From Clostridia bacterium (GTDB lineage: Bacteria; Bacillota; Clostridia; Oscillospirales; JAAYXM01): a stretch of 33,264 nucleotides of DNA. Both the position numbers and the translations under genes were made by a program. The DNA lies in NCBI GenBank assembly GCA_017559855.1, contig JAFYQP010000003.1:1-33264 (forward strand), in the 5' to 3' direction. Numbering within the stretch: position 1 is the first letter of the stretch; the number at the start of each line of letters is the position of its first letter. Positions 1-33,264 of the stretch are shown here, piece by piece. The notes under the pieces were generated by a model. That model was not told the origin of the DNA. It ran no database searches and saw nothing but the letters and a program-made list of their open reading frames with translations.

Positions 1-93
1 AAGTTGGAATGCTGCATCAGCAGTAATGCTCATGCCTGCGCCGAGGGAGACGACAAGGCATAATGATAATACTAATGATAATACTTTCTTCAT
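1..93 (-). CDS. Secreted protein, N-terminus only (cut by window edge)
   Basis: Only the first 31 codons lie in the window. They begin with ATG at 93 behind a good ribosome binding site (GGAGG, 9 bases upstream) and encode MKK followed by a hydrophobic stretch (VLSLVLSLCLVVSLGAG) and then small polar residues ending ADAA, which is a standard Sec signal peptide with a likely signal peptidase I site near the last Ala. A Cys at residue 12 sits inside the hydrophobic core without a proper lipobox, so I do not call it a lipoprotein. The gene lies 13 bases behind the small protein gene at 107-253 and is surely cotranscribed with it. Function cannot be told because the mature part is outside the window. 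Confidence 0.75.
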   Translation of the reverse strand, partial: MKKVLSLVLSLCLVVSLGAGMSITADAAFQL

Positions 94-106
94 TTTCGTC
101 TTCCTC

Positions 107-253
107 CTATTCAAAGATTAAGTTGGCTTCAACTGAGCCGAGAGTTGTTCCGTTAACAGCAAGTGTTTCCGGAATTTCACCACTTGTCATGATAACGTCT
201 TCGTTATTTAACATAACAAGCTGAAGGTTGGGTGCGTTGTAGATTTCCTTCAT
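107..253 (-). CDS. Small protein of 48 residues, N-terminal 'Y.AP....(12)..DVIMTSG' type
   Basis: ATG at 253 is preceded by GGAGGG with a 7-base spacer and by a strong promoter (317-345); the frame ends with TAG at 107. The protein starts MKEIYNAPNLQLVML, continues NNEDVIMTSGE and has no signal peptide, membrane segment or cysteine. From memory, many Clostridia encode short proteins with this layout: Met-Lys, an aromatic residue, Ala/Thr-Pro, an alternating hydrophobic stretch, then Asp-Val-Ile-x-Thr-Ser(-Gly). I know no assigned function and give none. It is the first gene of an operon with a secreted protein 13 bases downstream. It is too short for many gene finders, but promoter, ribosome binding site and spacing all support translation. 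Confidence 0.72.
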   Translation of the reverse strand: MKEIYNAPNLQLVMLNNEDVIMTSGEIPETLAVNGTTLGSVEANLIFE

Positions 254-278
254 AGAGTTTCCCTCCGTTTTTTAAATT

Positions 279-300
279 TCGCAGATGGAAAAATCTGCGA
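279..300 (-). other. Hairpin in the 5' leader of the small-protein operon
   Basis: A perfect 8-bp inverted repeat (TCGCAGAT / ATCTGCGA, 6-base loop) lies between the promoter at 317-345 and the ribosome binding site at about 261-266. In the minus-strand transcript it is followed by AAATTTAAAAAA and not by a U-run, so it is not a terminator for this operon. It may stabilise the mRNA 5' end or bind a regulator. On the plus strand it is followed by TTTTAT, but no plus-strand gene ends there. Confidence 0.5.
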
Positions 301-316
301 TTTTATACATATACTT

Positions 317-345
317 ATTATACATATTACGAACTCTTTTTGCAA
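317..345 (-). promoter_or_regulatory. Sigma-A promoter for the small-protein operon
   Basis: Minus strand: -35 TTGCAA (345-340), 17-base spacer, -10 TATAAT (322-317). Transcription should start near 310, giving a leader of about 57 bases that contains the hairpin at 279-300. Confidence 0.75.
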
Positions 346-418
346 GAAAAATTTAATATTTTTTTAACTTTTGTACATTTGCACAAATACCCTGTATTTT
401 CAATGATTAGCAGGTACA

Positions 419-457
419 AAAAAACAAAAAACCGACTTGCAATTTGCAAGTCGGTTT
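419..457 (-). terminator. Rho-independent terminator after tRNA-Thr
   Basis: On the minus strand an AACCGACTTGCA/TGCAAGTCGGTT stem with a very short loop begins directly after the encoded CCA of tRNA-Thr and runs into TTTTTTGTTTTTTT. It is a textbook intrinsic terminator. Confidence 0.9.
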
Positions 458-458
458 C

Positions 459-534
<76 letters not shown>

Positions 535-540
535 ATTTCA

Positions 541-581
541 GCACGCTCAATTATTGTATATCAAGCGTGCAGATTTGTCAA
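541..581 (-). promoter_or_regulatory. Promoter of tRNA-Thr, with an inverted repeat around the -10
   Basis: Minus strand: -35 TTGACA (581-576), 17-base spacer, -10 TACAAT (558-553); start expected near 546. A 7-bp inverted repeat (GCACGCT at 541-547, AGCGTGC at 564-570) brackets the -10. Because one arm lies upstream of the start site the repeat cannot fold fully in the tRNA transcript, so it is either an operator-like DNA site or a hairpin in transcripts reading through from pfkA. I see no other terminator after pfkA. Confidence 0.8.
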
Positions 582-600
582 CACTTTTTTTAAAAAATTT

Positions 601-1572
601 TTAAACAGCCATCATTTTTGAGATGTTGTACATTTGCTGATTAATATCCTTATGCATATTGAGTGCTTCGGTAATGTCAAAATCAGTAATCTCGCTATTG
701 ACGTTGCACACAACTCGGTTAGATTTTCCTGCAAGGAGAGTTTCAACCGCATATGCACCCATTCGACTTGCCATTACACGGTCACGTGCAGTGGGAGAAC
801 CACCACGCTGAATATGTCCTAAAATGGTAACACGTGAGTCGATACCTGTCTCCTCCTGGATACGACGGCTTACCTCAATTGCGTTACCTACGCCCTCTGC
901 GACAATAATAATGAAGTGAGATCTCTTATTGATTCGTCCCATACGGATTTTCTCAATGATGTCCTCTTCGAAATTCATTTCCTGCTCAGGAACCAGAACC
1001 GCAGTCGCACCACAAGCGATACCTACGTATAGTGCAAGGTGACCTGCGTGTCTGCCCATTACTTCAACTACCGAGCATCTCTCATGAGACTGCATTGTAT
1101 CACGGAGTTTGTCCACCGCGTCAAGTGCGGTATTACATGCGGTATCAAAACCGATACTGTACTGAGTAGATGAGATATCATTATCAATCGTTGCGGGGAC
1201 ACCGATTGTGGGGATACCCATTGATGCAAGGTCACGGGCACCACGGAATGTGCCGTCACCGCCGATACAAACGATACCGTTTATGCCCAGATATTTACAA
1301 GTACTTGCCGCTTTTTTAAGGCCGTCCTCTGTCATAAACTCCGGACATCTTGCGGTATAAAGCATAGTACCGCCACGGGAAATAATACCGTTAACGCTTC
1401 GTGCGTCAAGATCTATGATATCGCCGTTAATAAGTCCGTTATAGCCTCGGCGGATACCAAGACAAGAAATATTATAATATGCAGCGGTACGGGCAACAGC
1501 ACGAACTGCAGCATTCATACCCGGTGCGTCACCACCGCTTGTAAGTACGCCAATTCTCTTTATGTTAGACAT
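601..1572 (-). CDS. pfkA: ATP-dependent 6-phosphofructokinase
   Basis: Phosphorylates fructose 6-phosphate to fructose 1,6-bisphosphate, the committed step of glycolysis. The 323-residue length is that of bacterial PfkA. Visible motifs: GVLTSGGDAPGMNAA at residues 8-22 (ATP-binding loop), CIGGDGTFRGA at about 102-112 and the catalytic loop PATIDNDI at about 125-132. The Gly after GGDGT is typical of ATP-dependent rather than PPi-dependent enzymes. The ATG at 1572 follows GAGGTGG at good spacing. The gene follows dnaE, an order often seen in Firmicutes, but it also has its own promoter at 1609-1637. The C-terminus shows no extra domain. Confidence 0.97.
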   Translation of the reverse strand: MSNIKRIGVLTSGGDAPGMNAAVRAVARTAAYYNISCLGIRRGYNGLINGDIIDLDARSVNGIISRGGTMLYTARCPEFMTEDGLKKAASTCKYLGINGIVCIGGDGTFRGARDLASMGIPTIGVPATIDNDISSTQYSIGFDTACNTALDAVDKLRDTMQSHERCSVVEVMGRHAGHLALYVGIACGATAVLVPEQEMNFEEDIIEKIRMGRINKRSHFIIIVAEGVGNAIEVSRRIQEETGIDSRVTILGHIQRGGSPTARDRVMASRMGAYAVETLLAGKSNRVVCNVNSEITDFDITEALNMHKDINQQMYNISKMMAV

Positions 1573-1608
1573 AACTCCACCTCATAGATAAAATTTACCA
1601 TTTAGATT

Positions 1609-1637
1609 ATTCTATAATATTATGGGGATTTTTGCAA
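1609..1637 (-). promoter_or_regulatory. Promoter of pfkA
   Basis: Minus strand: -35 TTGCAA (1637-1632), 17-base spacer, -10 TAGAAT (1614-1609), in the 70-base gap between dnaE and pfkA. It lets pfkA be expressed independently of the long upstream operon. Confidence 0.65.
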
Positions 1638-1642
1638 GTGAT

Positions 1643-4600
1643 TTATTTAAGAACTACATTTTCGCCGCCTAAAAGGTTTTCAAGTTGCACCACAAGTCGC
1701 TCGTCTGCGGCTATGGTCGTCTTTAACCTTTGATTTGTGCCTGAAATGAAAATCACGGTTTCACGGTTGCCCGGAAATGCCATAATGAGTTCACGAAGAA
1801 TCTCAAATTTAGGGTTTTCCCGTGAATCAATTCGCAAAAACAGTTTTAAGTTGTCGTTCTGCGGTACTGCAGGTTCCGGTTCCGTTATTCTTGCACCGTA
1901 ATTCTCAAGAGAACGCACCTCATCGCAGATAATCTGTGTATTTCCGTTTTCGCGGTCACTTACCCTGCCCCGCACGGTAACGAGTGCATCCGGCCTCAAG
2001 GTGGATGCAAATCGTTCCAAAACCTTCGGGAATACTATTACCTCAAGTGTGCCGGAAACATCTTCAAGTACAACGTACGCCATCATTGAATTATTGCGTG
2101 TCATTTTAGTACGTACCGAAGAAATGCTACCTGCAATCAGCACGATGTCGCCGTCTTTGTACTTTCTGTCTTCTGCGGAAAGACTTGCAATATGCACCAC
2201 GTTTATACGCTTTAAAAATGCGGTGTAATCGTCTAGCGGATGACCTGAAAGATACAGCCCCGTGGTCTGGCGTTCAAGAGCAAGTAATTCCTTTTTAGGA
2301 TATTCCGGAACATTGGGTATCTCTACACGATTTATATCCTCATCGCCGGAAATGCCAAAGAGGTCTATCTGTCCGGAGATATTTTTGCTGCGGTTATAGG
2401 CGATAGAATCCATAATCCTGCCATAGCACTGTATTTGTGCATTTCTTGTGCCAAATGCATCAAAGGCACCGCATTTGATTAGATTTTCAAGTGCACGGCG
2501 ATTAAGTTCACGTTCAAACATTCGCTCGCAGAAATCCTGCAGGGATGTGAAGCGTCCGTTTTTCTCACGCTCGTCCACAACGGTTTGCACAAAGCCTCGT
2601 CCGATATTTTTTACCGCAACAAGGCCAAAACGAATATTATCCCCTACTACCGTAAAGGTATCCACCGATTCGTTTATATCCGGTGGCAGAACCTTTATGC
2701 CCATTTCACGACACAGTTCCATATATGAAATGATTTTTTCACTTTTATCAAGTACCGAAGTCAAAAGTGCCGCCATAAATTCTTTGGGATGATGGAATTT
2801 CATATATGCGGTCTGATAAGTAATAACCGAATATGCAGCAGCATGTGCCTTATTGAATGCGTAATTTGCAAAGGCAACTATTTCGTCAAAAATCTCGTTT
2901 GCGATTTGCTCGGAAATTCCGTTTGCGACCGCACCTGCTATCCCCTCTTCTTTATTTCCGTGTATGAAGTTCTCACGCTCACGTAGAAGTTCTTTTTCCT
3001 TCTTCTTTGATATTGCACGGCGTACCATATCCGCACGACCGAGGGAGAACCCTGCAATCGTCTGAAATATACGCATTACCTGCTCCTGATACACAATACA
3101 TCCGTAGGTAATATCAAGAATATCACGGAGAATCGGGTGTTTATATGAAATTTTTTCAGGATTGAATTTGCGTTCGATATACGTGGGAATGGAGTCCATA
3201 GGACCAGGGCGGAAAAGGGCCACGATTGCAGTGATTTCTTCTATGGATTGAGGTTTCATACGCATTACCACAGAAGTCATTCCACCGCTTTCCACCTGGA
3301 ACACACCTGAGGTTTTACCCTGTGACAAATTATCAAAAGTAAATTTATCATCTTCCGGTATATCAGAGAGTTCAAACCCGTTTCCCACCATACGTGCGGC
3401 GTCATGCAGTACGGTAAGGTTTCGCAGTCCCAAAAAGTCCATTTTAAGAAGGCCTAACTGTTCAAGCGTTACCATTGTAAATTGGGTAACAATCGATTCA
3501 TCATTCCGTGCAAGAGGCACATAATCATAAACCGGATTTTTTGTTATTACAACACCCGCCGCATGGGTAGATGCGTGTCTTGGCATACCTTCCAGGGACA
3601 TTGCGGTATCAATAAGAGTTTTAACCGCAGGATCACTTTCATACATATCACGAAGTGTTTTAGATACGTCAAGTGCACGTTCCAACGTCATGTGCAACTC
3701 TTCAGGAATCTGCTTTGCTACAACGTCAACGTCTGCATACGGCATATTAAGTGCCCTACCTACGTCACGGACAGCAGATCGTGCCGCCATCGTACCAAAA
3801 GTAACGATCTGTGCCACACGGTCAACTCCGTATTTTTTATTTACATATTCAATGACCTCTTCACGACGTGCAACGCAGAAGTCAATATCAATATCCGGCA
3901 TACTTACACGTTCCGGATTTAAGAAACGCTCAAAATAGAGGTCGTATTTTACGGGATCAATATCAGTTATATAAAGGCAGTAGGAAACGATACTTCCCGC
4001 CGCACTTCCACGTCCGGGGCCGACCGGAATTCCGTTATTTTTTGCATATGCAATAAAATCCCAAACGATAAGGAAATAGTCAACGTATCCCATTTGGGTA
4101 ATGACGGAAAGTTCAAAGTCAAGGCGTTCTTTATATTCCCCCGCTTTGTCGCCATACCGTGCATTTAATCCGTCATAGGTTAGTTTACGAAGGTATGCCT
4201 CTGCATCCCCTTCAAAGTCGCAAGGCAGGTCAAACTGCGGCAGATGATGTGAGCTGAAATCAAACTCCACATTACAACGTGCGGCAATTATGCCTGTATT
4301 TGCCAACGCTTCGGGGAAATTAGGGAAAAGTTCCGCCATTTCATCTTCGCTTTTGATGTAGAACTCATCTGTTGCAAACTTCATTCGGTCTTTGTCATCA
4401 ACCGTTTTATTCATCTGGATACACATCAGTACATCCTGAATTTTTGCATCCTCACGAGTTAAGTAATGAGCGTCGTTTGTTGCTACAAGGTCAATGCCGA
4501 GTTCACGGCTTATACGAACGACACCACGGTTTACCTCCTTCTGTTCCGGTATACCGTGATCCTGAATTTCAAGGAAGAAATTACCCTCGCCGAAAATATC

Positions 4601-5089
4601 ACGCATTGTTTTTGCATATTCAACGGCACTCTGCATATCACCTTGTAAAATGAGGCGAGGAATAGCACCCGCAATACATGCGGAAAGTGCAATAAGTCCC
4701 TCGCTATGCTCTCTTAAAAGGTCTAAATCGACACGGGGTTTATTATAAAAACCTTCGGTAAAGCCTCGACTTACCAAGTAACAAAGATTCTTGTATCCGG
4801 TCATGTTTTCACACAAAAGAACAAGATGGTACGACTCCGAGTCGATACCATGTACTTTATCAGTCATTTTGCGAGGTGCAACATATACCTCACATCCTAT
4901 AATCGGGTGAACGTCAGCACTCTTACACGCACGATAAAAGTCAATTACACCGTACATAACGCCGTGGTCGGTAATTGCAACTGCGTCCATGCCAAGACTT
5001 TTAACCCGCTTGGCGAGTTTGTCTATACGACAAGCACCGTCTAGCAGGCTGTATTCGCTATGTACATGAAGATGTGCAAAGCCACCCAT
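1643..5089 (-). CDS. dnaE: DNA polymerase III alpha subunit (DnaE1 type)
   Basis: Replicative or lagging-strand DNA polymerase, 1148 residues, the normal length for DnaE. An N-terminal PHP domain (about 1-210) carries HLHVH, TDHG, GCE, a His in YHLVLL, ALSAC and NDAH, so the usual metal ligands appear intact. The polymerase palm follows with GPGRGSAAGS and the catalytic PDIDIDF near residue 400, then HASTHAAGVV. Near residues 800-900 lies a helix-hairpin-helix region (VLPPDINES), and an OB fold lies near 980-1070 (GDIVLIAGSISS, YVVLEDVSGTLEVIVFP). The ATG at 5089 lies six bases behind the whiA stop; its ribosome binding site (GGAATGAGG) is inside the end of whiA, implying translational coupling. 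The extended PolC-type exonuclease is absent, so this is not PolC. Confidence 0.97.
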   Translation of the reverse strand: MGGFAHLHVHSEYSLLDGACRIDKLAKRVKSLGMDAVAITDHGVMYGVIDFYRACKSADVHPIIGCEVYVAPRKMTDKVHGIDSESYHLVLLCENMTGYKNLCYLVSRGFTEGFYNKPRVDLDLLREHSEGLIALSACIAGAIPRLILQGDMQSAVEYAKTMRDIFGEGNFFLEIQDHGIPEQKEVNRGVVRISRELGIDLVATNDAHYLTREDAKIQDVLMCIQMNKTVDDKDRMKFATDEFYIKSEDEMAELFPNFPEALANTGIIAARCNVEFDFSSHHLPQFDLPCDFEGDAEAYLRKLTYDGLNARYGDKAGEYKERLDFELSVITQMGYVDYFLIVWDFIAYAKNNGIPVGPGRGSAAGSIVSYCLYITDIDPVKYDLYFERFLNPERVSMPDIDIDFCVARREEVIEYVNKKYGVDRVAQIVTFGTMAARSAVRDVGRALNMPYADVDVVAKQIPEELHMTLERALDVSKTLRDMYESDPAVKTLIDTAMSLEGMPRHASTHAAGVVITKNPVYDYVPLARNDESIVTQFTMVTLEQLGLLKMDFLGLRNLTVLHDAARMVGNGFELSDIPEDDKFTFDNLSQGKTSGVFQVESGGMTSVVMRMKPQSIEEITAIVALFRPGPMDSIPTYIERKFNPEKISYKHPILRDILDITYGCIVYQEQVMRIFQTIAGFSLGRADMVRRAISKKKEKELLRERENFIHGNKEEGIAGAVANGISEQIANEIFDEIVAFANYAFNKAHAAAYSVITYQTAYMKFHHPKEFMAALLTSVLDKSEKIISYMELCREMGIKVLPPDINESVDTFTVVGDNIRFGLVAVKNIGRGFVQTVVDEREKNGRFTSLQDFCERMFERELNRRALENLIKCGAFDAFGTRNAQIQCYGRIMDSIAYNRSKNISGQIDLFGISGDEDINRVEIPNVPEYPKKELLALERQTTGLYLSGHPLDDYTAFLKRINVVHIASLSAEDRKYKDGDIVLIAGSISSVRTKMTRNNSMMAYVVLEDVSGTLEVIVFPKVLERFASTLRPDALVTVRGRVSDRENGNTQIICDEVRSLENYGARITEPEPAVPQNDNLKLFLRIDSRENPKFEILRELIMAFPGNRETVIFISGTNQRLKTTIAADERLVVQLENLLGGENVVLK

Positions 5090-5095
5090 TTGTCT

Positions 5096-6001
5096 TTACC
5101 TCATTCCTTTTGATATTTCGATTAATTTACGCAACCGATGATTAAGTCCGGATTTTGTCACCGTACCGCCTAAAATTTCACAAAGTTCGGTCATTGTTGC
5201 ATCAGGATTTGCAAGTCTTGCCACCGCAACCTCATATAACTGCGGCGTGAGGGTTTCTAGTCCTTTTGTATCTTTTATAATCTCAATCGCCTCAATTTGC
5301 TTCGCTGCTGCGTCAATTGTTTTTGATATATTTGCAACCTCACAATTACTGCGTCTGTTAATGGAATTACGCAGTTCCTTAAGTGCTTTTGCGTCCATAA
5401 CTCCCATTGCGGAGATAGGTGCCCCCATTCTCGTAAGAAGTTCCTCTATCTCCTCACTATCTTTAAAATAGACGATGTGGTTTCCCTTTCGCTGTGTAAT
5501 TCGTGCGTTGATTTCAAGTTCGTAAAGCAGAGCTTTAACCTCACGCACAAGATAATAATGTGACGTGACGAGTTCAAGATGATATTCATTAGCCGGGTCC
5601 ATAATCGAACCGCCGGACAAAAATGCTCCACGCAAAAATGCCGCACGACTCAAATCATCTTCCACAAGGGCACCGTTTAAATGAACGGTATGCGATCTAG
5701 TAAGATCAAACCCAAAGGACTCTAACACCTGCTTTAGTTTATCTTTATTTGTGATGCCAAGACTATGCTTCTTGGTTGCTTCACGAGGCACGATTTTCTT
5801 ATCAAAATCAAAACCGAATAGCATTTTGAGTATTCGGGATGCTCTGTGAGCAAAGTCCGGATTTTCGGTTGTTATTTTTATCTCATTCGCAGAGAATGTA
5901 TTGGCAAACAGAAACATTCCGCAAAGTTCGGCTATTTCGATTTTGTACTTATCAATTGGTGCATTGCATAGTTCTGCCTTAACTGTTCCAGAAAATGTCA
6001 T
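5096..6001 (-). CDS. whiA: WhiA-family DNA-binding regulator of cell division / sporulation
   Basis: WhiA combines an N-terminal LAGLIDADG homing-endonuclease-like fold (no nuclease activity known) with a C-terminal helix-turn-helix. Here the N-terminus is MTFSGTVKAELCN, as in family members. The central part has the ELCGMFLFA, AAFLRGAFLSGGSI and YHLELVTSHY blocks, and the C-terminus has NRRSNCEVANISKT followed by the HTH (LTPQLYEVAVARL...MTELCEILGG..TKSGLNHRLRKL). I start at ATG 6001, which has AGGTGA five bases upstream; an in-frame GTG at 6010 has no ribosome binding site. That gives 301 residues. The start overlaps the end of yvcK by 23 bases. In Streptomyces WhiA controls sporulation septation and in Bacillus it influences division and chromosome segregation; the role here is inferred. 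Confidence 0.95.
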   Translation of the reverse strand: MTFSGTVKAELCNAPIDKYKIEIAELCGMFLFANTFSANEIKITTENPDFAHRASRILKMLFGFDFDKKIVPREATKKHSLGITNKDKLKQVLESFGFDLTRSHTVHLNGALVEDDLSRAAFLRGAFLSGGSIMDPANEYHLELVTSHYYLVREVKALLYELEINARITQRKGNHIVYFKDSEEIEELLTRMGAPISAMGVMDAKALKELRNSINRRSNCEVANISKTIDAAAKQIEAIEIIKDTKGLETLTPQLYEVAVARLANPDATMTELCEILGGTVTKSGLNHRLRKLIEISKGMR

Positions 6002-6965
6002 TACTCTCACCTAATATTTCCATTAATACCCGTGCAAGTTTTTCCGAGTCGTGTCGTGCAAGGTTTCCGCCGGTGTTGAGTAGCGGTGCGGCGTAAAGTT
6101 TTATCCCCGCTTTTTCAAACAATTCTTCCTCAACAACTATCTTCTCTGCGCCCTCCTTGGCATAGCGTTTTTGGAGGGATGCGGGAATTTCCTCGCTATT
6201 AACAATACATGTATCAAAAATGCCACTGCAAGAGTGGTCAAAAAACGCCTTAACGTGGTCGAATGCGGTATATCCCTCGGTTTCTCCGCCTTGCGTCATA
6301 ACGTTGCACACGTATACCTTTTTTGCACGAGATAATCGAATAGCGTCAACCACGCCTTCTACAAGAAGATTTGGAATTATACTTGTATACAGACTTCCCG
6401 GACCGAAAACTATAAGTCTCGCCTGCAGGATGGCGTTTATTGCATCCCTGAGTGCTTGTGGCTTTTCGGGTACGATTTTAATTCTTGATATACGGCTGTT
6501 TTCCTCTCTTTTAGCATCGGCAATCTTAGACTCGCCTTTTACCGAAACGCCGTTTTCAAACTCTGCCACAAGATGTACGTCTTCTACCGTTACAGGTAAC
6601 ACCCTGCCGGAAATATTAAGAACGTCGGACATTTTAATAACCGCATCATAGAATGAACCGGTAACGCCGTTAAGTGCCGCTAAAAAAAGATTACCAAAAC
6701 TTTGTCCGTGCAGATTTCCGTCTGCAAAACGGTACGACAGGAGTTTTTTCATAAACGGCTCTGCATTGGAAAGTGCCACAATACAGTTTCGTATATCGCC
6801 GGGAGGCAGCATACCCAAATCACTTCTGAGCACACCGCTTCCACCGCCATCATCCATAACGGTAACTATTGCCGTTATGTTATCTGTGTGTTTTTTAAGA
6901 CCTCGCAGCATGGTAGAAAGTCCGGTGCCGCCACCGATAACTACAATTCCGCCGTCAGGTTTCAT
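5979..6965 (-). CDS. yvcK: YvcK/CofD-like protein (gluconeogenesis factor family)
   Basis: A 328-residue protein with the N-terminal nucleotide-binding start GGIVVIGGGTGLS, the family block TVMDDGGGSG near residue 35, LPPGDIRNCI, and LIVFGPGSLYTSIIPNLLV near residue 190. B. subtilis YvcK binds UDP-sugars and is needed for growth and peptidoglycan synthesis on gluconeogenic carbon sources; the same is inferred here. ATG at 6965 has AGGAGCG upstream. The gene lies 11 bases behind rapZ and overlaps whiA, the standard rapZ-yvcK-whiA cluster. The context favours YvcK over true CofD (F420 synthesis), as no other F420 gene is present. Confidence 0.94.
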   Translation of the reverse strand: MKPDGGIVVIGGGTGLSTMLRGLKKHTDNITAIVTVMDDGGGSGVLRSDLGMLPPGDIRNCIVALSNAEPFMKKLLSYRFADGNLHGQSFGNLFLAALNGVTGSFYDAVIKMSDVLNISGRVLPVTVEDVHLVAEFENGVSVKGESKIADAKREENSRISRIKIVPEKPQALRDAINAILQARLIVFGPGSLYTSIIPNLLVEGVVDAIRLSRAKKVYVCNVMTQGGETEGYTAFDHVKAFFDHSCSGIFDTCIVNSEEIPASLQKRYAKEGAEKIVVEEELFEKAGIKLYAAPLLNTGGNLARHDSEKLARVLMEILGESNDIFWNS

Positions 6966-6976
6966 AAAAATCGCTC

Positions 6977-7840
6977 CTATTCACGACCTGCGTCACGATG
7001 CATAGCGGTTGCGGAATAACCCGCATCCTGCAAGTGACGGGCCAAAGTTTCGGATATTGCCACCGAGCGGTGTTTACCGCCGGTACATCCGATAGAAACC
7101 ACAAGAGATGTCTTACCCTCTTCGATATAATGGGGTACTAAAAAGTCACATATGGAATATAAATGTTTTAAAAATTCGTGCGTTTGATCAAAGGACATAA
7201 CGTAATCATAAACAGGTTTATCTTTGCCGGTTTGTACTCTGAGTTCAGGAATGTAGTACGGATTAGGAAGGAAACGAACGTCGAACACAAGGTCCGACTC
7301 TACCGGGATACCGTATTTAAAACCATAGGACATTACGGTAATATTAAAGGACTTATCAAGTGCCCCGCTTTCTGCAAACAATTCAAATACACGCTCACGA
7401 AGTTTTGCGGAGCCTAGGTTTGTTGTGTCGACAATAAAGTCCGCACGAACACGCACTTCTTCAAGCATCTTGTGTTCACGCTCTATAGCCTCTTTTGTTG
7501 ATATGCCTTCGCCGGTCAAAGGGTGGCGACGTCTGGTCTCCTTATATCTGCGAATAATTGTTTCGGTTGACGCCTCAAAGTAGAGTATGCGATAGGTACA
7601 ATCTAAGTCCTTAAGACAGTCAAGTGCTTCAAAAAGTGTGTTAAACTCATCACCGCTTCTTACGTCGGTAACAAGTACAACCTTCTCATACCTACCCTTC
7701 GTTGCAATGCACATCTCTGCAAATTTAGGAATAAGTGCCGCGGGCATATTATCAACGCAATAGTACCCTAAATCTTCCAATATGGCAGCACCGCTACTCT
7801 TACCTGCTCCTGACATACCCGATAAAATTATAAATTCCAT
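6977..7840 (-). CDS. rapZ: RapZ/YvcJ-family nucleotide-binding protein
   Basis: A 287-residue protein with P-loop GMSGAGKSS near residues 8-16, then LEDLGYYCVDNMPAAL, a conserved block around YKETRRRHPL, DTTNLG, and a C-terminal domain with FDVRFLPNPYYIPELR, VSIGCTGGKHRS and a terminal basic segment. RapZ in E. coli is an RNA-binding adaptor sensing glucosamine 6-phosphate or UDP-GlcNAc precursors and recruiting RNase E. In Gram-positives the homologue YvcJ has nucleotidase activity and its role is less clear. ATG at 7840 follows AGGGG; the gene is 11 bases behind murB. Linkage to murB and yvcK fits a role near cell-wall precursor supply, which is inference. Confidence 0.95.
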   Translation of the reverse strand: MEFIILSGMSGAGKSSGAAILEDLGYYCVDNMPAALIPKFAEMCIATKGRYEKVVLVTDVRSGDEFNTLFEALDCLKDLDCTYRILYFEASTETIIRRYKETRRRHPLTGEGISTKEAIEREHKMLEEVRVRADFIVDTTNLGSAKLRERVFELFAESGALDKSFNITVMSYGFKYGIPVESDLVFDVRFLPNPYYIPELRVQTGKDKPVYDYVMSFDQTHEFLKHLYSICDFLVPHYIEEGKTSLVVSIGCTGGKHRSVAISETLARHLQDAGYSATAMHRDAGRE

Positions 7841-7851
7841 TCCTTCAACCC

Positions 7852-8769
7852 CTAATTTTTATTCGGTGCAAACTGCACCTCACATTCCAATTCAACGCCA
7901 AAATTTTTAAACACGGTTTCCTTTATATGTGATATAAGATTTTTAACGTCTGCACATGTGGCATTTCCTGTATTGACGATAAATCCCGCATGTTTTTCAG
8001 ACACTTGTGCACCGCCGATGCTAAATCCTTTAAGTCCGCTTTTTTCAATAAGTTCACCCGTAAAATGTCCGCGAGGACGCTTGAAGACGCTTCCTGCAGA
8101 TGGGATCCCTATCGGCTGTTTATCCACTCTTCGTAACGTAAAATCAGCCATTTTCGCCTCTATTAAATCTACATCACAAGGGGTAAGTTTTAACTTCGCT
8201 TCTAAAATCACACATCCCGGTTTTTTCTTAAAGCAACTTGTTCTGTATCCGAAATCAAGCGATTCGTTCGACAAAGTCATTAACATTCCACGCTCATTTA
8301 TAAATGTAACGCTCTCCACAATCCGGCTCATCTCGCCGTCATATGCACCGGCATTCATAAAAATTGCACCACCGAGAGTGCCGGGTATTCCACAGGCAAA
8401 TTCCATGCCTGAAAGCCCCGATCGCTTTGCTACGTTTGACAATTTCGCAAGAGATTTACCGGCTGATGCAACTATGTAATCACCATTTATCGTGTGTAAA
8501 TCATTTGAAATTTCAAACACGACACCGGATATTCCCTCATCATCAACAAGAAGGTTGCTTCCGTTACCGATAATAAATGGCTCGATACCAAGTTCTTTTG
8601 CCTTGCATACCGCTTTTTCAACAACGTTTGAGGTTTTTAAACTGCAAAAAACTTCAGCAGGACCACCGATTTTAAACGTTGTATGTCTACTCATCGGCTC
8701 ATTCTCGAAAATTTCTATATCCGGATGTCCTCTGAGATATTTACACAATTGTTTTAGTTTCGTTTCCAT
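7852..8769 (-). CDS. murB: UDP-N-acetylenolpyruvoylglucosamine reductase
   Basis: FAD-dependent reduction of UDP-GlcNAc-enolpyruvate to UDP-MurNAc, the second committed step of peptidoglycan synthesis. Motifs in order: NEPMSRHTTFKIGG (N-terminus), IIGNGSNLLVDDEG (FAD-binding), GIPGTLGGAIFMNAGAY, FGYRTSCFK, and the C-terminal catalytic PSAGSVFKRP with GFSIGGAQVSEKHAGFIVN. Length 305 residues matches type II MurB of Firmicutes. I start at ATG 8769, seven bases after AAGGTGG; an in-frame GTG at 8775 is possible but sits inside that ribosome binding site. It is followed by rapZ. Confidence 0.96.
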   Translation of the reverse strand: METKLKQLCKYLRGHPDIEIFENEPMSRHTTFKIGGPAEVFCSLKTSNVVEKAVCKAKELGIEPFIIGNGSNLLVDDEGISGVVFEISNDLHTINGDYIVASAGKSLAKLSNVAKRSGLSGMEFACGIPGTLGGAIFMNAGAYDGEMSRIVESVTFINERGMLMTLSNESLDFGYRTSCFKKKPGCVILEAKLKLTPCDVDLIEAKMADFTLRRVDKQPIGIPSAGSVFKRPRGHFTGELIEKSGLKGFSIGGAQVSEKHAGFIVNTGNATCADVKNLISHIKETVFKNFGVELECEVQFAPNKN

Positions 8770-8806
8770 AGCCACACCACCTTACTATATTGTACCACAA
8801 AAAAGT

Positions 8807-10099
8807 TCAAATTAAAACACCCATAAGGTAATCATCTTTCACTTTTTTAATTTCAACGTTCATTACTTGATTTTTAAGGTCACGCTCACTTCTCACGCGG
8901 ACGGGGATATAATTTTCAGAATGTCCCTGCCACATACCGTCGCAAACCTCTTCAAACAATACGCTGCACGCTTTACCCACTTGTTTTTCCCAAAACACAT
9001 ACCGCATCCGCATTTCAACCGCAGATGCAAATGCTGCACGTTCTTCTTTGATGCTTTTTTCTATTTGATCCGACATTTTTGCCGCAGGCGTTCCCTCACG
9101 CTTTGAATATGGGAAAATATGCATCATACTGAAATCGCATTTTTTTATAAATTCCAGAGTTTCGTCAAATTCTTCATTCGTCTCACCGGGGAATCCTACA
9201 ATTAAGTCGGTAGTTATTGCACAATTTTCAAAATTTTCTCTTATAAGTTTTACCGACTTTAAATAACGTGCAGTGTCGTACTTTCTTCTCATACGGGCAA
9301 GTGTTGCATCCGAACCGCTTTGAAGGGATAGATGAAACTGCGGACATAGATTTTTAAAATCCTTTAAAAGATTACAAAATCCCTCGTCAATCGTACGTGG
9401 CTCAAGTGAACCTAAACGGATTCTCACATTTGGTACCGCTTTGCAAATTTCCGCAATAAGTTCGCCGATTTCCCTTTTGGGTTTTAGGTCAACACCATAT
9501 GAGGATATCTCAATACCTGTAATTATAATCTCACGATAACCCTCTCTCTCAAGACGTTTCGCCTCTGATACTGCAAGGTCAAAAGGCATTGAACGGATAG
9601 GGCCTCGTGTATACGGAATAATACAGTACGTGCAGAAATTAACGCATCCGTCCTGAACTTTCAGCATTGCACGGGTATGATGAGACAGTCCGCCTGCAGG
9701 TAAAATTTCAAACTCCCGACGGGCAAGTGCTTTATCGACGCTTATCTGCATTTGTCTGTCCTCTACCGCTTTTTCAATCATATCGAAAAACGCCCGCTTG
9801 TCGTTGGTTCCCGATACAACGTGCACACCCTCTATCGCCGCCGCACCGTCGGGATTCGCCTGAGAAAAACATCCACACACCGCAATAACCGAGTCTTTAT
9901 TTGCACGTATTGTTTTGCGTATAAGTTGGCGTGATTTCTTGTCACTAACAGCGGTGACACTACACGTGTTTATAACGAAAGCATCGGCACCCTCTGAAAA
10001 CGGCACTATAACGTGACCTTTTTCTTTTGCGATAAGTTCAAGCGCCTGAGTTTCAAACTGATTAACTTTACACCCCAAGGTTGCAAAGGCTATTCGCAT
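8807..10099 (-). CDS. mtaB: tRNA (N6-threonylcarbamoyladenosine(37)) methylthiotransferase
   Basis: Radical-SAM enzyme that converts t6A37 to ms2t6A37 in ANN-decoding tRNAs. The N-terminal methylthiotransferase domain has three Cys (TLGCKVNQFE, NTCSVT, AVCGCFSQ) for one cluster. The radical-SAM motif CVNFCTYCIIPYTRG supplies the second, followed by GIEISSYG, LGSLEP, LSLQSGSD, TDLIVGFPGE and a C-terminal TRAM-like domain. The sequence TLGCKVNQFETQ and length (430 residues) fit MtaB rather than MiaB or RimO. I choose ATG 10099, nine bases after GGAG; an in-frame TTG at 10114 overlaps that ribosome binding site. It is the first gene of the minus-strand block, and its promoter is not clear. Confidence 0.93.
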   Translation of the reverse strand: MRIAFATLGCKVNQFETQALELIAKEKGHVIVPFSEGADAFVINTCSVTAVSDKKSRQLIRKTIRANKDSVIAVCGCFSQANPDGAAAIEGVHVVSGTNDKRAFFDMIEKAVEDRQMQISVDKALARREFEILPAGGLSHHTRAMLKVQDGCVNFCTYCIIPYTRGPIRSMPFDLAVSEAKRLEREGYREIIITGIEISSYGVDLKPKREIGELIAEICKAVPNVRIRLGSLEPRTIDEGFCNLLKDFKNLCPQFHLSLQSGSDATLARMRRKYDTARYLKSVKLIRENFENCAITTDLIVGFPGETNEEFDETLEFIKKCDFSMMHIFPYSKREGTPAAKMSDQIEKSIKEERAAFASAVEMRMRYVFWEKQVGKACSVLFEEVCDGMWQGHSENYIPVRVRSERDLKNQVMNVEIKKVKDDYLMGVLI

Positions 10100-10129
10100 A
10101 AGTAATTTCTCCAAATTTTATATTTATAC

Positions 10130-10159
10130 TTGCAAAATTTATCCTATTAGTATTATAAT
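10130..10159 (+). promoter_or_regulatory. Promoter of the HPr-like gene
   Basis: Plus strand: -35 TTGCAA (10130-10135), 18-base spacer, -10 TATAAT (10154-10159); start near 10166. It lies in the divergent region with mtaB, about 30 bases upstream of the mtaB start. Confidence 0.7.
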
Positions 10160-10211
10160 GGATAAAGTTGATATTAGGCAATAGAAAATCTCAAAATTAG
10201 GGGGCGATTTT

Positions 10212-10448
10212 TTGACCGCTTTTAATATTAAACTTTCATCTATCAACGATGTTAAAGCACTTGTAAATGCCGCAACCGAGATGGAGTGTGAAATTGACCT
10301 TATTTCAGGTCGATATGTAATCAATGCAAAGTCTTTAATCGGCATATTCAGCATTGACCTTACAAAGCCTATCACCGTTGAAGTGCATGGCAGTGACGAC
10401 GAGGCTGCTCGTTTCAAAGAAATACTCGGTGACTGTATAGTTGAATAG
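10212..10448 (+). CDS. HPr/Crh-like protein without the phosphocarrier histidine
   Basis: A 78-residue protein starting at TTG 10212 behind AGGGGGCGA. The C-terminal half follows the HPr pattern: YVINAKSLIGIFSIDL around residues 35-50 corresponds to the HPr segment KSIMGVMSLG, with Ser41 at the place of the regulatory Ser46, then a TVEVHGSDDEAARF strand-helix. The N-terminal half has no HARPA motif and no His at position 15, so it cannot act as a PTS phosphocarrier. In B. subtilis Crh, an HPr paralogue lacking His15, is phosphorylated on Ser46 by HPrK and serves CcpA; crh lies in the yvcJ-yvcK-whiA operon there. A similar regulatory role is plausible but unproven. The gene stands alone between its own promoter and a strong terminator. 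Confidence 0.8.
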   Translation: MTAFNIKLSSINDVKALVNAATEMECEIDLISGRYVINAKSLIGIFSIDLTKPITVEVHGSDDEAARFKEILGDCIVE

Positions 10449-10450
10449 CG

Positions 10451-10490
10451 AAAACGGTTGAAGGGAACCTTCAACCGTTTTTTATTTTAT
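10451..10490. terminator. Bidirectional terminator between the HPr-like gene and dacF
   Basis: A 14-bp stem (10451-10464 with 10468-10481, loop GAA) is followed by TTTATTTTAT on the plus strand. On the minus strand the stem ends in TTTTCG. The stop codon of dacF lies inside the stem, so the two convergent genes share it. Confidence 0.88.
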
Positions 10491-11547
10491 CAAGCACTTT
10501 TTCAAACAAGCCCTTTTTCTGCGACAAGACAATATCCCTATCTGCAAGTAAGTCCACCTTTTTTATTGTTTCTCCGTTTTTGATTATACGAATCTCCCCC
10601 ACCTTATCGCCCTTTAAAACAGGTGCATAACGAAAACGAGGAAGGTATATTTTCTTTTCTATCTCGTCTGCATTTGCTGATGTAACACAAAAATCGCACT
10701 CTGCCACAGCAGAAACACGACCATTTCCCGCGATCGGAAGCGTTGCCACTACCTGACCATCACTGCAGATTTTTGTGCATTTGAAATTATCAAACCCGAA
10801 ATCGTAAAGTTTTAAATGGTCATCCCAATCATTAGGATCAGCCAAAGTCACAACCACAAGCCGCATCCCATCTTTTTCGCCGCTTGACACAAGACATCTG
10901 CCCGCCGCTTTTGTAAATCCGGTTTTAACTCCATCTATTTCATTCCGCATTTTAAGCAGTTTATTGTGATTTGCAAAACTTCTTCCCTCGGATGTGTAAT
11001 TTTTTGACGATACAATAGCCCTGAATGTTTCGTTTTTCATAGCATATGCGGTAAGTCGTGCCATATCATACGCGGTGGAGTAGTGATTGTCATCAGGAAG
11101 ACCGTGTGGATTTGCGAAATTGGTGTTTTCCATTCCAAGTATATTTGCTTTCTCATTCATAAGTTTTACGAAGGATGCGATATCGCCCGATACATATTGT
11201 GCGAGAGTTTCCGCCGCATCATTCCCCGATTTAAGCATAAGTCCGTAGAGCAGAGTTTTTACACTTATCCGTTCTCCTTCCTTTAGATAAATGGACGTAC
11301 CTTCAATCCCAACCTGTTCGGGTTTGACCTCAACCACATCTTCTAAATCTCCATTTTCAATGGCTAAAATTGCGGTCATTATCTTTGTAGTTGATGCAAT
11401 TGGTCTCTTTTCATAAGCGTTTTTCTCATACAATACGGTTCTATTTCTTGCCTCAAGCAAAATTGCACTTTTAGCAGACGTATCAATCGCCATTGTTTGA
11501 AACGCAAAAGCAGAGCACAAAAGAATTGCAATAAAAATTCTCTTCAT
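10471..11547 (-). CDS. dacF: D-alanyl-D-alanine carboxypeptidase (penicillin-binding protein, S11 family)
   Basis: Trims the terminal D-Ala from peptidoglycan stem peptides outside the membrane. A Sec signal peptide (MKRIFIAILLCSAFAFQTMA) is followed by the S11 active-site triad: STTK (SxxK with the nucleophilic Ser) near residue 51, SGN in LKSGNDAAE near 110, and KTG in VKTGFTKAAGR near 210. A C-terminal beta-rich PBP5_C-like domain and a short amphipathic tail (EKVLDKIKNG) suggest membrane-surface anchoring. I start at ATG 11547, after GGAGG; the frame extends upstream but without a signal. Length 358 fits DacF, often expressed in spore formers. It stands downstream of ytfJ but is separated from it by a terminator, so a promoter must lie in the short gap; I could not place it clearly. 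Confidence 0.93.
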   Translation of the reverse strand: MKRIFIAILLCSAFAFQTMAIDTSAKSAILLEARNRTVLYEKNAYEKRPIASTTKIMTAILAIENGDLEDVVEVKPEQVGIEGTSIYLKEGERISVKTLLYGLMLKSGNDAAETLAQYVSGDIASFVKLMNEKANILGMENTNFANPHGLPDDNHYSTAYDMARLTAYAMKNETFRAIVSSKNYTSEGRSFANHNKLLKMRNEIDGVKTGFTKAAGRCLVSSGEKDGMRLVVVTLADPNDWDDHLKLYDFGFDNFKCTKICSDGQVVATLPIAGNGRVSAVAECDFCVTSANADEIEKKIYLPRFRYAPVLKGDKVGEIRIIKNGETIKKVDLLADRDIVLSQKKGLFEKVLDKIKNG

Positions 11548-11586
11548 CAAAATACCTCCACAGAAAATTTTATTCTGCAAAGGGTG

Positions 11587-11626
11587 AAAAAATACCGTTG
11601 CTTTACCAAGTAAAACAACGGTATTT
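11587..11626. terminator. Terminator after ytfJ
   Basis: An 11-bp stem AAATACCGTTG/CAACGGTATTT plus an inner TTTAC/GTAAA pairing, with TTTTTTC on the minus strand, ends the M50-scpA-scpB-DUF2953-ytfJ operon. It is nearly symmetric, with a U-run on the plus strand as well. Confidence 0.88.
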
Positions 11627-11627
11627 T

Positions 11628-12014
11628 TTATTTGTCGGTTTCTTTGTCCTTTTTAAAGCAATCGCTGATTTTGTCGATTACGCCGGGTACCATTTCCACA
11701 ATTCTGTCAGCGGTATTGCCGGGTGCAGTTGCCATAGGGAGCAGTCGCACATTCTCGCCGTTTATAATCAAAAATCCAACCGGCGAGATAGTTGCACCCG
11801 CACCTGCACCTCCGCCGAATTTAATTCCGGTCTGAGGTTCTTTTCCAAAGTCAGAGCCACCGGACGCAAAGCCGAACGATACCTTCGAAATCGGGATAAT
11901 TGTCATTCCCTCCGGAGTGCTGATAGGTGAACCGATAATGGTGTTTACGTCCAACATACTCTTGATTTTTTCCATAGTGGTTGCTAAAACATCGTTAAGT
12001 GCATGATCTGCCAT
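11628..12014 (-). CDS. ytfJ: GerW/YtfJ-family spore protein
   Basis: A 128-residue protein of the YtfJ (GerW) family. Recognisable blocks are VIGSPI-like NTIIGSPISTPEGMTIIPISKV near residue 25, a Gly-rich centre (FGFASGGSDF, GGGAGAGA), and PVGFLIINGENVRLLP near residue 90. In B. subtilis GerW is a sporulation-expressed protein needed for normal germination; its biochemistry is unknown. ATG at 12014 directly abuts the DUF2953 stop. The family's usual partner, a DUF2953 gene, lies immediately upstream, as here. Presence suggests a spore-forming lineage but does not prove the organism sporulates. Confidence 0.93.
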   Translation of the reverse strand: MADHALNDVLATTMEKIKSMLDVNTIIGSPISTPEGMTIIPISKVSFGFASGGSDFGKEPQTGIKFGGGAGAGATISPVGFLIINGENVRLLPMATAPGNTADRIVEMVPGVIDKISDCFKKDKETDK

Positions 12015-12569
12015 TTAAATCTTCCCTTCCTGTTTGTTTTTTATTTCCATATACTTTTTTATAAAAATGTAACCCGGATATATAAGTTGCCAAATTGCGA
12101 TAGAAACACCCACACTTAAAACCACAAGTATTTCCTTCGCCTCATAATCCACATCAACGTTTATCTCTTTTTTTCTGATAGTAAAATTGTTCTCAAGTGG
12201 CGGAAGTATTATTCCGCACACCGCCGCAGATGATCCGAAGAGCATTGCGGTTTTAAACGCATTGTCACTTGCTATTTTAACATCTGCACACAATTTGTCA
12301 ATCCTGATGCATTTCACGGTTTTACCGAACACTTCAAGGCATAAGCCTATAAGGTCTTTAACTTCACCGATCGGCACACCCTTTTTCTTTTGTTCCGTAG
12401 ACGTTTTTGCCTTCGGCTTACTTTCCTTTTTTTCAGACGGAAAACGCAATTTATAAAACGAAATTTTAAACTTACCGCGAAAACCGTCACAATCGTAGGT
12501 TAGCTCAACTTTTATTCTGATTAATAAGACAAGCAACAAAAGCACAAGAATACTCAAAAGCACCCACAC
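12015..12569 (-). CDS. DUF2953 membrane-anchored protein
   Basis: A 184-residue protein with an N-terminal membrane segment (LLSILVLLLLVLLIRI) followed by VELTYDCDGFRGKFKISFYKL, a Lys-rich linker (residues about 48-66), then beta-rich sequence and a second hydrophobic stretch near 150 (LVVLSVGVSIAIWQLIY). This pattern and the position before ytfJ match the DUF2953 family. The start is GTG at 12569, nine bases after AGGAGG, which is made by the last codons of scpB; an ATG at 12576 is out of frame and closes quickly. The family function is unknown; co-occurrence with GerW suggests a spore-related role. Confidence 0.85.
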   Translation of the reverse strand: MWVLLSILVLLLLVLLIRIKVELTYDCDGFRGKFKISFYKLRFPSEKKESKPKAKTSTEQKKKGVPIGEVKDLIGLCLEVFGKTVKCIRIDKLCADVKIASDNAFKTAMLFGSSAAVCGIILPPLENNFTIRKKEINVDVDYEAKEILVVLSVGVSIAIWQLIYPGYIFIKKYMEIKNKQEGKI

Positions 12570-12573
12570 GGCA

Positions 12574-13134
12574 TTAAGCCTCCTCGGTTTGCAGGAATGT
12601 CAACTGCTCGCTTCCGTCCTCTTCAAATTCAGGCAGCGGCGGCAGATCGTCAGTATTGCTAAGACCAAAAGTGCGAAGAAAATCATGTGTCGTTTTAAAC
12701 AACATAGGTCTGCCCGGCACGTCAAGACGTCCTGCTTCTTCGATTAGTCCTTTTTCGATTAGTGTTGATACGGAATACGTACTGTCAACACCTCGCACCT
12801 GCTCAATATATGCTCTTGTTACCGGTTGACGGTATGCAACGATTGCAAGAACCTCAAGCAAAGCGGGAGAAAGTCTGGCTGCACGGCGGGTTTCCATAAC
12901 CGCACGGATCTTGTCCGCATATTCGGGCGAAGAACACATCTGCAACGTTCTCTCCAAACGCACAATGCGAATTCCTCTTTTTTCAAAACTGTATGAGTCC
13001 ATAAGATTCTGTGCAATACGCTCCACACTCTCTGCCTCTACCTCAAGGGTTGCGGCGATTCTGTCAATTGAAACGGGATCTCCTGAGGCAAACAGTATCG
13101 CCTCTATTGCACGTTCTATTTCTTTGATTTCCAT
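12574..13134 (-). CDS. scpB: Segregation and condensation protein B
   Basis: ScpB is a winged-helix subunit of the SMC-ScpAB condensin complex that organises and segregates the chromosome. Its 186 residues start MEIKEIERAIEAILFASGDPV, then LERTLQMCSSPEYADKIRAV, and the typical LSPALLEVLAIVAYRQPVTRAYIEQVRGVDS block near 85-120, then GRPMLFKTTHDFLRTFGL. Only three bases separate it from scpA and four from the DUF2953 gene, so translation is coupled. The ribosome binding site is moderate (AGAGGA). Confidence 0.96.
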   Translation of the reverse strand: MEIKEIERAIEAILFASGDPVSIDRIAATLEVEAESVERIAQNLMDSYSFEKRGIRIVRLERTLQMCSSPEYADKIRAVMETRRAARLSPALLEVLAIVAYRQPVTRAYIEQVRGVDSTYSVSTLIEKGLIEEAGRLDVPGRPMLFKTTHDFLRTFGLSNTDDLPPLPEFEEDGSEQLTFLQTEEA

Positions 13135-13137
13135 AAA

Positions 13138-13854
13138 CTATTCCTCTTCTGTCAGGCTTATTTCAGGATCATTTTCTTCTCCGATTTTAATCTTTCCCGA
13201 TTTGCAAAGTTCAAGTACCGCAAGGAAAGTTGCAACCACTTCCGAACGGGTTTTTACTTTAGTGAAAAGACTTTTAAATCCTACTTTTCCTGCATTTAAA
13301 ATTCGTTTTAGAATAAACGCAACCTTTGCGGAGACCGAATAAATTTCCCGTCCCACAATTCCCGTAAAATTGCTTACGGGCGGTGGAAGTGCATGGTCTG
13401 CACGGTCGAGCATTTTAACAATTGCATCGGACAAATCCGTTTTATTATGAGAAAATCTGTAAGACTTGTCCGGTGTAATACACTCAGGCTCTTTTACGAA
13501 TATATCACGACCTACCTCGTACTTGGTAGAAAGCAGTCCACTTACCTCTTTGAATTTCTGATACTCAAGAAGCATTTGAACGAGAGTTGCACGGGGATCA
13601 TCCTCTTCCTCATTCTCCTCGTGGCGTGGCAAGAGCATCTTTGATTTAATATACAGAAGTTGTGCACTCATTGCCACAAACTCACTCTCCAAGTCGAGAT
13701 CTCGAATTTCCATATTGGCAAGTGCCGCATCGTACTGTTCCAATATCTCGGCAACGGGGATGTCGTAAATATTAACTTTATTTTTTGATATAAGGTGCAA
13801 AAGCAGGTCCAGCGGCCCGTCAAATGCTGAGAGATGATACTGAATTTCCGTCAT
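13138..13854 (-). CDS. scpA: Segregation and condensation protein A
   Basis: ScpA is the kleisin that bridges the SMC heads. The N-terminus YHLSAFDGPLDLLLHLISKNK is the ScpA signature, followed by IYDIPVAEILEQY, a YIKSKMLLP helix and an acidic linker (EENEEEDDP). The C-terminal winged helix is near residue 170-230 (REIYSVSAKVAFIL..., VATFLAVLELCKSGKI). Length 238 matches the family. ATG 13854 begins one base after the stop of the M50 protease gene, so the two are coupled. Confidence 0.96.
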   Translation of the reverse strand: MTEIQYHLSAFDGPLDLLLHLISKNKVNIYDIPVAEILEQYDAALANMEIRDLDLESEFVAMSAQLLYIKSKMLLPRHEENEEEDDPRATLVQMLLEYQKFKEVSGLLSTKYEVGRDIFVKEPECITPDKSYRFSHNKTDLSDAIVKMLDRADHALPPPVSNFTGIVGREIYSVSAKVAFILKRILNAGKVGFKSLFTKVKTRSEVVATFLAVLELCKSGKIKIGEENDPEISLTEEE

Positions 13855-13855
13855 C

Positions 13856-14509
13856 TTATAACCCCACTATTAAACATAACATTTCATAAACAAAACTTCT
13901 GATTTGCGTAATCAAACCGTTAAAAATCGGAATATTGAGAAGCAAAATCAAAATTATAAAACCGTACTGCTCATAACGCATTATTTTAAAATAAATGCGT
14001 TCGGGCAGGATGGAATTTAAAATTTTCGAGCCGTCAAGCGGCGGAATCGGTATTAAATTGAATATGGCAAGACCAACGTTTAAAATCGCAAATATCTGCA
14101 CAAACGTTGCCGCACCTAAAATCAATTCAAAAACAAATTCAGATGCAATCGGAATACTTGAAAGTATTTTAAGTATCAAAAGTGCAACGGTTGCGAGTAA
14201 TAAATTCGACGCAGGACCTGCAAAAGCAGTAAGTGCCATACCACCTCTTCGGTTCTTGAAATAACATGGGTTAACCGGAACCGGTTTTGCCCAACCGAAT
14301 TTAAAAAGAATCATGGCAATAAGTCCCCATACGTCAATATGCTTTATGGGGTTTAACGTAAGTCTTCCTGCATTTTTTGCGGTTCTATCGCCCAGAAGAT
14401 ACGCGACAAACCCGTGTGCCATCTCGTGAAGCACGATTGTAAAGAATGCTGCAGGAATAATCATCCAATTGTAGCCTGTAAATAAATTTGCTATACTTCG
14501 AGAAATCAT
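13856..14509 (-). CDS. Site-2 protease family (M50) integral membrane metalloprotease
   Basis: A 217-residue membrane protein with zinc motif HEMAHG (HExxH) near residue 25 and the second motif NLIPIPPLDGSKIL near residue 145 (N-x-x-P-x-P-x-L-D-G), flanked by hydrophobic segments. This is the short YwhC/Rv-type rhomboid-like M50 protease without PDZ domain that commonly precedes scpA in Clostridia; substrate unknown. I start at ATG 14509; the longer frame to 14629 crosses the promoter and must be untranslated. The ribosome binding site is weak (AGAG five bases upstream, or GGAG further off). It heads the operon ending with ytfJ. Confidence 0.9.
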   Translation of the reverse strand: MISRSIANLFTGYNWMIIPAAFFTIVLHEMAHGFVAYLLGDRTAKNAGRLTLNPIKHIDVWGLIAMILFKFGWAKPVPVNPCYFKNRRGGMALTAFAGPASNLLLATVALLILKILSSIPIASEFVFELILGAATFVQIFAILNVGLAIFNLIPIPPLDGSKILNSILPERIYFKIMRYEQYGFIILILLLNIPIFNGLITQIRSFVYEMLCLIVGL

Positions 14510-14545
14510 AAGAACTCTATATCTCCATTCTTCCCCTTTTAAAGT

Positions 14546-14574
14546 ATTATAACAATTTTTTCCGCAAATTACAA
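14546..14574 (-). promoter_or_regulatory. Promoter of the M50-scpA-scpB-DUF2953-ytfJ operon
   Basis: Minus strand: -35 TTGTAA (14574-14569), 17-base spacer, -10 TATAAT (14551-14546). Start near 14539, leader about 30 bases. Confidence 0.75.
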
Positions 14575-14600
14575 CTAATTTTATAAAATCATTTCCAAGC

Positions 14601-14639
14601 ACAAACCGCCTTGAGAGGAACACTCTCAAGGCGGTTTGT
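14601..14639. terminator. Perfect 17-bp inverted repeat after the S1-domain gene
   Basis: Stem 14601-14617 / 14623-14639 with loop GAACA begins right after the stop of the S1 gene. The U-run is weak on both strands (TTTGT on one side, GCTTGG after the stem on the minus strand), so termination may be incomplete, but no other terminator separates it from the next operon. Confidence 0.7.
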
Positions 14640-15590
14640 TTATCGCATTTCTTTGAAATCAGTATATATATTTTTCTTCACGCATCCGTCAGGTGAATAA
14701 CGCCACACGTCAATTCTGCCGGATTTAATAAAATAATTTATATTGTATCTATCCTCACAAATATCATTTAAAACATCAATTATAATCAGTTTAATTTTCA
14801 TTCTATCATAGGCGATATTTTTTATAAATACTGATACCTCGTCACCTTCGAAAAGGCCTTCTTTCTTCTCGGCAAGTCCGGATAAATTAGGAGCAAGTTC
14901 TACGAAAACGCCGTAATCTTCAACGCCTCTTACAACGCCTCGCACGGTCTGCCCCATTTCAAAAAGTTCTGCATTTTCCTGCCACGTGCCCAGCAATTCA
15001 CGATGTGTAAGTGCTATCCGCTTTTCTTCTCTATTCACCGACAGTACTGCGGCAAAAATTTCCTGCCCTACAAAAAATCTATCTCTCGGATGCCCGATTC
15101 GTGATACGGAAATATTCTCTATGCCAATAAGTGAAATGTTGCCGCAACCTATATCTACGAAAGCACCGAATGATTCAAGATGAGTTATACGTGCGGGGAT
15201 TATATCACCCGCTTTAAGGTTATGTAAAAGGTAGTCTATACTCTCCTCTTGGGCTGCTTTTCTTGACAATATGAGATTTAGATCACCGTTTTCCAGAAGT
15301 TCCACGCTAACGACTTTTACCGCAACGGGTTTTCCCACTCTGGATATAACCGCAATTTCTCGCACCATGCCCTCGTCAATACCAATCGCCGCATCACATC
15401 GAGGTACGATACCCGTGAACTTGCCTAATTTAACAACCAGATTATGTGCCGCATCACAGAGCGTCACCCTGCCCTCTATAGTTATATTGTTCTCCATCGC
15501 AAGTCTGAGTGCGGCAATGGTTGCGGTATTTCTTTTGTTTTCCTCTGTATCGATAAGTGAGCCTTCCGGCAAAAAATTTCCCTTTAACAT
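14640..15590 (-). CDS. Protein with three S1 RNA-binding repeats
   Basis: A 316-residue protein starting at ATG 15590 behind AAGGAGG (the open frame reaches 15626 without a start signal). After a short N-terminus it has a divergent S1 repeat (about 40-105, TIEGRVTLCDAAHNLVV), a canonical S1 repeat (about 130-200: LKAGDIIPARITHLESFGAF, ISLIGIENISVSRI, ALTHRELLGTW) and a third (about 210-270: GQTVRGVVRGVEDYGVFVEL, LSGLAEKKEG). Clostridia often carry such shortened S1 homologues; they probably bind mRNA or ribosomes, but this is not shown. It follows rplT after a terminator and may be expressed by read-through or by a promoter I could not place. Confidence 0.85.
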   Translation of the reverse strand: MLKGNFLPEGSLIDTEENKRNTATIAALRLAMENNITIEGRVTLCDAAHNLVVKLGKFTGIVPRCDAAIGIDEGMVREIAVISRVGKPVAVKVVSVELLENGDLNLILSRKAAQEESIDYLLHNLKAGDIIPARITHLESFGAFVDIGCGNISLIGIENISVSRIGHPRDRFFVGQEIFAAVLSVNREEKRIALTHRELLGTWQENAELFEMGQTVRGVVRGVEDYGVFVELAPNLSGLAEKKEGLFEGDEVSVFIKNIAYDRMKIKLIIIDVLNDICEDRYNINYFIKSGRIDVWRYSPDGCVKKNIYTDFKEMR

Positions 15591-15633
15591 ATTTTTCCTC
15601 CTTGCCTTTTTTATATGTATATGCAAGGGGGAT

Positions 15634-15666
15634 AAAAAAAGATGCAGGTTAAATCCTGCATCTTTT
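15634..15666 (-). terminator. Terminator of the infC-rpmI-rplT operon
   Basis: On the minus strand the stem GATGCAGG/CCTGCATC, extended by A/T pairs, ends in TTTTTTTATC. It lies 15 bases after the rplT stop. Confidence 0.92.
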
Positions 15667-15680
15667 AAAAATTAGTCGTC

Positions 15681-16028
15681 TTACTTAGCAATTTTGTCAA
15701 CGAGAGCCTTGAATGCCTCCGGATTAGCCTGAGCCATATCTGCGAGCATCTTACGGTTGATCTCGATACCTGCCTTCTTAAGACCGTTCATGAAACGGGA
15801 GTAGTTCATGCCGTTTGCCTTAGCAGCAGCAGAAATACGGGTAATCCATAAACGACGGAAGTCACGCTTCTTTAAGCGGCGACCAACATATGCGTAGGTT
15901 AAGGACTTCATTACAGCCTGGTTAGCCATCTTAAAGTGTTTGCTCTTAGCACCCCAGTAGCCCTTTGCCATCTTTAATATCTTTTTTCTTCTTTTGCGCG
16001 TCATCATTGCGCCTTTTACTCTAGCCAT
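15681..16028 (-). CDS. rplT: 50S ribosomal protein L20
   Basis: 115 residues with the L20 signature: [61 protein letters not shown] and [23 protein letters not shown]20 is an early large-subunit assembly protein and, in Firmicutes, can repress its own operon by binding the infC leader. ATG 16028 is preceded by GGAGG. It is last in the infC-rpmI-rplT operon. Confidence 0.98.
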
Positions 16029-16061
16029 CTATATGTGCCTCCATTCTGAATTTTTCAAGTC

Positions 16062-16259
16062 TTACTTGGTCATGAGCATACGCTGAAGTGTTGCTTCGTT
16101 TGCGGTAGAAGCGTAACCAGCTTTTCTAAGAGTTCTTTTACGCTTAGTGCTCTTCTTGTTCAGAATGTGTCTTCTGTTCATGTGACTGAGCTTTACCTTA
16201 CCGCTTTTTGTTACCTTAAAGCGTTTTGATGCTCCGCTATGTGTTTTAATCTTAGGCAT
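16062..16259 (-). CDS. rpmI: 50S ribosomal protein L35
   Basis: 65 residues beginning [20 protein letters not shown] and containing [17 protein letters not shown], the L35 pattern. It is strongly basic. The ribosome binding site GAGAGGAG precedes ATG 16259. It is the middle gene of the operon, which supports the call. Confidence 0.98.
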
Positions 16260-16292
16260 TTTTATTTCTCCTCTCGTATGTTTGTGGGTTTC

Positions 16293-16814
16293 TTATTTAC
16301 CTGCAGGCTTGGGAGCAAGGAACATAATCATCTGTCTACCCTCAAGTTTTGCCGGTTTTTCAACGATGCCGTACTCCGCACAACTTTCAGCGAAACGTGC
16401 CTGAAGCGTTGTTCCGATTTCTGTGTGTGCAAGTTCACGTCCCTTAAAACGGACGGTAACCTTGACCTTATCGCCGGATTTCAGGAATTTAACAGCACTG
16501 TTTACTTTAACATTAAAGTCATGAACGTCAATACTAGGTGTCATACGAACCTCTTTAATATCGACAACTTTCTGTTTCTTACGTGCCTCTTTTTCCTTTT
16601 TTTCTTCCTCGAACTTAAACTTGCCGTAGTCCATAATTCGACAAACGGGCGGAACTGCCTTGGGAGCAAGTTTCACCAGGTCGAGACCTGCCTCTTCTGC
16701 TTTGGCAAGAGCCTCCTCGGCGGACATAACGCCAAGCTGCTCACCCTCTGCACTGATAAGGCGTACCTCACGATCACGGATTTCCTCGTTAATTTGATGA
16801 TCCAAGCGGCTAAT
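16293..16814 (-). CDS. infC: Translation initiation factor IF-3, with an AUU start codon
   Basis: 173 residues. From an ATT codon at 16814 the protein reads (M)SRLDHQINEEIRDREVRLI, the normal IF3 N-terminus, followed by GVMSAEEALAKAEEAGLDLVKLAPKA, CRIMDYGKFKFEE, a charged linker and the C-terminal domain (KEVRMTPSIDVHDFNVKV, VTVRFKGRELAH, GRQMIMFLAP). GGAGGTG lies seven bases upstream of ATT. The upstream ATG of the open frame (16856) has no ribosome binding site, lies in the attenuator hairpin and would add 14 non-conserved residues. AUU starts are the rule for infC in E. coli and Bacillus, where IF3 rejects them and so represses its own synthesis. Confidence 0.96.
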   Translation of the reverse strand: MSRLDHQINEEIRDREVRLISAEGEQLGVMSAEEALAKAEEAGLDLVKLAPKAVPPVCRIMDYGKFKFEEEKKEKEARKKQKVVDIKEVRMTPSIDVHDFNVKVNSAVKFLKSGDKVKVTVRFKGRELAHTEIGTTLQARFAESCAEYGIVEKPAKLEGRQMIMFLAPKPAGK

Positions 16815-16833
16815 AAATAAACACCTCCATTGT

Positions 16834-16869
16834 AAAACAAAAAGCACGGATGACACACATCACCCGCAC
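16834..16869 (-). promoter_or_regulatory. Probable transcription attenuator in the infC leader (L20-leader-like)
   Basis: In the minus-strand leader a 10-bp stem (16869-16860 with 16853-16844, loop of 6, including G·U pairs) is followed directly by TTTTTGTTTT, a complete intrinsic terminator located before the infC ribosome binding site. Upstream, a TCACC segment at about 16926-16932 could pair with the GGGTGA arm of the terminator and a small ACCCTTT/AAAGGGT hairpin lies at about 16879-16895, so an alternative fold is possible. Bacillus L20 leaders work this way; specific L20 binding is inferred from position. Confidence 0.65.
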
Positions 16870-16971
16870 ACAGAATTCACCCTTTTACAAAGGGTACAAT
16901 CTTAACCTTTTTGCTTAAAGCGTAAGGTGAGGGGCAGGCATGCGTCCCTACTTTGTTTTTTCTTCTCAATG

Positions 16972-17000
16972 ATTATAGCACTACTCTCCCCTGCAGTCAA
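16972..17000 (-). promoter_or_regulatory. Promoter of the infC-rpmI-rplT operon
   Basis: Minus strand: -35 TTGACT (17000-16995), 17-base spacer, -10 TATAAT (16977-16972). Start near 16965, giving a leader of about 150 bases before the AUU start, unusually long compared with the other operons here. Confidence 0.85.
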
Positions 17001-17099
17001 GACTTTTTTAAAAGTTTTTTATTTTTTTAATTTTTCTGTTGATTTATTGCGAATAGCAAGGTATTCTTAAGATATAATAAATTAAGTGAGGTGACAAAA

Positions 17100-17369
17100 A
17101 TGAGCGAAGAGTTCGGTGCAAACATCGTTTCTTTAACCGATGAAGAAGGCGTTGACCACGAGTTTGAACATCTTGACACAATCGAACACAACGGTAAGTT
17201 ATATCTTGCTTTTGTAGAGGCAGGTGTTGACGAGGATACCGAGGTGGAACTCATCATCCTCCGTGCAGAGACCGACGAAAACGGCGAGGAAATCTTATCT
17301 TCCATTGACGATGAGGAAGAACTTCAGGCGGTTTACGAGGCTTTCCTTGAAAACGAAGACGAGGAGTAA
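17100..17369 (+). CDS. DUF1292 family acidic protein
   Basis: An 89-residue, very acidic protein. It has NIVSLTDEEGVDHEFEHLDTIEHN near the N-terminus, YLAFVEAG, then EVELIILRAETDENGEEIL and DEEELQAVYEAFLE at the end. This is the DUF1292 (YrzB-like) pattern, a widespread Firmicutes protein of unknown function. I start at ATG 17100, six bases after GAGGTG; the in-frame GTG at 17091 lies within that ribosome binding site. A TATAAT at 17073-17078 is a likely -10, but no good -35 fits (TTGCGA at 17047 gives a 20-base spacer). It is divergent from infC and precedes the 6S RNA. Confidence 0.88.
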   Translation: MSEEFGANIVSLTDEEGVDHEFEHLDTIEHNGKLYLAFVEAGVDEDTEVELIILRAETDENGEEILSSIDDEEELQAVYEAFLENEDEE

Positions 17370-17387
17370 TTTGGGACGTGCAGGTAC

Positions 17388-17417
17388 TTGAAAGTCCTAT
17401 ACTCTCCGTGTTAAACT
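17388..17417 (+). promoter_or_regulatory. Candidate promoter of the 6S RNA
   Basis: Plus strand: -35 TTGAAA (17388-17393), 18-base spacer, extended -10 TG-T-TAAACT (TG at 17409-17410, hexamer 17412-17417). Start would be near 17424, a few bases before the closing stem of the RNA. Confidence 0.5.
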
Positions 17418-17427
17418 GTTTTCATAA

Positions 17428-17647
17428 GTTAAGTACTTTCCTGCCGGGTGCGTGATGTTACCCTATTAAACCCACATTTTTCATACGGGATTCCGGAACT
17501 TCCGTCATCGTTCGCAGGCCTCCCGATATGCCGTTTGCGTATCGGACGTTGGAAGCGGTAAAGTGACGGAGAGGAAACCCACCTGCTCTTTGGTGCAGGT
17601 TCTTAATCGGGTGCACACGGCCACGGCGGGATGTATTACCCCTTAAC
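17428..17647 (+). ncRNA. ssrS: Probable 6S RNA
   Basis: A roughly 220-base structured region that folds as one long interrupted hairpin. Closing stem: GTTAAG (17428-17433) with CTTAAC (17642-17647), then CCTGCCG (17440-17446) with CGGCGGG (17624-17630), extended by GGT-G-CGTG (17447-17454) with CACGGCC (17616-17622). A central open region follows, with a small hairpin on its 3' side (ACCTGC/GCAGGT, 17581-17600). The apical part has TCCGTCA/TGACGGA (17501-17507, 17564-17570) and a 9-bp end hairpin (17523-17545). The layout of stem, bubble, 3' bubble hairpin and terminal stem is that of 6S RNA, which binds sigma-A RNA polymerase. T·G pairs place it on the plus strand. It lies just before tcdA; as I recall, B. 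subtilis 6S-1 RNA (bsrA) lies beside the same gene (yrvM). Confidence 0.8.
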
Positions 17648-17667
17648 AACGAAAGAGATGAATTAAA

Positions 17668-18378
17668 ATGGATACTATTTTCCTTCGCGAAAAAATGCTC
17701 CTCGGTGAAGATGCACTGAGTAAAATACAAAATGCCCACGTTATCGTTTATGGTCTGGGCGGTGTTGGCAGTTGGGCAGCTGAAGCACTTGTCCGCTCTG
17801 GAATCGGAGAGATCACCTTGGTTGACCACGATAGGATAAGCGAAACCAACATTAACCGTCAACTTTGTGCTACACACAGTACGGTGGGTACATACAAGGC
17901 GGAGGCCCTTTCTTTTCGTCTCCACGACATTAATCCCAATTGTGTAATAAACACACGAAATGAGCGTTATACTCCCGATGTTCGCGAGGATTTTTTCAAT
18001 ATAAATTACGACTACATTGTTGACGCAATTGACATTGTTACGTGCAAATTGGACCTGATTGAAACCGCCATAAAGCGGAATATTCCCATCATTTCCGCTA
18101 TGGGAACAGGCGATAAATTAGATGCAACAAAACTTACCGTTTGCGACATTTCAAAAACTTACAACTGCCCGCTTGCCAAGGTTGTTCGAAAAGAACTCAG
18201 GATACGAGGAATAAATCACCACAAGGTTGTTTTCTCCCCTGAAGAAAAAACTCTGGCGACTCAAGAAGAAGCCCCACCTGAAGGACGTCGCCATATACCC
18301 GGAAGTGTTGTGTGGGTACCTGCCACCGCAGGTATGATGCTTGCCGGTGAGGTAATAATGGATATAGCAAAAAAATAA
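17668..18378 (+). CDS. tcdA: tRNA threonylcarbamoyladenosine dehydratase
   Basis: ThiF/E1-like ATP-dependent enzyme that cyclises t6A37 to ct6A37 in tRNA. 236 residues with nucleotide loop VYGLGGVGSWAAEALVRSG near 28-46, LVDHDRISETNINRQL near 51-66 (conserved Asp and Arg for adenylation), VDAIDIVTCKLDLI near 116, and ISAMGTGDKLDATKL near 140, all as in TcdA/CsdL. Length and the absence of a rhodanese or catalytic Cys domain separate it from MoeB/ThiF. The ribosome binding site is modest (AAAGAGATG). It begins 20 bases after the 6S RNA and may be expressed by read-through. Confidence 0.95.
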   Translation: MDTIFLREKMLLGEDALSKIQNAHVIVYGLGGVGSWAAEALVRSGIGEITLVDHDRISETNINRQLCATHSTVGTYKAEALSFRLHDINPNCVINTRNERYTPDVREDFFNINYDYIVDAIDIVTCKLDLIETAIKRNIPIISAMGTGDKLDATKLTVCDISKTYNCPLAKVVRKELRIRGINHHKVVFSPEEKTLATQEEAPPEGRRHIPGSVVWVPATAGMMLAGEVIMDIAKK

Positions 18379-18408
18379 GAGGTGTGCACGGCACACCTCT
18401 TTTATTTA
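18377..18408. terminator. Bidirectional terminator between tcdA and the lipoprotein gene
   Basis: Stem AAGAGGTGTGC/GCACACCTCTT with loop ACG, followed by TTTATTTAT on the plus strand and by TTATTTTTTT on the minus strand. It overlaps the stop codons of both convergent genes. Confidence 0.92.
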
Positions 18409-19056
18409 TCCGATTTTCTTGTAGGTCATGGGATATGCTTTAATCATAACGGAAACCACGTCCTCGTCCATTCCCACCGCTTCTGTTACTTCCAAAGTGT
18501 CTCCACTTAATGTATATACCTCATACTTTTCTTCGTTGATGTTTTCTTCAACGTCTGCGGTAAAGAGTTTTCCGCCCTTTGCCACGTAAACGCCACTTTG
18601 TGAATTCTCCTCAAGAATTTTCTTGAAATCCTCGGTTTTAAACTGTGCTTTAAATCTGTCTGCAAGAGTCTCGCCTTCGTTTAAGCCAATAACGGTGTTT
18701 GCATCGATATTGAGTTTTAAGTCTGTGATAATTTTATTGATATAAGCGGTAAAACCATCACACGCTTTATCAGCCGCAGAATCCATCATTGCCGCAAAAG
18801 ATTCCTCTGTAACCGCTGATACGAATGTTCCGTCTTCATTAAACGTTGTTCTTACAACAAGAGTAAGTTCGCCTAAATCCACGTAATCCTTTGCCTCTGG
18901 CATGCTCTTTGCCATCTCGTCCATAATTCCCGCACCTATAGTTTCGGAAACGTTGATTGTAGCCTCCCATGTGCCGGTTAAATTGTCCTCACCGCATCCT
19001 GCAAGGAAAGCAAGAAGCATTGCCACACACAGTAAAATAGAAATTCTCTTTTTCAT
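18406..19056 (-). CDS. Lipoprotein of unknown function
   Basis: 216 residues: a lipoprotein signal (MKKRISILLCVAMLLAFLAGC, lipobox LAGC with Cys21), then DNLTGTWEATINVS, an acidic, mostly helical middle and a beta-rich C-terminus (VYVAKGGKLFTADVEEN, YTLSGDTLEVTEAV). The start LTGTW..TI and the repeated 'DGTF / G.L.V' strands resemble secreted beta-barrel or lipocalin-like proteins, but I do not recognise a named family. ATG 19056 has AGGAGG upstream, overlapping the end of the yitT gene, so the two are cotranscribed and probably coupled. It should sit on the outer face of the membrane. Confidence 0.85.
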   Translation of the reverse strand: MKKRISILLCVAMLLAFLAGCGEDNLTGTWEATINVSETIGAGIMDEMAKSMPEAKDYVDLGELTLVVRTTFNEDGTFVSAVTEESFAAMMDSAADKACDGFTAYINKIITDLKLNIDANTVIGLNEGETLADRFKAQFKTEDFKKILEENSQSGVYVAKGGKLFTADVEENINEEKYEVYTLSGDTLEVTEAVGMDEDVVSVMIKAYPMTYKKIG

Positions 19057-19068
19057 CGTTTTATCCTC

Positions 19069-19950
19069 CTATTGATTTATTCCTGTCTGGACATCGTCAT
19101 ATATAGTTTTTATTTTAAAGCCCTCGCCAAGAACTTCCCTTGCGTCATTTATTATAATAAATGCACCGTCATCCACGCTTTTAATAAGTTTCACAATGAC
19201 CGGAAGTTCCTTCGGACTTACCACGCAATAAAGCATTTTGCCCGCATTTTTAGTGTACATTCCCGTACAGTCCATACCGGTAACGCCACGTTCTAGTTTA
19301 CTCATAATCACATCCGCAATTTCCTCATACTTTGTGGAAATAATCTGGATTCCTTTAGCAGCATCACCTATGGTAACGATTGCATCGGTTACAATTGAAG
19401 AAATATAAAGCGCAATTGCCGAATATACGGTAATTGTAAAGTCATGGAACACAATACCGGACAGTGCAATAATAAGAGTATCTATCACTAAAATAATAGT
19501 CGCGACGCTTATATGTGGCAGAAATTTCTTAATCATAAGTGCTGCGAAATCAGATCCACCTGTAGATGCACCAAATCTTACCGCAAGACCTACACCTACA
19601 CCCATAAGAATACCGCCAACGATTGTGGCAATTATAATATCCTCTGTATAGACAGGTAAATACGATGTGATTTCCAAAAACAACGATAATGAAAGTATTC
19701 CCGAAATCGTCTTTACAACCGCATATTTACCAAGAAACTTATATCCCAACACAAAAAGTATTGCGTTACACACAAGGTTTGTAAGAGACATCTTTACATC
19801 AAACAAGTGGTAAAAAATAGTGGCAATCGTACCAACACCGCCGCCGGACGTTTTATTTGGTGCCAAGAACATATTTATACTGAGCGCCAGAATAAGCGAA
19901 CCCAATGCAATAAAAAAGTGCTCAGTTAAAACTGATTTTATTTTTTTCAC
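19069..19950 (-). CDS. YitT family membrane protein with C-terminal DUF2179 domain (copy 1)
   Basis: A 293-residue membrane protein. Five or six hydrophobic segments in the first 200 residues carry the YitT signatures LALSINMFLAPNKTSGGGVGTIATI near residue 20-45 and VRFGASTGGSDFAALMI near 125. The C-terminal soluble DUF2179 domain (from about 210) has GIQIISTKYEEIADVIMSKLERGVT, LYCVVSPKELPVIVKLIKSVD and AFIIINDAREVLGEGFK. Function is unknown. I start at GTG 19950, six bases after GAGG; an earlier GTG at 19959 overlaps that site. The lipoprotein gene follows at once. A paralogue lies at 24212-25078. Confidence 0.9.
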   Translation of the reverse strand: MKKIKSVLTEHFFIALGSLILALSINMFLAPNKTSGGGVGTIATIFYHLFDVKMSLTNLVCNAILFVLGYKFLGKYAVVKTISGILSLSLFLEITSYLPVYTEDIIIATIVGGILMGVGVGLAVRFGASTGGSDFAALMIKKFLPHISVATIILVIDTLIIALSGIVFHDFTITVYSAIALYISSIVTDAIVTIGDAAKGIQIISTKYEEIADVIMSKLERGVTGMDCTGMYTKNAGKMLYCVVSPKELPVIVKLIKSVDDGAFIIINDAREVLGEGFKIKTIYDDVQTGINQ

Positions 19951-19972
19951 ACATATCACCTCAACTTAGGCA

Positions 19973-20001
19973 ATTATAGCACATATCTGCAAACTCAACA
20001 A
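19973..20001 (-). promoter_or_regulatory. Promoter of the yitT-lipoprotein operon
   Basis: Minus strand: -35 TTGTTG (20001-19996), 17-base spacer, -10 TATAAT (19978-19973). It lies in the gap after the AEC transporter gene, for which I see no terminator, so some read-through from upstream is possible. Confidence 0.7.
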
Positions 20002-20010
20002 CCCCCGAAT

Positions 20011-20928
20011 TTACAAAACGCCAAAAAACAGAAGCGATGCAACTATGCACACAATGCTTATCGGGATTGAAAGCGAATAAATACAAGCACAAACCGCAGG
20101 ATCTGCCTTCATTTTTTCTGCAAGGACCGTAGAGGTTGTGGACACGGGTGCAAATGTGCAAATTATTAGTGCTTGTTTTATCTCATCTGAAAACGGCAGG
20201 AATAAATACAAAAGCACAACCGCAATCAAAGCAACAATAAGTCGCACCGTCGTTATGCAAACGACCTCTTTAAGCATACTTTTTTCAATTTTAACTTCAA
20301 ACATCATACCAATCATGAACATTGCAAGAAACGCGTTCGCACCCGCTATAGGTGAGATGAAATCAAGCACTCCGACCGGCACTTTAATACCCGCAATGCA
20401 CACGCAGAACATTACTACGTAACTTACAAAAGGTGCACTGCTAAGCAGTCTTTTCCCTATTAACTTCAGTTTCCCGCCACGGCTTTTATTCAGCATTGAG
20501 TCGGTTATTGCATAGGTTCCGCCGCAACACATAATCGCATTACCCGCATCAAAAAGGCAGGTTGCAACTACTGCAATAGGCGAAAAGAAACTTTGTGCAA
20601 AAGGCATTGCGAACGTGCCGATACTGTATCCGGGCACAAGGTTTTGCCATAACACCCGTGCACCATATTCTTTTTTTCGACAGAGTGCAAGGGAGATAAG
20701 AAAAATAGAAACATTTAGTGCAAAACCGATAAGTACGGCAAGAAGAAGAGATAAATCAAGTTCATATGATGCAAAACTTGTTACCACCGCAGCAGGCAGA
20801 GTTATGTATATTACCGTATTTACTACTATTTTATAGTCCCGTTCTTTAAACAATCCCGCCCTTTTCAGTATATAGCCCAAAACTATTATAAAGACGAACG
20901 AACAGGACTTAAGCAAAATATCAGCCAT
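20011..20928 (-). CDS. AEC (auxin efflux carrier) family transporter
   Basis: A 305-residue protein with about ten hydrophobic segments arranged in two halves, as in the AEC/PIN-like transporters (PF03547). Blocks are FVFIIVLGYILKRAGLF at the N-terminus, LVPGYSIGTFAMPFAQS in the middle, a Gly/Asn-rich break at LFDAGNAIMCCGGTYAI, and LIICTFAPVSTTSTVLAEKM near the end. Bacterial members are annotated as malate or amino-acid permeases, but the substrate cannot be inferred here. ATG 20928 follows AGGAG, which overlaps the stop region of the alarmone synthetase gene, so expression is coupled. It is the last gene of a three-gene operon. Confidence 0.88.
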   Translation of the reverse strand: MADILLKSCSFVFIIVLGYILKRAGLFKERDYKIVVNTVIYITLPAAVVTSFASYELDLSLLLAVLIGFALNVSIFLISLALCRKKEYGARVLWQNLVPGYSIGTFAMPFAQSFFSPIAVVATCLFDAGNAIMCCGGTYAITDSMLNKSRGGKLKLIGKRLLSSAPFVSYVVMFCVCIAGIKVPVGVLDFISPIAGANAFLAMFMIGMMFEVKIEKSMLKEVVCITTVRLIVALIAVVLLYLFLPFSDEIKQALIICTFAPVSTTSTVLAEKMKADPAVCACIYSLSIPISIVCIVASLLFFGVL

Positions 20929-20937
20929 TACACACTC

Positions 20938-21579
20938 CTACTCTGCACTTTCAAGATATTTTCGTATTTGTTCCATACGGTTATCCAGATTTGCCGCTTT
21001 TTCCGCACACTCAAACAATTCACGTGCAATTTCTTCCGTGTGGACAATATCTTTCTTATATCTAATCTTATGCTCAAGACTCGCCCACCAATCCTGAGAT
21101 ATTGTCCTGAACTGTACTTCCACCTTCATAAGTTTCTTTTCATCGTGGAGGAATATTGGTATTTCAATAATAAGATGCAGACTGCGGTATCCGTTCTCTT
21201 TAGGATTTGCAATATAATCTTTACGCTCGATAAGTTTTATATCATCCTGCTTCAAAAACGCATCCGAGAGCGTGTAAATATCCGACGGAAAACCGCAAAT
21301 TACACGCACACCCGCAATGTCATATATATTTTTTTCGATATTCTCAGCCGAAAATTCGAGTTTTCGTCTTTTCATTTTACCGATAATACTTTCAGGTGAT
21401 TTAAGGCGTGTTTTTATCGCCTCAATGGGGTTGCGGTCGTACTCAAGGGACAATTCTTCACTTAGCACCTTGAACTTTGTTTCAACCTCCATCATCGCAC
21501 ATTTATAATATGCCATAAGTTCTTTATACGGCATAGTATGTTCTTCTAAAAATTCTCTGATTTTATCCTCCAAAAACAT
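20938..21579 (-). CDS. Small alarmone synthetase ((p)ppGpp synthetase, RelQ/YjbM type)
   Basis: A 213-residue RelA/SpoT-type synthetase domain alone, without the HD hydrolase, TGS or ACT domains of the long RSH enzymes. Motifs: RLKSPESIIGKMKRR, YDIAGVRVICGFPSDIY, RKDYIANPKENGYRSLHLIIE and VEVQFRTISQDWWASLEHKIRYKK, which hold the ATP- and GTP-binding residues. It makes (p)ppGpp from GTP/GDP and ATP. I start at the second of two adjacent ATGs (21579) because AGGAGA is then at best spacing; 21582 is possible. The start overlaps the lipid kinase stop (ATGA type), so the genes are translationally coupled. Whether it is RelQ or RelP cannot be decided by eye. Confidence 0.93.
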   Translation of the reverse strand: MFLEDKIREFLEEHTMPYKELMAYYKCAMMEVETKFKVLSEELSLEYDRNPIEAIKTRLKSPESIIGKMKRRKLEFSAENIEKNIYDIAGVRVICGFPSDIYTLSDAFLKQDDIKLIERKDYIANPKENGYRSLHLIIEIPIFLHDEKKLMKVEVQFRTISQDWWASLEHKIRYKKDIVHTEEIARELFECAEKAANLDNRMEQIRKYLESAE

Positions 21580-22448
21580 CATATATCTCCTTTCAGCGTA
21601 CACGAAGCAGTCATATTCGCCGAATATGATTTCACGTTTAAAATCGTCTCGCCATCAATCTGCAATGCACTTGGATTGCTGAACTCAACGGATATATTCC
21701 TTCCCGTAAACACTTTTATTTTCTTTTTATATTTTATGTGTTTTCCGCTAAATACAGATAAGAATCGCCACAGAGCATACAGTTTACCCGCATCGTGAAA
21801 AACAAGAGTCGAGAGAGTTTCCGACCGTCTGTCCTGACATGGCGTTACCTTCATTCCACCGCCGAAAAATCTTCCCATCATCGTGGGCGTAAGCCACACT
21901 TTTTTGTACTCAAAAGTCTTTCCGTCAATTGTCAACTTGGCATCGGCAGGAGTATAGCCACCCGCAAATCCTTTAAGGGCAATGAGTATATAATTAACCT
22001 TTTTGTTTTTCTTTCGGTTATCATTTCCCACCATACAACAGTATCCGTCAATTCCGTATCCCACACCGTTTACGAAGCGATAGGTGTCTGTCCCGTTAAT
22101 TGTGACGGTAGGTAAATTCCTGATATATTCGGTAATCAGAAACGGCTCACCAGTCTTATCTTTACCTATATCGCGGGCAAAGTCGTTACCTGAGCCGAGA
22201 GGGTAAAAATAAACCTCATTTTCAAAGGTGTCAATTTTATTTACAAAACGATTGAGTGTACCGTCACCACCACAAACAACAATATAATCATCCTTTGCCA
22301 TGGATGGAATTGCGGTATCGTAGGTTTCCTCTTTTGTTATGTCAAAAAATCTTATTTCATCTTTTATTAGGCATGGAAGTTTTTTAATTTTATCTTCATT
22401 TTTACCTTTACCTGCAAGAGGATTGAACAGTACATAAGCAACTGCCAT
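21579..22448 (-). CDS. Diacylglycerol/lipid kinase family protein (DagK/YegS-like)
   Basis: 289 residues. N-terminal FNPLAGKGKNEDKI and the kinase signature VVCGGDGTLNRFVN (GGDGT) near 57-70, then LGSGNDFARDIG near 85, KVWLTPTMMGRFFGGGMKVTP near 190, and a C-terminal beta domain ending QIDGETI. This is the DAG-kinase catalytic family, which phosphorylates diacylglycerol or related lipids at the inner membrane face; exact substrate unknown. ATG 22448 lies five bases after GTGGGGTGA; an upstream GTG (22457) lies in that site. It heads the operon with the alarmone synthetase and AEC transporter. Confidence 0.92.
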   Translation of the reverse strand: MAVAYVLFNPLAGKGKNEDKIKKLPCLIKDEIRFFDITKEETYDTAIPSMAKDDYIVVCGGDGTLNRFVNKIDTFENEVYFYPLGSGNDFARDIGKDKTGEPFLITEYIRNLPTVTINGTDTYRFVNGVGYGIDGYCCMVGNDNRKKNKKVNYILIALKGFAGGYTPADAKLTIDGKTFEYKKVWLTPTMMGRFFGGGMKVTPCQDRRSETLSTLVFHDAGKLYALWRFLSVFSGKHIKYKKKIKVFTGRNISVEFSNPSALQIDGETILNVKSYSANMTASCTLKGDI

Positions 22449-22469
22449 ATATATCACCCCACTTTAATT

Positions 22470-22498
22470 ATCATATCACAAGTTGCAAATTTCGACAA
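22470..22498 (-). promoter_or_regulatory. Promoter of the lipid kinase-alarmone synthetase-AEC operon
   Basis: Minus strand: -35 TTGTCG (22498-22493), 17-base spacer, -10 TATGAT (22475-22470). Confidence 0.65.
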
Positions 22499-22531
22499 TG
22501 GAGATTTAAAATAAAAATATTGCAAAATAAC

Positions 22532-22560
22532 TTGACAGAGTCGAGTATTTTGTGTATACT
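22532..22560 (+). promoter_or_regulatory. Promoter of tRNA-Trp
   Basis: Plus strand: -35 TTGACA (22532-22537), 17-base spacer, -10 TATACT (22555-22560). It is one of the few perfect -35 elements here; the other belongs to tRNA-Thr. Confidence 0.85.
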
Positions 22561-22581
22561 ATAACAGTTGACAAATCTTAT

Positions 22582-22657
22582 AGGGGTATAGCTCAGTTGG
22601 TAGAGCAGCGGTCTCCAAAACCGCGTGCCGAGGGTTCGAGCCCTTCTGCCCCTGCCA
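22582..22657 (+). tRNA. tRNA-Trp, anticodon CCA
   Basis: Acceptor AGGGGTA pairs with TGCCCCT, D arm GCTC/GAGC, anticodon stem GCGGT/ACCGC around loop CTCCAAA giving anticodon CCA, T arm GAGGG/CCTTC around TTCGAGC, discriminator G at 22654 and encoded CCA to 22657. It has its own promoter and terminator. Confidence 0.96.
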
Positions 22658-22658
22658 G

Positions 22659-22703
22659 AAAATAACCTTAACTTTGATAAAAAGTTAGGGTTATTTTCTT
22701 TAT
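22659..22703 (+). terminator. Terminator of tRNA-Trp
   Basis: A 17-bp stem (22659-22675 with 22681-22697, one G·T pair, 5-base loop) followed by CTTTATT, directly after the encoded CCA. Confidence 0.92.
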
Positions 22704-22759
22704 TATCCTTTTTATCGGACAGTTGGTGTGATATTATATAGTAAAAGAGGTGATTAATA

Positions 22760-23395
22760 ATGGAAAATACGATACTTAAACTTTATGAAATGTGTCAAAA
22801 TGAAAATTTTAATATTGAAGAAGCCAAAAGTTTGGTTTCGGAGGTTAATTTGAACGAGCCGTTTCGTGAACCTCGCTACAATTCAGAAACATTTTTACTA
22901 TACACTGCGGTGTTTCACCAAAATATCAGAATGGTAGAGCTCCTACTTCAAAGCGGAGCCAATCCAAATTTAATTGTTGACCATGAATGTGCCCTTTGGG
23001 ACTTGCAATATAATGTTTATGTAGAAGAAAAATACGAAAGCGACCCGGAAGTTGCTTTTGCGGCAGATGACTTGAATCTTCGAATAGCGCAGTTGCTTTT
23101 GGAATATGGAGCTGATACTAATATAGCTCCGGAGTGTGAAGATTTGTTCTCATATGTATTATTTGCAGTTTTTAACGATGATGATACAGGAAGATTACTT
23201 GAGTACAGAAGCCATTTTTTAATACTGCTTGTTGCATATGGCGGGTGTAATGATTGTTGCAAGCCTGAAATTTTGATTCCTTTTGATAAGACCAATATGA
23301 AACAATATGATTTTTCATTTGTAAAGTGTCCCGATAATTATCATTTAATGGGAGAAATTTTAGATGAAGACTATAATGTGGTTGCCATAGTTTAA
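22760..23395 (+). CDS. Ankyrin-repeat protein
   Basis: A 211-residue soluble protein. Clear ankyrin units are ETFLLYTAVFHQNIRMVELLLQSGANPNL split near residues 44-75, and LNLRIAQLLLEYGADTNI near 104-121; flanking sequence probably forms degenerate repeats. No signal peptide or membrane segment. ATG 22760 follows GAGGTGATTAATA; a possible extended -10 (TG-A-TATTAT, 22729-22737) lies just upstream. Base composition looks more AT-rich than the housekeeping genes nearby, and it stands alone behind tRNA-Trp with mobile-element debris downstream, so recent acquisition is likely. Solitary bacterial ankyrin proteins are sometimes immunity proteins of toxin systems; no toxin is visible here, so no role is assigned. 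Confidence 0.85.
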   Translation: MENTILKLYEMCQNENFNIEEAKSLVSEVNLNEPFREPRYNSETFLLYTAVFHQNIRMVELLLQSGANPNLIVDHECALWDLQYNVYVEEKYESDPEVAFAADDLNLRIAQLLLEYGADTNIAPECEDLFSYVLFAVFNDDDTGRLLEYRSHFLILLVAYGGCNDCCKPEILIPFDKTNMKQYDFSFVKCPDNYHLMGEILDEDYNVVAIV

Positions 23396-23544
23396 GTATT
23401 GTGTAGTTGTCATTTATTGAAAATTTCGATACACATATAAGCTAAATGCACCCACTTTATAAAAAAGGTTCATACCTCATTTTCAATGGGGAGTGCAAAA
23501 ATACCGCCCATGTACCTTTTATGAAAATTGCGGTCGTTTGCCAG
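23396..23544. other. Non-coding stretch after the ankyrin gene with a possible gene tail
   Basis: No gene start is visible. On the minus strand a short open frame without a start codon runs from about 23586 to 23474 and would end ...RYMGGIFALPIENEV; it crosses the terminator hairpin at 23545-23583. It may be the decayed tail of a gene or a repeated sequence of this genome. Nothing else is recognised. Confidence 0.35.
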
Positions 23545-23583
23545 AAAGAGACTTAACACTTTCGTGTTAGGTCTCTTTTTTGT
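23545..23583 (+). terminator. Strong intrinsic terminator downstream of the ankyrin gene
   Basis: A 15-bp stem (23545-23559 with 23564-23578, loop TTTC, one G·T pair) followed by TTTTG on the plus strand. It lies 150 bases after the ankyrin stop and is the only terminator that can serve it. Confidence 0.85.
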
Positions 23584-23636
23584 TTAGTCGTATAATGGGC
23601 TCGAAACCCGTGGTGGACACCTTTGCTCGTCAACGG

Positions 23637-23858
23637 TCATTTATTGTTTTTGCCCGCGGTATCAACACAATATCCCTTGCACCAAAATCCGCGATTTCGG
23701 TACGCAAATTTCATATTGCCCCACTTTTAAAATACCGGTAATGAACTCTTTTCTTTCAAGTATCCCATAAATCCCGAAGCACTCATTTTGGGTGAGATAC
23801 TTACCAGCATATGTATGTGATCCTGACACATTTCGACTATAGCCTCTTTGGGATCCCG
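23637..23858 (-). pseudogene. tnpA: Remnant of an IS200/IS605-family transposase (TnpA, Y1 HUH)
   Basis: Reading the minus strand from 23858 gives EAIVEMCQDHIHMLVSISPK, then SGFMGYLKEKSSLPVF, an in-frame TAA at 23729-23727, then KWGNMKFAYRNRGFWCKGYC and VDTAGKN before a second stop at 23637. These are the TnpA blocks: HIH is the metal-binding HUH motif, FMGYLKGKSS and FW.KGY.VDT..KN are the usual following segments. The first 50 or so residues are missing upstream (a stop in this frame at about 23865), the C-terminal helix with the catalytic Tyr is missing and one stop interrupts the frame, so the element is dead. No matching left or right end hairpins were found. An overlapping open frame in another phase (23662-23886) is not a gene. 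Confidence 0.82.
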
Positions 23859-23885
23859 CGACTATTGTGCGGTTTTCGTTATACA

Positions 23886-23925
23886 ATAAAGCAGCAACTA
23901 CTCTTTTGAGCAGTTGCTGCTTTAT
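23886..23925. terminator. Long palindrome, probable terminator of the truncated gene
   Basis: A 14-bp stem ATAAAGCAGCAACT/AGTTGCTGCTTTAT with an inner CTC/GAG pairing around TTTT. It lies two bases after the stop of the minus-strand frame at 23927-24139, so it most likely terminated that gene; the U-runs are short (TTTATTG). Confidence 0.65.
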
Positions 23926-23926
23926 A

Positions 23927-24139
23927 TTATGATCCTATATCTTCGTCGTCATGTGGCATATACTCATCGTCAAATTCGCACTTACAAATGGAAATCGATA
24001 CGCTCTCCTCTACCGGAACGACCAAGTACATTCTGCAGCCTTCATTTCCAGCATATTTGTCGATATCTTTAACGAACGGAAAATCCTTGGTATAGTGGTC
24101 TTGAATGTAACGAAATTGTATAACATTGTATTTTAAAAA
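23927..24139 (-). pseudogene. Truncated gene (C-terminal 70 codons of an unknown protein)
   Basis: The minus-strand frame from 24139 to TAA at 23929-23927 is open but has no start codon or ribosome binding site; the upstream side is a stop codon and then the promoter of the plus-strand yitT gene. It reads ...QFRYIQDHYTKDFPFVKDI, then AGNEGCRMYLVVPVEESVS and a strongly acidic end (FDDEYMPHDDEDIGS). The composition is protein-like and the terminator right behind it supports a former gene whose front has been deleted. I do not recognise the family. Confidence 0.6.
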
Positions 24140-24142
24140 CTA

Positions 24143-24171
24143 TTGCAAAATAGCAAAAAAAAATGTAAAAT
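24143..24171 (+). promoter_or_regulatory. Promoter of the second yitT gene
   Basis: Plus strand: -35 TTGCAA (24143-24148), 17-base spacer with a run of nine A, -10 TAAAAT (24166-24171). Confidence 0.65.
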
Positions 24172-24211
24172 GACTATTATGTTAATTTTGTTTTATAAAA
24201 GGATTGAAGGT

Positions 24212-25078
24212 ATGAAAAAAACTCGCATCGTTCTTGATTTAATTATAACTCTTTTTGCTTCGGTTTTATCTGCGGTTGCTCTTTACTGTTTCGTTGAAAC
24301 CGCAAATTTTGCACCAAGTGGTGTTGACGGTATTGCAATGATGACTCAGGAACTTACTGGTATTAACATCGGTTACGTTTCCCTTGCAATCAATATTCCC
24401 CTTCTTATTTGTGCATGGTTTTTTATAAATAAGAAATACGTTGCTTACACAACGATTTTCACCGTCATTTCATCGGTTGCCATGATTCTTATGGAAAAGT
24501 TTACGGTGTACCAGTACATATCCCCCACCAATGCATGGGTTGCGGTATTCGCATCGGGTATTATGATGGGTTTGCGTACCGCTATTATGATTAAAATCGG
24601 CGGTTCAACCGGCGGCGTTGACATTATCGCAAGTATTGTGCAGAAGAAGAAACCCTATCTCAACATCGAGAGCCTTATTTCAATCTTTTGCTACATAATC
24701 ATTGGCTTCTCCTTCTTCGTTTACGGTAATGTTGAAAGTGTCGTGATGTCGGTTGCACAGATGATGATATTCAACGTTGCGATGAATAGTGTTCTCAAAA
24801 CTACAAGAAATGCGGTTGAAGTTCGCATAATCACAAGTAGTCCCGATGATTTTAAGCAGGACATTCTTCTTAACTTAAAACACGGTGCAACAATCATCCC
24901 TTGTGAAGGCATGTTTACCGGCGATCAGAAAAAAATGCTTGTCACCATCATAAACATACGACAGATGGACGACCTTATAAAACTCTCTCGCAAATACCCC
25001 AATTCCTTTATTTACTTCAGCGAGGTAAACGGTGTCTGGGGCAATTTCAGATGGAATAAAACAGACGCAGTAAAATAA
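24212..25078 (+). CDS. YitT family membrane protein with C-terminal DUF2179 domain (copy 2)
   Basis: 288 residues, paralogue of the gene at 19069-19950. Signatures: YCFVETANFAPSGVDGIAMM near residues 26-45, AIMIKIGGSTGGVDIIASIV near 130-150, membrane segments throughout the first 200 residues, then a DUF2179 domain (EVRIITSSPDDFKQDILLNL, LVTIINIRQMDDLIKL, FIYFSEVNGVWG). I start at ATG 24212 after GGATTGAAGG; the open frame to 24143 overlaps the promoter. It differs from copy 1 in the DUF2179 end, which is WGNF rather than GEGF. It is a single-gene unit with its own promoter and a terminator; role unknown. Confidence 0.9.
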   Translation: MKKTRIVLDLIITLFASVLSAVALYCFVETANFAPSGVDGIAMMTQELTGINIGYVSLAINIPLLICAWFFINKKYVAYTTIFTVISSVAMILMEKFTVYQYISPTNAWVAVFASGIMMGLRTAIMIKIGGSTGGVDIIASIVQKKKPYLNIESLISIFCYIIIGFSFFVYGNVESVVMSVAQMMIFNVAMNSVLKTTRNAVEVRIITSSPDDFKQDILLNLKHGATIIPCEGMFTGDQKKMLVTIINIRQMDDLIKLSRKYPNSFIYFSEVNGVWGNFRWNKTDAVK

Positions 25079-25116
25079 AAAAATCCCATTGGTATAAAGA
25101 CCAATGGGATTTTTCT
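25079..25116. terminator. Bidirectional terminator between yitT copy 2 and the polysaccharide operon
   Basis: A 13-bp stem (25081-25093 with 25100-25112, loop ATAAAG). TTTTCTTTT follows on the plus strand and TTTTTTTATTTT on the minus strand, so it ends both convergent units. Confidence 0.93.
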
Positions 25117-25117
25117 T

Positions 25118-26260
25118 TTAATATTTACGCCATACCATTTTATTTACAACGCCGGTATAACTCTGAATAATTTTAACTACCTTTGCAGACACATTCTCGT
25201 CAACATAGTTTTCAACGGGAAGTCCTAAATCGCCGTTTTCATTCATTGATACCGCCACTTCAATCGCCTGAATTACCTGTTCTGTAGTAATTCCCGCAAG
25301 GATAAAGTTGCCACGGTCAAGTGCTTCAGGACGTTCGGTTGACGTTCTTATGCACACAGCGGCAATGGGACTTCCCACAGAGAGGAAGAAACTACTCTCT
25401 TCAGGAAGCGTTCCGCTATCTGAAACAACCGCATAGGCGTTCATTTGAAGGTTGTTATAATCATGGAAACCCAGCGGTTCGTGCTGAATTACACGGGGAT
25501 CAAACTTGAAATTTCTCGCCTCGATGTATTTCTTACTTCTGGGGTGGCAAGAGTAAAGAATAGGCATATCATATTTTTCCGCAACCGCATTTATTGCGTT
25601 CATAAGTGAGAAGAAGTTTTCCTCAGTATCGATGTTCTCCTCACGGTGTGCGGAAAGCAAAATGTACTTCTTTTTCTCAAGGCCGAGTTTTTCTAAAATA
25701 TTACTAGCCTTGATTTTATCAAGATTGGAATGTAACACCTCCGCCATGGGAGAGCCGGTAACATATGTGCGTTCTCTTGCAACGCCTGACGCGTTCAAAT
25801 ATCTGCGTGCGTGCTCAGAATAACACATATTAACGTCTGCGGTAACGTCTACAATCCTTCTGTTTGTCTCTTCAGGTAAACATTCGTCAAAGCATCTGTT
25901 ACCCGCTTCCATATGGAATATGGGAATGTGAAGTCGTTTTGCACCGATGACGGAAAGGCAAGAGTTTGTATCACCCAAGACAAGCAATGCGTCGGGTTTT
26001 ACCTCGACCATAAGTTCATATGACTTTGCGATAATATTTCCGATTGTTGCACCGAGATTATCCCCTACTGCACTTAAATAATAGTCGGGTGCACGAAGTC
26101 CTAAATCTTCAAAGAACACCTGATTCAGTGTGTAATCGTAGTTCTGACCGGTGTGAACAAGCACTTGGTCGAAATATTTGTCACACGCCTTAATTACCGC
26201 CGACAAGCGTATAATCTCCGGTCTTGTACCAACTATTGTCATTAGTTTAAGTTTGGACAT
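25118..26260 (-). CDS. capG: UDP-N-acetylglucosamine 2-epimerase family, CapG/WbjD type (UDP-L-FucNAc synthesis)
   Basis: Non-hydrolysing UDP-HexNAc 2-epimerase, 380 residues: VGTRPEIIRLSAVI, HTGQNYDYTLNQVFF, LVLGDTNSCLSV, FHMEAGNRC, PEETNRRIVD, LSAHREENID, VVSDSGTLPEESSF and VCIRTSTERPEAL. General WecB members make UDP-ManNAc, but the gene directly follows capF and capE, the arrangement that defines the last step of UDP-N-acetyl-L-fucosamine synthesis, where it epimerises C2 of UDP-L-pneumosamine. The RTSTERPEA motif is common in that subgroup. ATG 26260 follows GAGGAGG formed by the end of capF. It is the last gene of the operon. Confidence 0.9.
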   Translation of the reverse strand: MSKLKLMTIVGTRPEIIRLSAVIKACDKYFDQVLVHTGQNYDYTLNQVFFEDLGLRAPDYYLSAVGDNLGATIGNIIAKSYELMVEVKPDALLVLGDTNSCLSVIGAKRLHIPIFHMEAGNRCFDECLPEETNRRIVDVTADVNMCYSEHARRYLNASGVARERTYVTGSPMAEVLHSNLDKIKASNILEKLGLEKKKYILLSAHREENIDTEENFFSLMNAINAVAEKYDMPILYSCHPRSKKYIEARNFKFDPRVIQHEPLGFHDYNNLQMNAYAVVSDSGTLPEESSFFLSVGSPIAAVCIRTSTERPEALDRGNFILAGITTEQVIQAIEVAVSMNENGDLGLPVENYVDENVSAKVVKIIQSYTGVVNKMVWRKY

Positions 26261-26263
26261 AAC

Positions 26264-27406
26264 TCAAACCTCCTCGTAAAAAGTATCCGGCTTCTCCGGA
26301 TCAAAACATTCGTTTGCCCACATAAATGTTACCATATCGGTATCACCCAGGTTTTCAATATTATGGGTATATCCCACCGGAATATCCACAACCTCGATTT
26401 TATCACCCGACACGAAGTATTCATGTACCTTCGCATCACCTATTTTGCGGAAGCGGATGACGCCCGTACCACTTACCACAACGAATTTCTCATTCTTGGT
26501 ATGATGCCAATGATTTCCCTTTGTGATGCCGGGTTTTGAAATATTAACACTAAACTGTCCCCTGTCAAGAGTCTTTATAATTTCAGTAAAACTTCCTCTT
26601 GCATCGCAGTTCATTTTAAGTTCATAGGAAAATCCGTCTTCAGGCAGATATGAGAGATAGGTAGAATACAGTTTTTTCGCAAAAGCATCGCTTAAGTTCG
26701 GGACAGATAAGTTTTTCCTGCTATCTTTAAAAGAATACAAAAGATCAACAATCTCCCCTAGTGTTATTGTGTGAACGATTGGCACTTTGCAGTATTCTCC
26801 GTCACGCGTTTCCTCACCGGAAAGTGCTCTTATAAGTTCATCCACCACATCATCTATGTAAACCAAATTCATAACAGTTTCTCTGTTGTTTACAGTTATT
26901 TCCAAGTCATTTGCAATATTATTGCAGAATGTGGCAACCGCACTGTTGTAATTAGGTCTGCACCATTTACCGAAAACGTTGGGGAATCGATAGACGAGCA
27001 CCTTTGCACTACTCTCTTTGCCGTACTCAAAAAATAAATCCTCGCCTGCTTTTTTCGACTGACCATATGGGTTGTCAAGTGCCGCCTGAATGGAAGATGA
27101 CAGCATTACAGGACATAAATTGTTGTGCTTTTTCAACGTGTTGAGCAGTTTGTCGGCAAAGCCGAAATTGCCGCTCATAAATTCGTCCGTGTTCTGCGGA
27201 CGGTTAACACCTGCCAGATTAAACACAAAGTCTGCTTTTCGGCAGTATTCATCAAGTTCATTTTCACTTGAGTCAATATCATATTCAAAAATCGTAATAT
27301 CCTGTGATATGTTTCTTGTTTTGTCTTTGCCATCACGGATATTTTCAAGAGACGCAACAAGATTTCGTCCTACAAAACCCATTGCCCCGGTTATAAGTAT
27401 ATTCAT
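26264..27406 (-). CDS. capF: CapF/WbjC-type bifunctional SDR reductase plus cupin
   Basis: 380 residues starting MNILITGAMGFVGRNL (ATG 27406, behind AAAGGAAAG; the longer frame to 27457 lies inside capE). The N-terminal extended SDR domain has the GxxGxxG loop, FNLAGVNRP, NPYGQSKKAGE (YxxxK) and FPNVFGKW. From about residue 270 a cupin domain has SVNISKPGITKGNHWHH, NEKFVVVSGTGVIRFR and VDIPVGYTHNIENLG with the metal-binding His residues. In S. aureus CapF the cupin epimerises C3 and the SDR part reduces C4 to give UDP-L-pneumosamine. Order capE-capF-capG is intact. Confidence 0.94.
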   Translation of the reverse strand: MNILITGAMGFVGRNLVASLENIRDGKDKTRNISQDITIFEYDIDSSENELDEYCRKADFVFNLAGVNRPQNTDEFMSGNFGFADKLLNTLKKHNNLCPVMLSSSIQAALDNPYGQSKKAGEDLFFEYGKESSAKVLVYRFPNVFGKWCRPNYNSAVATFCNNIANDLEITVNNRETVMNLVYIDDVVDELIRALSGEETRDGEYCKVPIVHTITLGEIVDLLYSFKDSRKNLSVPNLSDAFAKKLYSTYLSYLPEDGFSYELKMNCDARGSFTEIIKTLDRGQFSVNISKPGITKGNHWHHTKNEKFVVVSGTGVIRFRKIGDAKVHEYFVSGDKIEVVDIPVGYTHNIENLGDTDMVTFMWANECFDPEKPDTFYEEV

Positions 27407-27407
27407 A

Positions 27408-28448
27408 TCAGTTCTTTCCTTTTGCAAGTTCTTCTTGGATATATGCAAGAGCAGCAATCTTTGCCATAGTTTCAGAAACGTTTAAAAGTTCGGTATTGTT
27501 GGAGTTAAACTCGGTTAACGTATTACGCTCAGCATTTCCCTCGCTGAAATACTTATCATAGTTAAGTCCACGCTTGTCGCAAGGGACACGATAAAACTCG
27601 CCCATATCAATTGCGTTTGCACACTCTTCGTTAGTAAGAAGTGTTTCGTACATCTTCTCGCCGTGACGGATGCCGATAATCTTGATAGCACTCTTATCGC
27701 CGCCAAAAAGTTCGCAAACCGCTTCAGCCTGAGTCTGAATAGTACAAGCAGGTGCTTTCTGTACAAGGATATCTCCCGCTTCACCATTTTCAAACGCAAA
27801 TAAAACAAGGTCAACCGCTTCGTCAAGAGACATAATAAATCTTGTCATATCAGGATTTGTTATGGTAATGGGAGCACCCGTTCTAATTTGCTCAATCCAC
27901 AACGGAATAACCGAACCACGGGAGCACATAACGTTACCGTATCGAGTACAGCAGATTTTTGTCTTTTCCGGATCTACAGTTCTCGCTTTTGCAACAACTA
28001 CTTTTTCCATCATCGCCTTGCTTGTACCCATTGCATTTACCGGATATGCTGCTTTGTCGGTTGACAAGCAGACAACATTTTTAACGCCCGCTTCAATCGC
28101 GGCATTCAGCACGTTTTCAGTACCGAGCACGTTTGTTTTTACCGCCTCAATGGGGAAAAACTCACAGGAGGGTACCTGTTTAAGTGCCGCTGCGTGGAAA
28201 ACATAGTCCACACCATACATAGCGTTTTTAATCGAGTTAATGTCACGAACGTCGCCGATATAGAATTTAATTTTATCCGCAACCTCCGGCATTTTAACCT
28301 GGAACTCGTGACGCATATCGTCCTGTTTTTTCTCATCGCGGGAGAATATTCTTATCTCCTTGATGTCGGTCTTGAGGAAACGGTTAAGCACCGCATTGCC
28401 GAAAGATCCTGTACCACCGGTTATTAGTAATGTTTTTCCTTTAAACAT
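27408..28448 (-). CDS. capE: CapE/WbjB-type UDP-GlcNAc 4,6-dehydratase / 5-epimerase
   Basis: 346 residues of the polysaccharide-biosynthesis SDR family. FKGKTLLITGGTGSFGNAVL at the N-terminus, FSRDEKKQDDMRHEF, YVFHAAALKQVPSCEFFP, and the active-site segment STDKAAYPVNAMGTSKAMMEK near 126-146, then CTRYGNVMCSRGSVIPLW and GEKMYETL. It starts the pathway by dehydrating UDP-GlcNAc at C4/C6 with inversion at C5. Close relatives (FlaA1/PseB) serve pseudaminic acid synthesis, but the adjacent cupin-containing capF decides for L-FucNAc. ATG 28448 has AAAGGAGG. capF follows one base after its stop. Confidence 0.94.
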   Translation of the reverse strand: MFKGKTLLITGGTGSFGNAVLNRFLKTDIKEIRIFSRDEKKQDDMRHEFQVKMPEVADKIKFYIGDVRDINSIKNAMYGVDYVFHAAALKQVPSCEFFPIEAVKTNVLGTENVLNAAIEAGVKNVVCLSTDKAAYPVNAMGTSKAMMEKVVVAKARTVDPEKTKICCTRYGNVMCSRGSVIPLWIEQIRTGAPITITNPDMTRFIMSLDEAVDLVLFAFENGEAGDILVQKAPACTIQTQAEAVCELFGGDKSAIKIIGIRHGEKMYETLLTNEECANAIDMGEFYRVPCDKRGLNYDKYFSEGNAERNTLTEFNSNNTELLNVSETMAKIAALAYIQEELAKGKN

Positions 28449-28466
28449 TTAAAAGCCTCCTTTTGG

Positions 28467-29663
28467 CTATATCATATCTAAATCTTCAATGAGTTTCATT
28501 CTTATATCACAATTTTCCTTTTCGTCTTTCCGTCCCAAAACATAGCCTATTCCACGATGAAGCCATGCGTAAGGCAATAAAATCGGCCATTTTTTGAGGT
28601 ACGGGTACTTAGCGTAAAGAACTTGTTTTTTTACAAATGCCGCTTTTAAAAAACTTTTGATTTTTCCTAAAAGTGTAGGCTTTTTCTTAATCTGCTTTTC
28701 CTGCAGAACCCTGTTCATATACTTAAAATAGAAATTGCGTCGCTCTTCCTTATCTCTACCGAAAACACCGCCGTTTTCTATATCTTCAAGCAATTTGTTT
28801 GCGGTATGGATTATCTTTTCATTTTCCGTATATATTTCGTCAATAGGCGAAATCTCTAAATACTTTTTGCCGATATACTGACACACGTTAAAGAATGCGG
28901 AGTACTTCATTCGTTTAAGTGCTAAGATAAACTTTTCACGATCCATTTCATCCCAAAAACGGTGCACGTATAAAAGCACATCTGTAATCTGTCGGATTCC
29001 CACTCCGCTTCCCAAAAAATGTTTCACGCAGTGGAGAAAATTATATATCGCTCCGTCATTTACGCCCAAAGTTTTTATCTTAAAATAATTTGGTATCGTC
29101 TTTTCAATAAAGTCCTCGCTTATTCCGCTGTTTCCGCCGAATAAAACATCGCATCTTAAATCGTCATAAAGTTTGGTGTGAAGTTCTATGGTTTCATTTT
29201 TTGCATTGCGGCACACAACCTCATAATGATCTATCGCCGCTTTGTCGTAATAAAAACCGCTTTTTACGAGCAACTCAAGTGCTTTGTCTTTATCTGCTTC
29301 ACCGATAAGCAGGTCAACGTCTGCGGATGTACGGTAATCCGGATTTGGGTACAAAGCGGAATTGGATATTCCCTTTAACGTACAACAAGACACTCCGTTT
29401 TTGGAAAGCGTTTCCACAGTGCTGTAAATCGAGTAAATCTTTGTAACCGATGCGGTAAGACTCGCCCGGAATTTCATTTTTATTTGTTTCTTCACTTCCT
29501 CATCAAGGTCGAGAGAAAGGGCGGCATTTGCCACAAGCATCCAAACGCCCTGAGTTGATGCAGCATCAAGGATTGCCGTGATATCGGTGTTTATTTTTTC
29601 TGCCCGCTTCCCGTTTATTTCGCAGGAAAGCAGGTATAGCATATCAGAAAAAACCGTGGTCAC
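28467..29663 (-). CDS. Nucleotidyltransferase-fold protein of unknown function (PF14907-like)
   Basis: 398 residues. The central part reads LKGISNSALYPNPDYRTSAD then VDLLIGEADKDKALELLVKSGF (about 96-135), with Asp-x-Asp (DVD) as the presumed metal pair, and ETIELHTKLYDDLR near 157 as the third acidic strand. This is the layout of the 'uncharacterised nucleotidyltransferase' family often found in exopolysaccharide clusters. The rest is helical with a basic C-terminus (residues about 320-370). The start is GTG 29663, with only a weak ribosome binding site, five bases after the flippase stop; ATG 29642 is the alternative. It lies between sugar-nucleotide genes and the flippase, so a role in polysaccharide synthesis or its control is likely, but the reaction is unknown. 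Confidence 0.82.
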   Translation of the reverse strand: MTTVFSDMLYLLSCEINGKRAEKINTDITAILDAASTQGVWMLVANAALSLDLDEEVKKQIKMKFRASLTASVTKIYSIYSTVETLSKNGVSCCTLKGISNSALYPNPDYRTSADVDLLIGEADKDKALELLVKSGFYYDKAAIDHYEVVCRNAKNETIELHTKLYDDLRCDVLFGGNSGISEDFIEKTIPNYFKIKTLGVNDGAIYNFLHCVKHFLGSGVGIRQITDVLLYVHRFWDEMDREKFILALKRMKYSAFFNVCQYIGKKYLEISPIDEIYTENEKIIHTANKLLEDIENGGVFGRDKEERRNFYFKYMNRVLQEKQIKKKPTLLGKIKSFLKAAFVKKQVLYAKYPYLKKWPILLPYAWLHRGIGYVLGRKDEKENCDIRMKLIEDLDMI

Positions 29664-29667
29664 AAAC

Positions 29668-31194
29668 TCACTTCTTTCGTTTAAATAATACCTTAACTAT
29701 TGAAACAAGACCTTTAAATTCTTTTGTTCTTCCGAAGAAAACAAGTATAACCCCTGCAAAAATCGCGGTTACTACAAAAAGGTCAACAAACAGAATAAAG
29801 AACGATGTCTGCGGAATGAAACTTAATACGAATTTAGCGACAATAGCAATCGACACAAGTGCTATTAGGTAAATGCCCATATTGGCGAAATATTTCCACG
29901 GTTTAATACCAAATCCGTATTTCAAAATCATTCTCGGATCATACCATGACGTGGTAATAAGGTTGGTAAGTACGGTTGACAAGAACACACCTGTAATGCC
30001 CATTGTTTTGGCAAAATAAATTGAAAAGGCAATATTGAACACCGCACCGATAATCGGTCTGTAACGGCCTTTTACAAAAAGTCCCAATGTGTTTCTATAC
30101 ATTGTACTAATAGAATTAAGTCCGTAAATATACAGATTTGCCACAATAAGCACAACCGTCCAGACGGGGAGAAGAAATCCATCACCTATCCACCATTTGA
30201 TAAAATGCTGAACAAGACAGAAAATCGCAACGGCACAGAAACCATAAGTTATAAAGGCAAGAAAATTCATTTGATAATATATTTCAAGTGAACGTTCCTT
30301 ATTTTTTTCATCCGCATTAAGATTTCCCACACTCGCGACAAAACTGTTAAATATATTTATCAAAACTTTTCTTGCCGCATTAATTACAAGTACGTAGTTT
30401 GAGTATATTCCCACAACTCCGATACCTATAAATGATGACAAAACTACACTTGATGTTCCATTTAATATTACGTCACCTATTCTGTAAAGCATAAGAGAAT
30501 AAACATCTTTAAGCATATGTTTTTTCTCTGCTTTGTCAAGCTTGTCCGCACCTTTGTATTTGAGTTCCTCTGAGTACATTCTCTGTGCAATTGCCGATTT
30601 TACAAAATTGCAGGTTATTGTGCTTGTCATAAGCAAAATCAAATACAAATAGAAGTTTTTAAAAACAAGTAAAGTTATGCCCTGAACTATCACAAGTCCA
30701 ATCTCAAAAATCGTACTGATAATATTGAGAATATAATTCTTTTGATTAACTACGATTAAGTTACTTTTATAAACAGCAAGGTATGAAAGTGATGAATTGA
30801 GAAGGTATAAAAGAAAAATAAAGTGAATGTGTTTTATTGCTTCGCCATCATACTTAATAAGATATTCAAGAAACGGCATCAAGCAAAGACCTGCAACTAA
30901 AATTACCGCTGAAATAGTGTAGTAGCACTTTCTGTAAAAAGCCATTAAGGTCTTTATCTTTTCCGTATTTTTCTCTGCTACCGGCTTGTACAGATTGAAA
31001 ATTATGGCGTTACCCACACCAAGTTCCGCAAGGTTTAAAATCATCAGTATATCCGAGAATAAACCGTTTACACCGAGATATGTGTTACCAAGCATCTTTA
31101 TAAAAATTGTTCTTAAGACAAACTCAAGGATTGTCTTTACCGCAAGATATCCGATGCTTACAATGGCATTTCTCGCAGAATTGAATGTTCTCAA
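29668..31194 (-). CDS. Polysaccharide flippase (Wzx/MATE-like, MVF superfamily)
   Basis: 508 residues with 12-14 hydrophobic segments. The N-terminus RTFNSARNAIVSIGYLAVK, then FVLRTIFIKMLGNTYLGVNG and LAELGVGNAIIFNLYKP are typical of Gram-positive Wzx-like lipid-linked oligosaccharide flippases. It should move the undecaprenyl-linked repeat unit across the membrane. The start is TTG 31194 after AAAAGGGTGA, with the glycosyltransferase stop one base upstream; no ATG fits as well. The C-terminus is basic (VLFKRKK). Confidence 0.9.
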   Translation of the reverse strand: MRTFNSARNAIVSIGYLAVKTILEFVLRTIFIKMLGNTYLGVNGLFSDILMILNLAELGVGNAIIFNLYKPVAEKNTEKIKTLMAFYRKCYYTISAVILVAGLCLMPFLEYLIKYDGEAIKHIHFIFLLYLLNSSLSYLAVYKSNLIVVNQKNYILNIISTIFEIGLVIVQGITLLVFKNFYLYLILLMTSTITCNFVKSAIAQRMYSEELKYKGADKLDKAEKKHMLKDVYSLMLYRIGDVILNGTSSVVLSSFIGIGVVGIYSNYVLVINAARKVLINIFNSFVASVGNLNADEKNKERSLEIYYQMNFLAFITYGFCAVAIFCLVQHFIKWWIGDGFLLPVWTVVLIVANLYIYGLNSISTMYRNTLGLFVKGRYRPIIGAVFNIAFSIYFAKTMGITGVFLSTVLTNLITTSWYDPRMILKYGFGIKPWKYFANMGIYLIALVSIAIVAKFVLSFIPQTSFFILFVDLFVVTAIFAGVILVFFGRTKEFKGLVSIVKVLFKRKK

Positions 31195-31195
31195 A

Positions 31196-32338
31196 CTATT
31201 TCACCCTTTTTACAACTCTTTCGTATACTCCGACAAGGATTTTACCCTCATTTTCCCAACACAACTCCTCTGCCGCTTTTTCTACGTTTGCACAAAGCGT
31301 GTTGTAAAGTTCCTTGTTCTCATAAAGTTCATTTATTGCCTTTGCAATATTTTCAGGCGTTACATCGTCTAAAATTATACCCACATTATATTTGTCATTT
31401 ATATATCTATGTTCGGGTACATCGGATAAAATCACGGGGATTCTCGCCTGAATATACTCAAATATCTTATTTGATACCGTGTATTTAAAATTGTCCGACA
31501 CAGGTACGGTGAGTACCGCACCAACGTGTGACCTTGCCGCCTCAGGAATGAGGTCTTTGATTTCAACCGCAGGTGCAAATTCGATTCGGTCGCAAAGACC
31601 TTTTTCTTCTGCTATTTTCATAATTTTTTCTTTTGCAGGACCGAATCCTCTGATAACCATTTTCACATTATCGTCAATTTTCTCTGCCGCCTCGGTAAAT
31701 TCTTCATATCCACGATATTCTACGATTACACCATGGTAAACAACTTCAAATCCATCATTTTTTGATGGTAAATTGCTTTTTTCAACTTTGAATGATGTAT
31801 TGGTAACAACGGTTGGTTTTTTTATTCCGTACATTGAAACAAAAACATCCGCTGCTGCGTTGCTCACAGAGAGCATAGCATCTATGCGCTTTACCATATA
31901 TCCTTCAATCTTTTCCAAAACTTTTCTTATAATTGCTCTTTTTTCAAGTTGAGGCTGGCGAGAATATATCTCGTGACAATCATAGACTACCGCGCATTTA
32001 AGTTTCTTCGCCGCAAAATAGGCCGCAGGTAAAGTATCAAAATCGTTCGCGTGGATTACATCCGGTTTTAGTTCAAGACACTTCTTGTACATATTATAAA
32101 GCGGAAGATACATTCGAAGGAACTTTTTAAAATTACTTTTTAATTTCCCTCTGTATTTTCCATCCAGCATATATATCCAATTCTTATATGGTGTGCTTTC
32201 TAAAAATTCCTCATCGAGATTTTTATCGTAACAACCCAAAACGGTAACATCCAGTCCCGCGGCATGTGCAGTATCTGCTTCACGGCGCACTCTCGGATCT
32301 TTCTTCAAACTGTTGGTTACAAGCATACATACTTTCAT
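31196..32338 (-). CDS. Glycosyltransferase family 4
   Basis: 380 residues with a GT-B fold. The N-terminal half has VCMLVTNSLKKDPRVRREAD, DVIHANDFDTLPAAYFAAKK and YDCHEIYSRQPQ. The C-terminal half has VVYHGVIVEYRGYEEFTEAA, MVIRGFGPAKEKI and TVSNKIFEYIQARIPVILSD, where the Glu of KIFEY is the usual acidic residue near the sugar nucleotide. It probably adds one sugar of the repeat unit at the inner membrane face; donor and acceptor are unknown. ATG 32338 has AAAGGA about ten bases upstream. Confidence 0.93.
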   Translation of the reverse strand: MKVCMLVTNSLKKDPRVRREADTAHAAGLDVTVLGCYDKNLDEEFLESTPYKNWIYMLDGKYRGKLKSNFKKFLRMYLPLYNMYKKCLELKPDVIHANDFDTLPAAYFAAKKLKCAVVYDCHEIYSRQPQLEKRAIIRKVLEKIEGYMVKRIDAMLSVSNAAADVFVSMYGIKKPTVVTNTSFKVEKSNLPSKNDGFEVVYHGVIVEYRGYEEFTEAAEKIDDNVKMVIRGFGPAKEKIMKIAEEKGLCDRIEFAPAVEIKDLIPEAARSHVGAVLTVPVSDNFKYTVSNKIFEYIQARIPVILSDVPEHRYINDKYNVGIILDDVTPENIAKAINELYENKELYNTLCANVEKAAEELCWENEGKILVGVYERVVKRVK

Positions 32339-32416
32339 CTAAACACATTCCTTTACAAATCAATTTTTTACATATGATTAATACTTTCCTTAGAAACTGC
32401 AAATGATTGAGTGATG

Positions 32417-33264
32417 TTATTTCTTATTTTCAACACACTCATCTGTCGTCTCATTTATTTCTTTTATACGTTTCCCGTTAACCGAAAATGCAATAGCTAA
32501 AAGCATGAAAAACGGTATCTCCGCAACATAAGTTGAAGACAAGAACAACTTAACGAAAACTACAGGAATTATTGACATTATAATCATCTTAAGATACTGG
32601 TCTCGCACTTTAACAAGGACATATAAAACTCTTATCAAAAACCACAAGAAGAATACAGCGCCCAATGCTCCCAAATGCATCATAAGTTCGAGCAGAAGGT
32701 TATGCGGATAGTTAGGCTTCGTATTCAAAGTTCTGCCAATAAGTACTCGATCGCCACATAAACCATAACCGATAACAGGCGCTTTTTTTATCCAATCTAC
32801 AGCTGCACCTGCAAAACTTGATCTTCCGTTATCATCCTGAATTTCATCATTTGCAAGTTTTGTAATGGTTCGACTGCTTATATCGTGCTCCTGAAGAAAA
32901 CTACTTAAATCAAGCAGTGCGTCGTTATACATCGGTGTTGCCAGGAACACCGCAACCACAGTTAGTAATATAAATGAAAAATATCGCTTTTTACCATTTA
33001 CAGAAAACAGAGTATTAAGGATTACACCGACAATAATACAGAGAAGCGCACCGCGTGCACCCTTTAATATAATCGTTATTAATCCAATTAAAAAGAATAT
33101 TAAATTTTTTCTGGTTGTTTTTCTAAACATATCCTGCATAACAACCAATACAAAAGGAAGCAACGCATATGACAAAACCATGTAGCCGACTTCGATTTTA
33201 TAATAATCCGCAAGCATTATCGCAAATACATATAGCGGAATCATATAATATGAAGCCTTTAAGA
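32417..33264 (-). CDS. O-antigen ligase/polymerase-like membrane protein (Wzy), 5' end outside the window
   Basis: The frame is open to the window edge (LKASYY precedes the ATG at 33244), so this is the C-terminal part of a larger protein. It has seven or so hydrophobic segments and, between them, the extracytoplasmic loop GRSSFAGAAVDWIKKAPVIGYGLCGD followed by YPHNLLLELMMHLG, the pattern of the O-antigen ligase/Wzy_C family (PHN.ll). It likely polymerises repeat units outside the membrane. The 78 bases to the glycosyltransferase start hold nothing I recognise. Confidence 0.85.
   Translation of the reverse strand, partial: LKASYYMIPLYVFAIMLADYYKIEVGYMVLSYALLPFVLVVMQDMFRKTTRKNLIFFLIGLITIILKGARGALLCIIVGVILNTLFSVNGKKRYFSFILLTVVAVFLATPMYNDALLDLSSFLQEHDISSRTITKLANDEIQDDNGRSSFAGAAVDWIKKAPVIGYGLCGDRVLIGRTLNTKPNYPHNLLLELMMHLGALGAVFFLWFLIRVLYVLVKVRDQYLKMIIMSIIPVVFVKLFLSSTYVAEIPFFMLLAIAFSVNGKRIKEINETTDECVENKK

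Follow-up and report, generated by a model that had tools for sequence, protein, structure and literature searches.

The locus described here raises the question of what an HPr-like protein does when it has no histidine with which to carry phosphate, and whether its place near a rapZ-yvcK-whiA cluster is a clue to its role. The window, a 33,264-nucleotide stretch of DNA from a Clostridia bacterium, contains on its forward strand, at 10212-10448, an open reading frame that begins with TTG and encodes a protein of 78 residues. The reading frame, the Pfam model PF00381, the AlphaFold2 model and Foldseek together identify the product as a His-less HPr-like protein with a putative regulatory serine at position 41. 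The first-pass annotation had suggested a regulatory HPr, independently derived or strongly diverged, that may link carbon status to the nearby cluster.

The reading frame is a real gene. A probable ribosome-binding site, AGGGGG (10199-10204, forward strand), lies 7 bases 5' of the TTG, and relatives of the protein have a Met start at the position aligned with it. Codon differences among the orthologues from six relatives in the window's family of genomes fall mainly at the third position (for example 0/1/27 and 7/3/30 at positions 1, 2 and 3), a bias that shows the gene to be constrained at the level of the protein. The terminator of its own that the gene had been credited with was located, as was a candidate for its promoter. 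A promoter-like site, TTGCAA-18-TATAAT, occupies 10130-10159 on the forward strand, with the core GTATTATA kept in five genomes of the family, although promoter-like sites around the gene are about as numerous as chance would give in this region. A strong intrinsic terminator (-20.5 kcal/mol, z -6.2) follows at 10450-10482, also on the forward strand. The divergent neighbour mtaB has a promoter-like site on the reverse strand at 10152-10181, which is kept in the window's family and not in other families. The -10 boxes of the two genes overlap in a single symmetric core, 10152-10159, whose conservation is likewise limited to the family; when 63 divergent loci were scanned, a symmetric shared promoter did not emerge as a feature of the class. 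The same scan found near-consensus promoters of the TTGAC type 5' of the HPr-like gene in nearly all of the loci.

Model PF00381 finds the window protein with 27.3 bits, over its curated cut-off of 23, and matches 41 of 41 aligned members of the HPr-like family at E<=0.001. The NCBIfam model for HPr family phosphocarriers, TIGR01003, scores it at 23.9 bits, below a cut-off of 47.9. AlphaFold2, given 41 aligned sequences, predicts a confident structure (pLDDT 93.3) with the order E-H-E-E-H-E-H, for which the top Foldseek matches are HPr structures at a TMq of about 0.75; among the matches, at about 0.7-0.78, are complexes of HPr with its kinase (1kkl), of HPr with CcpA (1rzr), and of Crh with CcpA (1zvv). 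In alignment to HPr of known structure, Ser41, within the motif AKSLIGIF, falls on Ser46 of HPr, where helix 2 has its N-terminus (codon 10332-10334, forward strand), and the predicted helix 42-46 starts directly after it. Serine occupies this position in 125 of 125 distinct cores; the search pattern left the position free, some loci were retrieved by patterns that contain the serine, and the class sample described below was chosen otherwise, by profile. His15 and the HARPA motif (GxHARP) are absent from the window protein and from the aligned relatives, in which the active-site loop as a whole is deleted. The sole histidine of the window protein, H59, was considered as a substitute phosphohistidine and rejected, as other members have Tyr, Phe, Pro, or Gln there. 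Judged by its sequence, the family cannot serve as a phosphocarrier, and the combination of an HPr fold, an invariant serine and the lack of a phosphocarrier histidine makes a regulatory HPr likely. The first-pass description of an HPr-like protein with Ser41 in AKSLIGIF and no phosphocarrier His or HARPA therefore stands. That annotation had called for a PF00381 search, a structural comparison, and a survey of the serine, with an HPr-unlike fold or loss of the serine in relatives as grounds for doubt; the searches gave the matches above, and neither ground for doubt was encountered.

The family is old and common in clostridia. A scan of named genomes yielded at least 432 relatives, from which 80 loci were kept, with records that are either clostridial or unspecifically bacterial. 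Of 118 genomes sampled evenly over the class, 70 have a member at E<=1e-20. A tree over 85 columns places all members on one branch (SH-aLRT 100), whose stem is long at 2.41 changes per column and outside of which both HPr and Crh fall, Crh among the full-length HPrs; many forks are open and the deeper order is unsettled. For B. subtilis, the HPr and Crh sequences used in this tree match the stretches shown in the PDB. An independent local origin of the window protein is rejected by this tree, in which the protein is probably neither a locally diverged Crh nor derived in this lineage but one member of a class-wide group that stands apart from HPr and Crh. The family is already present, and routinely named, in databases: the member from Monoglobus pectinilyticus is annotated at NCBI as an HPr family phosphocarrier protein, a name that misleads, as the sequence excludes that role. 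We found no study of the family in the open-licence literature.

The window genome encodes three proteins over the PF00381 cut-off, none with His15: the window protein, a sister copy whose gene lies behind that of a SulP-like transporter, and a full-length HPr in which the motif GLRARPA puts Arg at position 15. The full-length protein (G000:C31:11251-11490) has Arg15 also in all eight relatives examined, in a family of genomes without detected Enzyme I. Full-length HPrs of other genomes without detected Enzyme I include several that have lost His15 in different ways (for example to Gln, Tyr, Asn, Glu, or Lys) and kept Ser46, and others that read GLHARPA. HPr kinase is present in the window genome (G000:C55, 241 bits), with the P-loop GESGVGKSET in its translation. 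The Enzyme I N-domain gave no match over cut-off in nine of nine genomes of the family, including the window's; for a CcpA-like LacI regulator, the CcpA model gave no match at E<=1e-20 in the window genome, and no genome of the family had a match over cut-off. The window genome is 96% complete, and single absences are therefore provisional. Across the 118 genomes, HPr kinase was found in 69 of 70 carriers of the HPr-like family versus 25 of 48 non-carriers (Fisher 3e-10), and after collapsing by taxonomic family in 30 of 30 versus 14 of 24 (8e-5), a comparison in which relatedness is only roughly controlled and shared ancestry may explain part of the association. The B. subtilis control gave no match in the HPr kinase search, so some of the HPr kinase absences may be false. 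Enzyme I, by comparison, occurs in 25 of 70 carriers and 19 of 48 non-carriers (p 0.70). From these counts, the HPr-like family goes with the serine kinase and neither favours nor avoids the phosphotransferase system (PTS).

From the sequence, the structural model, the co-occurrence with HPr kinase but not with Enzyme I, and the recurrent divergent pairing with mtaB, we consider it likely that the HPr-like protein is a dedicated substrate of HPr kinase/phosphorylase that acts independently of the PTS. In known Firmicutes, this enzyme responds to fructose-1,6-bisphosphate, ATP, and phosphate. By the proposed mechanism, it would phosphorylate Ser41 under an ample supply of glycolytic carbon and remove the phosphate when carbon is scarce, and a phosphate at the start of helix 2 would, as in Crh, alter how the protein binds a partner. 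In the window genome this partner is unlikely to be CcpA, since no CcpA-like LacI regulator was found there; MgsA and the MtaB/translation neighbourhood are candidates. In HPr, His15 and Arg17 contribute to contacts with partners, and as the HPr-like protein lacks the equivalents of both, recognition by the kinase is not assured. If members of the family are targets of HPr kinase, an HPr kinase circuit is at work in many gut and cellulolytic Clostridia even though they have no PTS, and the family would offer a handle on its output: one small gene, one serine, and one recurrent neighbour.

That the window protein is instead the organism's own diverged Crh, serving rapZ-yvcK-whiA, is suggested by its missing histidine, its conserved serine, and its position. 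As the first-pass annotation had observed, the gene lies 2 kb from the cluster on the other strand; on the reverse strand follow mtaB (8807-10114), which encodes the tRNA t6A37 methylthiotransferase (TIGR01579, 422.7 bits over cut-off), a murB-like gene (7852-8775, named from sequence and used as a reference), then rapZ-like (6977-7840), yvcK (glmR)-like (5979-6965), and whiA-like (5096-6010) genes, the last three assigned from reading frame and synteny, with mtaB and murB thus between the HPr-like gene and the start of rapZ at 7840. Crh is, moreover, the best PDB sequence match of the family profile. The survey of linkage to yvcK gives a different picture, however. The cluster lies beside the HPr-like gene in one of the 80 named loci, that of a genome in the window's family, while mtaB does so in 72. 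Within the window's family, orthologues are present in six of eight relatives, and as far as their contigs reach all of them diverge from mtaB-murB-rapZ-yvcK-whiA-dnaE. The cluster lies near the gene in that family alone, because mtaB abuts the cluster there. A general linkage to rapZ-yvcK-whiA is accordingly rejected. In B. subtilis, Crh is encoded behind whiA (PMC10714963). In the window, whiA adjoins dnaE, which ends at 5089, with no room for an HPr or Crh gene between them, and in six other genomes, examined in the region of hprK, whiA is followed by a different, full-length HPr about 20-25 bases 3' of it, with which the gene order ends; those six carry the His-less family too. An empty Crh slot in the window and a full-length HPr in that slot elsewhere indicate that the window protein is not the Crh of the cluster. 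The well-supported separate branch and the deletion of the HARPA loop, where a Crh would merely have its histidine changed, point the same way, and we regard this reading as very unlikely. Of the first-pass proposal, then, the regulatory HPr holds as likely, whereas a special tie to the cluster and an independent origin find no support.

The recurrent neighbour suggests instead an action on MtaB or on mtaB expression that would couple carbon status to ms2t6A tRNA modification. Divergent mtaB lies 114-508 bases away in 35 of the 70 sampled carriers, from 14 families and always in the identical arrangement, in keeping with its frequency among the named loci, and in the window's family the symmetric -10 core would serve both directions. 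Yet MtaB is found in 115 of 118 genomes, with or without the HPr-like gene; the other half of the sampled carriers has different neighbours, or the gene at a contig end; and a shared promoter alone can preserve a divergent pair, and the shared core was not seen outside of the family. We judge a functional tie to MtaB improbable. The broader proposition is a class-wide branch of HPr kinase signalling without the PTS, apparently without CcpA in the window's lineage, with a dedicated target family that MtaB would connect to tRNA modification; it is very unlikely, and if true, glycolytic state would feed into translation. Regulation of MgsA has a precedent in B. subtilis, where MgsA is a target of Crh in its unphosphorylated form (PMC9631020, PMC10714963), and MgsA is encoded in eight of nine genomes of the family, including the window's. 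However, the genes seen to recur beside the HPr-like gene did not include mgsA, and the full-length Arg15 HPr that the window genome also encodes could fill this role just as well, which leaves this reading conceivable but rather unlikely. Loss of the active-site loop might, finally, mark a degenerate HPr without function, an explanation that is hardly credible given the strong third-position bias, the class-wide presence, the invariant serine, and the TTGAC-type promoters retained at nearly all divergent loci.

The HPr-like protein probably works like Crh. Both have the HPr fold, lack His15, and keep the serine targeted by the kinase, but Crh is of full length with a substituted His15 whereas the family has lost the whole active-site loop, and the Crh gene stands behind whiA whereas the family is encoded elsewhere and forms its own branch. 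With HPr (PtsH) the family shares the fold and the Ser46 region; unlike HPr, it has no phosphocarrier histidine and is present irrespective of Enzyme I. The nearest account in the literature is a model of Crh-like control for Ccel_0806 of Clostridium cellulolyticum, a clostridium said to be without an HPr orthologue and cognate EII (PMC3656788); the likeness lies in the proposed Crh-type control put forward by that model. The solved HPr-family protein of R. cellulolyticum, 7ff5, differs from the family in being of full length, with GLDSKAA.

A search among carriers without mtaB for a second general neighbour returned lineage-specific ones only, such as activator/dehydratase-like genes in seven loci. 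In these seven, the HPr-like gene is divergent from dehydratase-activator-like genes, named from their sequence only, rather than from mtaB. Two loci have the HPr-like gene directly 5' of ireB-like and ruvX-like genes (also so named) on the same strand, and two loci carry a tandem pair of HPr-like genes.
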